From positions 3,162,001 to 3,226,000 of the forward strand of contig NC_008709.1 of the NCBI RefSeq assembly GCF_000015285.1: a DNA stretch of 64,000 bases, given 5' to 3'. The stretch comes from Psychromonas ingrahamii 37. GTDB lineage: Bacteria; Pseudomonadota; Gammaproteobacteria; Enterobacterales; Psychromonadaceae. A program made the position numbers and the translations under genes. Every line of letters starts with the position of its first letter. The first letter of the stretch is position 1. Below the pieces are notes generated by a model, which was not told where the DNA came from, ran no database searches, and saw only the letters and a program-made list of their open reading frames with translations. Positions 1 to 64,000 of the stretch are shown one piece after another.

Positions 1-50
1 CCATTACTCGCAAAACATGTGATTGTAATTAATAACAAGTAGGAAACATC

Positions 51-821
51 ATGGCTACAACAAGAATATCGTTCTTCTCACCTATCCGAATAACGACATT
101 AATTTTATTACTAGCATTTAGCGCTATCAGTTACGCAGCTGGCAACACCACCAAGGACTCGTTTTCAAAAGCCAAAAAGATGTTAGAAAAATCGGTTTAT
201 TTTGACCACCGTGAAACTATCTACTGCGCAGCTTCTTTTGACTCCAAAAAACAGATAACAGCACCCAATGGTTTTCATACATCAAAATACGTGAAACGTG
301 CTAAGAAATTGGAGTGGGAGCATGTCGTTCCGGCTGAAAACTTTGGACGTACATTTAAAGAGTGGCCAGAAGGTTCTCCACAATGTAGTAACAATAAAGG
401 TAAGTCATTCAAAGACCGCAGATGTGCTGAGAAAGTTAATGTTGAGTACCGGCATATGCAAGCGGATATGTTCAACTTGTACCCGGCCATTGGCGCTGTT
501 AAAGCACTCAGAAGTAATTACAATTTCACTATGCTACCTGAGGAGGCCAGTGATTTTGGCAGTTGTAAAATGAAAATAGACAATAGGAAAGCAGAGCCAC
601 CTGTAGAAGCTCGTGGCCGCATTGCTAGGACGTATCTTTATATGGATGAGACTTATTCCAGATATAGCATGAGCAAATCTCAGAAGCAGTTAATGAACGC
701 TTGGGATAAAATGTATCCTGTAAATGAATGGGAGTGTAAAAGAGCTAAGAAAATAACGAGTTTGCAAGGTGGAGATAATAACGTTGTAAAATTAAGATGT
801 ACGGATAAAGGGTTATGGTAA
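51..821 (+). CDS. endA: endonuclease I (EndA/Dns family), secreted nuclease
   Basis: A periplasmic or extracellular DNase/RNase of the endonuclease I family, 256 aa, close to the usual length. A signal peptide is visible at residues 1-29 (hydrophobic LILLLAFSAISYA, cleavage after SYA). The beta-beta-alpha metal motif is present as KLEWEHVVPAENFG near residues 86-99, followed by RHMQADMFNLYPAIGAVKA, typical of Vibrio Dns/Vvn. Conserved cysteines (YCAAS, QCSN, RRCAE, GSCKM, WECKR) suggest disulfides. AGGAAA lies 8 bases before the ATG. The family digests environmental DNA for nutrients. No operon partner is visible. Confidence 0.93.
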   Translation: MATTRISFFSPIRITTLILLLAFSAISYAAGNTTKDSFSKAKKMLEKSVYFDHRETIYCAASFDSKKQITAPNGFHTSKYVKRAKKLEWEHVVPAENFGRTFKEWPEGSPQCSNNKGKSFKDRRCAEKVNVEYRHMQADMFNLYPAIGAVKALRSNYNFTMLPEEASDFGSCKMKIDNRKAEPPVEARGRIARTYLYMDETYSRYSMSKSQKQLMNAWDKMYPVNEWECKRAKKITSLQGGDNNVVKLRCTDKGLW

Positions 822-925
822 TTACCGCTCAGCGCCAAAGAACTCGAATAATTAAAAAGTGATTATTAATTCTTATTCGGTGTGTACAAATCTTGAGGAA
901 AATATTTATTAGTTTACAAGGGGTA

Positions 926-1360
926 ATGGTGGGTTCAATGGAAAAACAATACGAGAATATCGACTTCCAGGGCAAGATGTTTGGATCTATATTAGTTATT
1001 GAACGCCCAATACTCATCGCCATTTAGTACCAGATAATTTTAATTGTTGGTTATGTATATGCAAATGTGGTGATCATCTTTTAGTTGAAAATAAGCAATT
1101 TATTAATCACATAAACCAGCCGATTCGCAGTTGCGGTTGCCATAGAAAAGATCACAATTCTCTTATCGGCAATCAATATGGTTATCAAACAGTATTATGT
1201 AAAACGTTAAATCAGGGGGAAAACTGTTAATCGTATTAAGTGATATATTGCGTATTTATGTTTATGCCGTTGTGGTAATAAACATATCGCAATTGGGCAG
1301 ACCTTGTCTAAGGGAAAGTTGAAACGTTGCGGTGGCCGCTTTAGGCACAAACCGACTTGA
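926..1360 (+). pseudogene. decayed gene with two tandem CxCG...CGC zinc-ribbon-like modules
   Basis: An ATG at 926, preceded by AAGGGG, opens a frame reading MEKQYENIDFQGKMFGSILVIER and then a stop. Shifting one frame continues as NCWLCICKCGDHLLV...IRSCGC. After a further shift at about 1253 it reads YLCLCRCGNKHIAIGQTLSK and ends KRCGG. Both halves follow the pattern G-x-x-(F/Y)G...W/Y-L-C-x-C-x-CG...CGC. That pattern is common in small phage and mobile-element proteins where a zinc ribbon follows a GxxxGxLTVIE strand. At least two frameshifts make it non-functional. Function unknown. Confidence 0.5.
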
Positions 1361-1694
1361 CACTTTTGCACTATTTTCCTGTTGATGTTATCCCAATTAC
1401 GCTCGCTTTCTCCCATTAGCGAGCCTGCGATTCATTTGCACCGCACAGCTTGGTTGTTGAGATTGTAGAATTACTCTCTTTTTATAAATTCCTGTATGTT
1501 TTTTACTTTTTAATCTATTGTTTTTAAAGCCTAGAACATTTCGTAAAAGAGTTCTTTTCTGAAAATGGATAAATTCTACAGCTTCGTTATGTTTCAGTAA
1601 TAGGTGAATTATCGCCAACAGAATGTTGCGTTCATATATGAAGAGAGGATTGTTAAAGGATTATCCACGCCTCACTTTAATAAAAGGGAAAAAG

Positions 1695-1823
1695 ATGAAA
1701 AAAGTAATTGCTGCAATAGCATTGAGCTTATTTGTATCTGGTGCTGCACTTGCCCACTCAGGCGGAACAGATGCTTATGGCTGCCATACAAATCATAAAA
1801 CGGGTGGTTATCACTGCCACTAA
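1695..1823 (+). CDS. small secreted YHYH-type protein
   Basis: A 42-residue protein with a clear signal peptide (MKKVIAAIALSLFVSGAALA) and a mature part of about 22 residues, HSGGTDAYGCHTNHKTGGYHCH. This is the short Cys/His motif annotated as a YHYH domain in many bacterial secreted proteins. The paired C/H residues suggest metal binding or a disulfide, but the role is unknown. The start at 1695 is chosen because AAAAGGGA lies just upstream and the signal peptide begins there. The stop codon lies at the foot of a long imperfect palindrome. Confidence 0.7.
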   Translation: MKKVIAAIALSLFVSGAALAHSGGTDAYGCHTNHKTGGYHCH

Positions 1824-1888
1824 AACAGAACCAGCCGATCCTGTACCTCCCTATGCGGTACAAGATCGGTTGGACTAATACGTTAGGC
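1816..1888 (+). repeat. long imperfect palindrome, attC-like
   Basis: The arms accagccgatcctgtacc (1830-1847) and ggtacaagatcggttgg (1857-1873) pair almost perfectly with G-T wobbles. The outer right end is GTTAGGC (1882-1888), which fits the GTTRRRY core of integron attC sites. The left outer end only partly matches its complement. The upstream gene's stop codon falls inside the left foot, as in gene cassettes. It could instead be a simple transcription hairpin, but no U-tract follows. No integrase of the integron type is in the window. Confidence 0.35.
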
Positions 1889-1915
1889 AGACAACATAGA
1901 TTAGGAATTATGATT

Positions 1916-2142
1916 ATGAAATTAACTACTCCTCACTTTTAAATATTATTGTTATTGCATCCTTATTTTTCACGGGGCACACCATTGCTGGTGATTACGA
2001 TGATTACTCAACGTCTGGAATCAATGAAGGTGCCATTGGCTCGGGCTATGATGATTACTCTACATCAGGAGTAAATGAGGGGTCGATCGGATCAGGATCC
2101 GATGATTACTCAAATCCAGGGGTTAATGAAGGTTCGTGGTAA
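1916..2142 (+). pseudogene. frameshifted small secreted protein with three DDYS repeats
   Basis: The frame from ATG 1916 stops at once (MKLTTPHF-stop). Moving one frame at the TTTT run at 1937-1940 gives a continuous reading: a hydrophobic stretch LNIIVIASLFFTG, a signal-type end TIAG, then three repeats (DYDDYSTSGINEGAIGSG, YDDYSTSGVNEGSIGSG, SDDYSNPGVNEGSW). The repeats are about 17 aa, acidic, Tyr/Ser/Gly-rich and well conserved, so the coding frame was real until recently. A one-base loss in the T run explains the break. A sequencing error or phase variation are alternatives. Function unknown. Confidence 0.5.
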
Positions 2143-2279
2143 TAGGAAAATTGCCTAACAAACGGCTGCACCGGAAAAATTTCCACTCTCACCTTTTTTG
2201 CATAAAAGCACGCAAAAAAGCCGCCATCAAAAATTTTATCGGTGAGACGGGCTTTATGTGTAAAAAAGGAGATCGCATC

Positions 2280-2549
2280 ATGAAATTTAGAAAACTAATT
2301 CTTATTGCCTTATTTGCTATTCCTGCTGTTTCATTTGCTTGGGATGGTTACGACTATGAGTCTGGAAACTATGTAGAAATTGACAAGGGCAACTTGGTCA
2401 GAGAAGGTGAAGAAATTGAGTACTACGATTACGGCAGTGGCGAATATCGTTACGGTGAAGTTCAAGATGTTCAAAGTTCAGGAAGTGGCGCAGAAGTCGA
2501 GATATATGATTATGACTCTGGCGAATACCGCACATTCGAAATGGATTAA
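2280..2549 (+). CDS. small secreted protein resembling DUF5334
   Basis: An 89-residue protein with a signal peptide (MKFRKLILIALFAIPAVSFA) and an acidic mature region beginning WDGYDYESGNYVEI. Repeated YDYGSGEYRYG and YDYDSGEYRTF motifs and the phrase KGNLVREGEEIEYYDY recall proteins annotated DUF5334 in Vibrio and enterobacteria. AAAGGAG lies 7 bases before ATG 2280, which decides this start over an upstream in-frame one. Its repeats resemble in style those of the broken gene just upstream (acidic Tyr/Asp/Ser/Gly). Role unknown; probably periplasmic or exported. Confidence 0.65.
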   Translation: MKFRKLILIALFAIPAVSFAWDGYDYESGNYVEIDKGNLVREGEEIEYYDYGSGEYRYGEVQDVQSSGSGAEVEIYDYDSGEYRTFEMD

Positions 2550-2609
2550 ACATATAACAAGTGCAGGCAAGGAAGGCTCCTGACGTCGCGGCCCTACTGC
2601 AAGCTGTTT

Positions 2610-3091
2610 GCTATCAGCACGATTCAAAAACTTTATGCGATAGAAAAGCGCACCAAGTTATGACCCGCCAAGGAACGCCAGAGAATAAGGAAAATCGAGT
2701 CTGTCCCTATTTTAGATAAATTCAAAATATGGCTAGATAAAACCTCACAAACCCTACTACCCAAAAGCTACTTGGGTACCGCAGTATCGTACATGTTGAA
2801 TTATTGGCAAGCGTTAACACGCTATGTTGAAAACGGTGAATTGAGCATTGATAATAATGTTACTGACCGGGATATCCGGCCCTTTACGACGGGGAGAAAA
2901 ACTGGATGTTTGCACAATCAGTAAAAGGGGCCCAAGCCAGTGCGGTGCTTTACAGTATTGTGATGACCTGCCGAGCCAATGATATTAACCCTTATTTTTA
3001 TTTCCAGAAGCTGTTCGAAGAATTACCTAATCGTGTAGAAGGTGCCGATTTAAGCGATTTATTACCGTGGCATGCTCAGTTCAAGCCTTGA
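2610..3091 (+). pseudogene. IS66-family transposase (TnpC) C-terminal remnant
   Basis: The translation LYAIEKR...ESVPILDKFKIWLDKT, LPKSYLGTAVSYMLNYWQAL and IDNNVTDRDIRPF, then MFAQSVKGAQASAVLYSIV and PYFYFQKLFEELPN, follows the C-terminal part of IS66 DDE transposases. An in-frame TGA interrupts the start, after RTKL. A one-base deletion in the GRKNW motif near 2900 shifts the frame. The N-terminal two thirds and the tnpA/tnpB genes are absent. It is a dead fragment and marks past IS activity beside the trio element. Confidence 0.85.
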
Positions 3092-3131
3092 TTTAGCTGA
3101 GTACACTGCTTAACTGCGCGCTTACTTTGCT

Positions 3132-3165
3132 ATGGACTTAAGCCAATAAAAAACATTAAGTCCAT
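3132..3165. repeat. perfect 10-bp inverted repeat
   Basis: ATGGACTTAA (3132-3141) and TTAAGTCCAT (3156-3165) are separated by 14 AT-rich bases. It lies about 50 bases beyond the end of the gmtX-like gene and just after the IS66 remnant. It could be a rho-independent-like terminator for the minus-strand trio operon or an element-end feature. The sequence alone does not decide. Confidence 0.5.
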
Positions 3166-3213
3166 GAACTTTTTCATGTGCAAGACTTTAGTTCACCAAG
3201 GAGGCGCATTAGG

Positions 3214-3816
3214 CTATATCAGATGTGCCTTTGTGTTTTTAAGGTACCACTCGAAGAATTCAGGACAATCTTCTTTTGTAAATAATGTTTTTGGAATTAT
3301 AGATGCTGTATCAATAACAACATCTTCTGTTATTTTGATTGAGTCCATACCAAGAGTATTTAATAGCTTCATAATAATTGAGAATGCACTACTATCATCT
3401 ATCACAGGCTCTTTTTGTGTTCTAATGCGTATGTTTTTATCTTCCAGTAGGCTTACCTCAGATAGTTGCTTTGAAAGTTCTTGTTCTAGTGTTGCCACTT
3501 GCTTTTTTAATAGCCTTACTGATGAGCGTTCTATCATTAGCTCTTGCCTAACAGATGAATCTTTTACAACAGCTCCTTTATCGAGAAATCCATCAACCAG
3601 TCTCCTGTAATCCTTGTTTGTTCTTAACGTGGTTGACACGATATTTTCATTAAACTCTGATTTTATATGCTCAGATAGCCGCTCTGAAAATGGGGTTATT
3701 CTTTCACCTCGATGTTTTTTAATAGTCTTTAGGGCCTTTTTGATAATTTCAACCCTGTCGTCCACGAGTTGTGCTTTTGACATTTTAAGATAATCACCTC
3801 GTTTTTCTATTTTCAT
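3214..3816 (-). CDS. gmtX: GmtX-like third protein of a Gamma-Mobile-Trio element
   Basis: A 200-residue, highly charged protein. A probable coiled coil spans about residues 93-128 (ELMIERSSVRLLKKQVATLE, KQLSEVSLLEDKNIRI). The N-terminal part resembles the small proteins that accompany site-specific recombinase pairs or trios. GGAGGG lies well placed before the ATG at 3816. It is the last gene of a three-gene unit, 11 bases after the stop of the 1099-aa protein. Assignment to GmtX rests on position and size rather than on a recognised domain; molecular role unknown, presumably needed for excision or integration. Confidence 0.6.
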   Translation of the reverse strand: MKIEKRGDYLKMSKAQLVDDRVEIIKKALKTIKKHRGERITPFSERLSEHIKSEFNENIVSTTLRTNKDYRRLVDGFLDKGAVVKDSSVRQELMIERSSVRLLKKQVATLEQELSKQLSEVSLLEDKNIRIRTQKEPVIDDSSAFSIIMKLLNTLGMDSIKITEDVVIDTASIIPKTLFTKEDCPEFFEWYLKNTKAHLI

Positions 3817-3827
3817 GATTTACCCTC

Positions 3828-6800
3828 CTACTCAAAAAGTTCTAGTCCGATTTTGTCTTCTGTTATTCTGGTATTTTCCATTAATTCCAAAACAGTTTTT
3901 CCTTCAAGTTCAGCTAGCATTTCTAGGTTTTTTAGTGTGTATTTTATGGGATTTAGTTCCAGTCCATGCTCAAGGTCGTCAATGGATATGTCCATCTTTG
4001 ACATATTTGTCATGAGCCGTCTGGAAAGGCGAGAAGCCATTTGTATGAGTAGGTTGCTTTGTAGCATGGGAGAACCATCAACTTCTTTCAATCTAGCTAG
4101 CAGCCGAGCCTTAATGGAATTTGGTATAACCTCTTTAAATTGATGATTAGGATCTCCTGTAATATCCATATTTCTTAAAAAATCCGTCCTAACTTTCCAT
4201 GCACTTGCCCGCTTCGCTTTCTGGAGGATTTCATGCTGTATAAAAACTAAATCACTGCTTAAAATACCATCTCGTTTGATTTTTATATAGAGCTCTTTTA
4301 TTTCATCAACTATCATTCTGATTGTTGCAGCAATAGCTGGTCTGTGTTTTTTTACTACGATGGCCTTGTAGCATACGTGACAGTTCTTTTCTCCAATTTC
4401 CCTTACAATTGCTGAGGGACAGATGTTATTGTATGGGCATATATGAGTAGGGTTCAATGCTATCTCATTCACGGAAATATTCTCAATCTCCTCTATGCCA
4501 GACGTTTGCCCGCTTGGTGCAAAGTTGGATATACCGCCAAATTGTTTACTAAATGTTTTTTCAACGACTGATTTAGCAATTTCATCAAAGCTAATTGATG
4601 TGTCTTTTACTGAGATTACATTAACACCAAGATCAGCCCGTTGTTTGTCTGTTATTTCTCTTATTGCAAGTTCTTGCTCTGGAGTGTTCGTTGTGTAATA
4701 AGCTTGAGTTTCGTCAGATTGACCAGTGAACATTTTAGTAATTGCTTTGTCATCGGTTAGCACACTGAATATGCTTACCAGTTCGGTTCTTAGCGCATGA
4801 ATAGTATGTGCTGACTTAATGGCTATAGGGGTAAAGCTAACAGCTTCTTCGCCGGGGGCGTTAATTATTTTATATGTCGCATGCCTTGGTGTGCGATTAA
4901 GCCTCTTGTAATAAAGAAAATCAATACCAGGTGTTTTCAGAGGTGCGTAAAAGTTTGTGCTCTCAAACTCCAGATCGGAATCAGTTAAACAGGCTTCAAA
5001 CTGCTGTAAAGGCATACTAAGGTTGTAGACTATATCTGAGTTTGTTTCTGTTGTTTGTAACAATGGCTTTATTATGCCAAACTCACTATTGGGGTTGTTT
5101 TGATAGAATACCCCCTCAGTGAATGAAGTGTGGGTGTTAAAGTTTCGGATTTTTCTTACAAGCCTAAGCAAATTAAAGACTTCATATGGTACATTGCTCT
5201 CCATTCCACCACTATTTACTTTATCAGTATTTATATAAAGAGGCACGAGTCCTTCTGTGGTTTTTCCGTCGTAAATCGCGTCAAATGAATCTGTATCGAG
5301 CCACATTCCGTTAGATGCTCTTTGCCCTGCGTAACAAGCCAAGAGTACATTGAACTGTCTTTGATAATCCAAATGCTTGATGGGGAACTTACGATTGCCA
5401 AGCCAAGAGCTTCTTTGTGTAAAGGAGCCATAGTCTAACTTTTTAATTTTAAGTATGTTTCCATCAAATAGATCTATTTCCCGATCCACGTAAATACATT
5501 TTTCTTTCTCGTTATATTCTACCTCTGAAACCTTAATGCCCGTAAATTCTTCTACCTCTTTCCGTACAGCCACTGCTTGGCTTAATAGGTATGGTTCACT
5601 AGCATCTCTAAAAAAAAACTCTATTTTATTGCATGTATCAAGTAGCATAATTTTACAGACTTCTTTTGTGAAAAGTCTGTATCTAATCCAATAGTTCACA
5701 TCGAACCTTTGTTTTACTGAACCTTTCAAGGCTGTTCCAATGTTAGAGTTTTTCTCGATGGGGTTTGCTTTTATATTGAAGCCTTTTAACGAACTGAAAC
5801 TTGCAGTGATGTAGTCAAAATATCTGTGAATAGTACCGATGATATCTCTGTGTAAATTATTGTTTTCTGTTACATCGTTTTTTTTATAATTGCTGACTTT
5901 AGCAATAAAATCATGAATACTCATTGGGTAGATTTTTTCTAATTCCTTAGCATTAATGCTGCTGTCAACTACAGTAGAGAACTCTACAAACACATACTTA
6001 TGAAATTCTTCTGGGGTGGATGGGAATTTAAAACATGTTTCGGGATGCTTATAAAAGAAGGCGGGGAGATAACCAAATAAATATGCATTAAAGTAAGCTA
6101 ATTTACTCTTCAATGACTTTTTTGTATTTGCCTCAAATTTCTTTTGGTGTAAAAAATCATTTTGACTCAAAAGCCACTTATTGTTTTGATCTTCTGGAGT
6201 GAAATTATTTAGTGAAGTTACATCAATCTTAATGCCTGAAAAATCTACATTCGTTGGTTTAACAGTAAATATAAGTACCTTGGCTTGGTCATTAATTAAA
6301 AGGCCTGCGATATTCTTTGCGGATTGAAATTGCTCCATTCTGTAATTTAAATGGAGTTCATCCTTGACATGCTTCACACCTACACCAATACCCATATTTT
6401 CATATGATTCTTTGATATATTCATCCTGCAAATCTGTATTATAATACTCATCGAAGTACCCCAAAATCGGCTTAAGTGACAGGTTGCCTTGCGACGATTT
6501 AATTATTTCAATACGATGCGCATTTAAGTGCTTTACGTTAATATCTTTAATATCATCTATGCCAAATCGAATTAAATACGCAGCAAAATTAAGACATGTT
6601 TTATTAAACGTTTTATATTTTCGGTTGTCATGGATAGGGTCAACTAAATCAATTAGCTCTTTGCTTTTTTCATATCTAGCTTTTGTGGATATATTAATTA
6701 TGTCCATAGCTATTTTAGGTAGGCAAAAACTAAAAAGGGTTGTATATATTTGATGGGGGTTGTTGGTGAATACATCGCCTAATCGAGCATGAATGGGAAG

Positions 6801-7127
6801 CTCTATAATCTTTTTCTTTGCTGCATTTGCGTATAAGCAAAAAATTACATTGCATAATTTAGTATATGCTCCCTTTGAATTTCTAGGTATATCAAATGGA
6901 AATATTTCTCGAACGTCATTTTCCTCCAATGCATTGGTGTTATATTTCCCGGACAATAATTGTAGCGTTGTATCGAAAAATTCTTTATCAAACTCCTGGA
7001 TAGAAAAAAGCTCATAAGCGAAATAAGCAATTAAATCGTTCTTGCTGCATTTCCCTTTTTTATCTACAACTACTTTTAAATCCTCTCTAAAAGAATTGCT
7101 CAGAGCAATATAGGTACTAGCGTCCAT
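3828..7127 (-). CDS. gmtZ: GmtZ-like large integrase-associated protein (VPA1269 family)
   Basis: A 1099-residue cytosolic protein with no membrane segments. Residues about 893-922 carry two close cysteine pairs (HICPYNNIC and CHVC), probably a zinc site, followed by a basic helical C-terminus. Its size, its overlap of 11 bases with the upstream tyrosine recombinase and the small gene after it match the Gamma-Mobile-Trio (GMT) gene order Y-Z-X described in Vibrio and other gammaproteobacteria. In that system all three are thought to mobilise islands carrying defence and toxin cargo. GGGAGA precedes the ATG. The family name is recalled from gene order, not from an alignment. Confidence 0.65.
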   Translation of the reverse strand: MDASTYIALSNSFREDLKVVVDKKGKCSKNDLIAYFAYELFSIQEFDKEFFDTTLQLLSGKYNTNALEENDVREIFPFDIPRNSKGAYTKLCNVIFCLYANAAKKKIIELPIHARLGDVFTNNPHQIYTTLFSFCLPKIAMDIINISTKARYEKSKELIDLVDPIHDNRKYKTFNKTCLNFAAYLIRFGIDDIKDINVKHLNAHRIEIIKSSQGNLSLKPILGYFDEYYNTDLQDEYIKESYENMGIGVGVKHVKDELHLNYRMEQFQSAKNIAGLLINDQAKVLIFTVKPTNVDFSGIKIDVTSLNNFTPEDQNNKWLLSQNDFLHQKKFEANTKKSLKSKLAYFNAYLFGYLPAFFYKHPETCFKFPSTPEEFHKYVFVEFSTVVDSSINAKELEKIYPMSIHDFIAKVSNYKKNDVTENNNLHRDIIGTIHRYFDYITASFSSLKGFNIKANPIEKNSNIGTALKGSVKQRFDVNYWIRYRLFTKEVCKIMLLDTCNKIEFFFRDASEPYLLSQAVAVRKEVEEFTGIKVSEVEYNEKEKCIYVDREIDLFDGNILKIKKLDYGSFTQRSSWLGNRKFPIKHLDYQRQFNVLLACYAGQRASNGMWLDTDSFDAIYDGKTTEGLVPLYINTDKVNSGGMESNVPYEVFNLLRLVRKIRNFNTHTSFTEGVFYQNNPNSEFGIIKPLLQTTETNSDIVYNLSMPLQQFEACLTDSDLEFESTNFYAPLKTPGIDFLYYKRLNRTPRHATYKIINAPGEEAVSFTPIAIKSAHTIHALRTELVSIFSVLTDDKAITKMFTGQSDETQAYYTTNTPEQELAIREITDKQRADLGVNVISVKDTSISFDEIAKSVVEKTFSKQFGGISNFAPSGQTSGIEEIENISVNEIALNPTHICPYNNICPSAIVREIGEKNCHVCYKAIVVKKHRPAIAATIRMIVDEIKELYIKIKRDGILSSDLVFIQHEILQKAKRASAWKVRTDFLRNMDITGDPNHQFKEVIPNSIKARLLARLKEVDGSPMLQSNLLIQMASRLSRRLMTNMSKMDISIDDLEHGLELNPIKYTLKNLEMLAELEGKTVLELMENTRITEDKIGLELFE

Positions 7128-8529
7128 AATTCAATTCTCCCTTTATTCGTTTAACTTGTTGATCAATGTTTCGGTGAACGAGTCCCTTTAAATTATTGTT
7201 ATTGCATTCCAAAATCCCATTAGCGACTTCCATTGCGGCTCTAATTATAAAGCTACTTTTAACCGCATATTTTCTGGTTGTTTTTTCACTTGCATGACCC
7301 ATCATTGTATTTACTGTGCCGATCGAAAGACCGAAAGAATTTCCAACTGGGATAAAATTAAGGCACCACACACCATAAAAGTGTCTGAGTGAGTGTAATG
7401 TGTATATTTTTTTTAGTTTGAGTTCTTTTTGGAGGGCTTTAAAGCTGCTTGCTACACTCTGCGAGGGCTTGAAGATAGGATCCCCATGGTTATTATTTGA
7501 ATTGGATACGAATAAGACCTCATGCGTTACATTAATGCGTTCTAAGGATAAGTAATTACATAAATTATCAAAAAAAATACTTCGGAATGGTTCGATAAAA
7601 TAGACTTCTGACGTATCTCGGCCTTTAAACTCAAGTTTGTTTCTTTGTTCCTGTGAAAACACCGAAAAATGGGACTTTCTGTGTGTTGGATCTATAATTC
7701 TAACCGTTTCATTTTCTATATCAACATCTTGCAACAATACTTGGGAACCTTCAGACCCCCTTATTCCCGTCCCAGCGAGTAATGACCAGAAGCATTTGTC
7801 TCTATAGGTCTTGGCGTTCTCAATAAGATCTAAAATGTGTTCAAAGGGGAAAGCTTTATGTACAAGAGATCCATCTGTATCAGAGTTGTTTCTCAACTTC
7901 TTTGAGAAGAAAATCTTGTCGTTAGTATACTTTGCTCCACCTTTGATGACGTTCGAAATTACGCTGTTTCTGCTAATGCCTTGGATTTCATTATCAGTAA
8001 GCTTTCTTCTTTTCAATACATTATTAAATAGAACGACTTCTTCTAGTGATAGGTCTAGATTAACTAAGCCTTGTTCCTTAAAGTTCAATAGTTCATTTTG
8101 AAGACTTGCAGAATGTGTTATGAAAGTAGTCACACTGGACAAATGGCGGGTTACACTGGCAGGTTTAATAGCTCTAGAATTTAGTTTGTTGGCTGCATAT
8201 TTTGCTAAAACATAATCACTATCAACACCGTTAAGTAAGTAATCTGGATACTGAATTATTATCTCTTTTAGTGGCGTGGTTAATCTTATTTCTGTAAGTA
8301 GTCGATTTATATCTTCTAAATCATCAAACGCGGACAAATACTCAAAGAGCCTCTTTAGATCTTGGGCATAAGCGTTAATTGTTGATTGGCTACTTCCCTT
8401 ATTGATTTCCATTTCTAAGAAGTCACTATATTCTTTTATTTTTCCTGCTGCGCTACTCAAAAGAGCATAGGAATACTTGCCAGTTCTTGATGAATAGCGG
8501 ATTTTATTGAAGGAGATTTTATTGTACAC
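7117..8529 (-). CDS. gmtY: tyrosine recombinase (GmtY-like)
   Basis: A 470-residue tyrosine recombinase. A SAM-like N-terminal DNA-binding region spans roughly residues 30-150. The catalytic domain shows R257 (TGIRGSEG), H379-x-x-R382 (LHSLRHFYG), H412 (MMGHAS) and the nucleophile Y421 (TTRKYAV), so all catalytic residues are present. The start is GTG 8529 with GAG nearby. It leads the trio operon and overlaps the large gene by 11 bases. Some 150 bases upstream lies an intact tRNA-Arg gene, the usual sort of target for this enzyme class. Confidence 0.85.
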   Translation of the reverse strand: MYNKISFNKIRYSSRTGKYSYALLSSAAGKIKEYSDFLEMEINKGSSQSTINAYAQDLKRLFEYLSAFDDLEDINRLLTEIRLTTPLKEIIIQYPDYLLNGVDSDYVLAKYAANKLNSRAIKPASVTRHLSSVTTFITHSASLQNELLNFKEQGLVNLDLSLEEVVLFNNVLKRRKLTDNEIQGISRNSVISNVIKGGAKYTNDKIFFSKKLRNNSDTDGSLVHKAFPFEHILDLIENAKTYRDKCFWSLLAGTGIRGSEGSQVLLQDVDIENETVRIIDPTHRKSHFSVFSQEQRNKLEFKGRDTSEVYFIEPFRSIFFDNLCNYLSLERINVTHEVLFVSNSNNNHGDPIFKPSQSVASSFKALQKELKLKKIYTLHSLRHFYGVWCLNFIPVGNSFGLSIGTVNTMMGHASEKTTRKYAVKSSFIIRAAMEVANGILECNNNNLKGLVHRNIDQQVKRIKGELNYGR

Positions 8530-8569
8530 TTTTTCTCAACCCTTAAATTTCGATATTTAAGTGTACTAT
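8521..8569. promoter_or_regulatory. inverted repeat flanking the recombinase start
   Basis: ATTGTACACTT (8521-8531) and AAGTGTACTAT (8559-8569) are inverted copies matching at 10 of 11 positions, with 27 bases between. One arm covers the GTG start codon region of the recombinase. Such an arrangement could be an operator for autoregulation or recombinase arm-binding sites. Confidence 0.35.
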
Positions 8570-8610
8570 AGTTTATAATAAAATGTTAATCAACAGATTT
8601 TAAAACAGGC

Positions 8611-8644
8611 AAAAAAAAAGCACCTCTCCAGAGATGGAGGGTGC
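8611..8644 (-). terminator. terminator after tRNA-Arg
   Basis: On the minus strand a stem GCACCCTCC / GGAG(A)GGTGC with a short loop is followed by nine U residues. It sits 38 bases beyond the tRNA-Arg 3' end and before the recombinase start, so the tRNA and the element are separate transcription units. Confidence 0.85.
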
Positions 8645-8681
8645 TATATTTGATGTAAGTTATTGATTTTAAATATATATG

Positions 8682-8758
8682 TGGTGTCCCGTTCGGGATT
8701 TGAACCCAAAACCTACGCCTTAGAAGGGCGTTGCTCTATCCAATTGAGCTAACAGGAC
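8682..8758 (-). tRNA. tRNA-Arg(TCT)
   Basis: A 77-nt cloverleaf on the minus strand with encoded CCA. Acceptor GTCCTGT pairs with ACGGGAC. The D arm is GCTC/GAGC. The anticodon arm ACGCC-CTTCTAA-GGCGT gives anticodon TCT. The T arm TTGGG-TTCAAAT-CCCGA is complete. All four stems form, so it should be functional. It reads AGA/AGG-type arginine codons. It lies directly beside the trio mobile element. Confidence 0.95.
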
Positions 8759-8841
8759 GCAAGAGTTTACATGACCATTTCGTTTGATTTTTCAAACCAG
8801 TCTGCAATATTTTATTGTGAGTTTTATCAAGTCTAATATAA

Positions 8842-9156
8842 GAACCTGCGACCCTCCGCTTCGTCACACTATAACTTTCGCTACCATCCCAGAGGACTTT
8901 GTGCGCTGGAATACCCCTTTACCATAGTAACCCATAAGGAAATCATAAGATTTTATACTTTAGGTAGATGCCGTCTACTCTCTACACCTTCCCAAAATAC
9001 ATTGGGCTTGGCTCGGGATTGCCAACCAAAATGGTAAGGTTTCCCCGAATTTGACATCTTACACTCAAAAGGTTTCCCAAATGAGGCCCAATTATGAAAT
9101 GATTTCACACTTCGGCATTAGAAGGCGGATGCTCTATCCAACTGAGCTAACAGAAC
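8842..9156 (-). pseudogene. tRNA-Arg(TCT) copy split by an intron and truncated at its 3' end
   Basis: The 5' exon (9156-9120, minus strand) reads acceptor GTTCTGT, a D arm and TCCGC-CTTCT. The 3' exon (8861-8842) reads AA-GCGGA-GGGTC-GCAGG-TTC. Joined, they make a perfect anticodon arm with anticodon TCT. After the T-loop TTC the sequence becomes unrelated, so the 3' T stem, acceptor and CCA are missing and no mature tRNA can form. The break lies in the T-loop, a place often used by integrases. The second, intact tRNA-Arg lies just downstream. Confidence 0.8.
8862..9119 (-). ncRNA. group I self-splicing intron (Azoarcus-like, IC3 type) in tRNA-Arg anticodon loop
   Basis: This 258-nt insert lies between anticodon position 36 and position 37. 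On the minus strand it carries the core blocks of the Azoarcus tRNA-Ile intron as I remember it: GATGTCAAATTCGGGGAAACC, GGCAATCCCGAGCCAAGC, GAAGGTGTAGAGAGTAGACG, GCATCTACCTAA, and TATGGTAAAGGGGTATTCCA. P3 (GATGTC with GACGGCATC) and P4 (TTCGGG with CCCGAG) keep pairing through paired changes. The preceding exon base is U and the last intron base is G, as group I splicing needs. Bases GGG just before P2 could pair with exon UCU as a 3-bp P1. It encodes no protein. Confidence 0.85.
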
Positions 9157-9226
9157 TAAATTTTCATAACTACAGGCTACATATTTATCATATACTACCT
9201 GTGCTTTGAAATTTAATACCAAATAA

Positions 9227-9280
9227 GAACCGGTTGCCTGCGGCTTATATGCCGTTGCTCTATCTCGCTGAGCTAAGGAC
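9227..9280 (-). pseudogene. tRNA fossil truncated in the T-loop
   Basis: On the minus strand GTCCTTAGCTCAGCGAGAT gives an acceptor 5' strand and D arm. A damaged anticodon arm (ACGGC-ATATAA-GCCGC) follows, and then CCGGTTC. The sequence then leaves tRNA similarity with TTAT, the same GGTTCTTAT junction as in the intron-bearing copy. The amino acid identity cannot be fixed. Confidence 0.6.
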
Positions 9281-9322
9281 TGATTCTTAAATATCAGCAG
9301 GTTTAAAACATGCTGTTAAATA

Positions 9323-9399
9323 TGGTCGGTGATAAAGGATTCGAACCTTTGACCCCCTGGTCCCAAACCAGGTGCGCTACCAAGCTGCGCTAATCACCG
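9323..9399 (-). tRNA. tRNA-Pro(TGG), copy 1
   Basis: A 77-nt minus-strand cloverleaf with encoded CCA. Acceptor CGGTGAT pairs with ATCACCG, and the anticodon stem CCTGG encloses a loop with TGG. The T arm AAAGG-TTCGAAT-CCTTT is complete. It is identical in body to the copy at 12236-12312. No terminator of the usual kind follows at once, unlike the other copy. Confidence 0.95.
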
Positions 9400-9440
9400 A
9401 AATTTTTGCTTTTAGTGTCTATAAATTACGATTTAGACTT

Positions 9441-9498
9441 TCTGGTCCAACTCTCTATAAACCCAAGGAGGTGCGCTATCAATCTGCGCTAATCACCG
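9441..9498 (-). pseudogene. decayed tRNA-Pro copy
   Basis: On the minus strand CGGTGATTAGCGCAGATTG and the following GCGCACCT match the tRNA-Pro acceptor and D arm. The anticodon stem and T arm are corrupted (TTTATAGAGAGTTGGACCAG). It lies just upstream of intact copy 1 and looks like an old tandem duplicate. Confidence 0.7.
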
Positions 9499-9825
9499 AA
9501 ATTTTACTGTTAATCATTAATGCCTTAACAACGACGCAGATATTACTGAGTTGTTTTTAAATCGTCAATTGTTATTTTAACTATTAAGTGTTGAGTGATG
9601 ATAAATTAATCGCATTGCCTGATTTTAGAGCTGAAGTCCGGATTAAATTGTCCGATAAGCACTAATTAGTAACTAGATTAGGTCAATTGTCTTAAGAGCG
9701 AACGATTCAGAGTAGCGGATACGCAGAAAATACGCCGGTTTAATCTGCTCCATAAAGCGTTTAATGGGTTTATTTTGATAAACTAATTAAACCATTCCCT
9801 TGGCAGTTATTAATGTCACTGAATA
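9499..9825. other. non-coding stretch between tRNA fossils and the MITE copy
   Basis: No coding frame or RNA gene is recognisable here. The sequence is AT-rich without clear repeats. It may be decayed DNA left over from tRNA-region turnover. Confidence 0.4.
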
Positions 9826-10052
9826 TATACCCATGTTACTTCACAAGATGCTTTGTCAGGCGCAAGCTCGGAGACCAGCGCAAGACGCAACATGACCTTT
9901 CGAGCGATTAACTGCGTTAATCCTCTAGCGGTAGATGTAAATGCAAGTATTTATATCTTAAATGGTTATTCCCTTTGCGATTGGTGCAACGCAGCACTGG
10001 TTTTCGAGCTCGCGCCCCGTAGGGAAAGGCATCTTGAAGTATCATGAGTATA
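9826..10052. mobile_element. MITE-like dispersed repeat, copy A
   Basis: Begins TATACCCATGTTACTTC and ends with the inverted GCATCTTGAAGTATCATGAG followed by tata. The interior shares long blocks with the copy at 50403-50708 (for example caacatgacctttcgagcga and cgttaatcctctagcggtag). Any reading frame inside it is shared between copies and looks fortuitous. It has no transposase; such short elements with terminal inverted repeats are common in Vibrio-related genomes. Confidence 0.75.
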
Positions 10053-10264
10053 GATAGTTGACTGTTTTAAAAACGCAATTTGAGTTTCTGTTGATACACT
10101 CTTTAGAATATTATTACAGTGCCGGTCTCGGCCTCCCCTGCTTTAGGTCGGTAAATTATAAATTCAGTTAAATATCAGTTTAATATCATCAATACCTGAT
10201 GAATTTTAAGCGAATAAATACAGGCATGCTACAGTTAAAAGTGTATCAACAATGGAGGTGCTTT

Positions 10265-11662
10265 ATGGCTTTTATCCAATCATTTGGGGCTGCTGAGACA
10301 GTTACCGGATCATGCCATCTTTTACAGCTTAAAAATGGATCTAACATTTTAATTGATTGCGGTTATTTTCAGGGGAGCAAAGAAGAGCAAACATTTGAAC
10401 CTTTTGGTTTTGATCCTAAAAAAGTGGATATTTTACTGATTACCCATGCGCATTTAGATCATGTCGGACGCATTCCTAAACTTATCAAGGAGGGCTTTAA
10501 CGGCAAAGTTATCGCCTCAAGAGCGAGCATGGATCTGGCCGAAGTTATCTTAATGGATAGCGCTAAAATTGCTGAGGAGGACTATAAAATAGCACTTAAA
10601 AAAGCCAAACGATCCGGTAATGAAAAACAGGTTAGACCGCCTATTTACAGCATTGATGATGCAAAAGCCGTCTTTGATTTAACTATCCAATATGCACAGT
10701 ACAATAAAAGCATTCAACTTACGCCTGAGGTAAAAGTTACTTTTCGTAATGCAGGACATATCCTTGGCTCGGCAACCGTGCAAATCGAGTTTACTGAAGC
10801 AGGTCTCTCCAAATCAGTTGTATTTAGTGGGGACTTAGGCGGTCGGCGAGACTTAATTATGCCCGCCCCCTCTTTTGCTAAACAAGCCGATGCTCTTTAT
10901 ATTGAATCAACCTACGGAGATCGTGATCATCGCGGTTTAAAGGAAACGGTTGATGAATTTAAAGAAATCATTATCAAGACCTTAAATAATAAGGGTAATG
11001 TATTGATCCCCTCCTTTGCGATTGAACGCACGCAAGAAATTTTGCTGCTGCTAAAGCAAATGTATTACGACAAAGAGTTGCCCAAATGCCAAGTATTTTT
11101 AGATTCGCCAATGGCTATGCGTGCCACGCAAATTTATACCCGTTATCATTCTGAATTAAATGAGCCTGCCAAAAAATTGCTTGAGCGTGACGGCACTATT
11201 TTTGACTTTCCCTATCTGCAATATGCACTCAAAAACCAAGATTCAATGCTGATTAATAACATAGAAAGCGGCTGCATTATCATTGCCGGGAGTGGTATGT
11301 GCACCGGTGGGCGGATTTTGCAGCACTTTAAACATCGTCTATGGGATGCGCGTAACAGTGTCATCTTTGTTGGTTATCAAGTGCAGGATACCTTAGGACG
11401 AAAAATGATTGATGGAGCAGAAACAATCCAGCTTTATCACGAAAATATTAAAGTAAATGCGCAGATACATATGATTAACGGATTTTCTGCCCATGCTGAT
11501 CAAAGCGATCTTTTAGCTTGGATAAGCGAATTTGAAAAACTCGATAAAGTATTTTTAATACATGGAGAACCTGACAAACAGGCGATTTTTAAACAAATCA
11601 TTGAAGAGCAGTTACATAAACCCACACATATTGTTAAATATGCGGAACAAATTTATATTTAA
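10265..11662 (+). CDS. beta-CASP metallo-beta-lactamase RNase
   Basis: A 465-residue cytosolic protein of the bacterial CPSF73-like group (MBL fold plus beta-CASP insertion), predicted to cut RNA. The metal motif HAHLDH is at residues 61-66. Further ligands sit in NAGHILGSATV and SGDLGG. SFAIERTQE, GSGMCTGGRI and the C-terminal GFSAHADQSDLL match beta-CASP motifs A to C. The start at 10265 is chosen for GGAGGTG 5 bases upstream. It stands alone between two tRNA-Pro genes on the opposite strand; a role in tRNA or mRNA processing is inference only. Confidence 0.9.
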   Translation: MAFIQSFGAAETVTGSCHLLQLKNGSNILIDCGYFQGSKEEQTFEPFGFDPKKVDILLITHAHLDHVGRIPKLIKEGFNGKVIASRASMDLAEVILMDSAKIAEEDYKIALKKAKRSGNEKQVRPPIYSIDDAKAVFDLTIQYAQYNKSIQLTPEVKVTFRNAGHILGSATVQIEFTEAGLSKSVVFSGDLGGRRDLIMPAPSFAKQADALYIESTYGDRDHRGLKETVDEFKEIIIKTLNNKGNVLIPSFAIERTQEILLLLKQMYYDKELPKCQVFLDSPMAMRATQIYTRYHSELNEPAKKLLERDGTIFDFPYLQYALKNQDSMLINNIESGCIIIAGSGMCTGGRILQHFKHRLWDARNSVIFVGYQVQDTLGRKMIDGAETIQLYHENIKVNAQIHMINGFSAHADQSDLLAWISEFEKLDKVFLIHGEPDKQAIFKQIIEEQLHKPTHIVKYAEQIYI

Positions 11663-11668
11663 CAGTGC

Positions 11669-12170
11669 GGGCAAACTAATCTCTTTAATAAACGCGACTA
11701 AGCGACGCTAACTACCTCGAAGGTTCCTAGAAAGCAAAAAGCCCGTAACACCTTTAAATGTTACGGGCTTTTCTAAATGTGGTCGGTGATAAACGGAGCG
11801 AGTTGAGCGACAGCTCAGTGTACGAGCAAACTAATTATTTTGACCCAACTCTTTATAAGCGCGACTAAGCTGCGATAACCACCTCAGAGGTCCGTAGAAA
11901 GCAAAAAGCCCGTAGCACTTTTAAATGTTACGGGCTTTTCTAAATGTGGTCGGTGATAAACGGAGCCCATTGAGCGACAGCTCAGTGTACGAGCAAACTA
12001 ATTATTTTGACCCAACTCTTTATAAGCGCGACTAAGCTGCGCTAACTACCTCAGAGGTCCGTAGAAAGCAAAAAGCCCGTAACACTTTTAAATGTTACGG
12101 GCTTTTCTAAATGTGGTCGGTGATAAACGGAGCCCATTGAGCGACAGCTCAGTGTATGGGCAAACTAATT
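11669..12170. repeat. three tandem 167-bp units, each a terminator plus a decayed tRNA-Pro
   Basis: Units begin at 11669 (155 bp, shortened), 11824 and 11991, with a partial start at 12158. The last two match almost exactly. Each holds the hairpin AAAAGCCCGTAACA...TGTTACGGGCTTTT with A and T flanks, so it can stop transcription in both directions. Each also holds, on the minus strand, TTAGCGCAGCTTAGTCGCGC and TTTATCACCGACCA. These are a decayed tRNA-Pro 5' part and its exact 3' end with CCA. The array starts 7 bases after the RNase stop codon and runs up to the second intact tRNA-Pro. Confidence 0.85.
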
Positions 12171-12200
12171 ATTCTGACCCGTTGCCAAAAATAATAGACG

Positions 12201-12227
12201 AAAAAAAACCGCAACAAGTGCGGTTTC
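12201..12227 (-). terminator. terminator after tRNA-Pro copy 2
   Basis: On the minus strand AAACCGCA-CTTGT-TGCGGTTT is followed by a U tract. It lies about 9 bases beyond the tRNA-Pro 3' end. Confidence 0.85.
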
Positions 12228-12235
12228 TTAAAATG

Positions 12236-12312
12236 TGGTCGGTGATAAAGGATTCGAACCTTTGACCCCCTGGTCCCAAACCAGGTGCGCTACCAAGCTG
12301 CGCTAATCACCG
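12236..12312 (-). tRNA. tRNA-Pro(TGG), copy 2
   Basis: The same 77-nt sequence as the copy at 9323-9399, with a complete cloverleaf, anticodon TGG and encoded CCA. A strong terminator follows. With copy 1 it brackets the RNase gene and the array of decayed copies. Confidence 0.95.
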
Positions 12313-12808
12313 AAGACTTACTTTTATTGTTGAGCTCTAATGCTTTAACAACGAAGGCAAAGGTTACGGCGTTGTTTGCCTGCCGTCAAATATTATCGAC
12401 TACAAAAGTCTTGAATGATTATTTATTGAACGCTTTGTGTGTTTTATCTTCTGACCAATATAGGTAAAGCAAAGTTAAGCGACTTTGCATCACTCGATAA
12501 GAATAATTCAGCTGCCATGTAATATGCGAGCGGATTTTCCCTAATACCGTTATTATTAAACAATTACTACACCTTTGTCTTTTTAAGTTTCCAACACAGC
12601 ATTTAATGGCCACAAGAATTTCCTGCAAAATGGAGTCAAATTACGATAACAATTTCAGAAAACCAAAAAAAATGTTTTTTATACTGCTCACAACCTATAT
12701 TATCCTGCGACATCTGTTAAGCACGACAGATGGTACACTTTCATATTGAAAGAAATGAATGCTTATATTTAAAAATAGATATTAAATAAATTGGTTCTTA
12801 TAGTGCCA
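12313..12808. other. non-coding region upstream of the pst operon
   Basis: About 500 AT-rich bases with no recognisable gene. The minus-strand promoter of tRNA-Pro copy 2 should lie in the left part and pst control signals at the right end. Confidence 0.5.
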
Positions 12809-12826
12809 CTGTAATGAAACTGTCAC
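12809..12826 (+). promoter_or_regulatory. Pho box upstream of pstS
   Basis: CTGTAATGAAACTGTCAC matches the PhoB site consensus CTGTCATAWAWCTGTCAY at 15 of 18 positions, with the two direct repeats 11 bases apart. It lies about 100 bases before the first pstS start. It implies induction of the operon by phosphate starvation through PhoB. Confidence 0.75.
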
Positions 12827-12927
12827 ATTCAAATGTTTCAATGCACCCACTTCCAGAGAGGGAGTCACTAATTAAATTAGATTTCACACAATTTGCAATT
12901 TTTTATTTACATAGAATGGAATTAATT

Positions 12928-13740
12928 ATGAAAAAAGTTATTGGTCTAGCAGCAGCAATCGGTTTGATGGCATCTTCACTTACCTATGCAAATACCACTA
13001 TTACTGTATCAGGTTCAACTTCTGTTACTAATGTGATGGAAGTGATAGCAGAAACATACAGTAAAGAAACGGGTATTGATGTTGAAGTACAAGGTACAGG
13101 ATCATCTGCAGGTGTACGTGCAGCGAATGATGGCACTAGCATGATCGGTATGGCATCTCGTGAAGTTGCACGTAAAGAAGTAACTGCAGATACAGACCTG
13201 ATTGTAATGGCACGTGATGGTATTGCTGTAACGGTCAATAATTCAAATACAGTTAAGAGCTTAACTAAAGATGAAATCGCTAAAATTTACCGCGGTGAAA
13301 CCAAAAATTGGAAAGAAGTTGGCGGCGAAGACAAACCAATCGTAGTGGTTACACGTGATACAGCATCTGGTACACGTGCCGCATTTGAAGATATCTTAAA
13401 ACTTACACGTAAAATTAATGGTATGAAAGTATCAACTATCTCACAGACTGCACAAGTCGCTAATGGTAACGGTATGGTTAAAACTATCGTTGCTAACAAT
13501 GATTTCGCAATTGGTTTTATCTCTCTTGGTTCTGTCGATAGCTCATTAACTGCATTAGCCGTCGATGGTGTTGCCGCTACAGATCCAAACATTGTTGCTA
13601 ATAAATATAAGATTGCCCGTCCATTCGTATTATTAGTTAAAAAAGACCCTGCTAAAGAAACGCGTGATTTTATTAACTACATCTTGTCTGATGCAGGTCA
13701 AAAAATCGTTGCAACAGAAGGTTACATTCGAGTTAACTAA
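12928..13740 (+). CDS. pstS: phosphate ABC transporter, periplasmic phosphate-binding protein (copy 1)
   Basis: A 270-residue PstS-type protein with signal peptide MKKVIGLAAAIGLMASSLTYA. The mature part opens with NTTITVSGSTSVTNVMEVIA, and the phosphate-binding loops GSTSV, GTGSSAGV and TRDTASGTRA are all present. It captures phosphate for PstCAB. The start at 12928 is chosen because the signal peptide begins there and GGAA precedes it. A terminator lies between it and the second copy, which should give this gene more transcript than the genes behind it. Confidence 0.92.
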   Translation: MKKVIGLAAAIGLMASSLTYANTTITVSGSTSVTNVMEVIAETYSKETGIDVEVQGTGSSAGVRAANDGTSMIGMASREVARKEVTADTDLIVMARDGIAVTVNNSNTVKSLTKDEIAKIYRGETKNWKEVGGEDKPIVVVTRDTASGTRAAFEDILKLTRKINGMKVSTISQTAQVANGNGMVKTIVANNDFAIGFISLGSVDSSLTALAVDGVAATDPNIVANKYKIARPFVLLVKKDPAKETRDFINYILSDAGQKIVATEGYIRVN

Positions 13741-13760
13741 TTTTTTAAAAATTAATCAAA

Positions 13761-13783
13761 GGGGAGCTTATGCTCCTCTTTTT
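13761..13783 (+). terminator. intra-operon terminator between the two pstS genes
   Basis: GGGGAGC-TTAT-GCTCCTC followed by five T residues, a 7-bp stem. It lies 20 bases after the first pstS stop and 85 before the second pstS start. Partial read-through would feed the rest of the operon. Confidence 0.8.
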
Positions 13784-13867
13784 GCTTTGAAAATTTTGTA
13801 AGAGCAACTGGTTCTAGTGCATAATCAGATGAATATTTTTACCGTTATGATTCACATGGAATTTATT

Positions 13868-14695
13868 ATGAAAAAGGTTATTGGTTTATTGGTCGCAATA
13901 GTTTTGTCGCCCATCGCATTTGCATCTTCAGAAACAACCGTTACAATCGCAGGTTCTACTTCTGTTTCCAACGTAATGGAGGTCTTGGGCGAGACTTATC
14001 AGAAAAAAACGGGCATTGATGTAGAGGTACAAGGCATGGGGTCATCAGCAGGTATTGTTGCCGCAAGAAATGGCACTACTATGCTGGGCATGTCTTCTCG
14101 CGAACTGACCATTGACGAATTAACTGATGTGGACACAATGGTGATTGCCCATGATGGGATCGCTATCGTTATCAATAAGTCAAACCCAGTAGAAAATTTA
14201 ACCAAAGAAGAGATAAAGAAAATATATCGCCAAGAAATAACTAATTGGAAAGAGGTAGGTGGCGAAGATAAACCCATTATTGCCGTTACACGTGATGTAT
14301 CATCGGGGACGCGGGAAGAATTCGAAAAAATATTGGGTCTAAAACGTAATGTCAATAATATCGAAGTATCAGATATTTCCCCGCGTACCTTGGTTGGCAA
14401 TGGTAACGGTATGGTTAAGACAATGGTTGCTAACAATATTTATGCGCTTGCTTATATTTCTTTAGGCTCTGTCGATCATGAATTATTGGTAAAAGCGCTC
14501 AGTGTAGATGGTATAAAAGCCACCAATGAAAATGTTTTTTCTGGTGAATATAAACTTGCCAGATCCTTTATAGTACTATATAAAAAGAATGTTGCTCAAC
14601 CGGCACTCGATTTTGTTAACTATATTATGTCCGATGAAGGTCAAAAAATCATCGACGATCAAGGTTATATCAGCATTGAACAATCTCATAATTAA
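13868..14695 (+). CDS. pstS: phosphate ABC transporter, periplasmic phosphate-binding protein (copy 2)
   Basis: A 275-residue paralogue of the gene just upstream, with the same start MKKVIGL and closely similar loops (GSTSVSNVMEV, GMGSSAGI, TRDVSSGTRE). Signal peptide ends at about SPIAFAS. Differences are spread through the mature protein, so the duplication is not very recent. It may bind phosphate with different affinity or bind a related anion; that is inference. It is followed by pstC after 75 bases. Confidence 0.9.
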   Translation: MKKVIGLLVAIVLSPIAFASSETTVTIAGSTSVSNVMEVLGETYQKKTGIDVEVQGMGSSAGIVAARNGTTMLGMSSRELTIDELTDVDTMVIAHDGIAIVINKSNPVENLTKEEIKKIYRQEITNWKEVGGEDKPIIAVTRDVSSGTREEFEKILGLKRNVNNIEVSDISPRTLVGNGNGMVKTMVANNIYALAYISLGSVDHELLVKALSVDGIKATNENVFSGEYKLARSFIVLYKKNVAQPALDFVNYIMSDEGQKIIDDQGYISIEQSHN

Positions 14696-14770
14696 AATAA
14701 GGGAGGCGCAAGCGTGCCTTCTGTCATAATAATTAACGTTAAATAAGTAGTATTACCCTAAGGCAGTATA

Positions 14771-15676
14771 ATGAATATTGGAAATAAAAGTCTTCCACAG
14801 ACAGCGCAGAGCATTCCAACAAAAAAACGGGATTGGATAGGGATCTTTTTCCACATCTTGTTTATTTGTTCGGCGTTAGTTGGTGTGTTCTCTTTAGCCA
14901 CTATTGTTTGGTTTCTCTTCTCTGAAGGTTTACCCGCATTCCGTCAAGCAGGCGTTTTAGATTTAGTATTTGGTGATCTATGGTTACCACCCGCGCTGTT
15001 TGGTATTTTTCCAATGATAGTGGCGTCATTAGCCTCTACTATCGGCGCTGTTATTGTTGGCGTGCCGGTTGCACTATTCACTGCTGTTTTTCTGGCAGAG
15101 CTTGCGCCACAATGGTTAGCCAATATTGTCAGACCAGCCGTTGAACTACTGGCGGGTATCCCCTCGGTTGTTTACGGGTTTTTCGGCTTGGTAATTATTG
15201 TCCCGGCTATTGAAGTGATTTTTAATATTCCAGCAGGTAATACCATTTTAGCGGGAATTATCGTTCTGGCGATTATGATTTTACCAACCGTTATTACCAT
15301 CTCAGAAACCTCTTTGCGCGCATTACCCCCGGTCTATAAAGAAGGCGCGCTTGCATTGGGGGCTTCAAATATCTACAGCATATTTAAAGTCCTTATTCCA
15401 GCAGCTAAAAGTGGAATTTTAACAGCTATTGCACTGGGTGTTGCGCGTGCGCTTGGTGAAACAATGGCCATTATTATGGTAATGGGTAACGCCCCTGCCA
15501 TGCCCGGTTCATTACTTGATCCGGCAAGAACCCTGACCGCGAATATTGCCATGGAAATGTCCTATGCAACGGGAATACATGCCAGCGCACTTTATGCGAC
15601 CGGTATTGTTTTATTGGTATTTATCGTCATATTGAATGCAGTTATTTTATACATTAACAAAAAGAGAGCCTACTAA
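14771..15676 (+). CDS. pstC: phosphate ABC transporter permease PstC
   Basis: A 301-residue inner-membrane permease with about six transmembrane segments. The first is near residues 26-51 (IFFHILFICSALVGVFSLAT), and the conserved block VELLAGIPSVVYGFFGLV follows around 121-138. The EAA-type loop SLRALPPVYKEGALALGAS contacts PstB. With PstA it forms the channel for phosphate import. Its stop overlaps the pstA start by one base (TAATG), which shows translational coupling. Confidence 0.93.
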   Translation: MNIGNKSLPQTAQSIPTKKRDWIGIFFHILFICSALVGVFSLATIVWFLFSEGLPAFRQAGVLDLVFGDLWLPPALFGIFPMIVASLASTIGAVIVGVPVALFTAVFLAELAPQWLANIVRPAVELLAGIPSVVYGFFGLVIIVPAIEVIFNIPAGNTILAGIIVLAIMILPTVITISETSLRALPPVYKEGALALGASNIYSIFKVLIPAAKSGILTAIALGVARALGETMAIIMVMGNAPAMPGSLLDPARTLTANIAMEMSYATGIHASALYATGIVLLVFIVILNAVILYINKKRAY

Positions 15677-16521
15677 TGTTAACGCGAAAAACTCAAGATA
15701 AGTTTTTATTAGCAGCAACTTGGGCTGCCGCCACTGTTACGATCCTGTTTCTGCTATGGGTTGTTTGGCACGTTTTAAGTAATGGTTTAAGCTTTGTAAC
15801 CTGGGAATTTATCACAAGTTCTTACACGCGAATTGGCGAAGCATCAGGCATCTGGCCAATGATCGTATCAACCGTTTATATGGTTGTTCTGACGCTGTCT
15901 ATTGCGACCCCTATTGGTATAATGACGGCTATTTACTTAACTGAATATGCCAAACCGGGCAGTAAAATAGTACAAGTAATACGTTTTTGTATCGAATCGC
16001 TAGCAGGTATTCCCTCAATCGTTTACGGTCTATTTGGTATGACCTTTTTTGTTACCACATTAGGGCTGGGATTCTCCATTTTAGCCGGTTCCTTAACCTT
16101 ATCGATACTTATCTTACCGGTTATTATCCGTACCACCGAAGAGGCGCTAATGGCGGTACCGATGAGTTATCGTGAAGGTGGTTATGCTTTAGGCAGCTCT
16201 AAAATATATACTATTTGGCGTTTAATTTTACCCAGTGCCATGCCAGGTATTATCACTGCGATTATCCTAAGTATCGGCCGTGTTATTGGTGAATCTGCAC
16301 CGGTATTCTTAACCGCAGGTATGGTCACTAAAATTCCTGAATCGGTATTGGACTCAGGCAGAACATTAACAGTACACTTGTACAAATTAACCCAAGAGCT
16401 CTTTAGCCAAAATGAATGGGATCAGGCTTATGCAACGGCAACCGTTCTGATTGTGTTAGTGCTTTTCTTAAATTTAATCACGAAACTCATTGCTACCCGC
16501 TACGCTAAAAAATCTTACTAA
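15676..16521 (+). CDS. pstA: phosphate ABC transporter permease PstA
   Basis: A 281-residue inner-membrane permease, partner of PstC. It has six predicted membrane helices, the block IESLAGIPSIVYGLFG and the coupling loop ALMAVPMSYREGGYALGSS that sits on PstB. It overlaps pstC by one base and precedes pstB by 12 bases. Length and order are standard. Confidence 0.93.
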   Translation: MLTRKTQDKFLLAATWAAATVTILFLLWVVWHVLSNGLSFVTWEFITSSYTRIGEASGIWPMIVSTVYMVVLTLSIATPIGIMTAIYLTEYAKPGSKIVQVIRFCIESLAGIPSIVYGLFGMTFFVTTLGLGFSILAGSLTLSILILPVIIRTTEEALMAVPMSYREGGYALGSSKIYTIWRLILPSAMPGIITAIILSIGRVIGESAPVFLTAGMVTKIPESVLDSGRTLTVHLYKLTQELFSQNEWDQAYATATVLIVLVLFLNLITKLIATRYAKKSY

Positions 16522-16533
16522 AGGCCATATAAA

Positions 16534-17283
16534 ATGAACAAGCTTGAAATAAACAACCTGAATCTTTTCTATGGCAAAAACCATGCATTAAAAGATATTT
16601 CATTTATCATTCCCGAGCGCAAGGTAACAGCGTTGATTGGTCCTTCTGGATGTGGAAAATCAACTCTACTGCGTACATTAAATCGCATGAATGATCTGAT
16701 TGCAGGTGTCACCATCACAGGTGAAGTGAAATTTAAAAATGAAGATATTTATGCGGATATTGATGTTCAGGATTTAAGAATGCGTGTAGGTATGGTTTTT
16801 CAGAAAGCCAATCCATTTCCAATGAGCATTTATGAAAATGTTGCCTTTGGTCTTAAAGCGCAGGGTATGAAAGATAAAAAAGAACTTTCTAAAATTGTAG
16901 AAGAGTCTCTGCGCAGTGCCGCACTGTGGGATGAAGTATCAGATCGACTTAATATGCTGGCGACAGGTCTGTCCGGTGGACAGCAGCAGCGTTTATGTAT
17001 TGCTCGTGCCATTGCGATGAAGCCGGAAGTTATCCTAATGGATGAACCCACCAGTGCTTTGGATCCTATAGCGACCCATAAAATTGAAGAGTTAATGGAT
17101 GAACTGCGTAAAAAGTTTACTATCGTCATAGTGACACATTCGATGAACCAAGCTAAGCGTATATCAGATAAAACGGCTTTCTTCTGGATGGGTGAATTAG
17201 TTGAATACGGAGATACCGCCGAACTATTTAATAACCCGATTGATAAACGAACTCAGGGTTATGTCAGTGGTGAGTTCGGTTAA
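16534..17283 (+). CDS. pstB: phosphate ABC transporter ATPase PstB
   Basis: A 249-residue ATPase that powers phosphate import. Walker [10 protein letters not shown] is at about residues 33-41, the signature [14 protein letters not shown] at about 147-160, and Walker [14 protein letters not shown] near 167. The D- and H-loops are complete. The gene ends the pst operon; no phoU follows in the window, although it often does in relatives. Its last 40 coding bases are repeated just downstream. Confidence 0.95.
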
Positions 17284-17418
17284 TAACCATAAGTCATTAA
17301 CCAAAAGAGATTAGTAAAGCCCTCTTTTGGTAAACGAACTCAGGGTTATGTCAGTGGTGAGTTTGGTTAATAAGAATAAATCATTAACCAAAAGTTATTA
17401 GCAGCGCCCTCTTTCTGC
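17245..17418 (+). repeat. 87-bp tandem duplication of the pstB 3' end
   Basis: The stretch from aaacgaactcagggttatgt through the stop codon and the following aaaagcccct-like spacer occurs at 17245 and again at 17332. The two copies differ at scattered positions, mostly after the stop codon. The second copy is not translated. Confidence 0.85.
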
Positions 17419-17425
17419 TGTTGTT

Positions 17426-17470
17426 ATATTAACCCCAGGCAAGTTTACTTGGCTGGGGTTAATATTTTTT
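17426..17470 (+). terminator. terminator of the pst operon
   Basis: ATATTAACCCCAG and CTGGGGTTAATAT form a perfect 13-bp stem, with an inner CAAGT/ACTTG pairing in the loop. A run of six T residues follows. It stands between pstB and the convergent ovoA and may serve both. Confidence 0.9.
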
Positions 17471-17506
17471 AGCAGGTAAGCTCTTCTTATCTCAACAGAT
17501 CCTAGA

Positions 17507-19618
17507 TTAAACTAACTTTTTCCATAGGGTAATATGTTGATTGGTGACCGTAAATTTACGTGCGCAATGACGTGATGGCTTTGCTATGTTCTCACTGGCA
17601 ACTAACGAAAACTGAGCAGACAAGGCCTGTTGAACGGCATCAAAACCAGTAAAGTTTTCACCATTTACTTTCTTACCAGAAAATCTTTTTTCAGGTTTAA
17701 TTTCCGGGTTAAAATCATAGGCAGATGCCAGTATTAAAATCCCCCCTTCCTTTAAAGAGCCTGAAATAGTACGTAAAAACTGCAGAGGATCATAATTTTG
17801 CTCAAGCACCTGCTGGGCAATAATTACATCATAGTCATCAAATGACGCTTTTAAGTTGCTCGGATCGCCTTGTTTAAAGTGAATGTTCCGGTAGTTTGCA
17901 TTTAACCCAGCAGAATTCAAATTAATCTCTTTAAAGTCAACCAGCTCACCTTCTTTTTCAAGCTCATAACGAACGGTTTTCCCCTGCTGTAACTGCACTG
18001 AGTAAGGTATAGACTGAGCAGAGAAATCAACACTGTCAACCGCTTCAAAATAAGGAGATAACTCAAAACTACAACGTCCTACGCTGCATCCCAAATCAAG
18101 CAACTTTCCTTTCGCTATTGAAAAATTGTTTAACTGCTTAAGGACATACCTCGCCAGAGTGACGGAATAATTGCCCAATCCTAGATAATTATCACCAAAA
18201 TGCGCCTCCAATTCAGTACAGATTTTTTTATCTGTTACATATTGGTTTACCGGTATGGTTGGAATGGTTTCTGAGACTGATTCAATATAACGAAATCCTG
18301 CATGTTGAAAGAAATGACGACGAAAAGCATAACGGGCGTGTTTAATTGCTTCATTACCCGTTGAGATCCATGATCCCCCCTTAATAAGATTATGCTGACC
18401 GTCAAAGGTAGGTGTTGAAAAATCATCATAAAGCGGATCAACCTGAAATCCTTCAAAACCGTCGATTGCAGATTCTGTCCACTGCCAGACATTACCCAAT
18501 AAATCAAAAAAATCATTTTCTGAAAATTGATCAACGGGTGATGACGATGCAAAGTATTCTAAATTAATATTACCTGGCGCTTGCCGCCAATTAGTAAGGT
18601 CGCTGTCTACCATATCTCGTAAACAGTACCATTCTGCTTCAGTTGGCATACGAATGTAATGTTCACTGCTGCTATTTTTCCAGTTGCAAAAGGCTTTGGC
18701 TTCTAAATAATTTACTTCAACCGGCCAATTCAAAGGTAATGGAATTTCATTTAATAAATTACGCTGCCAATATTGATTATTTATTTCCGACCAGAATCTT
18801 GGCATCTTAGCCTGTTTAAATGCCAGCCATTGTTGCCCTTCCTCACTCCAATAGCTTTTGTTTTGATAACCACCCGCTTCTATAAATTCAATAAACTCTC
18901 CATTTGAGACTACAAACTTTGAGGCTTTAAAAGGTTCAACCTGCACTTTTGTCTGCCCGTATTCGTTATCCCAACCATAAGTTTGATGGTCATCTGCTCT
19001 GCCCAAGGTAAGTGCTTTGCCCTCAACAGCAAGTAATGTGTTTTCAGGGGCAGCGCCAGCTGAAGTACAAGCCAACCAGTCTTGATTGGATGTCAAATCC
19101 TTAACAGGTAACATTCTCATGATAACCGAGGAAGTTTCTAAATGAATGCGCTCATGCTCGCAACCCATTAACATAACCCAGGCTAAAGAGCCTTTACAAA
19201 TGGGTAAACTAATCTCCATATTATCGATTAGGTCATTAACCAGTGCAAAAACTTGGCGCCGATATTCAATAATCTCATCAACCTTAGGCCAATCATAATG
19301 CGTACCATTAAGATCATCCCAACTCATTTCATCAACACCTACTGCGCAAATAGCTTCAAGCTTTTGATTGATGCGTTTATCTATAAATTTACCTAACATT
19401 AACTTATTGACGTAAAAAGTCGCTGTGTGCCCAAAGTAAAAAATTAACGGGTGGCGTAACGGTTCGGGTCTTAAATAATAAGCATCATCATTATTGATTA
19501 AGCTGAACAGTGACTCATAAGTATGAACTGTATTAGCATAATACTGCTTTAATTCAGCTCGTTTCTGCGCAACTGATGTGCCAGTCAGTAAGGGTGTTTT
19601 TAATTGTTTTATAGTCAT
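17507..19618 (-). CDS. ovoA: 5-histidylcysteine sulfoxide synthase / methyltransferase OvoA
   Basis: A 703-residue bifunctional enzyme of ovothiol biosynthesis. The N-terminal DinB-like domain holds the iron-binding HX3HXE motif (H155, H159, E161 in CEHERIHLE). A formylglycine-generating-enzyme-like sulfoxide synthase domain follows (about 195-440, with YIRMPTEAEW, LLGNVWQWTE and GGSWIS). The C-terminal SAM methyltransferase (LLDLGCSVGRCSF) completes it. It joins cysteine to histidine and methylates the imidazole. The lyase OvoB is not in this window. It lies 18 bases behind a glutamine-synthetase-like gene, probably one operon. Confidence 0.92.
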   Translation of the reverse strand: MTIKQLKTPLLTGTSVAQKRAELKQYYANTVHTYESLFSLINNDDAYYLRPEPLRHPLIFYFGHTATFYVNKLMLGKFIDKRINQKLEAICAVGVDEMSWDDLNGTHYDWPKVDEIIEYRRQVFALVNDLIDNMEISLPICKGSLAWVMLMGCEHERIHLETSSVIMRMLPVKDLTSNQDWLACTSAGAAPENTLLAVEGKALTLGRADDHQTYGWDNEYGQTKVQVEPFKASKFVVSNGEFIEFIEAGGYQNKSYWSEEGQQWLAFKQAKMPRFWSEINNQYWQRNLLNEIPLPLNWPVEVNYLEAKAFCNWKNSSSEHYIRMPTEAEWYCLRDMVDSDLTNWRQAPGNINLEYFASSSPVDQFSENDFFDLLGNVWQWTESAIDGFEGFQVDPLYDDFSTPTFDGQHNLIKGGSWISTGNEAIKHARYAFRRHFFQHAGFRYIESVSETIPTIPVNQYVTDKKICTELEAHFGDNYLGLGNYSVTLARYVLKQLNNFSIAKGKLLDLGCSVGRCSFELSPYFEAVDSVDFSAQSIPYSVQLQQGKTVRYELEKEGELVDFKEINLNSAGLNANYRNIHFKQGDPSNLKASFDDYDVIIAQQVLEQNYDPLQFLRTISGSLKEGGILILASAYDFNPEIKPEKRFSGKKVNGENFTGFDAVQQALSAQFSLVASENIAKPSRHCARKFTVTNQHITLWKKLV

Positions 19619-19636
19619 CTGTCAGTCGCTTAATAT

Positions 19637-20797
19637 CTACAATGAATTACCAGAAAATATATCCTGCTGATAGTTTTTAATAATTTCGGCTTTTAATGCC
19701 TTACCAGAACCATCATGCAACATATCGGGAAGATTAATGTTGTTAAAAGTTGAAAATTTGTAAATGTTATCAATTGAATCGGCAAACCAAGTCTCTTGAC
19801 GAAATAAACACAGTGATCCCTGCTCATTATTGGAGGGAAAAATGGACTGTGGTAGTTGTTTTTTGCTTATTTCAGGTTTTAATAACTTAATACATGATCC
19901 GCGCTTGTATACGTGCAAAGCATCAATTAAGTTCAATAATGCAAAAATTACATTGTAAAAGGGATTATAAAAAAGACTTGAGGCACCCAATCTATGCTCA
20001 ATTCTGGCGCTCTCTTGCCAATTTTGCTGTGTCACTAAGACTTCATTATTTGCACTGTATATCAGAGGCGTTACCCCCATATCCTGATTATGTTTACCGA
20101 ACTTTTTATACAGCGCGATACTGCCTTGATGTCCCCCGGAAATGTCAGTGGGGGAGCACAATTCCTGTGCTAACCCAAAATCTGTTTTTAATAATAATCT
20201 CTGATAGGCTTCAGGTTCCGGTAAATATAATAGCGCGCAGTTTAAGCTGGTTTCTAAAAAACACTGCTGCAGATATTCGCCAAAACCCGCATCCGTTATT
20301 ATATTGTCACCCTGTGTATTCAATGCGCTGATATTTATCTGTATTGCATTAGGAATATGGACAGCTCCCGATTGTGCACTGAATATTGTTCCACTCCCTG
20401 TGGCGAATCTACCCTGATCACCCGCCCACACGACCGGTTTTATATAAGTTTGCTTAATCCCCTGTTCGCGAAACCAGCAAGGCAAATATTTCATCACAGC
20501 GCTTAAATTTTGCGCTTCTTTCAAAGGTGATTGTTGGGAAAAATTAGACACGTATTCCCACTGATTCTGCCAAAATTCAGAAACTAATTCCCCCTCAATA
20601 TTATTGGCTTTAAGGCGTGCGTTGATTCTCTGGTAGTCAATAGTGAAACTGGGTTGAGGTCTTGTTATACAGCCCTCTAACTCAAAATGGATAGCGGGCT
20701 TGAAACCCAGCCAACCTATATATTCCTGTAACATTAGAATAATGTTTTTAGCAACTAAATCTTGCCCTGATGATTTAGTTGGTATTTTTTTTATCAC
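19637..20797 (-). CDS. glutamine-synthetase-fold protein of unknown substrate, upstream of ovoA
   Basis: A 386-residue protein with a GTG start. Several stretches echo glutamine synthetases: IHFELEGC (like the EIEFFL strand), PLKEAQNLSAVMKYLP, IKQTYIKPV and, most clearly, SARIEHRLGASSLFYNPFYN (like ARIEHR...ANPYLALAA). The nucleotide-proximal MH-x-H motif is not obvious, so activity is uncertain. No signal peptide. Position immediately ahead of ovoA suggests a link with ovothiol or a histidine/cysteine derivative, perhaps as an amide or gamma-glutamyl ligase. That function is inference. Confidence 0.55.
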   Translation of the reverse strand: MIKKIPTKSSGQDLVAKNIILMLQEYIGWLGFKPAIHFELEGCITRPQPSFTIDYQRINARLKANNIEGELVSEFWQNQWEYVSNFSQQSPLKEAQNLSAVMKYLPCWFREQGIKQTYIKPVVWAGDQGRFATGSGTIFSAQSGAVHIPNAIQINISALNTQGDNIITDAGFGEYLQQCFLETSLNCALLYLPEPEAYQRLLLKTDFGLAQELCSPTDISGGHQGSIALYKKFGKHNQDMGVTPLIYSANNEVLVTQQNWQESARIEHRLGASSLFYNPFYNVIFALLNLIDALHVYKRGSCIKLLKPEISKKQLPQSIFPSNNEQGSLCLFRQETWFADSIDNIYKFSTFNNINLPDMLHDGSGKALKAEIIKNYQQDIFSGNSL

Positions 20798-20922
20798 GTT
20801 AATAATACCTATAGCCGGGTTGGATTAAATTTGTTCATAAATATAATAGCGATTATTTATGGTATCGGATAAAAAGTCAAAATAGACTGTGATAATTTTT
20901 TGTTAATCGCCCATTTTGATGT

Positions 20923-21330
20923 CTTAATACAGTACCGCATTCTATATACGTAAAAAGCATCAATTAAGTTCAATAACGCACGAATTACATTGTAAAAGGT
21001 ATTATAAAAACACTTAATATGCCCAACCTATCTTCAATTAAAGTGATCTTCTGCCAATTTGACTGTTTATTATTTGGCCTTAAATCAGAAGTGTTGCTCC
21101 CGGTCTTGATGCCCTCCAGCTCAAAATGGACTCTACTTGGATGCCTCCGCGGATTATTTTGCGACATAAGTCGACTAATCTGTTAGATGAAATAGCAGGT
21201 TAAAGGCTAACGTGACATCTTTAACAATTGAATCGTGGGATTTAAGATGCGTTAATTCTCTGATACTCATAATAAAATTGTGTTTAAGCCACCTCATACA
21301 GCGCACTAAGTCAAAAGGAATAGCAGGATT
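20923..21330 (-). pseudogene. decayed partial duplicate of the glutamine-synthetase-like gene
   Basis: Bases 20940-21075 match the neighbouring gene around 19905-20035 (aagcatcaattaagttcaat and attacattgtaaaag). A short frame reads VHFELEG, then jumps to NWQKITLIEDRLGILS, corresponding to IHFELEG and NWQESARIEHRLGASS of the intact gene. The middle is deleted. Upstream DNA is duplicated too: ttggattaaatttgttcata at 20818 recurs near 21332 with small changes. It is a deletion-scarred tandem duplicate. Confidence 0.75.
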
Positions 21331-21554
21331 GGATTAAATTTTTTCATAAATATAATGCCGATTAGTTACGCTACAAAAAAATCAAAATGAGCTCTACAAA
21401 AAATAAAAATGCAACCTAGATGGTGAATTAGCAGATGATTTTGTGACCTAGCTCAACTAATCTGTCTGATTAAATATCAGGTTCAATGCTATGGTGCTAT
21501 GCGCAACAATCGTTTAGCAATTTACTAACATTTATAATAATGGAGTTCTGACTA

Positions 21555-22487
21555 ATGCAAAATGTAATCAAAAAAGGAATACTGGGAATAAGCTTAGCTT
21601 GTTTATTTTCATTCAATGCCATCGCTGAAAATTACACTATAGGCACAGGCAGTCAAAGTGGTACCTATTACCCATTAGGCGGCATGCTCGCTAAAATTTG
21701 GAGTGAAAACATTGATAATTTTGATGCGCGCGCAGAAGTAACAGCAGCATCGGTTGAAAACACCATTAAAGTATCCGCAAATAAACAGCTTGCCGGTCTT
21801 GCAATGGGTAATGTTGTATTACAGGGCTATCAAGGAGTCGACCCTTTCCCACGTAAAATGGATGTTTCGGTCTTATTTGCATTATATCCCAATGTTGTTC
21901 AATTTATTGTGCCAGCAGACTCTGATATTAAGTCGATTCAGGATCTCAAAGGCAAGCGAATTTCCTTAGGCGCGCCGGGTTCAGGTACACGTGTTAGTTC
22001 AACCAATATTCTTGCAGCCTTAGGGATTAATGAGTCGGATATCGATGCGCAATCTTTAAATTATACTGCCACTACAAATGCAATCAAAGCAGGTCAAATC
22101 GATGCAGGTGTGATTGTCGGCAGCATTGGCGTTGGTGCAATTACTGAATTGGCTTTTACGCATAATATTCGTATTTTATCCTTCACACCTGAAGAGCTAA
22201 AAACAGTTTCTGCTAGCAATCCATCTTATCAAGCTATCGATGTACCGGTTAATAGTTATGACAAGGTTAATGCATTTGTCGCGCCAGCCGTTTGGAATGT
22301 TTTAGTGGTTAACAAAAATCTGGATACCGAGCTTGCCTATAAAATGACTAAAATTGCTTTTGAACATATGAAAGAAATTAATCAAGTAATTAGTGTCACC
22401 AAATTTACAACCATTGAAAATATGGACAGATTAAAAGGAGTCGAGTTACATCCTGGTGCATTAAAATATTTAAAAGAAAACAGATAA
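21555..22487 (+). CDS. TAXI-family TRAP transporter solute-binding protein
   Basis: A 310-residue periplasmic binding protein with signal peptide ending NAIAEN. The start of the mature part, YTIGTGSQSGTYYPLGGMLAK, is the hallmark of TAXI proteins. GKRISLGAPGSGTRVSS is the ligand-pocket block. It should deliver a carboxylate such as glutamate or a dicarboxylate to the membrane protein encoded next. GGAG precedes the ATG by 9 bases. The gene pair is separated by 22 bases. The substrate cannot be read from sequence. Confidence 0.9.
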   Translation: MQNVIKKGILGISLACLFSFNAIAENYTIGTGSQSGTYYPLGGMLAKIWSENIDNFDARAEVTAASVENTIKVSANKQLAGLAMGNVVLQGYQGVDPFPRKMDVSVLFALYPNVVQFIVPADSDIKSIQDLKGKRISLGAPGSGTRVSSTNILAALGINESDIDAQSLNYTATTNAIKAGQIDAGVIVGSIGVGAITELAFTHNIRILSFTPEELKTVSASNPSYQAIDVPVNSYDKVNAFVAPAVWNVLVVNKNLDTELAYKMTKIAFEHMKEINQVISVTKFTTIENMDRLKGVELHPGALKYLKENR

Positions 22488-22509
22488 ACCATTTTCCGTG
22501 GAGAAAATC

Positions 22510-24414
22510 ATGAACACAAAGAACAACATGTGCAGATTGATAACGGATAAAGTATTATTAATAGCCGCATTTGCGGCTATTTCATTATCTGTATTTCAAA
22601 TTTGGCAGGGCATTACCGCGGATTTATCCGCACCCGTATTTAGGCCCATACATTTAAGCTGGATACTGATTTTAGTATTTTTTACCTTACCCCTTATAAA
22701 ATCCCAGCAATCTTCATTTCAATACCTGTTTGGACGCAGTCTGGATCTACTGTGCATTATTGCGATCACTTGGGCTTCATATCATATTGTTTCATTCGAT
22801 TATGGTGATATCAGTTTCTTAATGGACGGTTTGACAACACTTGACCAGTTATCTGGTCTAATTATTGTGGTGTTATTGCTTGAAGCGACACGCCGAACCG
22901 TTGGCCTGGTGATGGTTGTTATTGCCGTAATGTTTCTGCTGTATGCCATATTCGGCGACATACTACCTTCTAATGTCGCCAGTAAAGGATTTTCTATTGA
23001 GGAAATAGTCAGATTCCATATTTATTCAACCAATGGTATCTATGGTGCACCTTTAGCCATTGCCGCTGGTGTGGTATTTATCTTTGTATTATTTGGCGCA
23101 TTCTTGCAGGTAAGCGGCGCGGGTAAATTTTTTATCGATGCGTCATTTTCAATTGCAGGTAAGTATCGAGGCGGTCCTGCCAAAGCCAGCGTGATAGCCT
23201 CCGCGGCACTAGGATCTATTTCAGGCTCAGCCATAGCTAATACGGTCACAACGGGCGCATTAACTATTCCAATGATGAAAAAGCTGGGTTATAAACCGGA
23301 ACAAGCAGCCGGCATTGAAGCCGCAGCGTCAACGGGCGGACAAATAATGCCCCCTGTGATGGGTGCTGGTGCCTTTGTTATGGCACAATTTACCGGTATT
23401 CCCTACAGTGAAATATTATTAGTTTCTATTGCCCCGGCTATCTTGTATTTTGGTTGTACCCTGCTGTATGTGCATTTAATGGCCTGTAAGTTAGGGCTAA
23501 AAGGCATGGAAATAACTGAAAAAATATCAGTAGTGTTGAAAAACGGATGGCATTTTTTACTGCCATTATTGTTAATTACCAGCCTTCTTTTAATGAGTTA
23601 TTCGCCTATCTTAGTAGGTATTGCGGGTTGTGTGGCGATTTTAGTCGCTGCTATGTGCAGAAAACACAGCCGCATCAGTATTCCCGTCTTTATCCAAGGC
23701 CTTAAAGAAGGCGCATTGCTTGCGCTTCCTATTTCAGTTGCTTGTGGCACTGCGGGTATTGTCGTCGGCGTAGTAGGTCAAACGGGCATAGGTTTACAAT
23801 TCACCCAATTTTTAATGGCCCTTTCCGGTGGTTATTTATGGTCCGTATTGGGGCTTATTGCAGTTGCAGCTATGATTTTAGGGATGGGCTTGCCGGTAAC
23901 AGCGGCTTATATCGTTTTATCTATTATGGCAGTGCCAAGTTTGACTGAACTCGGTGTGGGTTTATTAGCAGCTCATATGATTGTATTCTGGTTATCTCAA
24001 ACATCCAATGTAACACCTCCAATCGCCTTAGCAGCGTTTGCTGCAGCGGGTATAGCCAATTGTTCACCCATGAAAGCCGCTGTGCAAGCCTTTAAATTAG
24101 CTCAGGGATTTTTGATTATTCCTATTATGATGGCATTTTCCGGGCTTATTTGGATGGAGGGAGAAAATACTGAATTTGTCATTTCAATCGTGTTAACTAT
24201 CGGTTTAATTATTGCTGTTGCGGGCAGTATCGAAGGACGATTACTGACCGTATTACCTTTATACAGCAGAGTTTTGCTATTGTTATCTGCATTTTCTTTA
24301 TTAGCCCCTAATCATTTTATAAATATTGCAGGCCTAATAATTATTCTAATGATTACTTTTGTGAATTATAAGCATTCTAAAGCCAGTGGTGACCAACAAG
24401 TTCAAAAGAGCTAA
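22510..24414 (+). CDS. TRAP transporter fused permease (DctQM type)
   Basis: A 634-residue inner-membrane protein combining the small (4-helix) and large (12-helix) TRAP subunits, the usual form with TAXI proteins. The block GSISGSAIANTVTTGALTIP and the motif ASTGGQIMPPVMGAGAF are diagnostic. It uses the sodium or proton gradient to import the ligand bound by the preceding protein. ATG 22510 is preferred to an upstream GTG because GGAG sits 7 bases before it. Confidence 0.9.
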   Translation: MNTKNNMCRLITDKVLLIAAFAAISLSVFQIWQGITADLSAPVFRPIHLSWILILVFFTLPLIKSQQSSFQYLFGRSLDLLCIIAITWASYHIVSFDYGDISFLMDGLTTLDQLSGLIIVVLLLEATRRTVGLVMVVIAVMFLLYAIFGDILPSNVASKGFSIEEIVRFHIYSTNGIYGAPLAIAAGVVFIFVLFGAFLQVSGAGKFFIDASFSIAGKYRGGPAKASVIASAALGSISGSAIANTVTTGALTIPMMKKLGYKPEQAAGIEAAASTGGQIMPPVMGAGAFVMAQFTGIPYSEILLVSIAPAILYFGCTLLYVHLMACKLGLKGMEITEKISVVLKNGWHFLLPLLLITSLLLMSYSPILVGIAGCVAILVAAMCRKHSRISIPVFIQGLKEGALLALPISVACGTAGIVVGVVGQTGIGLQFTQFLMALSGGYLWSVLGLIAVAAMILGMGLPVTAAYIVLSIMAVPSLTELGVGLLAAHMIVFWLSQTSNVTPPIALAAFAAAGIANCSPMKAAVQAFKLAQGFLIIPIMMAFSGLIWMEGENTEFVISIVLTIGLIIAVAGSIEGRLLTVLPLYSRVLLLLSAFSLLAPNHFINIAGLIIILMITFVNYKHSKASGDQQVQKS

Positions 24415-24431
24415 CGCCAGTAGCAGATATT

Positions 24432-24479
24432 AAAAAACCCATTAAGCGATTTAAATATCAATCACTTAATGGGTTTTTT
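24432..24479. terminator. bidirectional terminator
   Basis: AAAAAACCCATTAAG and CTTAATGGGTTTTTT form a 15-bp stem around an AT-rich loop. A and T tracts on both sides suit the TRAP operon on the plus strand and ilvE on the minus strand. Confidence 0.85.
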
Positions 24480-24509
24480 CTTAGTGTGCTTAACAGTAAA
24501 AATGAATAA

Positions 24510-25598
24510 TTAAACGTCTACCGTAACCGCTGGATCAACCTTCTCTATCCAGCCAAAACGGTCTTTGCGTGTCCCGTATTGAATACCGGTCAGCTCATCA
24601 TATAACTGCTTGGAAATCTCGCCCGATTTATTGTTATTGATAATATAATCAGTGCCTTTCCAGCATAGTTTACCAACCGGAGAGATAACAGCGGCAGTAC
24701 CACAGCCAAATGCTTCCGTTATTTTACCACTTTTTATATCGGCTAATATCTGCTCAATATCTAAGCGTTCTTCGCTGACTTCAAATCCCAATGCCGGCGC
24801 CAGTTTAAGAATAGAATCACGAGTAATACCGGGTAATATACTGCCACTTAAGGCTGGTGTTACAATGTGCTTATTTTCATAAACAAAACAGATATTCATT
24901 GCACCCACTTCTTCAATATACTTGCCGTGTACAGCATCTAACCAAAGTACTTGAGAATAACCCAGTTTTTCAACTTCTTCTGAGACATACAGGCTGGCGG
25001 CATAATTACCGCCCGTCTTAGCTTCACCCACTCCCCCCACTACTGCGCGGCGATACTTATCGGCAATATAAACCGATACCGGCTCAAAACCACCCTTGAA
25101 GTAAGATCCGGCTGGCCCCGTGATAATAAAGTGAATATAGGAATCACTCGCCCCTAAACCCAACTTTTTACCCGTCGCAATCATTGTCGGGCGGATATAT
25201 AAAGACGATCCCACTTGCTCCGGAATCCAATTATGATCAAGCGAGATAAGCGCTTTAAGTGCTTTCAGGTGAAATTTTCCATCTATTTCGGGCATCGCCA
25301 TTCTTTTAGCTGAACGGTTAAAACGTTTGAAATTTTCAGAAGGACGAAACAAATTAATCGTTCCATCGAATGAACGGTAAGCCTTTAAACCTTCAAATAT
25401 TTCTTGTCCGTAATGAAATACAGCCGCTGAAGGATCAAGTGTTAATGCATGATAAGGGGTAATTTCAGCTTTCTCCCAACCGCTGCCTTGTTCAAAATTT
25501 TGGCTAAACATATGGTCAGAAAAATCAGCTCCAAAACTGTAAGTTTCTGGACAAGCCCCCCGCTTGGAAAGCTCAAGCGGTTTAATATCAATTATCAT
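24510..25598 (-). CDS. ilvE: branched-chain amino acid aminotransferase
   Basis: A 362-residue class IV PLP aminotransferase of the longer BCAT type (human BCAT-like). The PLP lysine is K194 in GGVGEAKTGGNYA. Further motifs are EIFEGLKAYR, YIRPTMIATG, LWLDAVHGKYIEEVG and GSILPGITRDS. It interconverts leucine, isoleucine and valine with their keto acids. It is transcribed alone. Confidence 0.92.
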   Translation of the reverse strand: MIIDIKPLELSKRGACPETYSFGADFSDHMFSQNFEQGSGWEKAEITPYHALTLDPSAAVFHYGQEIFEGLKAYRSFDGTINLFRPSENFKRFNRSAKRMAMPEIDGKFHLKALKALISLDHNWIPEQVGSSLYIRPTMIATGKKLGLGASDSYIHFIITGPAGSYFKGGFEPVSVYIADKYRRAVVGGVGEAKTGGNYAASLYVSEEVEKLGYSQVLWLDAVHGKYIEEVGAMNICFVYENKHIVTPALSGSILPGITRDSILKLAPALGFEVSEERLDIEQILADIKSGKITEAFGCGTAAVISPVGKLCWKGTDYIINNNKSGEISKQLYDELTGIQYGTRKDRFGWIEKVDPAVTVDV

Positions 25599-25856
25599 AT
25601 CAATTCCCTGTATTTTTATTATTTTCTTAATGCAATATCTAGAGCATAAAGAGCAGCAACTATGACATATAATAAGTTATCGTTAAGCACGATTAAATAC
25701 AAATCATTAATTATTTTCAAAAAACTTATTTTAAGCCCTTAATTTGGATAAAGAGTTTCATCTGCAAAGTCTACGATTTGTAAAATTAATGGGATATAAT
25801 AAATTTTTCTAGTCATTTACAAATCTAAGCACAACGGAATTTAAGGAAAAATTCAT

Positions 25857-26468
25857 ATGGAAAGCCCATTCCCAATTCTCTCAACTGCGATCTTACTGTT
25901 TTTTATTTTAGATCCCATTGGCAATATCCCGTTATTATTAAGCATTCTAAAAAATGTAGATAAACAAAGACATACCAAAATAATTATCAGAGAAATGCTA
26001 ATTGGTTTGTTTATTTTGGTGACTTTTCTGTTTTTTGGTAAACAATTTTTAAGCCTGTTTCATTTGGAAACCGAGGCTATTACTATTTCAGGCGGCATTA
26101 TATTCTTTGTTATCTCATTAAAGATGATTTTCCCCTCTCCTAATGGAGAAAGTCTCTTTACCACAAAAGACTCCGATGAACCTTTAATTGTGCCCATTGC
26201 CATGCCTATGATTGCAGGCCCCGCAGCGCTTGCCACCTTGTTAGTTCTGGCCAAAACCAATAGCGAACATACAGGTGAATTATTCCTATCACTTATTATT
26301 GCCTGGATATTAACAGCAGTTGTATTATTGTTTTCGCCCTATTTATATAAGTTATTAAGAACAAAAGGGTTATCAGCATTAGAAAAATTGATGGGAATGT
26401 TACTGCTTATTATGTCAGTGCAGATGTTTATTGATGGCATTCGCGGGCTTATTCCGACTTTTTATTAA
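25857..26468 (+). CDS. MarC family integral membrane protein
   Basis: A 203-residue inner-membrane protein with six predicted helices. The opening FFILDPIGNIPLLLSIL and the central block PLIVPIAMPMIAGPAALATL are characteristic of the MarC/YhgN family. The family was once linked to multiple antibiotic resistance, but its function is not established. AAGGAAAA lies before the ATG. Confidence 0.9.
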   Translation: MESPFPILSTAILLFFILDPIGNIPLLLSILKNVDKQRHTKIIIREMLIGLFILVTFLFFGKQFLSLFHLETEAITISGGIIFFVISLKMIFPSPNGESLFTTKDSDEPLIVPIAMPMIAGPAALATLLVLAKTNSEHTGELFLSLIIAWILTAVVLLFSPYLYKLLRTKGLSALEKLMGMLLLIMSVQMFIDGIRGLIPTFY

Positions 26469-26576
26469 CCAGCCGGGATGATTCAAAATCAGCTTAATCG
26501 GTGGAGGGAATGTTCTTAGGGTCGGATCAAACCGTTGCTCTTTGCAACTTTTCCCGTTATGGCAACAAATCTGACC

Positions 26577-26792
26577 AGCGACGATATAGAGCTGGGAAAT
26601 AGTTTGATTTAATCCAATTGGCAGCGGATAGTCAGAGTAGGCTTCATTTAAAAATTTTTGCGGCACATACAGATGCCGCGGGACAGATCTCATTGCATTT
26701 AAGACGTTAATACTGCTAATACCACGTCTTTTAATCTGATCTCTAACCATTAATTTTCTGATGTGTAAAAAATCCAGATTTTCCGTTGGCAC
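26577..26792 (-). pseudogene. pcm: 5' fragment of protein-L-isoaspartate O-methyltransferase (pcm)
   Basis: The minus-strand frame reads MVRDQIKRRGISSINVLNAM, VPRHLYVPQKF and DYPLPIGLNQTISQLYIVA, the first 72 or so residues of Pcm. It then switches to unrelated sequence just before the SAM-binding region and ends inside the convergent MarC gene. The methyltransferase core is absent, so no repair of isoaspartate is possible from this copy. Confidence 0.8.
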
Positions 26793-26842
26793 GTTTTAAT
26801 TAGCTTAATAGTGAATAACAAATATTAAAATAATAGCCCTTC

Positions 26843-27931
26843 GATTCAAATAATAAGTGCATAACTTGAATAGGTAGAAAAAACGGTCAGCTGACTATAT
26901 GCTAATCGCTTTTTCTCCGGCAAGAGATGCAACAATGAAAACATATAACCAACTGACCTACGAACAACGATGCCAGATTTATGCCTTAAAGAAAACAGGT
27001 TTGAGTCAAAATAAAATAGCAAAGCAACTAAGTGTTAGCCACTCAACGATTAGCAGGGAGTTGTCCCGTAATACAGGTAAGCGTGGTTATCGTATTCAGC
27101 AAGCTCAAATATCATCAGATAAGCGTCGATTAGCCGCTTGTAAAGCCATTAAAATGACAACAAGTCTCATTGAGTTAATTGACTCCAGAATTAAAGAAAA
27201 ATGGAGTCCAGAGCAGATATCAGGCAGGCTTAGAGAGCAACAAAGCATCAATATTAGCCATGAAACCATTTATCAGCATGTTTGGTCAGATAAAAAAAGT
27301 GGCGGTAACTTATTCAAAAAATTACGTAGGAAAGGAAAAATTTACCAAACACGCAATAAAGATAAGCAAGCAGGTAGAGGGTTTATAAAGAACCGCATAA
27401 GTATTGATGAGCGCCCACAAGTTGTTGATGATAAAAGCAGAATGGGTGATTGGGAAATCGACCTGGTTATTGGCAAAGGACACAGTGGCGCGTTGGTCAC
27501 TATTGTAGAGCGGAAAACTAGCTTTACGGTGTCGACACGTGTAGATGACAAATCAGCGAAAACAGTCACAGCAGCGACCATTGCTTTGTTAAAACCGTTT
27601 GAAGATTCCGTAATAACGATCACTGCGGATAATGGTAAAGAATTTGCTTATCATGAAGAAATGACTGAGAGTTTGAAATGTGATGTGTATTTTGCAGATC
27701 CTTATTGTTCGTGGCAACGAGGATTGAATGAAAACACCAATGGTCTATTACGACAATATTGGCCGAAATCAACAGACTTCAAAAAAGTATCGCAATCAGA
27801 AGTTCAAGATGTAATAGTCAAACTCAATGATAGACCAAGAAAAAAAATAAATTACAAAACGCCAGCCAAATTAATGGCTGAACATAGAGTGGCTATAGCC
27901 GCTTAGTGGTTATGCACTTCAAAGTTGAATC
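26843..27931 (+). mobile_element. IS30-family insertion sequence
   Basis: A 1089-bp element. The left end GATTCAAATAATAAGTGCAT and the inverted right end GATTCAACTTTGAAGTGCAT match at most of 23 positions. It contains one complete transposase gene. Target duplication is not clear, which fits the very short ones of this family. It inserted between the pcm fragment and the sugar phosphorylase gene. Confidence 0.8.
26935..27906 (+). CDS. IS30-family transposase
   Basis: A 323-residue DDE transposase. The N-terminal helix-turn-helix (LTYEQRCQIYALKKTGLSQN, then SHSTISRELSRN) is followed by the catalytic core: D in GDWEIDLVIGKG, D in TITADNGKEFA and E in GLNENTNGLLRQYWPK. It appears intact. ATG 26935 is preferred to an upstream in-frame codon because the IS30 protein normally begins at MKTYNQLT. 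Confidence 0.93.
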   Translation: MKTYNQLTYEQRCQIYALKKTGLSQNKIAKQLSVSHSTISRELSRNTGKRGYRIQQAQISSDKRRLAACKAIKMTTSLIELIDSRIKEKWSPEQISGRLREQQSINISHETIYQHVWSDKKSGGNLFKKLRRKGKIYQTRNKDKQAGRGFIKNRISIDERPQVVDDKSRMGDWEIDLVIGKGHSGALVTIVERKTSFTVSTRVDDKSAKTVTAATIALLKPFEDSVITITADNGKEFAYHEEMTESLKCDVYFADPYCSWQRGLNENTNGLLRQYWPKSTDFKKVSQSEVQDVIVKLNDRPRKKINYKTPAKLMAEHRVAIAA

Positions 27932-27980
27932 TGCCGCCTATTTAATTAAAGTAGATTTATCTCTAATAAGTTACTACCAA

Positions 27981-29756
27981 TCAAATATCCATATCAAGGT
28001 TGCTTATCCATAGCGTTTGATAAGGCAATAAACTAACCGTTTCTTGCCCAGGTGCAATTTTAGCCCCCGTGATTAACTCATACCAGCTTTCAGTAATAAT
28101 TAAGTTCAATTCACTGAGAGATAGATCCAGCGTATTTTTACTGACATTGCTAATACAAAAAATACTCTGTGCTCTATCTTGGCTTTGTCGCCAAAAACCA
28201 AATAATTGCTCTCTTAAATGCAGTGTAAATTGTGTTGCGTTAGGATGAAATGCCTTTTGTTTTATACGAATATTAATTAAGTGCTTCAACTCAGATAAAA
28301 CATTTTTGTGGTGATCAGGATGTCCAGATAACTTTTCTTTTAAGGTATTATAGTCCCAACGATGACGATTAATGGCTCTATTATGCTGTGTATTTTCTAA
28401 TTTCTCATAGTCGTTTCGGGTGCCTAACAGGCTATGTATGTATATCCCGGGTATACCTTCCAGACCAAGCATGATGCTATGAGCACAAATAAACCGGTAA
28501 AAGCCCAGTTTGTCTTCACCTTCAGTGGTGCCTTGCAGTGCATCGTATAAGGCGATATTAATTTCATAGGGTTTTTGCTGGCCTTGATCCGTAGTACGCC
28601 AGGAGGTTTTCCCGCCAAAGCCTTCCAATGTCACCGCTAGTCTGTTTAGTTCCTGATCACTTAATAACCCCTCCACAGGACGCAAACCGATGCCGTCATG
28701 GGAAGCGATAAAATTGAAATAGCAGGTGCCATTTTGTGCGGGAGGCATACTCATCAACCAGCGCTTAAGATGCTTACAATCACCACTGACTAGGGTATGA
28801 ACTAATAAAGGCGGTAATGCAAAATTATAAATGGCATGCGCTTCATTGGCATTACCAAAATAGGTTAAATTTTGTACATTAGGGATATTAGTTTCAGTAA
28901 TAATAATCGCATCGGGTTGTGCATGCTCAATTAAGGTTCGAAGCAAGCGGATAATAGTATGAGTTTCAGGTAAATTAATGCACTCGCTTGCGGCTTTTTT
29001 CCACAAAAATGCCACAGCATCTAAACGGAAAATTCTGACGCCCATATCCAGATACTGGCGAATAATAGTCACAAAGTTTTCCAGCACCACGGGATTCCTA
29101 AAATCAAAATCAACCTGATCATGACTAAAAGTACACCAAACATGCTGCAGACCTTTCCCCGTTTGAATTTCGTTTAATAACGCTGACGTTCTGGGACGTA
29201 CCACCTTGGAAAGATCATCATCAGGGCTTGCTGTGTAGAAAAAGTCATGCCCGACACCCTCCCCTTTAATAAAATTTTGAAACCAGGCACTGCGGCTAGA
29301 GCAATGGTTAATCACCAGGTCTGACATCAAGCGCCTATCTTTGGCGATTGCTTGAATATCTTTCCAGTCACCAAATGATTCATTCACACTTGAATAATCA
29401 ATGACTGAAAAACCATCATCAGAGCTATAGGGAAAAAAAGGTAAGATATGCACACTGTTGATACTTTTACCTAAGTATTTATCAATAAAGTGATGCAGTG
29501 TCACCAAGGGTTTTTTATCCGCTTCTAGCAGACTGTCTGCATAGGTGATCAGAATAACATCCTGCTCTGACCACTTATTTTGAGCTGCAACAGGTGCATG
29601 GCAGGTCTTATCTAAACGCATTAAAAATATTAATTTTTCACTTAATTCCTCAAAAGTAACATCTAAATCAATATCCTGATAGATACTTTCCAGCTGTTGA
29701 TTTAATTTCTTTTGACAATTTTTTAATGATTTTGCTTTGCGCTTAAAATCAGACAT
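27981..29756 (-). CDS. GH13_18 sugar phosphorylase, probably glucosylglycerate phosphorylase
   Basis: A 591-residue sucrose-phosphorylase-like enzyme. Motifs include [19 protein letters not shown], the nucleophile region [22 protein letters not shown] with the acid/base Glu, and [14 protein letters not shown]. The start at 29756 is chosen for AAAGGAAA six bases upstream. It lies 16 bases after a GT81 glucosyl-3-phosphoglycerate synthase gene, so glucosylglycerate or its phosphate ester is the likely substrate. Phosphorolysis would recover glucose 1-phosphate from the solute. Substrate is inferred from context. Confidence 0.82.
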
Positions 29757-29772
29757 AAATTTCCTTTGATGA

Positions 29773-30999
29773 TTAATTATTACTAAATTCAATTTTATCT
29801 AACTCCACCGCCTCTTTAAGTTGCTCTAACACATCGGGCATTGCACTGACGACTCTGTTCCATGAAGGGATAAAAGGTGTATCCATTGGCTTATCTAAAA
29901 ATTGCTGTCCTGCTGTCATAATATTTTCAGAAAACATTTCCACCGCTTTCTCTTCATTATGTATATCCACGGTCAAACCATTCATCAGAGCATCATTATG
30001 ATACATCTCCACATAATCGAGTGCGATCCGATAATAGGTGGCTTTAAGAGTACGGATATTCTCAGTACTAAAAATTTCCCCTTGGGTTGCCAGTTTGCGA
30101 AAAAATGCTTTAGTAATATCAACGGACATTTTTGATAATCCGGCTTCACTATTTTCAAGAGACAGATCTTGATGCTTGTGATCATAGGTCGTTGCAATAT
30201 CTACCTGACAGATTCGGTTGCTGGCGTAATTACGATGCATTTCTGATAGTACGCCAATTTCTAATCCCCAATCACTTGGAATACGCAAATCATTTAATAC
30301 ATCACGACGGAATGAAAACTCACCGGCAAGCGGATAAAGAAAACTATCAATAAACTCTAAATAATCGTGGTGCCCGACCGTTTTTTTGAGGGCTTTAACC
30401 AAAGGAGTGACCAGTAACCGCGAAACTCGTCCGTTAATTTTGCCACCCGCGACACGCGCATAAAAACCTTTACAGAATTCATAATTAAATTGCGGATTGG
30501 CAACAGGATAAAGTAATCGCGCCAGAAGTTTTCTGTCATAGGTTAAAATATCACAATCATGTAATGCCACGGATTCACTTCTACCTGTCGCTAATGTATA
30601 CCCCATGCAATACCAAACATTACGCCCTTTTCCTAACTCTTTTGGCGCAACGCCCAATTTCTGCAGTTTTGCATCTAATGCCTGTAATCTCGGGCCGTCA
30701 TTCCATAATACGCTGTGCTGCTGGGGTAATTTGCTGAAAAACTTCAAAGCCTGGCGATATTGTGCTTCATCAGCTTGGTCTAAACCGATCACAATTTCTG
30801 ATAAATATTTTGTTTTACTTAAATGTTTAATGATAGCGGGTAACGCCTTTCCCTCTAACTCGGAATATAAAGAGGGTAAGATCAGCCCCATCGGTCGTAT
30901 AGCTGAAAATTTCAATAATTCTGCTTCAAGATCCTCATTACTTCGCTGCGACAAACTATGCAGGGTAGTAACAATACCGTTTTGATAAAAATCAGCCAT
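29773..30999 (-). CDS. gpgS: glucosyl-3-phosphoglycerate synthase (GT81)
   Basis: A 408-residue GT-A glycosyltransferase. The N-terminal donor region ([19 protein letters not shown]) is followed by the metal site [12 protein letters not shown] and the block [20 protein letters not shown] with [12 protein letters not shown]. This fits GpgS, which joins glucose from a nucleotide sugar to 3-phosphoglycerate. AAGGAG precedes the ATG. It is the second gene of a three-gene minus-strand cassette. Confidence 0.85.
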
Positions 31000-31021
31000 A
31001 ATAGAGCTCCTTAATTGCAGT

Positions 31022-31837
31022 TTAAAAAATTATTTTTTGTAAACATTCCGCCCATCCGGCAGGCCCATATTCACGACTAAAATAAAGTTCATTTTCTCTT
31101 TGTAAGATTGGAAAAGCATGTACAGGAGAACGCACTACAACAGCAATATCAGCGGCTTCTAGCATTGCCGTATCATTATCACTATCGCCCAATGCAATAA
31201 CAGTCAATCCCCGTTCAGGTTGATTAATTTTATACTGCTGCGCCAACCAGGATTGTGCCTGTCCTTTGTCACAATTTCCGCTGATATGTAAAAATCGTCC
31301 TCCTTCAAGCACATTGGCACCTAACAGATGCATGTGTTTAATAAAATCATCTTGAGATTGTTGACTGCCTAACCAGTCAACAGGCTCACCAAATTGACGC
31401 CGTTTAGCTAATCCTGCATCCGTTATACTGAGCCCGGTTAAATCAGCCAGTTGCTGCGCTCTCATTTGTGAAAAGCCACGAAAATGAGTCTTAAATTGCC
31501 TTGCTTCCGCGCTTAATAAAGACAGCCAAAAATCCTTTTTTTGACAAAATGATTTAACCCAAAATCCATTTTCCAACTGGGTGCCATCGGGTTGTATGCT
31601 AAAATAGTTAACCGGTATGTAAACAGCTGCACCATTTTCAATAATAAAAGGTGTCTCAAGTTTTAAATCTGCTCGAATTAGTAGCACTTCAGCAAGGGTT
31701 TTGCTGGTGTTGGGTATAATGGGGATATTCTTTTCTTTAAGATTTTTAATAGTACAATCTGCAGCTCGGGTCTGATAAGTGTAATGGTCAAGTAATGTGC
31801 CATCTAAATCTGTAAATATGAGCATTTTTTTATTCAT
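31022..31837 (-). CDS. HAD-family phosphatase (MPGP/GPGP type)
   Basis: A 271-residue HAD-IIB hydrolase. The nucleophile motif FTDLDGTLLDHYTY is at the N-terminus, NTSKTLAEV is motif II, and IALGDSDNDTAML is the final motif. The form is that of mannosyl-3-phosphoglycerate phosphatase. Next to a GT81 synthase it most likely dephosphorylates glucosyl-3-phosphoglycerate to glucosylglycerate, a compatible solute. It leads the cassette, 22 bases before gpgS. Confidence 0.85.
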   Translation of the reverse strand: MNKKMLIFTDLDGTLLDHYTYQTRAADCTIKNLKEKNIPIIPNTSKTLAEVLLIRADLKLETPFIIENGAAVYIPVNYFSIQPDGTQLENGFWVKSFCQKKDFWLSLLSAEARQFKTHFRGFSQMRAQQLADLTGLSITDAGLAKRRQFGEPVDWLGSQQSQDDFIKHMHLLGANVLEGGRFLHISGNCDKGQAQSWLAQQYKINQPERGLTVIALGDSDNDTAMLEAADIAVVVRSPVHAFPILQRENELYFSREYGPAGWAECLQKIIF

Positions 31838-31956
31838 AGGTCCCCACTTTTTAAAGCGACTATTATCTACCTGTCATACAACTCCACAGGATAGACATCC
31901 GGGCTGATTAGTTTTTCTACATAAAAAACATGAACAGCAGCGTTCAACAGCATTAT

Positions 31957-32016
31957 GATAATTAACATAATCATAATTAATATAAGCATAATTAATATAA
32001 GCATAATTAACATGAG
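31957..32016. repeat. 15-bp tandem repeat, four units
   Basis: Units of the form CATAATTAATATAAG begin at 31972, 31987 and 32002, with a variant at 31957. The DNA is strongly AT-rich and lies upstream of the glucosylglycerate cassette, on the side of its promoter. Confidence 0.8.
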
Positions 32017-32060
32017 CAATAATTGAGCCAAATATCAAAAAACCTAAAAGAAGAACACAA

Positions 32061-32118
32061 AAAAAACACTAACACCTTGAATGTAAATAATTTTGCATTC
32101 AAGGTGTTAGTGTTTTTT
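32061..32118. terminator. perfect 23-bp hairpin with A/T flanks
   Basis: The left arm (32061-32083) begins AAAAAACACTAACACC and the right arm (32096-32118) is its exact reverse complement, ending TGTTTTTT. The loop is 12 bases. It could terminate transcription both ways, yet lies far from any stop codon (300 bases from the acyl-CoA dehydrogenase end). An IS relic or small RNA end are alternatives. Confidence 0.65.
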
Positions 32119-32255
32119 GGGGTTTTCAAGCTCAGGAATAACAGGTTCACGACCAATAAAGCATCATGCTGGTGCAGAAAAAATGACAAGTATTGCACGC
32201 TGGCAGCAAGTTAAAAAAATCCTATAGAGTAATAATTTAAAAGTACTCAGTATAA

Positions 32256-32290
32256 AAAAACTCAAAACACAGTACTTATTTTGAGTTTTT
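32256..32290. terminator. terminator after the acyl-CoA dehydrogenase gene
   Basis: AAAAACTCAAAA and TTTTGAGTTTTT form a 12-bp stem with an 11-base loop. A/T tracts lie on both sides. It follows the minus-strand fad cluster by 28 bases. Confidence 0.8.
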
Positions 32291-32317
32291 AATATTTGAG
32301 TTTTTAATAAAAGATAA

Positions 32318-34222
32318 TTAATCTTCAGACCAAATAATGCCTTTTTCCAGCCACTTTAGATCGCCTTTTAAGACACTTTTCGCTAATTTATTTTCTTTTT
32401 CATCATCATTATCAGTTAAATCATCAAATAAGCGGGATATTTTTCTTTTTGCATTTAAGCAGAAAACATCCGCTAAATACTTAGGTGTCGTGTCGCTAGG
32501 ATCGTCATCCATTTTAAATTTTGCATAGGAGCAAGTGGTGGCCATAGCAAACAGCTCAGTACCAATTTCCATTAAAATGCCGAGAATATTTTGTTTACGC
32601 TCTAACCTGTCCTGATAAAGCCCCATATAATGAAAAATCGTGCGCGCAAGTTTGTGGGATGTCGTTTCTACGTAGGAGAAATGTTTGGACAATTCTCCTA
32701 GATCAGTATGGCTAGCCCAAAGCGAAGAATTCAGCCACTGAGTGGGGTACCATTTGCCATAGAAAGCCGCAAGTTTAACGCCTGCATGGAGTTTATTTTC
32801 CATGGAAACATTCTTTTTTAATATTTCAGCGGCGACTTTTAAATGCGGATCCATCGCTTCACGCGCTAAAAACAGCTTCATAATATCCGTTGTACCTTCG
32901 ATAATTCGGTTAATACGTGTATCGCGCATCATTCTTTCGATAGGATAGCCTTTTTCTCCTCTGGCCTTAAGTGATGAAGCTTTCTCATAACCTCGTCCGC
33001 CTCTAAACTGCATCGTCTCATCGATCACTTTCCAGGAAAGTTCTGAGCAAAATAGTTTAGCCATGGCAGCTTCAATTCTAATATCTAATTTAGGATCATC
33101 GGCCATATGCGAGGTTAAATAAGTAACCGCCTCCATCGCAAAAGTGCTGGCAGCAATAAAAGCTATTTTTTTAGATCCCGCCTCATGTTTACCAATCGGC
33201 AGTCCCCACTGCACCCTTTCGTTACCCCACTCCCGGGCGACAGCTAAGCAATACTTAGACATACCGGTAGCGGCTGCAGGCAGGGTTAAACGCCCGGTGT
33301 TGAGTGTCGCCAATGCAAGCTTTAATCCTTTGCCTTTACCTAAAATAATATTTTCTAGCGGTACTTTTACATTAGTAAATTTTATTACACCGTTTTGAAT
33401 CCCTCTTATCCCCATAAAGTCGCAGCGATGTTTTATTTCAATACCTGGCATCTCCTTTTCAACAATAAAAGCAGTAATTTGTTTTATTTGCTCGCCATTG
33501 TTAGCTATTTTATCCTCGGTCCGGGCCATCACCACCAATACATCTGCAATCAAGCCGTTGGTACACCAGAGTTTTACACCATTTATAAGATAATGTTCAC
33601 CATCATCGCTAAGGGTTGCAGTGGTTTCCATTTTACCGGGATCAGACCCTACTTCGGGTTCGGTAAGGGCAAAAGCTGATATTTTTCCTTCTCTAAATAA
33701 AGGCAGGTATTTTTCTTTTTGCGCTTTAGTACCAAACATTTTTAACGGTTGCGGCACACCAATAGATTGATGAGCACTGAGCAATACTGCGGTACTGCCG
33801 CAATAAGAGGAGATGGCTATCATGACACGGTTATAATTAACTTGAGAAAGGCCTAATCCATTATATTCTTTAGGTACTTTCATGGCAAAAAGCCCTAGTT
33901 CTGCCATCCCTTCAATCACATCGGTAGGAATAGTTTGGGTCGCATCTACCTTTTCCGGATCCAGGTTTTGTTTAAGAAAATGGCAGACTTTCTCAACTAA
34001 ATGATCACCTATTATTTTATCTTCAAGACTCTGGACCGGAAAAGGGAATAATAAGTCCGGTTGGAAACTGCCCATAAAAAGCTGCCCTGCGAAACTTTTT
34101 TGATCCGCGGCCGCTTCTCGCGCAGCTTCGGTTATCCTCATTGTTGAGGCCTTCTCGGCATTCATTTTAGAGGTATCTATCACAGACTCTTCTTCGGGTT
34201 CATTATTTACTTTATGCATCAT
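32318..34222 (-). CDS. acyl-CoA dehydrogenase
   Basis: A 634-residue flavoprotein of the long acyl-CoA dehydrogenase kind. The FAD/substrate blocks are FALTEPEVGSDPGKMETTAT and LWCTNGLIADVLVV. The C-terminal helical domain includes RGGRGYEKASSL and RINRIIEGTTDIMKLFLAREA. It performs the first step of beta-oxidation. Two ATGs in tandem begin it (34222 and 34219); the GGAG spacing slightly favours the second. It is the last gene of a four-gene fatty-acid cluster. Confidence 0.9.
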   Translation of the reverse strand: MMHKVNNEPEEESVIDTSKMNAEKASTMRITEAAREAAADQKSFAGQLFMGSFQPDLLFPFPVQSLEDKIIGDHLVEKVCHFLKQNLDPEKVDATQTIPTDVIEGMAELGLFAMKVPKEYNGLGLSQVNYNRVMIAISSYCGSTAVLLSAHQSIGVPQPLKMFGTKAQKEKYLPLFREGKISAFALTEPEVGSDPGKMETTATLSDDGEHYLINGVKLWCTNGLIADVLVVMARTEDKIANNGEQIKQITAFIVEKEMPGIEIKHRCDFMGIRGIQNGVIKFTNVKVPLENIILGKGKGLKLALATLNTGRLTLPAAATGMSKYCLAVAREWGNERVQWGLPIGKHEAGSKKIAFIAASTFAMEAVTYLTSHMADDPKLDIRIEAAMAKLFCSELSWKVIDETMQFRGGRGYEKASSLKARGEKGYPIERMMRDTRINRIIEGTTDIMKLFLAREAMDPHLKVAAEILKKNVSMENKLHAGVKLAAFYGKWYPTQWLNSSLWASHTDLGELSKHFSYVETTSHKLARTIFHYMGLYQDRLERKQNILGILMEIGTELFAMATTCSYAKFKMDDDPSDTTPKYLADVFCLNAKRKISRLFDDLTDNDDEKENKLAKSVLKGDLKWLEKGIIWSED

Positions 34223-34265
34223 TAACTCCTTCTACGGATATCCAAACCACGCTTGCTGTCGGGTG

Positions 34266-36440
34266 CTAATTATAAAATTTCCCGCCGTTTTTTGCTTTAT
34301 CTATTAATTGCTCAGCGGGCAGAAAACGCTCACCATATAAAGCCGCTAATTGATTTAATGTATCGCAAATATTGCCGATGCCACGATTATCGGCATATTT
34401 TAAAAGACCGCCTGTAAATGCAGGAAAACCTGTACCGAGGATCATTGCCATATCCAGATAAGCCGGATTCTTAACAATATTTTCCTGTAAACATTTGACC
34501 GCTTCATTGACCATAATAAGAATGCACCTGTCTACGATTTCCTCCTGGTTAAATGCTTTGGCTGTTATTCCATTGCTAAAACGATAAGTATAGATAATCT
34601 TATCCAGCGCCTCATTGTAGGATTTGTCGTGGCCTTTGTGGCGGTAAAAACCCACACCCGATTTTTTACCTAATAACTTCTCATCGATAAAAATTTGGGT
34701 AAATAAACCCGCCACTTTCATTCTTTCGCCATAGGCTTGCTCTAATACTTTTGCAACATGATAACCAATATCGATACCGACCTCATCGGCTAAAACAAAA
34801 GGTCCCATCGGCAACCCGAATGCTTCAAGAGCATGGTCCATTTCGGTAACAACGCCTCCCTCCTGAAGCATCAGAGCGGCTTCATTCAAAAATGAAATTA
34901 AAATTCTATTGACTAAAAAACCTGCACAGTTAGCAACAACAATGGGTGTTTTACCGGCTTTTTTAGCGAGTTTAACCAATGTGACAATGGTCTGTTGGCT
35001 GGTTTTCTCCCCCGGTATAATTTCAACAAGCGGCATTCTGTTAACCGGATTAAAAAAATGCATACCGATAAAATTTTCCGGCCTTTGCAGATTTACAGCC
35101 ATCTCAGTAATGGATAAACTCGAGGTGTTCGACGCTAATATCGCCTGCTTAGACAGCTGTGCTTCAACCTCTTCCAGGACTGTTTTCTTAACCTCTAGAT
35201 TTTCAGACACCGCTTCAACAACCAGATCAATTCTTTTAAAACCGTTATAATTGACCGTCCCTGCAATATAATTCATTTTAACGCGGATCTTATTTTCGTT
35301 AATTTTATGGACTTTTTTTAATTGTCCATAATAGAGCGCCGCGGTTTGATAACCTTTACTGACCGCATCCCATTCAATATCTTTAAGCCTGACCGGTATC
35401 TCATTTTTTGAAAATAACCAGGCGATCCCCCCGCCCATAACCCCTGCGCCGAGTACCGCGGCCTGATTAATTATTTGTGGCTCAAGATTGGATTCGACAA
35501 TACCGGTTTCTTTTTTTAATGCCTCAGAGGTAAAAAAAAGTTGAATTAAATTTTTACTTATTACGCTAACAGCAAGCTCAGAAATGGCTCTCGCTTCTAC
35601 CTCTAACGCTTCCGCTATTTTTAAATTGAATGATTTTTCTATGGTTTCTAAAGCTTTAAGCGGCGCGGGATATTGACCTTTGTTTTTTTTAAGCAAACTG
35701 TCTTTGGCTTTTTTAAAAATCAGTTTTTGCCCTAAAATATTATCTTCTAAAATTCTCTGGTTAAATTTCTTAGCAGACTTTGAACGGCGCTTTATTAACC
35801 CTTTCACAAAGCTTTTATCATTCACTAAACGTTCGATAAAATCAGCGACTGAACTTTCTTCAAGCTCATTATTATAGAGATGATCGACTAATTTGAGTCG
35901 CAGCGCTTTTTTAGGGGCGACAGGTTTAGCGGACAGTATTAACTGCAGAGCAGCTTGTAAGCCAATCAGTTTTGGTAAACGCACACAACCGCCAAAACCG
36001 GGAATAATACCCAAACTGACCTCGGGTAAGCCTATAATAGCGTTAAGATTATCCGTGGCGATGCGATAAGTACAAGCTAACGCTAACTCACAACCGCCAC
36101 CCAGACAGACCCCGTTTATAACCGCTAAGGTTGGAAAAGGTAATTTAGAAATATTATCAATAATTAACTGCCCGGTTCTTATTTCTTTATAAGCTTGTGC
36201 CTCATTAAGCAGATCTTTAATTTCATTGATATCAGCGCCGGCAATAAAGGTATCCTTTTTGGCACTGCGAAAGACCAACAGTTTAACGACATTATTTTTT
36301 GCCAGAGAATCAATCTGCCCTTTGAGCTCTAATAATGCGACTGAATCTAATTTATTAACTCGTGCCCCCGGAAAATCAAAGGTCAATGTTGCAACCCCCG
36401 AAGTTGGGCCTGATTGTGAAATATCTAATGTAAAATTCAT
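34266..36440 (-). CDS. fadJ: fatty-acid oxidation multifunctional protein (enoyl-CoA hydratase / 3-hydroxyacyl-CoA dehydrogenase, FadJ-like)
   Basis: A 724-residue two-part enzyme. The crotonase domain (about 1-190) has the oxyanion loops AGADINEI and NGVCLGGGCELALACTYRI. The NAD-binding dehydrogenase begins AAVLGAGVMGGGIAWLFS near 313, followed by HFFNPVNRMPLVEIIPG. Two C-terminal dehydrogenase helices complete it. The start at 36440 is set by GGAGG upstream and overlaps the thiolase stop by one base, so the two are translationally coupled. Confidence 0.9.
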   Translation of the reverse strand: MNFTLDISQSGPTSGVATLTFDFPGARVNKLDSVALLELKGQIDSLAKNNVVKLLVFRSAKKDTFIAGADINEIKDLLNEAQAYKEIRTGQLIIDNISKLPFPTLAVINGVCLGGGCELALACTYRIATDNLNAIIGLPEVSLGIIPGFGGCVRLPKLIGLQAALQLILSAKPVAPKKALRLKLVDHLYNNELEESSVADFIERLVNDKSFVKGLIKRRSKSAKKFNQRILEDNILGQKLIFKKAKDSLLKKNKGQYPAPLKALETIEKSFNLKIAEALEVEARAISELAVSVISKNLIQLFFTSEALKKETGIVESNLEPQIINQAAVLGAGVMGGGIAWLFSKNEIPVRLKDIEWDAVSKGYQTAALYYGQLKKVHKINENKIRVKMNYIAGTVNYNGFKRIDLVVEAVSENLEVKKTVLEEVEAQLSKQAILASNTSSLSITEMAVNLQRPENFIGMHFFNPVNRMPLVEIIPGEKTSQQTIVTLVKLAKKAGKTPIVVANCAGFLVNRILISFLNEAALMLQEGGVVTEMDHALEAFGLPMGPFVLADEVGIDIGYHVAKVLEQAYGERMKVAGLFTQIFIDEKLLGKKSGVGFYRHKGHDKSYNEALDKIIYTYRFSNGITAKAFNQEEIVDRCILIMVNEAVKCLQENIVKNPAYLDMAMILGTGFPAFTGGLLKYADNRGIGNICDTLNQLAALYGERFLPAEQLIDKAKNGGKFYN

Positions 36441-37729
36441 TATTCTACCTCCAATGCGATAGCAGCACCTTGACCGCCACCTATACACAAGGTCACCAAT
36501 CCACTGTTTTTATTACGTCGGCGCAGGGCATTTAACATGGTAATGATCAATCTGGTACCGGTCGCTCCCACGGGGTGTCCTAATGCAATAGCACCGCCAT
36601 TAACGTTTAATAAATCACTGTTCAGCACACCAAGCGCTTTATCTTTGTGTAAATATCGTTGCGCAAAAACAGCCGATGCAAACGCTTTTTGATTAGCAAT
36701 AACTTGAGCGGCAAAGGCTTCGTTTAACTCCACCAGATCAAAATCTGAGATCGCCATCCCGGTTTTATCTAAAAGTTTAGAGGTTGCGTAAACCGGGCCC
36801 AACCCCATTCTTTCCGGTTGCAATCCCGCATAGCTATAGGCTTTTAAATAACCTAAGGGCGAATAACCCAATTCCTTTGCTTTACTTTCCAACATAATTA
36901 ACACCGCACCCGCACCATCAGTAATAGGACAGGCATTAGCGGCTGTGACAGTGCCGGCAACACGATCAAAAAAGGGTTTTAATTTAGCTAATTTTTCTAG
37001 ACTTTGATCATGCCGAATAGCATTATCATTAAATTGCACGTGACTGTAATCTGGCGGTAACATGATCGGATGGATTTCTTGGGTAAAAAAACCAGCTTCA
37101 TTTGCTTTGGCAGCCTTCAAGTGCGATTGCAGGGCAAACTGATCCTGCTCGGCTCTTGTGATAGCAAATTCACGGGCTAATACTTCGGCCGTTTGCCCCA
37201 TACTTAAGCCACAAACCGGATCGGTTAACCCTTCTACAATGGATATAACGGGCTTTAAATCGGCGGGCCTCAATGTTGAAATAGCTGATAACTTTTGTCC
37301 AATGGATTTAGCCTTCATTACATTTTCAAAAACCTGAGTCATTTTTTTGCTAAAATTGAAAGGTAAATTACTCATACTTTCTGTCCCTCCTGCGATCAAT
37401 ATATTGGCGTTTCCCGCTAATAATTTATCGTATCCGGTGGTGACAGACTCCATGCCTGAAGCACAATTTCGGTGCACGGTATGTGCAATAACCTCTAACG
37501 GCAACCCCGCTTTTAGGGCGATAACTCTGGCAATATTGGGCGCATTTGCAGGTTGACCAACATTGCCAAATATTAGTTCATCAATCAACTTCAGATCGAT
37601 TTCGGTTCTTGCAATTAATTCTTTGACAATAACAGCCCCTAAATCATCGGCTAGAATATTTGCCATACTGGTACCAGATTTACAAAATGGACTGCGAATA
37701 CCGTCTACAATTGCTAATCTCTCTTTCAT
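36440..37729 (-). CDS. fadI: acetyl-CoA acyltransferase (thiolase, FadI-like)
   Basis: A 429-residue thiolase. The catalytic cysteine is in HTVHRNCASGMESV (about residue 90). The active histidine is in GGAIALGHPVGATGTR. The second cysteine is in LVTLCIGGGQGAAIALE. It cleaves 3-ketoacyl-CoA in the last step of beta-oxidation. ATG 37729 with GGGGA upstream is chosen over a start 24 bases earlier. Partner of the FadJ-like gene downstream. Confidence 0.92.
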   Translation of the reverse strand: MKERLAIVDGIRSPFCKSGTSMANILADDLGAVIVKELIARTEIDLKLIDELIFGNVGQPANAPNIARVIALKAGLPLEVIAHTVHRNCASGMESVTTGYDKLLAGNANILIAGGTESMSNLPFNFSKKMTQVFENVMKAKSIGQKLSAISTLRPADLKPVISIVEGLTDPVCGLSMGQTAEVLAREFAITRAEQDQFALQSHLKAAKANEAGFFTQEIHPIMLPPDYSHVQFNDNAIRHDQSLEKLAKLKPFFDRVAGTVTAANACPITDGAGAVLIMLESKAKELGYSPLGYLKAYSYAGLQPERMGLGPVYATSKLLDKTGMAISDFDLVELNEAFAAQVIANQKAFASAVFAQRYLHKDKALGVLNSDLLNVNGGAIALGHPVGATGTRLIITMLNALRRRNKNSGLVTLCIGGGQGAAIALEVE

Positions 37730-37787
37730 ATCATTCCCCTGCTGAATCACCATTACTGCAAACTATTATCGATAATGAAATAACCAA

Positions 37788-39566
37788 TTACTCGCCTTCT
37801 TGATCCTGATCCCTATAAAAATTATTAATAATTTCACTGAATTCCTGTTCAATGACCTGACGTCTAATCTTCATGGTTGGGGTAAGCTCACCTGTTTCTA
37901 TGCCGATTGACTGTTTTATAAATTTAAATTTACGAATTTTTTCCCATTCATTTAATTGACTGTTAACACGCTCAACAAGCGCGGCAATTTCCTGTGTGAC
38001 TTCACTCGAATTAAGGAAATCGCCCTTACTCATATCACTATAGCCACGGTTTTTTTTAATCGCGCCCAGGTTTTCAAAATCAGGAAAAAGCAGGCAGGAG
38101 ACAAAATTTTTATTTTCCCCCATGATTGCGGCCATATCGATAAGTTCGGAAACACATAACATTTGTTCGATAGGGATGGGACTGACATACTTGCCGTTTG
38201 ATGTTTTAAAAATTTCTTTCTTTCTGCCGTTAATAAATAAATACCCATCTTGATCAACAAAGCCTAAGTCACCCGTATGTAACCAACCCTGCGGATCGAT
38301 AGTTTCTCGAGTCGTTTGCGGGTCATTGTGATAACCCTTCATAATATTAGGGCCTTTAGCCAGAATCTCCTGCTGATCTGATATTTTTATTTCAACACCC
38401 GGCCAAATCTTACCCACGCTTCGATAACGCGTATTACCCGGGTAGTTAGCCGCTAAAACCGGTGACGTTTCGGTTAAACCATAACCTTGATATAGATTGA
38501 GTCCAATATTTTTGAAAAAGTTTTCCATACTGACACTCAGCGCCGCCCCACCACTGATTACCATTTGTAAATTTCCTCCTAAAGCCTCTCTCAATTTTGA
38601 ATAAATCAGTTTGTCATAAATTTTATCAAGCAGATTATGAGCGCCAGGCTCCTTGCTAATCGCCCTTTCAAATGCACTCGACATAAGCTTTTTTTTGATA
38701 GTGGATTGTTCCTCTATTCGAGCATGCATTTTCGCATAAACCTTTTCTAATAGGCGAGGGACTAGGGTAATAACAGAGGGCTGGACTTGCCTGAGTAGTT
38801 CACCTACTTTTTTAATATCATCAGCAAAAAAGATGGGAGTACCAGTCGATATATAAAAATAAATAACCATTCTTTCAAAAACATGGGCTAAGGGTAAACA
38901 AGTCAATGCCTTGTCTTTTGCAGAATGCAGCGGAAACAGTTGTGTTGTCGCTCTAATTTGTGAAATCAGATTAGCATGCGTTATTTCAACTCCTTTGGGC
39001 ATTCCGGTTGTACCACTGGTATAAATAACAGTTGCTATATCCTTTGGACGAACAGCCTGCCTCATTAGAGAATAAAGATTTGGCTGTTTGGCAGATAACT
39101 GGTCGCCTAAGGTTAACAATTCCTCAAAACTAATGGCATTTTTAGCGCTACGTTTAGGGTGATAGGAGATAATTTTTGTAAATGAGTGTAACAGGGGTTT
39201 TATTGCATCCGCTAATAATTCCTCATCATCCACAAAAAGATATTTAACATTACTGTCTTTGCTTTGAAACTGAAAATGGGTTGAAGATATATTTGCAAAC
39301 ATCGGCACTGAAATTGCTCTATTAACCATAATAGCAATATCAATCATCACCCATTGGGGAGAGGGATTAGCAATAAGGCCAATACCTTCACCCTCTTTAA
39401 TGCCAAGTGAGTGCAAACCTAAGGCAAGACGACGAATGGTTTCAGAAAATTTTTCTGTGGAAATCGTTTCCCAAGAACCCTTATTTTTAAAATTTAGGGC
39501 AGAATAATTACTATACGTATTAACAACATATTGAATCATTTGTGGGATAGTCGCATAATTTTCCAT
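37788..39566 (-). CDS. AMP-dependent long-chain acyl-CoA ligase
   Basis: A 592-residue adenylate-forming enzyme. The P-loop-like motif ATVIYTSGTTGMPKGVEITH, the block LYQGYGLTETSPVLAAN and the hinge LHTGDLGFVDQDGYLFINGR are complete. It activates fatty acids for the beta-oxidation genes behind it. The start at 39566 begins MENYATIP and follows an AGAG sequence. It leads the cluster, so induction signals should lie in the 400 bases upstream. Confidence 0.9.
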   Translation of the reverse strand: MENYATIPQMIQYVVNTYSNYSALNFKNKGSWETISTEKFSETIRRLALGLHSLGIKEGEGIGLIANPSPQWVMIDIAIMVNRAISVPMFANISSTHFQFQSKDSNVKYLFVDDEELLADAIKPLLHSFTKIISYHPKRSAKNAISFEELLTLGDQLSAKQPNLYSLMRQAVRPKDIATVIYTSGTTGMPKGVEITHANLISQIRATTQLFPLHSAKDKALTCLPLAHVFERMVIYFYISTGTPIFFADDIKKVGELLRQVQPSVITLVPRLLEKVYAKMHARIEEQSTIKKKLMSSAFERAISKEPGAHNLLDKIYDKLIYSKLREALGGNLQMVISGGAALSVSMENFFKNIGLNLYQGYGLTETSPVLAANYPGNTRYRSVGKIWPGVEIKISDQQEILAKGPNIMKGYHNDPQTTRETIDPQGWLHTGDLGFVDQDGYLFINGRKKEIFKTSNGKYVSPIPIEQMLCVSELIDMAAIMGENKNFVSCLLFPDFENLGAIKKNRGYSDMSKGDFLNSSEVTQEIAALVERVNSQLNEWEKIRKFKFIKQSIGIETGELTPTMKIRRQVIEQEFSEIINNFYRDQDQEGE

Positions 39567-39972
39567 CTCTTTTTTTCCCTGTTTTTTTGTTACAACCAAT
39601 ATTACGAAGAACAATAATTTTACGTTTTATTAAAGAGGTTTGTATGTCCGCGTTCTAATAACAGATATCAACGAGATTAATTTTAATTAATCCAAGGTTC
39701 ATAACATCGACTATCCGTTAACTATAAAACAATCAATATTATCGAAACACTCGACCACTTCACATTATTAACGTTGCGATTTTGATTAATCGATGTTTCT
39801 TCACACACTTCCAAAAAATATAGTTTATTTTGTACAATAAACAATACCTATAACTGCCATTAGCATTTGAAAAATAGCGCTAAATTTTCAATCTCCCTTC
39901 TGCTGCGTTAAATTATTCATAGAATGTGGTAAAGTCGAGCAGGCTAAAATTACCCCACTTTAAGGATATGAT
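39567..39972. promoter_or_regulatory. divergent intergenic region, fad cluster / nfsA-like gene
   Basis: About 400 AT-rich bases between two divergently transcribed units. Both promoters must be here. I see no certain operator or conserved RNA element. Confidence 0.4.
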
Positions 39973-40734
39973 ATGCAGGATGTCACTCATTTATTACAAT
40001 CTCACCGTTCGATTCGTACTTTTAAAGATATTCCGATAGAACAATCCATCGTGGAAGAATTAATCTGTTCCGGGCAAGCGGCGGCGACCTCCAGTTTTAT
40101 TCAGGCTTGTACCGTGATTCAGGTATCAAAAGGCGCTAAACGTGAGAAAATAGCAGAGCTTGCGGGTAACCAGAATTATGTTAAAAAGGCACCCGTATTT
40201 CTGGTTTTTTGTGCAGATATGCACCGCCATCAACTCGCTTGTGAGATGCATAAAGTGCCCATGAAAAGTGGTTATACCGAACAATTATTAACCGCATCGA
40301 TCGATTGTGCTTTATTTGCTCAAAATGTCGTTATTGCCGCAGAAGCATTAGGATTAGGGATTTGTTATATTGGCGGAATAAGAAATGATATTGCAGCCGT
40401 ATCATCACTGCTGGACTTACCTGACTTGGCTTTCCCCGTATTTGGTTTATGTCTGGGTTACCCGGATCAGAATCCTGAAGTAAAACCTCGCTTGCCATTA
40501 TCGTTAACCCTAAAACAAAATAGTTATTCGCAACATAAAACATTAAATGAAGCTGATAAAGACGATATAGCCGCGCTTGAAGCCTATGACCAACAGATTA
40601 GGGAGTATTATAAAAGCAGAACAAGTGCTCAAAAGGAGATGAGTTGGACTGAGCAAATATCAGGAATGCTGCAAAAAGAAGCTAGGCCACACATGATGGA
40701 CTTTCTTCAAGGCAAAGGATTTATGAAGAGATAA
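39973..40734 (+). CDS. nfsA: oxygen-insensitive NADPH nitroreductase (NfsA-like)
   Basis: A 253-residue FMN flavoprotein. HRSIRTFKD opens the FMN phosphate site. ASIDCALFAQNVVIAAEALG and GICYIGGIRND are typical of NfsA, as is GLCLGYP. The C-terminal basic region (near TEQISGMLQKEARPHMMDFL) matches NfsA length. It reduces nitro compounds, quinones and perhaps chromate with NADPH. AAGGATATG precedes the start. Confidence 0.88.
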   Translation: MQDVTHLLQSHRSIRTFKDIPIEQSIVEELICSGQAAATSSFIQACTVIQVSKGAKREKIAELAGNQNYVKKAPVFLVFCADMHRHQLACEMHKVPMKSGYTEQLLTASIDCALFAQNVVIAAEALGLGICYIGGIRNDIAAVSSLLDLPDLAFPVFGLCLGYPDQNPEVKPRLPLSLTLKQNSYSQHKTLNEADKDDIAALEAYDQQIREYYKSRTSAQKEMSWTEQISGMLQKEARPHMMDFLQGKGFMKR

Positions 40735-40750
40735 AGGTTCAAAATAAAAC

Positions 40751-40770
40751 CTGTCAGGCCTACCTGACAG
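40751..40770 (+). terminator. hairpin after the nitroreductase gene
   Basis: CTGTCAGG-CCTA-CCTGACAG is an 8-bp perfect stem 16 bases after the stop codon. The T-rich tract behind it is interrupted, so termination is probable but not certain. Confidence 0.55.
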
Positions 40771-40948
40771 TTAATTTACCTGCCTTTTTTAGTCTGTATT
40801 CATCGTTGCATTAAAATTATATAATACATCAAAACACATGGCTGAAAAAAAATTGCAAAAGATAAATAGGGCCTAAGATAGCCAAAAAGTATTTTTATAG
40901 CCATAACATTGTTATATTATCAATCCATTATTTTAAAGAATAAACGTT

Positions 40949-41614
40949 ATGAATTATTTACCTTGTGCAGAAGTACAACCCAAATTAACAGCCAATGCCG
41001 CCGTTATCTGGTTACACGGTTTAGGCGCAGACGGACATGATTTTGAAGCCATTGTCCCAGAATTAAATTTACCCGAAGACTTAGCTATTCGTTTTATATT
41101 TCCTCACGCACCATCGATACCGGTTACTATTAATAGTGGTTTAAAAATGCCAGCCTGGTACGATATTTTAGAGATGAGCATCGAACGCCAAGTTGATTTA
41201 AATGGCTTAAACAGTTCAGCCAAATTGATTCAAGCATTAATAGATCGAGAAATTGAACGTGGGATCCCAGCCAGCAGAATAGTTATCGCGGGCTTTTCCC
41301 AAGGGGGCGCAGTGGCCTATCAGGCAGCACTAACCTATGCGCAACCCTTGGCTGGACTATTGACAATGTCTACTTATTTTGCAACTAAAGACAGTATTAA
41401 ACTTAGCGAAAAAAATAAAAACCTTAATATTGAGATCATGCATGGCAGCCGGGATCCTGTGGTGGATCCTAGCTTGGGAAAACAGGCATTAGACTCGCTA
41501 ACCAAAATGGGATTTCAACCAAGTTATAAAAGTTATACAATGGAGCACTCTGTTTGTGCTGCACAAATTACAGATATTTCTGCTTGGTTAGTTGGGTTAT
41601 TAACCCCTAAATAA
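40949..41614 (+). CDS. carboxylesterase (alpha/beta hydrolase, phospholipase/carboxylesterase family)
   Basis: A 221-residue serine hydrolase. The oxyanion region VIWLHGLGADGHDFEAIVPEL is followed by the nucleophile elbow IAGFSQGGAVAYQAAL. The Asp is in HGSRDPVVDPSLG and the His in YTMEHSVCAAQI. It should hydrolyse short-chain esters in the cytosol. Ribosome binding is weak (AAAG). It precedes a small DUF2960-like gene by 34 bases. Confidence 0.88.
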   Translation: MNYLPCAEVQPKLTANAAVIWLHGLGADGHDFEAIVPELNLPEDLAIRFIFPHAPSIPVTINSGLKMPAWYDILEMSIERQVDLNGLNSSAKLIQALIDREIERGIPASRIVIAGFSQGGAVAYQAALTYAQPLAGLLTMSTYFATKDSIKLSEKNKNLNIEIMHGSRDPVVDPSLGKQALDSLTKMGFQPSYKSYTMEHSVCAAQITDISAWLVGLLTPK

Positions 41615-41648
41615 AAACCAGCTAAACATAAAACATTAAGGTTTAAAG

Positions 41649-41903
41649 ATGGCAAGACAAGTAACATATGAGTTTAAAGGCAAGCGTAAGACTATTCAAT
41701 TTTCATACAATCAATTTCATGATATGTATGAAGCAGTTGCAGACGCTGAAGGTATCGATTTAAAAAGCTTTTTAGCAATGGAAAAACAGCTTGCAATGAG
41801 TTGTCGCGGTCAAGGAATTGAAAAAAATTTCCGCCTAACTGAATTTTTAAGAATGGGCTTTGATAAAATAAAATTTGTCCGTGATGATGAACCAGTCAAA
41901 TAA
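41649..41903 (+). CDS. small cytosolic protein resembling DUF2960
   Basis: An 84-residue charged protein without signal peptide or membrane segment. The sequence MARQVTYEFKGKRKTIQFSY and then HDMYEAVADAEGID resemble uncharacterised proteins annotated DUF2960 in Vibrio and relatives. Function unknown. It may be cotranscribed with the esterase gene. It occupies the place where secY would be expected ahead of rpmJ. Confidence 0.65.
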   Translation: MARQVTYEFKGKRKTIQFSYNQFHDMYEAVADAEGIDLKSFLAMEKQLAMSCRGQGIEKNFRLTEFLRMGFDKIKFVRDDEPVK

Positions 41904-42279
41904 TTAGCGATCTCTAGCCGCTTTTTTATAATAATTATCCCTGATATAGATTAAAAATAATTTAATTGAAAGGGGATTTAAAATTATTTTTAAATTTCTC
42001 AACTGGTTATCAACAAACAATATCGTGATTATTGAGCAGAAAACTAACTGCTGCTGAGTTATTTCAACCAATCGCAACGATATTAATCATCTTGAATCAA
42101 TTATTACTCGTATAACTGTTTAATATTTGCTATATTATTGCGCCCATGTTCACTAGTTACACTTTTTTTTTATTTAAAAACAAAGTCAGTAATTTAGTTT
42201 CCTGGTTATTTTAATAATTTGTATTTGTGGCGACTTAATATAACCATTAATATTTTAATTTTGATTTCGGAGTGTTGCA
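41904..42279. other. intergenic leader of the alpha operon
   Basis: About 375 AT-rich bases before rpmJ. They should contain the operon promoter and a 5' untranslated leader of roughly 130 bases. No further gene is visible. Confidence 0.5.
42129..42142 (+). promoter_or_regulatory. possible extended -10 promoter of the ribosomal operon
   Basis: TTTGCTATATT followed by ATTGCGCCC gives an extended -10 (TGC TATATT) with a GC-rich discriminator, typical of stringently controlled ribosomal promoters. The -35 is weak. The first transcribed base would fall about 135 bases before rpmJ. Confidence 0.35.
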
Positions 42280-42393
42280 ATGAAAGTTCGTGCATCCGTT
42301 AAAAAAATCTGTCGTAACTGTAAAGTTATCAAGCGCCACGGTGTGGTGCGTGTTATCTGTGTAGAGCCAAAGCATAAACAACGCCAAGGCTAA
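42280..42393 (+). CDS. rpmJ: 50S ribosomal protein L36
   Basis: A 37-residue ribosomal protein: [20 protein letters not shown] and then [16 protein letters not shown]. Two CxxC-type positions plus Cys/His bind zinc in this form. It is the standard gene ahead of rpsM. CGGAG lies 8 bases before the ATG. It is normally preceded by secY, but not here. Confidence 0.95.
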
Positions 42394-42516
42394 GATCGAT
42401 TTTGGATTCCAATAGTTTAATCAATAATAGTTAAACTATATTTTTCTCTTTTTTCATTTGTCGAGTATCCTACCGGGCTTTTCGCAAATGAATCATTAAC
42501 TTTTAAGGAGTGCATA

Positions 42517-42873
42517 GTGGCCCGTATCGCTGGCATTAACGTTCCTGATCATAAGCATGCTGTAATTGCATTAACTGCAATTTTTGGTATCGGTAAAACT
42601 CGCTCACAGATAATCTGTGCAGCGTCTGGTATTGCTGAATCAACAAAGCTTAAAGATCTGGATGAGACACAAATCGAAGCTCTTCGTACAGAAGTAGCTA
42701 CGTTCACCGTTGAAGGTGATTTACGTCGTGAAGTATCTATGAACATCAAGCGTCTTATGGACCTTGGCTGTTACCGTGGACTTCGTCATCGTCGCAGCTT
42801 GCCTGTACGTGGACAGCGTTCTAAAACGAATGCTCGTACTCGTAAAGGTCCGCGCAAAGCAATCAAGAAATAG
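42517..42873 (+). CDS. rpsM: 30S ribosomal protein S13
   Basis: A 118-residue protein of the small subunit head. [20 protein letters not shown] is followed by the helix-two-turn-helix and the basic tail [20 protein letters not shown]. The start is GTG with AAGGAG 6 bases ahead. Second gene of the alpha operon. Confidence 0.96.
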
Positions 42874-42884
42874 GGTAAGAGATA

Positions 42885-43274
42885 ATGGCTAAAACTCCAA
42901 CTCGTGCTCGCAAGCGCGTTAAAAAGCAAGTTGCTGATGGTATGGCTCATATCCATGCTTCTTTCAACAACACAATCGTAACTATTACAGACCGTCAAGG
43001 TAATGCGCTTTCTTGGGCAACTGCCGGTGGTTCTGGTTTCCGTGGTTCTCGTAAATCTACTCCGTTCGCTGCACAGATTGCTGCTGAACGTGCTGCTGAA
43101 GCGGCTAAAGAGTATGGTCTTAAAAACGTAGAAGTTTTTGTAAATGGACCGGGACCTGGTCGTGAATCTTCGATTCGCGCACTAAATGCGGCGGGTTTCC
43201 GTGTAACTAACATTACTGATGTTACACCAATCCCACACAATGGTTGTCGTCCGCCTAAAAAACGCCGCGTATAA
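42885..43274 (+). CDS. rpsK: 30S ribosomal protein S11
   Basis: A 129-residue protein of the 30S platform. [20 protein letters not shown] and the end [10 protein letters not shown] are diagnostic. Eleven bases separate it from rpsM. Confidence 0.97.
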
Positions 43275-43307
43275 TTACGACGTTTAAAGGTAACTGGAGA
43301 AAGAACA

Positions 43308-43928
43308 ATGGCAAGATATTTAGGTCCTAAGCTAAAGCTTAGCCGTCGCGAAGGAACAGATCTTTTCTTAAAATCTGGCGTCCGTGCGATTGAATCTAAG
43401 TGTAAAATCGATAATGCACCCGGTGTTCACGGTGCACGTAAACCGCGTTTGTCGGATTACGGTTTGCAATTACGCGAAAAACAAAAAGTACGTCGTATGT
43501 ACGGTGTGCTTGAAAAGCAATTTCGTAACTACTACAAAGAATCTGCACGTTTACAAGGCAACACGGGTGAAAACCTGCTTCAATTACTTGAAGGTCGTTT
43601 AGATAATGTTGTTTACCGTATGGGTTTTGGTGCAACACGCGCTGAATCTCGTCAACTAGTTAGCCATAAAGCTGTACTGGTCAACGGTAAAGTTGTAAAT
43701 ATTCCTTCTTTTAACGTTAAAGCAAGTGATGTTATCGCAATTCGTGAAAAAGCTAAAAAGCAATCACGCATTGGCGCAGCACTTGAAATCGCCGGTCAAC
43801 GTGAAGTCCCAACTTGGGTTTCTGTTGATGCAACGAAGATGGAAGGCGTATTTACTCGTCAACCTGAACGTTCAGATTTATCGGCTGAGATTAACGAACA
43901 GTTGATCATCGAGCTTTACTCTAAGTAA
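43308..43928 (+). CDS. rpsD: 30S ribosomal protein S4
   Basis: A 206-residue 16S rRNA-binding protein. [20 protein letters not shown] begins it, and the S4 domain reads [20 protein letters not shown]. In enterobacteria S4 represses translation of its own operon. The zinc cysteines of some S4 forms are absent, as usual in gammaproteobacteria. Confidence 0.97.
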
Positions 43929-43953
43929 AGTTAATTACTATGAGAGGACAAAA

Positions 43954-44940
43954 ATGCAGGGTTTTGTAAAAGATTTTCTAAAACCGAACTTAGTTGGTAT
44001 CGAACAAATAAATGCAACCAGAGCCAAAGTGACTCTAGAACCGTTAGAACGCGGTTTTGGTCATACTTTAGGTAATGCGCTGCGTCGAATCTTGTTATCA
44101 TCTATGCCGGGTGCAGCAATAACAGAAGTCGAAATTGATGGCGTACAAAATGAGTACAGCATCAAAGAAGGCGTGCAGGAAGAGATCCTTGAGATACTTC
44201 TAAACCTTAAAGGTCTAGCGGTTAAACTTGAAGGTAAAAACGAAGTTTTAGTTAGTTTAACTAAATCTGGGGCCGGTCCTGTTATTGCAGCCGATATCAC
44301 TCATGATAGTGATCTCGAGATAGTCAATCCAGAACACGTGATCTGTCATTTAACGGGCAATACTGAAATCAGTATGCGCATTAAAATTGAATTAGGTCGC
44401 GGCTACGTCCCAGCTTCATCTCGTATTCATAGTGAAGAAGATAAGTCTGCCAATGGTCGTCTGTTCGTCGATGCCACTTTCAGCCCTGTTGAGCGTATCG
44501 CTTACAGTGTTGAATCTGCTCGTGTTGAACAGCGCACCAATTTAGACAAACTTGTCATCGATATGGAAACCGATGGTACACTTGAGCCAGAAGAAGCAAT
44601 TCGTCAGGCAGCTATGATTTTAGCTGGACAACTAGACGAATTTGTTGATGAACGCATTATAAGTGCACCTGTTGAAGTAGAAGAAAAACCTGAGTTTGAT
44701 CCTATTCTCTTACGCCCGGTGAATGATTTAGAGTTAACTGTTCGTTCTGCTAACTGTTTGAAAGCAGAATCAATTTACTATATTGGTGACTTGGTACAAC
44801 GCACTGAAGTTGAACTGCTGAAAATGCCTAATTTAGGCCGTAAGTCATTAACTGAAATCAAAGATGACCTTGTCTCACGTGGACTGTATCTGGGTATGCG
44901 CCTGGAAAACTGGCCACCAGCAAGTCTTATTGAAGATTAA
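43954..44940 (+). CDS. rpoA: DNA-directed RNA polymerase alpha subunit
   Basis: A 328-residue subunit. The N-terminal dimerisation domain shows [20 protein letters not shown]. The C-terminal domain with two helix-hairpin-helix units ([35 protein letters not shown]) binds UP elements and activators. GAGAGG precedes the ATG. Standard position between rpsD and rplQ. Confidence 0.98.
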
Positions 44941-44977
44941 TCCAATCACACTAATAACGAATTATAAGGATTAGGTT

Positions 44978-45358
44978 ATGCGCCATCGTCAAAGTGGACG
45001 TCAACTTAACCGAAACAGTAGCCACCGTCAGGCTATGTTTCGTAACATGGCAATATCTATTGCAATGCACGAAGTTATTAAAACTACCGTGCCTAAAGCA
45101 AAAGAATTGCGCCGTGTAATTGAGCCATTAATTACACTTGCTAAAACCGATAGCGTTGCTAATCGTCGTTTAGCATTTGCTCGTCTTCGTGATGATGCAA
45201 CAGTTGCAAAATTATTTAATGAATTGGGTCCGCGTTACGCGACACGCCCAGGCGGTTACACTAGCATCATTAAATGTGGTTTCCGTACTGGTGATAAAGC
45301 TCCTATGGCTTACATCACTCTGGTAGACCGCCCAGTAGTTGCTGAAGACGAAGAGTAA
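44978..45358 (+). CDS. rplQ: 50S ribosomal protein L17
   Basis: A 126-residue large-subunit protein that starts [20 protein letters not shown] and lies near the peptide exit tunnel. It ends the alpha operon, 37 bases after rpoA and 20 bases before a strong terminator. Confidence 0.97.
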
Positions 45359-45379
45359 ATCCTAGTTTAAAGCGACATT

Positions 45380-45409
45380 AAAAAAGCCGAACAATTGTTC
45401 GGCTTTTTT
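45380..45409. terminator. terminator of the alpha operon
   Basis: AAAAAAGCCGAACAATTGTTCGGCTTTTTT is a self-complementary hairpin with A and T tracts both sides. It can also serve the convergent ABC transporter gene. Confidence 0.9.
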
Positions 45410-45437
45410 GTCTGTAAAATTCAGCCATTAACTGTGA

Positions 45438-47213
45438 TTAATTTTCCTTTTGCTGCAACTGCCATAATGCCGCATACTCACCCAGCAGTGCTAGCAATTG
45501 TCGATGATTCCCCTGCTCGACTATTTGCCCTTCTTTAATCACTAAAATATTATCTGCATCAACAATAGTTGATAATCGATGCGCTATCACTAAACTAGTA
45601 ATACCTTTAGATACCTCCTTGATGGCGCTCATAATTTGTTGTTCACTGTAACTGTCGAGCGACGAAGTTGCTTCATCGAAGACTAAAATGGCCGGCTTTT
45701 TTAAAATAGTGCGCGCAATGGCAACGCGTTGTTTTTCTCCCCCAGACAACTTTAAGCCGCGCTCACCCACCACTGTTTGCCCACCATCGGGCAGACTATT
45801 AATAAAACCGCGCAAATGCGCCAAGTCGATAGCATGCTCTATTTCAGCTTGACTGGCCTCCGGCCGTCCGTAGCGGATATTCTCAAGAATAGTATCATTA
45901 AATAAAACTGTGTCCTGCGGCACGATACCAATAGCCCTACGCAGGGATTGTTGACTCACCTGGCGGATATCTTGCTCATCAATTAAAATTCGCCCTGCCG
46001 TGACATCATAAAAACGAAACAGTAATTTAACTAAAGTAGATTTACCGCCACCACTTCCACCTACAACCGCAATTTTTTGGCCTGATTTTACCTTAAATGA
46101 TATCTGCTTGAGAATGTCACGCTGTTGCTGATAAAAAAAGCCAACTTGTTCAAAACTAATTTCACCCTTTGTGATTATTAGTTGCCGGGCATTGGGTAAA
46201 TCTTCAACCTGAGGTTTTTTCGTTAATAAACTAAACATTTGTTCAATATTAGCCAGTGAACCGCGGATTTCCCGATAGACAAAACCAAGAAAATTAAGGG
46301 GCATAAAAATTTGCATGGTGAAGGCATTAATTAAGACAAAATCCCCCAGTGTCATGCTGCCAGCGCTAACTTGGAGCGCGGCAAGCGTCATCATGGCCGT
46401 CATTGCCGCGGCAATAATTAAAGCCTGCCCACCATTTAGGGTGAATAACGATAGGCGGTTTTTACGCTTTGCCTGCTCCCATTTAGCAAGTTCCACATCA
46501 TAACGGTTGGCTTCATAGGTCTCATTACCAAAATACTTAACGGTTTCATAATTCAGCAAACTATCAATCGCCCGACTGTTACTTGCCGAGTCAGCAATAT
46601 TTGCCTCACGAATAAATTCGGTCCGCCATTGTGTTGCTTTTACCGAATAAGCGACATAACTAATGACCGCGAGCAAAATAACCAGCGCAAAACTAAGCCC
46701 GTAATTAACCAGTAAAATAACCACAACGAAAGCGAATTCTAATAAAGTGGGAATAATATTAAAAATCATAAAACGCATCACAAAACTAATACCGGAAACG
46801 CCACGTTCCATGTCCCGTGATAACCCGCCCGTTTGCCGGTTTAAATGAAAGTCTAAATCTAAATGATGTAAATGTTTAAAAACATTTAATCCCACCCGCC
46901 TCATAGTGCGCTCGGTCACTCGGCCAAATAATGTATCGCGCAATTCGCCAAATAAGACTAATGCCAGTCTTAATACTCCGTAGGCGACAACTAACATAAT
47001 CGGTGCCGCGATCACCTGTAACTTATTGCCATCAAGATCATCAACAATGTGCTTTAAAATAAAAGGTAAACCGATCGTGGCAACTTTGGCAAAGATCAAA
47101 CACAATAAAGCTAAAAAAACGCGCAGTTTGTATTCGGCCAGATAAGGGAGAAGTGTTTTAAAAACTGACCAGTTTATTGAATCAGGTACATTAGTAAATT
47201 TTCCGCCGCGCAT
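45438..47213 (-). CDS. Atm1-type ABC exporter (ATPase-permease fusion)
   Basis: A 591-residue half transporter that must dimerise. Six membrane helices fill about residues 20-320. The ATPase shows Walker A GGSGGGKSTLVKLLFRFYD, signature LSGGEKQRVAIARTI and Walker B ILVFDEATSSLD. Sequence around the membrane domain (DRELGGLSRDMERG-like RQTGGLSRDMERG) matches the mitochondrial Atm1/HMT1 group. That group exports glutathione or thiol-metal conjugates. The substrate is not shown here. Confidence 0.87.
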   Translation of the reverse strand: MRGGKFTNVPDSINWSVFKTLLPYLAEYKLRVFLALLCLIFAKVATIGLPFILKHIVDDLDGNKLQVIAAPIMLVVAYGVLRLALVLFGELRDTLFGRVTERTMRRVGLNVFKHLHHLDLDFHLNRQTGGLSRDMERGVSGISFVMRFMIFNIIPTLLEFAFVVVILLVNYGLSFALVILLAVISYVAYSVKATQWRTEFIREANIADSASNSRAIDSLLNYETVKYFGNETYEANRYDVELAKWEQAKRKNRLSLFTLNGGQALIIAAAMTAMMTLAALQVSAGSMTLGDFVLINAFTMQIFMPLNFLGFVYREIRGSLANIEQMFSLLTKKPQVEDLPNARQLIITKGEISFEQVGFFYQQQRDILKQISFKVKSGQKIAVVGGSGGGKSTLVKLLFRFYDVTAGRILIDEQDIRQVSQQSLRRAIGIVPQDTVLFNDTILENIRYGRPEASQAEIEHAIDLAHLRGFINSLPDGGQTVVGERGLKLSGGEKQRVAIARTILKKPAILVFDEATSSLDSYSEQQIMSAIKEVSKGITSLVIAHRLSTIVDADNILVIKEGQIVEQGNHRQLLALLGEYAALWQLQQKEN

Positions 47214-47374
47214 TGAAGATCATCCATTAAAAAGTAATGCCCAATCATAGTGGCTAGCGAGAAAATTATCAGTAAAATAATAAGGTATTAGCAAATAAAA
47301 TGCTCTGCGGGCTTATTTAACTTTTATTTAAACAAGCCCTAGTTGCACAGAAGATCCTCTTTCCTGATCTGCTT

Positions 47375-48685
47375 TCAACGCTTATCGACTGCAATATAAT
47401 CGCGCACTTCACTGCCACAATAGATTTGTCTGGGGCGGGCTATTTTATGGTCAGGATCGACAAGAAATTCCTGCCATTGCGCCAGCCAGCCCGTATTACG
47501 CGCAATAGCAAACAGGACGGGGAACATTCCGACGGGGAATCCCATTGCCTGATAAATCAAGCCGGAATAAAAATCAACGTTAGGGTAGAGATGACGGGAG
47601 ATAAAATAGTCATCCTGTAGTGCCACTCTCTCAAGTTCCAGGGCAATAGCCAGTAGTGGATTGACACCCGTTACAGAAAAAACTTCATTTGCTAATGTCT
47701 TACAAATTTTTGCGCGAGGATCATACTCTTTATAGACACGATGACCAAACCCCATCAAACGACTCACTTCGCCGGATTTTACAGTCTTAATAAACTCAGG
47801 TACACGATCGACGGAACCGATCTCCGCTAACATATGCAATACCGCCTCATTCGCACCACCATGCAAAGGCCCGTACAATGCAGCTATTGCCGAGGAGGTC
47901 GCCGAGAAAGGATCGCTGTAAGCGCTGGCCACGGCGCGCATAACGCTAGTACCACAATTCTGTTCATGATCCGCATGCAGAATAAAAAGTACATTGATGG
48001 CTTTTTCTAAAATCGGATTTGGCTGATATTGCAGTTCACTTTTTTTCCATAACATACTCATGAAATTGCCAATGTAAGAGAGACTTTGATCCGGGTAAAC
48101 ATAAGGCAGTCCAATACTATGCCGATAAGAAAAGGCCGCAAGGGTCGGCATCTTGGCAATTAAGCGCCAAATTTGCCTATCCCGACAGGCTTGATCATGA
48201 ATATTTTTGGCATCCGGGTAAAACGTAGATAACGCCGCCACAGTACCGACTAAAGTACCCATAGGGTGTGCATCATAATGAAAACTGTCTATCAATTTTT
48301 TGATGTTTTCATGTATAAAAGTATGCGCCATAATATCTTTATGCCACCCATTCAACTGAGTTTGGTTAGGCAGCTCACCGTTTAAGATTAGATAGGCGGT
48401 TTCTAAATAAGTACTTTTTTCTGCTAATTGCTCAATAGGGTAACCCCGATAACGAAGAATGCCCTTTTCGCCATCAAGAAATGTCACACTGCTCTTACAG
48501 GAAGCGGTATTTGTATAACCAGGATCATAGGTTAACAGGCCAAAGTCTTGTTCAGATACTTTTATGTTGCGGAGTTCAAGCGCATTAATGGATGCGCCAT
48601 AGTTAGGGTAGGTGCCATATCGAATAGGAATTTCGTAACTTTTACCGGTACGGTTATCGGTAATGGTGAGACTGTGTACCTTCAT
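47375..48685 (-). CDS. gltA: citrate synthase
   Basis: A 436-residue hexameric (type II) citrate synthase. The catalytic histidines are in LHADHEQNCGTSVMR and MGFGHRVYKEYDPRA, and the aspartate is in PNVDFYSGLIYQAMGFP. It opens the TCA cycle with oxaloacetate and acetyl-CoA. No sdh or suc genes are adjacent in the window, as would be usual in enterobacteria. Confidence 0.95.
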   Translation of the reverse strand: MKVHSLTITDNRTGKSYEIPIRYGTYPNYGASINALELRNIKVSEQDFGLLTYDPGYTNTASCKSSVTFLDGEKGILRYRGYPIEQLAEKSTYLETAYLILNGELPNQTQLNGWHKDIMAHTFIHENIKKLIDSFHYDAHPMGTLVGTVAALSTFYPDAKNIHDQACRDRQIWRLIAKMPTLAAFSYRHSIGLPYVYPDQSLSYIGNFMSMLWKKSELQYQPNPILEKAINVLFILHADHEQNCGTSVMRAVASAYSDPFSATSSAIAALYGPLHGGANEAVLHMLAEIGSVDRVPEFIKTVKSGEVSRLMGFGHRVYKEYDPRAKICKTLANEVFSVTGVNPLLAIALELERVALQDDYFISRHLYPNVDFYSGLIYQAMGFPVGMFPVLFAIARNTGWLAQWQEFLVDPDHKIARPRQIYCGSEVRDYIAVDKR

Positions 48686-48867
48686 AATATCACTCCCCCT
48701 AATTTAATGACTAAGGAACCCATTTGCTACACAGATTAAAGTTTAGCTTCTTCTGGTTACTTTTCAACCAGCGGCAGCTAACTAACAAAGAAAAAGGCGA
48801 AGGTCTTTTACAGAGGCTATAACCTATTGGACACAGTGCACCGCGATATTAATACATACCATAAAGA

Positions 48868-50322
48868 CTACCACTCATCTCCTAAATCATCCAAAGAGAT
48901 TCTGGGTGCTCGAGCGGCATTAACAGCACAGCAAAAAGCAATTATTGCAGCAACAAGAAATCCTGTTTGAAAAGCATTAATAATATTTTCCCGTGGGCTA
49001 TTTAATAAAAATTCTATGCCCGAATTACGATTGAAATTTGGAATTAACGCATAAATCAACGCACCAAATAGAGCAGTACCCATTGACGCACCAAGCGATC
49101 GGGACAATGAGGCCATAGAAATTATTCGCCCTAAATTTTCCTTACCTGCGAGCGATTGAATTAATAGCTGGGTAGAAGGCATGACCGTTCCCAGTCCGAT
49201 ACCGCAGAAAAACCCTAATCCGGCGATTAACTCGGGAACCGGAGGTAATAAGCCTAATAGCAAAAATGCTATCGTAGTAATGCTCATACCCACCACAGGA
49301 ATCCACTTTGGCACCCCCGTTTGGGAAATTATTTTACCTGTAGTATAAGCGCCTGTAATCGTGCCTATGGTTAAAGGTAATAATAATAAACCAGACGTTG
49401 ATGCATTTGCACCAAAGCCAATTTGCAGATAAATGGGTAAAAAGAATATTAATGCAAATAAACAGGCTGCAAATAAAAAAGTGGAGGTTAATGGAATATA
49501 GATTTCTTTTTTATATAACAATGTTAACGGTAAAAAAGAATGCAGCGCTTTTTTTTGTTGGATTATAAAGACGATAGTCAGCAATACACAAGCGCCAATA
49601 ATCATGACACTTTCTAAAGATAGCCATCCAAATCCATGACCACCAGAGGTTAACCAATAAATAAGGGTGGTCATTATAATGGGAAATAAGATCAAACCAG
49701 TCCAATCAATTTTTCCTTTATGCAGTGTTGATTTTGTTGTGGTTAAAGACATTAAACGAGAAATAGCAAAAATGATAATCGGAATGTTTACCCAAAATAG
49801 CCACTGCCACGAAAGGTAAGTAACAACGAAACCGCCGATCACGGGACCACCAATACTTGCAATAGCAAATAATGAAGCAAAATACCCCTGAAATCTGGCG
49901 CGTTGGCGAGGAGGTACAAATTCACCAATTAATGCCTGAGATAAACTCATCAATCCCCCACCACCGAGACCTTGTATTACTCGCCCGACAACCAATATAG
50001 GCATTGATGGTGCCAATGCAGAAACAATTGAACCAAGCGTGAAAATAACTAAAGCGACAATCAGCATATTACGACGATTAAAACGGTCCCCTAACCAACC
50101 ATAAATCGGCACTGAAGCTGCCGTGGCCAATAAATAACCAATAATAATCCAAGATGCCAAATGCATCCCCCCTAATTCATTGACAATAGTGGGTGTTGCC
50201 GTGGCTAATAATGTTTGATCAACGGCAGCCAAGAACATGGGTAAAAAAACAATCGAAAAAATATGCAGAAAGTTCTTTTTTGAAACTAATAGTGAGGCCG
50301 TGCTGGATGAAGAATTAATCAT
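48868..50322 (-). CDS. DHA2-family (EmrB/QacA type) multidrug efflux MFS transporter
   Basis: A 484-residue inner-membrane antiporter with about 14 helices. FLAAVDQTLLATATPTIVNEL is the DHA2 motif D1 and GWLGDRFNRRNMLIVAL is motif A. GRVIQGLGGGGLMSLSQALI is motif B. ATG 50322 is used; a TTG 18 bases upstream is the alternative and neither has a clear ribosome site. No EmrA-like membrane fusion protein is next to it. Confidence 0.88.
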   Translation of the reverse strand: MINSSSSTASLLVSKKNFLHIFSIVFLPMFLAAVDQTLLATATPTIVNELGGMHLASWIIIGYLLATAASVPIYGWLGDRFNRRNMLIVALVIFTLGSIVSALAPSMPILVVGRVIQGLGGGGLMSLSQALIGEFVPPRQRARFQGYFASLFAIASIGGPVIGGFVVTYLSWQWLFWVNIPIIIFAISRLMSLTTTKSTLHKGKIDWTGLILFPIIMTTLIYWLTSGGHGFGWLSLESVMIIGACVLLTIVFIIQQKKALHSFLPLTLLYKKEIYIPLTSTFLFAACLFALIFFLPIYLQIGFGANASTSGLLLLPLTIGTITGAYTTGKIISQTGVPKWIPVVGMSITTIAFLLLGLLPPVPELIAGLGFFCGIGLGTVMPSTQLLIQSLAGKENLGRIISMASLSRSLGASMGTALFGALIYALIPNFNRNSGIEFLLNSPRENIINAFQTGFLVAAIIAFCCAVNAARAPRISLDDLGDEW

Positions 50323-50402
50323 AGAAAAATGGACAACCAAGTTAACAACAAAATAGAGATAAGTTTAAATGAATGCTCAATAAAGAGATACTCAACTGTT
50401 TA

Positions 50403-50708
50403 TATATACCTATGTTACTTCAAGATGCTTTGTCAGGCGCAAGATCGGAGACCAGAGCAAGACGCAACATGACCTTTCGAGCGATTAACTGCGTTAATCC
50501 TCTAGCGGTAGATGTAAATGGTTATTCCCTTTCCGATTGGTGCAACGCAGCGCTGGTTTTCGAGCTAGCGCCCCGTAGGGCAAGGAAAATTGTACCAATC
50601 TGCTTTGTTATAAGATCTCTATGTGAAATAACTATACTTCAATTTTATGCCTCGCATCTCGGCACCATTTTCCTTGCTGACTTTGCATTTTGAAGTATCA
50701 TGGGTATA
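50403..50708. mobile_element. MITE-like dispersed repeat, copy B
   Basis: Starts TATACCTATGTTACTTCAAG and ends with inverted TTGAAGTATCATGGGTATA. The left two thirds match copy A almost base for base. A right part of about 80 bases (ttgtaccaatctgctttgtt onward) is absent from copy A, so one copy has an indel. It sits between the MFS and AMMECR1 genes. Confidence 0.8.
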
Positions 50709-50726
50709 AGACCCAATCCACAGCAA

Positions 50727-51323
50727 CTACGGGACAAAGGTCTTCTGTGAACCTTCAATCACAAAAGTCTCGAAGCGAAATATTTTGATATCCTCACGCC
50801 AATAGTCCTCGGGCCACCCTGCTTTTATTTTCAATGCATTTACAAACTCTTCAGCCGTTTTTAAAGAATGCCATACCGAGGGTAAAAATATTGCACTATA
50901 ATATGAATCTTTTAGTAATAAGCCATCAATACCAATCTGTAATTGATCAAGTAATGCCCGCTCACCCTTATTTGCTAAAGGCTGCAGTGCCGATAGAACT
51001 GATATCTCAAAACTCAGATTCGGCAGTTCCCTTTTCTGCAAAGGTTCAAAGCGGCAATCTTCACAAGCACTGTAATAACTATAATCGCAGACATTTTGCC
51101 ACAGTGATTTTTCTGCCGCATAAGTACCAATACAACCACGCAACTGTTTATCTGCATATAAGGTAACAAAACAAGCTCTGGGGATTAGCAATGCCGGTGA
51201 TGTTGGGGGAGCAGGTTGTAGCATGGTTCGATCTTCAACAGCCTTATCAAGCACCTGCCAAACCAATTGTTTAAGTTCTGCCTGCGCTTCACGGCTTAAA
51301 CTAATATAAGATGAAACTGGCAT
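50727..51323 (-). CDS. AMMECR1 family protein (AmmeMemoRadiSam system protein A)
   Basis: A 198-residue protein. CFVTLYADKQLRGCIGTYAA carries the AMMECR1 signature LRGCIG. DCRFEPLQKRELPNLSFEIS and GIDGLLLKD complete the domain. The start at 51323 is placed after GAGGTGG and overlaps the end of the Memo gene by 23 bases, so the two are coupled. In many bacteria these proteins join a radical SAM enzyme. Biochemical role unknown. Confidence 0.88.
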   Translation of the reverse strand: MPVSSYISLSREAQAELKQLVWQVLDKAVEDRTMLQPAPPTSPALLIPRACFVTLYADKQLRGCIGTYAAEKSLWQNVCDYSYYSACEDCRFEPLQKRELPNLSFEISVLSALQPLANKGERALLDQLQIGIDGLLLKDSYYSAIFLPSVWHSLKTAEEFVNALKIKAGWPEDYWREDIKIFRFETFVIEGSQKTFVP

Positions 51324-52083
51324 AACCCACCACCTCTTTTTTACTGCCAAAAGTATCTCCAGAGTTGGCTTTTTTAAGCAACTTAATAGGCCAGTGTTGT
51401 TTTTTGGCATAACTCAGCAAACCATTAACGGCATAACAACCACAAGCACCTTGACCGCTTAAATGATCCTCATAGTTTAAGATATGCTGGATGGTCCTAT
51501 TATCTAAAAGCTGAGCTTCTTGGTAAGGATGATAATGGCTAAGATCTGAACTTACCACGACCAGCGTGCCAGGTTCATTAACCTTTAATATTTCTAAAAT
51601 TTGACTGACATGTTGCACTGAACACTGCCCCACCACTATTGGAACAAGCACGAAATTTTGTAAAGAACGTTGTAAAAATGGCAGTTGTACTTCTAATGAG
51701 TGTTCTAACAAATGCGCTTGATCGTTGATGGTTACCAGTTTTTCATCCAGCAGTTGAGTATAAGCGCTTTTATCTACGGGTATCGGCCCAATGGGTGTAG
51801 TAAAGAAATCACAGCTGGAAATAGCACAACCTTGCAAGGCAACTCGATGGCTGGGCCCGAGTAAAATAACGCGGTTAATATTATGCGCAATATTTTTAAG
51901 GTAAGAATAGGCGTAACCCGCAACCGCACCAGAATAACAATAACCCGCATGCGGTACAATTAACGCCTTTGCTTGGGTAGTAGACTCGCTCGGTGCGTTT
52001 AAAAAAACACTGAGCTCCTGATCAATTTGATCCGCAGTCGCAGGATAAAAACTGCCTGCGACTGCCGCAGTTCTGTATTTCAT
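51301..52083 (-). CDS. Memo family protein (AmmeMemoRadiSam system protein B)
   Basis: A 260-residue Memo-like protein, related to extradiol dioxygenases. Metal ligand-type residues stand in LIVPHAGYCYSGAVAGYAYS, LLGPSHRVALQG and VVSSDLSHYHPYQEA. GGAGGTG precedes ATG 52083. It may bind copper or iron. It is co-translated with the AMMECR1 gene. Confidence 0.88.
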   Translation of the reverse strand: MKYRTAAVAGSFYPATADQIDQELSVFLNAPSESTTQAKALIVPHAGYCYSGAVAGYAYSYLKNIAHNINRVILLGPSHRVALQGCAISSCDFFTTPIGPIPVDKSAYTQLLDEKLVTINDQAHLLEHSLEVQLPFLQRSLQNFVLVPIVVGQCSVQHVSQILEILKVNEPGTLVVVSSDLSHYHPYQEAQLLDNRTIQHILNYEDHLSGQGACGCYAVNGLLSYAKKQHWPIKLLKKANSGDTFGSKKEVVGYASFILY

Positions 52084-52530
52084 ACACACCTCCATCTCAC
52101 GGATAACTACAAAGCTGATTGAGATTATCTGATAAGTATAGTCAAACACGAAATGAACAGATAAAAAATCAAAGCAAAATTATTTTTCAAACCTAAAATT
52201 GCAACAAGAGCGCAAATGGAAACGGATAAAAAATATTTTATACTTTAAAATTAGCGGAGAGGAAAGGATTCGCTCATTATATTGGGTATTGTTTGTTACA
52301 GAATCACTTTGAGGGCGAATAAAATGATTTGGCTTAGAAATATAGTTGATAAATAAAATGTTGCGGAAAGGATAATCCCTTCACGCAACATTTTCTAACC
52401 ATCAAGTTAGTCATTAATCACTTTGTTATCTCAGTAATAAAAAATGTATTCATATCCCAAATTTCTGGCCTCTGGTTGATATTTTTTAGCGTCATCGGTA
52501 TCAATGCAAGTATCATTAAATATAATTAAT
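52084..52530. other. intergenic region with one strong hairpin
   Basis: About 450 bases upstream of Memo and downstream of the DnaJ gene. Apart from the hairpin at 52355-52394 nothing is recognised. Confidence 0.4.
52355..52394. terminator. probable terminator hairpin downstream of the DnaJ-like gene
   Basis: AAAATGTTGCG and CGCAACATTTT form an 11-bp stem, extended inside by GAAAGG/CCCTTC. It lies 137 bases past the DnaJ stop on the minus strand. The U tract is short (four). Confidence 0.6.
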
Positions 52531-53382
52531 TTACAACGTCTTAGCTAATTCTGTGAGTAAATTTTCCTGTTCTTCAGTGAGACTGGTTGGCGTGTTAATG
52601 ACAACTTCATAAATCAAGTCACCTTTAACATCATTTTTTATTGCCTTAATACCCTTGCCTTTAATGCGAAATTTTCGCCCAGCTTGTGTTCCCTTGGGTA
52701 TCTTAAAGCTGATATGTCCATCGAAGGTAGGCGCTTCTATTGTTCCTCCTAATGCCGCCGTTGGAAAAGAGACGGGTATTAAACAATGTAAGTCCATTCC
52801 TTGACGGTCAAATAACGCATGCTTAATAAGGTTGATTTCTACGAGCAAATCACCATTTTCGGCACCTAAGGTTCCTGGGTTACCTTTATTTGCAAGACGA
52901 ACACTTTGTCCCTCATCAATACCGGCGGGAATAGTCACCTTTAGAAATTGCTCTGTATTGGGGAGTTTAACCTCTTTCTGGCAACCATTAACGGCCTCTT
53001 CCAGGGTTAGTTTTATACGATAACGTAAATCAGATCCCTTTTCAGGTCTTGGTTGATGACGTTGTCTGAACATATCACCAAAAATATCATTATAATCACC
53101 TGAAGATTGCCCAAATCCACCCTGGCGATTAAAACCAGAATTTGCCCGGTGGCTGGGATCAAATGCCTGATGACCAAAATCATCATATTCCTGTCTTTTT
53201 TCAGGATCAGAAAGAATCTCATAGGAAGATTTTACTTCTCTAAAACTATCCTGTGCAACAGGATTACCAGGATTACGATCCGGGTGGAATTTCATCGCTA
53301 ATTTTTTATACGCTTTTTTTATTTCTACATCTGTTGCGCTTTTATCAACACCAAGCACTTCATAACAATCACGTTTTGACAT
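52531..53382 (-). CDS. DnaJ-family co-chaperone lacking the zinc-finger domain
   Basis: A 283-residue Hsp40. The J domain (about 1-70) has HPD at residues 33-35. A short G/F region follows (SGFNRQGGFGQSSGDYNDIF). DLRYRIKLTLEEAVNGCQKE then passes directly into LKVTIPAGIDEGQSVRLANK. In canonical DnaJ four CxxCxGxG zinc repeats lie between these two stretches; here all are gone. The two C-terminal beta-sandwich domains remain. It should stimulate DnaK but bind clients as class B proteins do. No dnaK or grpE nearby. Confidence 0.87.
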   Translation of the reverse strand: MSKRDCYEVLGVDKSATDVEIKKAYKKLAMKFHPDRNPGNPVAQDSFREVKSSYEILSDPEKRQEYDDFGHQAFDPSHRANSGFNRQGGFGQSSGDYNDIFGDMFRQRHQPRPEKGSDLRYRIKLTLEEAVNGCQKEVKLPNTEQFLKVTIPAGIDEGQSVRLANKGNPGTLGAENGDLLVEINLIKHALFDRQGMDLHCLIPVSFPTAALGGTIEAPTFDGHISFKIPKGTQAGRKFRIKGKGIKAIKNDVKGDLIYEVVINTPTSLTEEQENLLTELAKTL

Positions 53383-53404
53383 GTTTATTTCTCAAAATTA
53401 TTAT

Positions 53405-53716
53405 TATACCCAAATCACTTGAAGATGCAGGCATCAGCAAGACGAGAAATGATAATATTCTAAGCAGAAGGCTAATGATCCCATTATGCTAGATCAAAGC
53501 CTTCTAACAACGAAAAGCATCGTTTATCGACTTGCCCTTCGGGAGTTTCGCTCAAAGGCGAGCCCAGTGTTGCAACACTTGGAAAGGAAATCCCCCTTTA
53601 AGATGTTACATTTACATCTAACGATAGAGGATTAACATAGTTAATCGCTCGAAAGGTCATGTTACTCCTTGTTCTGGCATTCAGGACACGCTGCATCTTC
53701 AAGTAGTTTGGGTATA
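53405..53716. mobile_element. MITE-like dispersed repeat, copy C (inverted)
   Basis: Begins TATACCCAAATCACTTGAAG and ends with inverted CTTCAAGTAGTTTGGGTATA. The interior contains taacatagttaatcgctcga and ggtcatgtt, the reverse complement of blocks in copies A and B. It is the least similar of the three and lies 23 bases upstream of the DnaJ gene start, so may carry or replace its promoter. Confidence 0.75.
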
Positions 53717-54057
53717 TATACCTGCTAGAAAACGCAATTATAACTTAGTTGCAGTGAATCTGGTGCAGTGTTTTTCATTACCATAAGAAAAAGGCTAAAT
53801 TAATCTAAGCATAATTTAAAATGCATCTGCTGCTTTTTTCGGTCATAATTCATAATGGTTTGTACAGTGAGTTGAATATTCACTACCAAGTGAAAATACT
53901 GAACAATTCGCTCGTTTTTGACTTACGAATCATTCGATATAGTTCAATACCAAATCACCTAATGAGTAAAATGGGTATAAGTATAAAATAGAAGCTGTTC
54001 TCAATTTTTGTATTTCAAGTAATTTAGGTCTAATCCCAACCAGTATAAGGTTTCACT
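53717..54057. other. non-coding region before the L,D-transpeptidase gene
   Basis: No gene recognised. A fragment near 53948-54030 (taccaaatcacctaatgag, gggtata, tttcaagtaatttaggt) looks like ends of a further, decayed repeat of the same MITE type. Confidence 0.4.
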
Positions 54058-55026
54058 ATGTTTGTGTACTCTAATTTATTATCAAATGAAATAATAAATT
54101 ATCATTATTTCAAAAAGCACAGCATCATACTCAGCTTAATGATGCTTTGCTTTATGCTAAATCCTGTTGCTGTGCAGGCAGAGGGCTACCCTTTGCCACA
54201 GGATGGATCACGGTTAATTGGTATACAGCAAGAATATAAAGTTCAGCAGGGAGATACCCTGAATGCTATTACTAAGCTTTATAATGTCGGTCTAATTGCA
54301 CTAATGGAAGCTAATCCCGGGGTAGATCCTTTTTTGCCCACCCCAGGAAAAATACTGCAAATTCCAAACCGGATGTTATTACCAGACGTTTCCCATAAAG
54401 GCATCGTTATTAATCTGCCCGAACTAAGATTATATTATTTCCCGAAAGGGAAACAGGAAGTTCATATTTTCCCCATTGGTATTGGCCGCATTGGCCGCTC
54501 AACGCCTACTATGGAAACCACTGTCAGGATGAAAATAAAACATCCAAGTTGGACGCCAACGACACAGAGCAGAGCAGAGCATTTCCAAGCAACAGGTAAA
54601 CATTTACCCTCGGTGGTAAAAGCAGGAAAAGATAACCCGCTTGGTGATTATGCACTGCAGCTCGCATATGGAAACTATGAATATTTGATCCACGGCACCA
54701 ATAAAGATTTTGGCATTGGCATGCGGGTCAGTGCGGGTTGCATTCGCTTGAATCCCGATGACATTAGTTGGTTATTTCAGCAAGTGTCGACCAACGAATC
54801 TGTTCGTATAATCAATCAACCGATTAAGATCGCATCGGAGCCAAATGGTCAAAAGATGCTTGAAGTTCATTCTCCAATATCAAGAAGTGACGATGACACT
54901 GAATTTAGTTTATATTGGACAAAAGAAGTGATTAAATTTAACAATCAAGAGGTAGTTGATAATGATGAGATGACAGAAGCCTTGTTATTACATCAGGGAA
55001 TACCGGTCGTTATAGAGTCCGAATAA
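54058..55026 (+). CDS. L,D-transpeptidase with LysM domain (ErfK/YbiS/YcfS/YnhG family)
   Basis: A 322-residue periplasmic enzyme. An N-terminal signal segment ends near AVQAEG (residue 42). LysM (about 58-104, YKVQQGDTLNAITKLYNVGL) binds peptidoglycan. The YkuD domain shows the catalytic motif HGT (212-214) and SAGCIR with Cys228. Such enzymes attach the Lpp C-terminal lysine to diaminopimelate or make 3-3 cross-links. The gene converges on an lpp gene that lies 46 bases away. AAGG sits 8 bases before the ATG. Confidence 0.92.
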   Translation: MFVYSNLLSNEIINYHYFKKHSIILSLMMLCFMLNPVAVQAEGYPLPQDGSRLIGIQQEYKVQQGDTLNAITKLYNVGLIALMEANPGVDPFLPTPGKILQIPNRMLLPDVSHKGIVINLPELRLYYFPKGKQEVHIFPIGIGRIGRSTPTMETTVRMKIKHPSWTPTTQSRAEHFQATGKHLPSVVKAGKDNPLGDYALQLAYGNYEYLIHGTNKDFGIGMRVSAGCIRLNPDDISWLFQQVSTNESVRIINQPIKIASEPNGQKMLEVHSPISRSDDDTEFSLYWTKEVIKFNNQEVVDNDEMTEALLLHQGIPVVIESE

Positions 55027-55027
55027 T

Positions 55028-55057
55028 AAAAAAGTGGGTTAACACCCACTTTTTTTA
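55028..55057. terminator. bidirectional terminator between the L,D-transpeptidase and lpp genes
   Basis: AAAAAAGTGGGT-TAAC-ACCCACTTTTTTT, a 12-bp stem with tracts on both sides. It serves the two convergent genes. Confidence 0.92.
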
Positions 55058-55072
55058 TTGTTTTTTAACGCA

Positions 55073-55318
55073 TTATTTTTTATAAGAAGTAGCAATATTA
55101 TCAATACGTGAATTTGCACGTTCTGCTTCACCAGCAACAGTTGCTAGATCTGCTTTCATGGATGCTTGATCGTCTGCTACCATATCAACTTTTGCTGATA
55201 ATTCACTTACTTGATTAGTAAGGTTAGACATACTTTCGTTCATGTCATCGTGATTTGAACAACCAGCAAGTAAAACAATTGATGCTACAGCACCAGTAAT
55301 TAGTAATTTTTTGTTCAT
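55073..55318 (-). CDS. lpp: major outer-membrane (Braun-type) lipoprotein Lpp
   Basis: An 81-residue lipoprotein. The lipobox LLAGC (Cys 20) follows signal MNKKLLITGAVASIVLLAG. The mature helix has heptads (MSNLTNQVSELSAKVDMVAD) that trimerise. The C-terminal lysine pair (TSYKK) is the attachment point to peptidoglycan. It tethers the outer membrane to the wall. AGAGG precedes the ATG. Confidence 0.92.
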   Translation of the reverse strand: MNKKLLITGAVASIVLLAGCSNHDDMNESMSNLTNQVSELSAKVDMVADDQASMKADLATVAGEAERANSRIDNIATSYKK

Positions 55319-56314
55319 AGAAAACCTCTTTTATTGAGTTAGGGTAACACCAGTGTACATTTTTATGTACTCTGACTAAGTATGTAATATGTTTACAATT
55401 TCGCCAGTTAAGTGTCCGTTTTTTTAAATTGTTTTATTAACCCACATTAAGTGAGTGGCAAATGATGCCTTAATTAATCTGATATATCTAGACATATTAA
55501 AGCATTATTTGCGATTATGTGACTAATAAATCTGATATTTATCCTGTTTGATATAATTAAATACACGCAGTATCTAAACAATTTTTTATCACAAAATATA
55601 AAGAGAATATTAAATCTCATTTGTACTTTAACACTAATCCCACTCATTAGGTGATCTATTGGGATGCACGGAAAATGGATCAAATCAATCACCAAGACTA
55701 AATAGAGTGCTCTCTCGGACTAGTCTTTATTTTAAACAGCATCGATCAATACTAGCCAGAACCCCCCTATATTCAAGGTAATGCCTTAAACTCGATTGCA
55801 CAGTTTTGTTATTACGGCTTACCGTGAATTTTAACTTACAGGAATGTAAAAATTTACATGATTTTTACAGCCTAAAAAGAGTCTCTTTCTTTATCGTTTT
55901 TTCCAATGAATATATCTTCTTGCTATTAGTACCAAACGCATCCAATAATTAATCAGCCTTGCTGGTAGTGGTCAGCGAAAGCTGTTCAAAATCCTTTCAT
56001 ACTATTTTGTGAAAGGAGAATAACTACTGCCTGCAACTCATGCCTTACTGGTGTTAATTTTTCCTACGCAATGCAGAGTACATCTTTGATACATTTGCTA
56101 TAAAGGCAAAGAAATATCATCCTATCTTTAAAATTAAAAGCGGCGCAATCGAGTTAAAAGTAATAGCCGATAACTTTTCTAATCTTTGAATCTCAAACAT
56201 CTGCGCTATGGAGAAAAAAATAACAATAAAAAGAGTAACAATATACAAACCCATGTCACTTATAATACAAAATACAGGTAGAATGCGGGTTGAATATTTT
56301 ATCTAAGAGAAGTA
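55319..56314. other. about 1 kb without a recognisable gene
   Basis: The left part must contain the lpp promoter on the minus strand. A hairpin CCTTTCA-tactattttg-TGAAAGG lies near 56003. Short frames in this stretch look random. It may hold an undetected small RNA or be decayed DNA; I cannot tell. Confidence 0.4.
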
Positions 56315-57013
56315 ATGGCAAATTTCAATACTCACTTCAACGTAGCCGCTATATCAACAGGTCTCGCCTCTGCAGTACTACTATCAGCAGAACATATAAA
56401 CATTAATACTGCATTGTGGCTTTGGTGTTTAGGCACTATCGGGGGATTATTACCCGACATCGATGCTGACAACTCAACATCACTTGATATTGTTTTTAAT
56501 ATTTTTGCTGCTGTTGCCCTATTAATGGTGCTGCACTACATTACTGGGGAGCACTTTAGAGAGATTCAATTTATTGAGTTACTGGCAATACCTTTCGGTG
56601 TTTATGGAATATTAAAATGGCTAATAAGACCAATTTTTGAAAAAATAACGGTGCATCGTGGCAGTTGTCATTCACTGTTATTTTTATTCTTGTGCGCACT
56701 CTTAACAATTCAGATCACTTGGGTATTTAATGACAATTATTTAACTGCATCGAGCTTTCATGCCTGGCTGTCGGGAGGATTTATTCTCTTTGGCGGGCTT
56801 ATCCACTTACTTTTAGATGAAATGTACAGTGTTGAGTTATCTAATCTCAGGGTAAAACGTTCCTTTGGTACAGCCTTAAAAATAGCGGACTTTAGAAATA
56901 AAAGTGCAACGCTAATGATGCTAGCTGCAATTATTGCACTAAGTTATATCGCTCCTGAAAGCGACTCTACGATTAATACACTAACAGACTGGTCAAGCTT
57001 TAAAGTTTGGTGA
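56315..57013 (+). CDS. membrane-bound metal-dependent hydrolase family protein (YdjM/DUF457 type)
   Basis: A 232-residue inner-membrane protein with about five helices. Metal-type motifs recur: NTHFN at the start, GTIGGLLPDIDADNST (about 41-56), HRGSCHSLLFLFL and GGLIHLLLDEMYSVEL. This is the pattern of the DUF457 / YdjM LexA-regulated family. Its substrate is unknown. AGAGAAG lies before the ATG. Confidence 0.85.
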   Translation: MANFNTHFNVAAISTGLASAVLLSAEHININTALWLWCLGTIGGLLPDIDADNSTSLDIVFNIFAAVALLMVLHYITGEHFREIQFIELLAIPFGVYGILKWLIRPIFEKITVHRGSCHSLLFLFLCALLTIQITWVFNDNYLTASSFHAWLSGGFILFGGLIHLLLDEMYSVELSNLRVKRSFGTALKIADFRNKSATLMMLAAIIALSYIAPESDSTINTLTDWSSFKVW

Positions 57014-57159
57014 TAGCAACACAGAAGCCAAGAATACAGCTAAAAAATCTGATCTTGTAAAATTGGATTAGGTTACAAAAAGGGAGCAACCTGCTCCCTA
57101 TTCCGGTCTGAGCTTAAGTTAAATAAGCCTGCGCCTTCCGCTTATATAAACCACGGCCA

Positions 57160-58066
57160 TTATTGACCTAACATATTAAAAATAGCTTTTTTATTTTTAT
57201 ACACGCCCAAAAAACCATTTTGATGAATAAAAATAGCGTTATCATCGTCACTTAACTTAGGATGTCCTATAACAAAACTGTTTTTTGTCGGAAAGAATTT
57301 GAATACACCATTGATTTTTTCTTTTACAAACCAAAGCGCATGGGTGATCTTTGCATATTCACTTTCACCATGGATCAGGTCAGGCCAACTGGGAGTATAT
57401 TCTGCTAAGATTAATACCTTATTTTTTTCAATTGTATCAACTTGTGAAGCTGCAATTATTTTTGCAGCCCGTTTAAGTTAGATCTGTTTTTTTGCAAATG
57501 AGAGAGAAATTTCAATGCCATTTTAAGCGCATCATAAAATGTGGGTACTCTTACATAAATTTTCCGGCATTTTTGAGCAGTTTACTCAATAAAAGTGCTC
57601 TTTAATATCAGAAAACTTTCGGGTGAGTACTTAGCTGTTTTTTTTCATTAAATACATCAACATAGTTATAAGTCGCAATCATCGCCGCAAATGAAAAATC
57701 AGACATTTTCTCTATACCTCAATCATGTTTATCAACTGTCTGTACAAAAAAATTTATTTCAGGGCTCTTTTCTCCTGTTGTCTGTTTAATCCACTGCCAT
57801 ACCATTCCGGCACTTGAAACCTGTCCATCTTTGATTTGATGATGATCAAATCGACAATTTTTAATATCGTAAATTCCGCCCATATCTAAAAAAATATCAG
57901 CCTGATTAATAAGTTTCATATTGCGCGTACGGATTATTTCAAGTTGATCGTAGTTAATACTTTATAAAGCGCTAACTATTTTATAAAGCACTAATAAGGC
58001 TACCGCAGTCACTTCGTCAGCATGAAACGAACCATTATGAGTCACTAATTGACTTTTTTGGATCAT
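57160..58066 (-). pseudogene. broken MYG1-family (UPF0160) protein gene
   Basis: Minus-strand fragments read in order. MIQKSQLVTHNGSFHADEVT starts at 58066. IIRTRNMKLINQADIFLDMG, then YDIKNCRFDHHQIKDGQVSS, come from 57930-57719. VLILAEYTPSWPDLIHGESE, then FVVIG-type KNSFVIGHPK, end with FLGVYKNKKAIFNMLGQ at 57160. Together they span a MYG1 protein from metal-binding N-terminus to C-terminus. Stop codons after KHD and a small duplication near 57965 (ttttataaagc) break it. Confidence 0.78.
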
Positions 58067-58513
58067 AATCGCCCCCCTTTTATCGATTAATAAATTAAAT
58101 ACCACTGCGAGTCGCGGTGCTGTATCGAATATTACTTCCTGCAATAATAAGCTCTAAATGATTAGCTTTGTTCCATAATAAAGTTGTCAGCATTTTTATC
58201 TATGCTTAACTCTTTGTAAATATTAAGATTACAGTTATTTAGAGATTTTTATAACAGCTTGTAATTGATAGGATTACAAGGTCGACCACAGTAAAATGGA
58301 ACAGAGAAAAATGATTATAATTCAGTGAAAAACACGACTTATTTATTTAACTTCACTTTTTTGTGACATACATAATACAATCAGTCATACCTTTTTAAGG
58401 GGTATTGCAGTTAAAAAATTAAATTTATATTAACACCTACATTTTCCGGTATGGTTTTTGCTTATTCCTAAAGAGCCACCACAACTTATTATTTGAAGCT
58501 AAGAGAGAAAAAA
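58067..58513. other. intergenic region upstream of the Kef-type gene
   Basis: About 450 AT-rich bases. The promoters of the broken MYG1 gene and the Kef gene lie here; no distinct element is recognised. Confidence 0.4.
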
Positions 58514-60112
58514 ATGGACTCTATTCTTATTATCATCTTCATTTCATTAGCAATTGCTAGCATATTAAATATTGTGCTAAAAAAATTCTCCGTATCACAC
58601 ATTATTGGTTACATTATCACCGGTACTATTATCAGTAATATTTTTGACTTTAATGGCAGTGAAGACCTTAACTCATTAGAGCTTATTGGTGAATTTGGCA
58701 TCGTCTTTTTAATGTTCACCATTGGCTTAGAGTTGTCCTTTTCTAAATTAAATAAAATGAAAGAGATCATTTTCTTTAATGGTTTTATACAAGTCGCTTT
58801 AAGCTCAGTGATTATTTTTATGCTTTCATACTACCTGTTTAATATTGACAGCACTTCCTCTATTATTATTGCACTGGCTTTTAGCTTGTCCTCCACGGCA
58901 ATAGTCTTAACTTATTTAAAAAAATCAAAAGATATTATCACCCCTTATGGCACCAAATCCGTTGCTATCTTAGTCTTTCAGGATTTGGCTGTTATTCCTA
59001 TTTTATTGCTGATTAGTTTTTTAGCCAATGATACTTTATCAATAACCGATGTGTTATTCAAAACCGCAATATCAGCGACTTTAGTCATTGTTTTCATGTT
59101 TACCTTAGGTAAAAAAATAATCGAATGGCTGCTGCATTTTTCCAGCACCGCCAGGTTGGATGAATTATTTTTAGCCTCAGTATTAACCATTGTGGTGGGC
59201 GCCTCGCTTTTAGCACACGAAATGGGATTTACCTACTCGTTAGGCTCCTTTATTGCAGGTATGATTATTGCCGGAACCACTTATCATGTAAAAGTGGAGT
59301 CAGATATCGCCTCTTATAAAGACCTTTTATTAGGCGCATTTTTCTTTTCTATCGGCACCAAAATTGACATCTTTTATTTCGCAAGCCATTTACATTTAGT
59401 GTTTGCGGTATTAGCTTTTACCATGTTAATAAAAGCGCTGATTATTTATTTTTTAATTCGTAAAAAATCTAATAAAAGTGATTCACTTAAATCGGCCATT
59501 GCACTTTGCCAAGTCGGTGAGTTTTCTTTTGCTATTTTCTCGATTGCCATTAGCCAAGAAATCATCACGCCTGAACTGGGCAGTTTCTTAATTTTAGTGG
59601 CGGTTTCCTCTATGATTGTTACGCCCTTTATGGTCAATAATATTTATAAAATAGCCTCTTTATTTGTAGTGGAGTTTTTTGAATCCGATAAAATTACCCC
59701 GATCAAGGAGACTAATCATACCGTTATTTGTGGCTTTGCGATCCTCGGGCGACTGGTAGCAAAAGAGTTAGAAAAAGAAGGACGGCAGTTTTTAATTATC
59801 TCAGATAATTTACAACATGTATTGGAGGCAAGAAAACGTGGATATATGGCTTATTTTGGTCATTTAGAGAAACACCCGGTATTAGAATCACTAAAAATAG
59901 AGCAGTCTTCCAGTATTATTATTACCGTCAATACCGCCAGAACCAAAAAAATTATCTGCGAAGCGGTACTCGATTATTATCCTCAAGCAAACTTAGTGGT
60001 CAGAATTAACAGTCTCGAGGAAAAAAAGACCTTGGCGAATCTGAATGTTCACTATTTTGTTCATGCTCAGCATGAAACCGCACTCCTGCTGGTTCAAAAA
60101 AGTCTCCGTTAA
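58514..60112 (+). CDS. CPA2 monovalent cation/proton antiporter (Kef type) with RCK domain
   Basis: A 532-residue protein. The membrane domain has about 12 helices (GEFGIVFLMFTIGLELSFSK and FSLSSTAIVLTYLKKSK are typical of KefB/KefC). The QVGEFSFAIFSIAISQE helix is the conserved core. A C-terminal TrkA-N domain begins HTVICGFAILGRLVAKELEKEG. It should exchange K+ or Na+ for H+ under ligand control. ATG 58514 follows GAGAG; a TTG 21 bases upstream is the alternative. Confidence 0.88.
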   Translation: MDSILIIIFISLAIASILNIVLKKFSVSHIIGYIITGTIISNIFDFNGSEDLNSLELIGEFGIVFLMFTIGLELSFSKLNKMKEIIFFNGFIQVALSSVIIFMLSYYLFNIDSTSSIIIALAFSLSSTAIVLTYLKKSKDIITPYGTKSVAILVFQDLAVIPILLLISFLANDTLSITDVLFKTAISATLVIVFMFTLGKKIIEWLLHFSSTARLDELFLASVLTIVVGASLLAHEMGFTYSLGSFIAGMIIAGTTYHVKVESDIASYKDLLLGAFFFSIGTKIDIFYFASHLHLVFAVLAFTMLIKALIIYFLIRKKSNKSDSLKSAIALCQVGEFSFAIFSIAISQEIITPELGSFLILVAVSSMIVTPFMVNNIYKIASLFVVEFFESDKITPIKETNHTVICGFAILGRLVAKELEKEGRQFLIISDNLQHVLEARKRGYMAYFGHLEKHPVLESLKIEQSSSIIITVNTARTKKIICEAVLDYYPQANLVVRINSLEEKKTLANLNVHYFVHAQHETALLLVQKSLR

Positions 60113-60159
60113 TACACTAAATAAAGTATTTTTACCTCTCCATTAATGCGTTAGAGACT

Positions 60160-60195
60160 AAAAAACCAGAGTGAATTATTCACCCTGGTTTTTTA
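60160..60195. terminator. bidirectional terminator after the Kef-type gene and phoA
   Basis: AAAAAACCAG and CTGGTTTTTT pair, with GTGAAT/ATTCAC inside, giving a long stem. It stands between two convergent genes. Confidence 0.85.
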
Positions 60196-60229
60196 TCTCT
60201 GTTCAGATTAAAAAAGAAAATGGAATCCG

Positions 60230-61822
60230 TTAGTGTCCAGACCGTACCGTCTTAATAAGTAACTTCCCAATTTCCGTATGGTGGGTAAGAGACGAAAATG
60301 GCGCGGTAGCCTGATCGGGTCCATAAGCAATCACTGCAACGGGTGTATCCGTATGCGTGCCAGTACCCCAAACTATATTCTGCTCTTCGCCCATCGCTCG
60401 GCCAATTAAATCATTGCGGACTTCTTCACCATAAACATAAAAGGCTTTAAAATCATTAACTTTAGGAAAGGTTTTAAGTTTTAAGTATTTGTTCTCAGGA
60501 TCGTAAAATTCATTTTCTTCGGTCACTAATATCTCTTTTGCCTGCGCCAGACTTATCTTAAATTCACTATTGGCATTCACTATTGCCAGCAATGATTCAG
60601 GCGATTTATCTGTTTGATCAAATTCAGCCAGCATATTGCCAAAACTTTTTTTCTGCTCATATAACTTGTCTAAAATAGCGAGGTTACCAAAGTTGAAATT
60701 CGGCTTGTAGTCACGATCTTTAAAAGCGATACCGGTTCGTTTTTCAGCTTTTGGTGTATTAGCACGTGAATAACTAAAACCAAATCCACCCGTTTCATGG
60801 TCAGCCGTAACAACGACTAAGGTATCTTTCCGGTTTTTTACCCATTCATAAACATATTCGACTGTTTCATCAAATTTAAGCATTTCATGTAACATGGTTG
60901 CCGCATCGTTATTATGTCCGGCCCAATCAATCTGCCCCCCTTCAACCATTAAAAAGAAACCATCGGGATCTTGGGATAACACATCCAGCGCTTTTATGGT
61001 CATTTCTTTCAGGCTAGGCATGGAACGCTCTGGCGAGTTTTTAGTATTGCTATAGGTAATACCATCCTGCATACCGGAGTATGCAAATAAACCAAGAATC
61101 TGATCGCCCGGCGCGTTTGCAAGTGCATCACGCGTATGGACGACGGCGTAACCTGCACCTTCAGCTTCTGTTAATAGGTTTTTTTCATCGATACGTTTAG
61201 ATTTAATTTTAATATCACCACCCGTTTTTTTAAGCAGTTTTTGATATACAGCGCCGCCCTCATTCGCGGACATCGGTATCCAGTAACGCAGCCCACCCGA
61301 CAACATCACATCAACACGGGTTGCCAACATCTCTTCAGCTATCTGATTTTCCAATGAACGGTGTGGTTGATGGGATGCAAATGCAGCGGGAGTTGCATGA
61401 GTTAAACGAGTATCGGAAACAAGTCCCGTCGCTTTACCTAAACTTTTAGCGATTTCTAATACGCTTTCAACAGGATTACCATCAACATCAATGCCTAAGG
61501 CTTCAGAAGGTGCACTCACACCCGATGCCAACTGCGAAGCCGAACAAGCTGAATCCACTACTAAAGCATCCGCTGGGCTGTGTAGTGACATACCTAAGAC
61601 ACCATTATCTATCATCGTTTTAAGTGCAGTATCACGGCCATTATAAATAGAATGCGGGGCTTTACGGGCATATTCTTCTAAAAGTCCCATTTGTCCGGGG
61701 CCCATACCATCACCAATCATTAAAATAACATTTTTAACGGGTGTTTCTGCAAAGCTTGAACAACTCGCAAGAGTAATAGAAAGCGCTAAAAACGTTTTTT
61801 TAACTGTGTTTAAGTTTGTCAT
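60230..61822 (-). CDS. phoA: alkaline phosphatase
   Basis: A 530-residue periplasmic phosphatase. Signal peptide ends SSFAET. The metal block NVILMIGDGMGPGQMGLLEE and the nucleophile Ser in VVDSACSASQLASG are complete. So are MVEGGQIDWAGHNNDA and VTADHETGGFGFSY. It releases phosphate from organic esters. A 16/18 Pho box precedes it. Start ATG 61822 with AGGAC upstream is preferred to a TTG one codon earlier. It works with the pst operon in the same window. Confidence 0.92.
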   Translation of the reverse strand: MTNLNTVKKTFLALSITLASCSSFAETPVKNVILMIGDGMGPGQMGLLEEYARKAPHSIYNGRDTALKTMIDNGVLGMSLHSPADALVVDSACSASQLASGVSAPSEALGIDVDGNPVESVLEIAKSLGKATGLVSDTRLTHATPAAFASHQPHRSLENQIAEEMLATRVDVMLSGGLRYWIPMSANEGGAVYQKLLKKTGGDIKIKSKRIDEKNLLTEAEGAGYAVVHTRDALANAPGDQILGLFAYSGMQDGITYSNTKNSPERSMPSLKEMTIKALDVLSQDPDGFFLMVEGGQIDWAGHNNDAATMLHEMLKFDETVEYVYEWVKNRKDTLVVVTADHETGGFGFSYSRANTPKAEKRTGIAFKDRDYKPNFNFGNLAILDKLYEQKKSFGNMLAEFDQTDKSPESLLAIVNANSEFKISLAQAKEILVTEENEFYDPENKYLKLKTFPKVNDFKAFYVYGEEVRNDLIGRAMGEEQNIVWGTGTHTDTPVAVIAYGPDQATAPFSSLTHHTEIGKLLIKTVRSGH

Positions 61823-61870
61823 CAATATTGTCCTTTGTATTATTTATTGGCGGCGACTATAAAGGAGATG

Positions 61871-61888
61871 TATGACATTTTTATGACA
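61871..61888 (-). promoter_or_regulatory. Pho box upstream of phoA
   Basis: On the minus strand TTGTCATAAAAATGTCAT matches CTGTCATAWAWCTGTCAY at 16 of 18 positions. It lies 50 bases before the phoA start codon. PhoB is expected to activate the gene when phosphate is scarce. Confidence 0.82.
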
Positions 61889-62089
61889 ATCACGATTTAA
61901 ATAAAATCATAATCATATTAGCGGGTTAAAGGAAAATGCTAAAGAAAAGTCAACAAAAAAGCATCACACAGCGGGTCTGAAAGAGAGCTTAATTAAATGA
62001 TTTTCTTTAATCAAACAGAGGTATGCACCGCTGTAATGAATATTAGCGTATCACTATCAACAGATAATGATACGCACGGTAAACAGCTA

Positions 62090-62749
62090 TTAAGCGAAAC
62101 GTTGTTGCCCAGGTAAGGTAACCAGTTTGTGTTCAAGTACTTTTAACAAAACACCGTAAGCGGGTAAAAACAGCCCTAAACTCACCAGCAATTTAAACGC
62201 ATAATCGACAGTAGCTATCTCTGGCCAGTTATTTGCCATAAACAGATCATTTGAGGCATAAAATGCTAATCCAAAAAAGACAGCAGTATCAAGTAAATTA
62301 CCAATAACCGTTGAACAGGCAGGTGCAACCCACCAAGAGCGTGTTCTACGTAATTGTGCAAAGATGGTTATATCCATTAACTGGCCAACAAAATAGGCTG
62401 CAAAACTAGCAAATGCAATACGCAATACAAAAGTATTTAATTCGGCCAACGCACCAAAACCTTTGAATCCACCCTGGTGAAAGATAACGCCGATGACATA
62501 GGAAATAATTAACGCGGGTAGCATCGCTTTAAGAATTATTTTCCGCGCTGCTTCCTGACCAAAAATTCTGACCGTTAAGTCGGTAGCAAGATACACAAAC
62601 GGGAAACTGAATGCACCCCAGGTAGTATGCAAACCAAAGATTGTAAATGGCAACTGCACGAGGTAATTACTGGCACTAATAATTAAAATATGGAAGCTAA
62701 CCAGTACGACAAGCGCACGGCGAATTTGAACAGCAGTTAGTGATAACAT
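62090..62749 (-). CDS. yhhQ: queuosine precursor transporter (VUT family, YhhQ)
   Basis: A 219-residue inner-membrane protein with six helices. FSFPFVYLATDLTVRIFGQE carries the D-x-T-x-R-IFG motif of the family. LRRTRSWWVAPACSTVIGNL and LDTAVFFGLAF follow. In E. coli YhhQ imports preQ0/preQ1 for queuosine in tRNA. A preQ1-riboswitch-like element overlaps its ribosome site, in agreement. Confidence 0.92.
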   Translation of the reverse strand: MLSLTAVQIRRALVVLVSFHILIISASNYLVQLPFTIFGLHTTWGAFSFPFVYLATDLTVRIFGQEAARKIILKAMLPALIISYVIGVIFHQGGFKGFGALAELNTFVLRIAFASFAAYFVGQLMDITIFAQLRRTRSWWVAPACSTVIGNLLDTAVFFGLAFYASNDLFMANNWPEIATVDYAFKLLVSLGLFLPAYGVLLKVLEHKLVTLPGQQRFA

Positions 62750-62755
62750 GGTTTT

Positions 62756-62801
62756 ACCTTTTTATTGTTTAAATGAACTTGCGGGGTGAGGGAACCCGCT
62801 A
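62756..62801 (-). promoter_or_regulatory. probable preQ1-I riboswitch in the yhhQ leader
   Basis: On the minus strand AGCGGGTTCCCTCACCCCGC forms hairpin P1 (GCGGG/CCCGC) with a loop UUCCCUCAC. An A-rich tail ends AAAAAGG, which is also the Shine-Dalgarno of yhhQ 7 bases before the ATG. Loop CCU can pair with tail AGG as P2, the pseudoknot of preQ1-I elements. The tail is longer than in classic examples. It should lower translation when preQ1 is present. Confidence 0.6.
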
Positions 62802-62823
62802 TTAAATTGTTTTAATTTTGTTA

Positions 62824-62847
62824 GTGAATAAAGCGATGTTTATTCAC
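62824..62847. repeat. 9-bp inverted repeat upstream of the riboswitch
   Basis: GTGAATAAA and TTTATTCAC enclose GCGATG. It lies in the yhhQ promoter/leader region, 23 bases upstream of the riboswitch on the minus strand. It may be an operator or a leader hairpin. Confidence 0.45.
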
Positions 62848-63017
62848 ACCGATGGAACCCTAATCGGGCGGCATATTATAAAGATGTTTTAACTTAGAGC
62901 AAGGATAAACCCACATTCACATAAATATTCCTCGGTGTCTTTTCTGAAAAGAGAACTTGAGAACTCCGACTTTCCCGCTATCATAGACAATGCTCATTCA
63001 TCTGCAAACAGGAAAAC

Positions 63018-63680
63018 ATGTCATTTAATAACCCGATAAAACCGGCAAAAGATATTGACGGAGTACGCAGATCTGCCTTTTGGCATTTAGGGCGGCGTGA
63101 CCACAGTGAAAAAGAGCTGCGTGAAAAAATTGCGCGTAAAACTGACAATCAGCAATGGATTGATACGGTGATAAGCGAATGTTTTGAGTATGGTTATTTA
63201 GATGATGCGCGCTTTGTAGATAATTTTATTCGCTCCTCACAAAATAAAGGCTTTGGAAGCACGCGCATTAAACGTGATTTACAGCGTAAAGGCATCGACG
63301 TAAGTCACCTTGATCAGGTGTTTGAAGATGATCCCCATGATTATATCCCCGATGCCCTCACCCTGCTGTCACTAAAATATAAGCAGCGTATTGCCAACCA
63401 ATACTTAAAACAAAAGGCGATGCTTTTCCTGCAAAGCAAGGGCCATCATTTCGATGATATATTCAAGGCAATCGATCAACATAATGAAGCATATCCTGTT
63501 GATGATTGTGATTATTTGAGTGAGGCAGTGGTACTGTTATCACGTAAATTTAAAACAGCCATTATCGAACGCAAGCTGCATGATAAGGCAATGCGCTTGT
63601 TAATCTCAAGAGGAAATTCGTTTAACAATGCGCTCGATGCAATCAAAGCCTTTAATGATGATATGGATAAAGAAGAATAA
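63018..63680 (+). CDS. recX: RecX family regulatory protein, extended form
   Basis: A 220-residue protein; most RecX are about 150-170. RRSAFWHLGRRDHSEKELRE and then YLDDARFVDNFIRSSQNKGF with RIKRDLQRKGID are the RecX three-helix modules. Two more modules follow, LLSLKYKQ...KAMLFLQSKGHHFDDIFKAI and LLSRKFKT...KAMRLLISRGNSFNNALDAI, a clear internal repeat. RecX limits RecA filaments. No recA is adjacent. Confidence 0.88.
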   Translation: MSFNNPIKPAKDIDGVRRSAFWHLGRRDHSEKELREKIARKTDNQQWIDTVISECFEYGYLDDARFVDNFIRSSQNKGFGSTRIKRDLQRKGIDVSHLDQVFEDDPHDYIPDALTLLSLKYKQRIANQYLKQKAMLFLQSKGHHFDDIFKAIDQHNEAYPVDDCDYLSEAVVLLSRKFKTAIIERKLHDKAMRLLISRGNSFNNALDAIKAFNDDMDKEE

Positions 63681-63703
63681 ATATTCAGCTTTGAGCCTTC
63701 GAG

Positions 63704-63760
63704 CGGCGAGTAACGGCTGACGGCTGACGGCTATCAGCTGACGGCTATCGGCTTGGAGCC
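63704..63760. repeat. short GGCTGAC/GGCTATC repeat tract
   Basis: ACGGCTGACGGCTGACGGCT, then ATCAGCTGACGGCTATCGGC. An imperfect 7-8-base repeat between recX and radA. Similar tracts occur as scattered repeats in marine gammaproteobacteria; role unknown. Confidence 0.6.
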
Positions 63761-63813
63761 TTACAGCTTTAAACCCTTTCAGTATTAACGAATTTTTCAA
63801 TGGATTATAAATA

Positions 63814-64000
63814 ATGGCGAAAGCAAAAACAAAAATCGCATATGTCTGCAGTGACTGTGGTGCGAATTACCAAAAATGGCAAGGCCAATGCGGCGAATGT
63901 AAAGCATGGAATACCATTACAGAATTCAGAGAAGCATCGAGTACAACAAAATCTGTGAATGCGGCTGTCACTCGGAATAAAAATGCGGGTTACACGGGCG
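63814..64000 (+). CDS. radA: DNA repair protein RadA/Sms, N-terminal part
   Basis: The window ends 62 codons into this gene. The zinc finger (YVCSDCGANYQKWQGQCGEC) is complete: CxxC at residues 12-15 and CxxC at 27-30 or so. It marks RadA, a RecA-like ATPase helping branch migration in recombination. The Walker region lies outside. It follows recX by 133 bases. Confidence 0.9.
   Translation, partial: MAKAKTKIAYVCSDCGANYQKWQGQCGECKAWNTITEFREASSTTKSVNAAVTRNKNAGYTG

Follow-up and report, generated by a model that had tools for sequence, protein, structure and literature searches.

How small endonuclease-less tRNA introns pass from species to species is an old question, and lateral transfer has reportedly been inferred for the tRNA introns of cyanobacteria. 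The Azoarcus pre-tRNA-Ile(CAU) intron is a group I intron with an IC3 structure. The intron analysed here, from a 64,000-nucleotide stretch of the Psychromonas ingrahamii 37 genome (the window), resembles it in being small and ORF-less, in lying after anticodon base 36 and in its core, and betaproteobacterial CAT relatives were matched by the same model. It differs from the Azoarcus intron in its longer P1 loop and in its host, a tRNA-Arg(TCT) that appears to be a replacement copy and is now split. The existence of the Azoarcus intron is cited in PMC3984707 and PMC4033280; the latter, a 2014 review, in the part available names cyanobacteria and the alpha- and betaproteobacteria as bacterial hosts of tRNA introns. 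In Beggiatoaceae, a putative group I intron has been reported within a tRNA-Arg(TCT) of gammaproteobacterial origin (PMC4853749). That gene is alike in host, a likeness drawn by description alone, and differs in that the accessible description, which gives neither the insertion position nor the type of the intron, involves no mobile element. The mere presence of an intron in such a gammaproteobacterial gene is thus not new, and the same report rules out the extension of range that the first-pass annotation of the window had seen in a TCT host in Gammaproteobacteria. According to the available text of PMC8450103, tRNAscan-SE 2.0 is not designed for detecting bacterial tRNA introns.

Phages of the Rhizobium vTRX32-1 group integrate in a tRNA gene and carry a whole replacement tRNA (PMC8631192), as do the elements described below. 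The phage tRNA is a tRNA-Leu without an att motif, and the accessible part of that report mentions no intron, whereas a replacement of the type in the window can carry an intron and can be cut again. Tycheposons are islands bordered by a tRNA gene and equipped with a XerD-like tyrosine recombinase (PMC10872708). Their likeness to the tRNA-bordered island with a tyrosine recombinase found here is by description alone, and no intron appears in the portion of the description available. The words 'integrative' and 'genomic island' are absent from the accessible text of PMC3984707, and the open-access literature, judged mostly by titles, yielded nothing on introns in replacement tRNAs.

The insert in the window is 258 nt long and lies directly after anticodon base 36 of the tRNA-Arg(TCT), flanked in the anticodon loop by CTTCT on the 5' side and AAGCG on the 3' side (Table 1). 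With an E-value threshold, RF00028 matched 8915-9106 on the minus strand (model positions 1-253, 49.5 bits, E 1.8e-11), although at the gathering threshold the intron goes unreported, its score being half a bit below the gathering score of 50. Across the 4.56-Mb genome it is the top match, the runner-up reaching 14.5 bits (E 0.76). We then considered a structure of 58 pairs (P2 to P9, with P7 as a pseudoknot) on six aligned introns, in which 97.7% of the cells pair. Double-sided changes were found in 16 pairs, against a shuffled mean of 7.1, and none of 500 shuffles reached 16; slid versions of the structure gave 1-3, a comparison in which the counted structure has an advantage because it was partly taken from the same alignment. 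The weaker signal of further pair types (22) was matched by 20 of the 500 shuffles. The RNAalifold pairs 29-34/214-219 and 138-143/147-152 are incompatible with P1, P6 or P7 and were for that reason kept out of the count; pairs 77/105, 90/95, 232/237 and 242/255 were also excluded.

P3, P4, P7 and P8 each contain a double-changed pair, while the two-pair P6 is invariant and P6a variable. One P7 pair is G-U in the two Psychromonas introns and C-G in the other four of the six, a double-sided change. The sequence TTGGGCC is identical across all six introns, the exon-final TCT faces GGG, and the intron-terminal G is present. The insert is a genuine group I intron, which we class as IC3-like by the resemblance of its core and position to tRNA introns and which is predicted to be self-splicing. 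The first-pass annotation had placed a group I intron of this length after base 36, with these P3 and P4 strands, a P7 pair changed to G-U and a P1 between exon UCU and intron GGG. The RF00028 match and the six-intron covariation bear out this identification; P3 and P7 both pair in the structure, and the P1 pairing can be read directly from the sequence.

Table 1 Features at the intron-bearing tRNA-Arg(TCT) locus, in window coordinates.
Feature	Position	Strand	Basis or remark
Element 2, left-end part	1..8841	-	whole element ~48.3 kb, genome 3122535-3170841; both junctions and empty site in MB-3u-54
200-aa protein, gene 3 of trio	3214..3816	-	similar-size gene at the same place in six relatives
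1099-aa protein, gene 2 of trio	3828..7127	-	relatives beside recombinases
Tyrosine recombinase, 470 aa	7117..8529	-	PF00589, E 2.9e-15; adjoins the element-borne tRNA
Terminator-like hairpin behind the element-borne tRNA	8621..8636	-	consensus match only
Element-borne intron-free tRNA-Arg(TCT)	8682..8758	-	intact
3' exon of the intron-bearing tRNA, up to T-loop cut GGTTC^TTAT	8842..8861	-	remaining tRNA from genome 3122535 downwards
Group I intron, 258 nt	8862..9119	-	RF00028, boundaries, covariation on six introns; last base G at 8862
P7 5' strand GAGAGTA, one bulged A	8976..8982	-	partner TATTCC at 8908-8913
P4 5' strand TTCGGG	9044..9049	-	partner CCCGAG at 9012-9017; paired in 6/6; one pair double-changed
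P3 5' strand GATGTC	9053..9058	-	partner GGCATC at 8967-8972; all six pairs paired in 6/6; one pair double-changed
Guide sequence TTGGG	9087..9091	-	GGG can pair with exon TCT (P1), TT with 3'-exon AA (P10); read from sequence
Intron-bearing tRNA-Arg(TCT), 5' exon (37 nt; anticodon TCT at its 3' end)	9120..9156	-	ARAGORN calls the unbroken counterpart in G021 (MB-3u-54)
~70 bp between remnant cut and intron-bearing tRNA	9157..9226	-	putative left end of lost element 1, from position and TTAT terminus
Decayed 5' part of the apparent original tRNA-Arg(TCT)	9227..9280	-	cut at GGTTC^TTAT; matches positions 4-57 of the G022 tRNA-Arg(TCT)
tRNA-Pro(TGG)	9323..9399	-	upstream neighbour in ancestral tRNA cluster; order as in G022

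The search of other genomes for an intact intron-bearing tRNA-Arg(TCT), proposed in the first-pass annotation, found the same gene unbroken in Psychromonas sp. MB-3u-54 (G021), 97% identical and with an intron of 260 nt. When the window's genome was searched with this locus, the 5' half and intron were found at 3170842-3171165, and the 3' half, together with tRNA-His and tRNA-Leu, at 3122073-3122540. The 3' end that had been thought lost is therefore present 48.3 kb away. The gene had been read as a fossil; that it is broken stands, and the simple truncation with a missing 3' end is ruled out, since a 48.3-kb element (element 2) split it. The junctions of element 2 read GCAGGTTC/TTATATTAG and AATATAAAGGTTC/AAGTCC (slashes mark the joins) and are flanked by 7-bp inverted arms. 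Element 2 bears the marks of a tRNA-replacing element: two junctions sharing the core AGGTTC, an unbroken site in the relative MB-3u-54, and a complete tRNA of equal specificity on the element itself. Judged from these sequences, the window tRNA is split by the integrated element 2, with the cut in the T-loop, and the element would presumably be capable of excision.

That the window intron is now a dead relic, its splicing lost, is a possibility that we take seriously without favouring it. The split tRNA cannot be completed, and P7 has its G-U pair and P1 two wobble pairs. However, the P7 change is common to the MB-3u-54 copy, whose tRNA gene is complete, and in a model built from the introns the window intron scores 161.0 bits and the MB-3u-54 copy 153.2, both being members of that model. 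The tRNA-Arg(TCT) on element 2 is the sole TCT gene among the 80 tRNAs called in the genome, in a survey whose stretches cover 79 of the 83 Rfam tRNA matches, the remaining four scoring the same as an Ile/Ala pair. Because element 2 supplies this intron-free gene, the strain would need no splicing to read AGA.

The recombinase of element 2 is followed by a gene for a 1099-aa protein and one for a 200-aa protein. The 1099-aa protein had no matches in Pfam, PADLOC or NCBIfam, and in a protein database it found only itself among 7997 scored candidates. Among 393 other genomes of the order, six encode a relative, and in every case its neighbour is a recombinase of 473-480 aa; in a class-wide sample, one of these relatives used as the query found its own genome only (1/369). 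Similarity to the 200-aa protein was detectable in two of the six trio relatives. A separate search of phage and plasmid collections gave no record covering 80% of its query. The Gamma-Mobile-Trio likewise has a large gene and then a smaller one behind a tyrosine recombinase, with defence genes in its cargo. It is alike in this gene order and in its defence-gene cargo, but the window recombinase lies far under the GmtY cut-off: membership is ruled out by scores of 37.6 bits in the window and 32.1, 68.1 and 34.6 in three relatives, against an NCBIfam cut-off of 340. Outside the window, element 2 contains a Gabija-like gene pair (GajA 689.6 bits, GajB 444.7 bits) and a TerD-domain gene, both within the entry L047:15550-18364 and L048:16953-17528, as well as a second, short tyrosine recombinase (L048:7646-8242, 198 aa, PF00589).

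A second broken tRNA lies upstream of the intron-bearing gene, with TTAT directly after GGTTC. This remnant aligns with the intact tRNA-Arg(TCT) of Psychromonas G022 to position 57 with a score of 59, against 31 for the next tRNA, which rules out a tRNA-Ile(TAT). Its counterpart in MB-3u-54 is also best with tRNA-Arg(TCT) (71 versus 45). The G022 locus has the order Pro(TGG)-Arg(TCT)-His-Leu without the intron, which was found in only 2 of 24 Psychromonas genomes (P. ingrahamii included), both with the remnant. Because the TCT remnant is cut at GGTTC^TTAT and the order in G022 is intron-free, it appears that the original tRNA-Arg(TCT) was the first to be broken, in a common ancestor of the two strains, and that the intron-bearing gene took its place. 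A second tRNA-Pro(TGG) was observed at 12236-12312, near a 167-bp unit present three times in tandem (11681-12180) and overlapping a tRNA-Pro-like sequence.

We consider it likely that an integrative element brought in the intron inside a complete tRNA-Arg(TCT) gene, and that this tRNA was replaced twice in succession. An element of this type would cut the T-loop of the resident tRNA gene at GGTTC^TTAT, presumably by means of its tyrosine recombinase, and would supply a full-length and presumably working replacement tRNA, which lies ~50-140 bp in from the left end of the element and has the recombinase gene downstream of it. A putative element 1 would have broken the original tRNA-Arg(TCT) in the ancestor shared with MB-3u-54 and left the intron-bearing replacement, the remainder of the element having since been lost. 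Element 2 (48.3 kb) would then have cut that replacement in the window's strain and brought the intron-free tRNA-Arg(TCT). Counting against replacement, no trace of element 1 was found beyond its supposed left end in either the window or MB-3u-54. The idea that an intron shields a replacement tRNA against a second insertion is unsupported, the intron-bearing copy having been cut.

The same layout was found in other genera. Three genomes (G138, G201 and G289) have a host tRNA-Arg(CCT) with a cut at GGTTC^TTAT; ~50 bp further on stands a tRNA-Arg(CCT) that lacks an intron, and after it a recombinase. A group I intron is carried by the tRNA-Arg(TCT) beside the recombinase in V. renipiscarius (G168) and G360, and by the tRNA(CAT) beside the recombinase in G378. 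Enterovibrio and the Vibrio genome G832 show the same TCT arrangement, so that in Enterovibrio and in three Vibrio genomes (G168, G360 and G832) the order is cut host tRNA-Arg(TCT), intron-bearing tRNA-Arg(TCT) and related recombinase. All four of these Vibrionaceae carry the intron in the copy on the element and lack it in the cut host copy. The right end, with the host 3' half, was located in G360, whose arms are identical over 15 bp, G168 and G138; such ends were also looked for in G378, G201 and G289 and not found, and their recovery in only three of the six other trio genomes counts against the replacement view. The four right ends found (L271, L272, L275 and L277) have CACT-type repeats just inside the element. 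An unusual T-loop, ATCGTGC (GGATC, not GGTTC), is present in the element-borne tRNA-Arg(CCT) at L213, L215 and L216 and might shield this tRNA against the element's own recombinase.

In genome contigs, a pattern scan detected at least 120 loci, and at 108 of these ARAGORN in intron mode called an intron-bearing tRNA. These calls included 50 Leu-TAA, 18 Met-CAT and 11 Arg-TCT, some of them misnaming the tRNA (L068, called Arg-TCT, reads as tRNA-Leu). Introns after base 36 of a TCT tRNA-Arg were present at no fewer than 11 loci in Psychromonas, Vibrio, Enterovibrio and Colwellia; hosts among the loci scanned include MB-3u-54, Enterovibrio norvegicus FF-33, Vibrio renipiscarius, V. pectenicida, V. 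hepatarius and two Colwellia. At L231 and L301, an intron-bearing tRNA(CAT), which by its sequence we take to be probably Ile2 as in Azoarcus, lies beside a host copy cut at CAGTTC^TTATTAGGGG. Group I intron matches were also observed in phages. One lies in Klebsiella phage Muenster between annotated tRNA-Ser and tRNA-Asn (L034:2092-2340, 104.1 bits) and is absent from the annotated features listed, and two lie beside or within annotated capsid genes of an uncultured marine phage (L036:1450-1630 and 2159-2339, 78 and 76.9 bits).

For an association test, we searched the 400 bp upstream of each of 23 intron-bearing tRNAs for another copy of its 5' half, with 100 shuffles each. Of the 23, 19 came from the genomes of the order in which a match had been obtained, and the others from Enterovibrio, two Colwellia and a single one (G586) of the further class-level genomes; G043 entered with a partial match and an odd anticodon call. 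A broken upstream copy beat all shuffles for 15 of the 23, compared with 1 of 28 intron-free tRNA-Arg(TCT) genes (Fisher p 1.9e-6), the p value serving as a guide only because the test genomes are related and the controls were chosen by similarity; upstream intact tRNAs were masked in the controls only, and the printed segments of the 23 are broken copies by eye. The single control exceeding its shuffles was marginal (20 versus 19). Eight of the 15 are cut at GTTC^TTAT. The other seven are broken near the anticodon stem with an ACCCCC/GTTACC scar and were therefore not made by the T-loop-cutting type of element, which counts against that type as the general cause. This second scar was observed upstream of the intron-bearing tRNA at L125, L140, L224, L229, L230, L299 and L300, in the order host tRNA-Arg broken near the anticodon stem, ACCCCC with several GTTACC repeats, and intron-bearing tRNA-Arg. 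Also counting against replacement, no broken upstream copy was detected by the test for 8 of the 23 (G859, G862, G821, G143, G130, G083, G041 and G586). In G859 a decayed remnant behind the host promoter is visible by eye. In V. pectenicida (G862; L129/L295) and V. hepatarius (G821; L135/L296) the intron-bearing gene stands directly behind the host promoter and is scar-free, perhaps a settled end state.

Because of the 15 of 23 against 1 of 28 and the same layout in other genera, the introns seem to ride on tRNA-replacing elements. Of 394 genomes, 12 have the intron and 7 the 1099-aa protein; four have both (p 1.7e-5), and three of these four belong to a single genus. The introns might instead have reached the resident tRNA-Arg(TCT) by ordinary intron mobility and been inherited since, the gene being a frequent integration site and the nearby broken copies coincidental. 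This would fit the eight genes that lack a broken upstream copy, two of them directly behind the host promoter, and the finding of introns after base 36 in many bacteria, but we regard it as improbable given the excess of broken copies over controls, the restriction of the intron within the genus to two genomes that both have the remnant, and the four Vibrionaceae with the intron in the element's copy and none in the cut host copy. That the window remnant is an old tandem duplicate decayed by itself, with only element 2 real, would account for an otherwise traceless element 1, but it is hardly likely for a sequence that resembles the tRNA as far as position 57 and breaks off at GGTTC^TTAT, when the same cut and next four bases recur in eight other tRNAs (the window's second cut, Enterovibrio, G168, G360, G832, G138, G201 and G289).

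We constructed a tree from 83 core matches from 82 sources. The window intron groups with those of MB-3u-54 and of Enterovibrio and Vibrio (support 0.968), in a tree many of whose other branches are weakly supported. A long branch sets the G378 tRNA(CAT) intron well apart, so introns may have entered these elements on more than one occasion. An intron match was found in 61 of 369 genomes of the class, which would presumably include betaproteobacteria if the class follows GTDB. G378 has an intron-free tRNA-Arg(TCT) elsewhere in its genome. In G168, the intron-bearing gene is probably the only TCT tRNA, because every full-length similarity match examined was CCG or ACG. Where the intron-bearing gene stands alone, reading AGA should need splicing.

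In replacement as we propose it, the whole intron-bearing gene looks like cargo, carried by an element that itself disables the resident gene, so that the host would have to keep the intron and splice it. We give about even weight to the broader proposal that tRNA-replacing elements are the main vehicle for endonuclease-less tRNA group I introns in marine Gammaproteobacteria, knocking out the resident isoacceptor and leaving a copy whose splicing is essential, with at least two kinds of element involved (the T-loop cutters and the ACCCCC/GTTACC kind). This cargo route is directly testable. The locus in P. ingrahamii would represent one tRNA replaced twice in a row, and the sole TCT tRNA found there now sits inside a mobile island with a Gabija-like gene pair. 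Such double replacement suggests how tRNA introns may travel between species.
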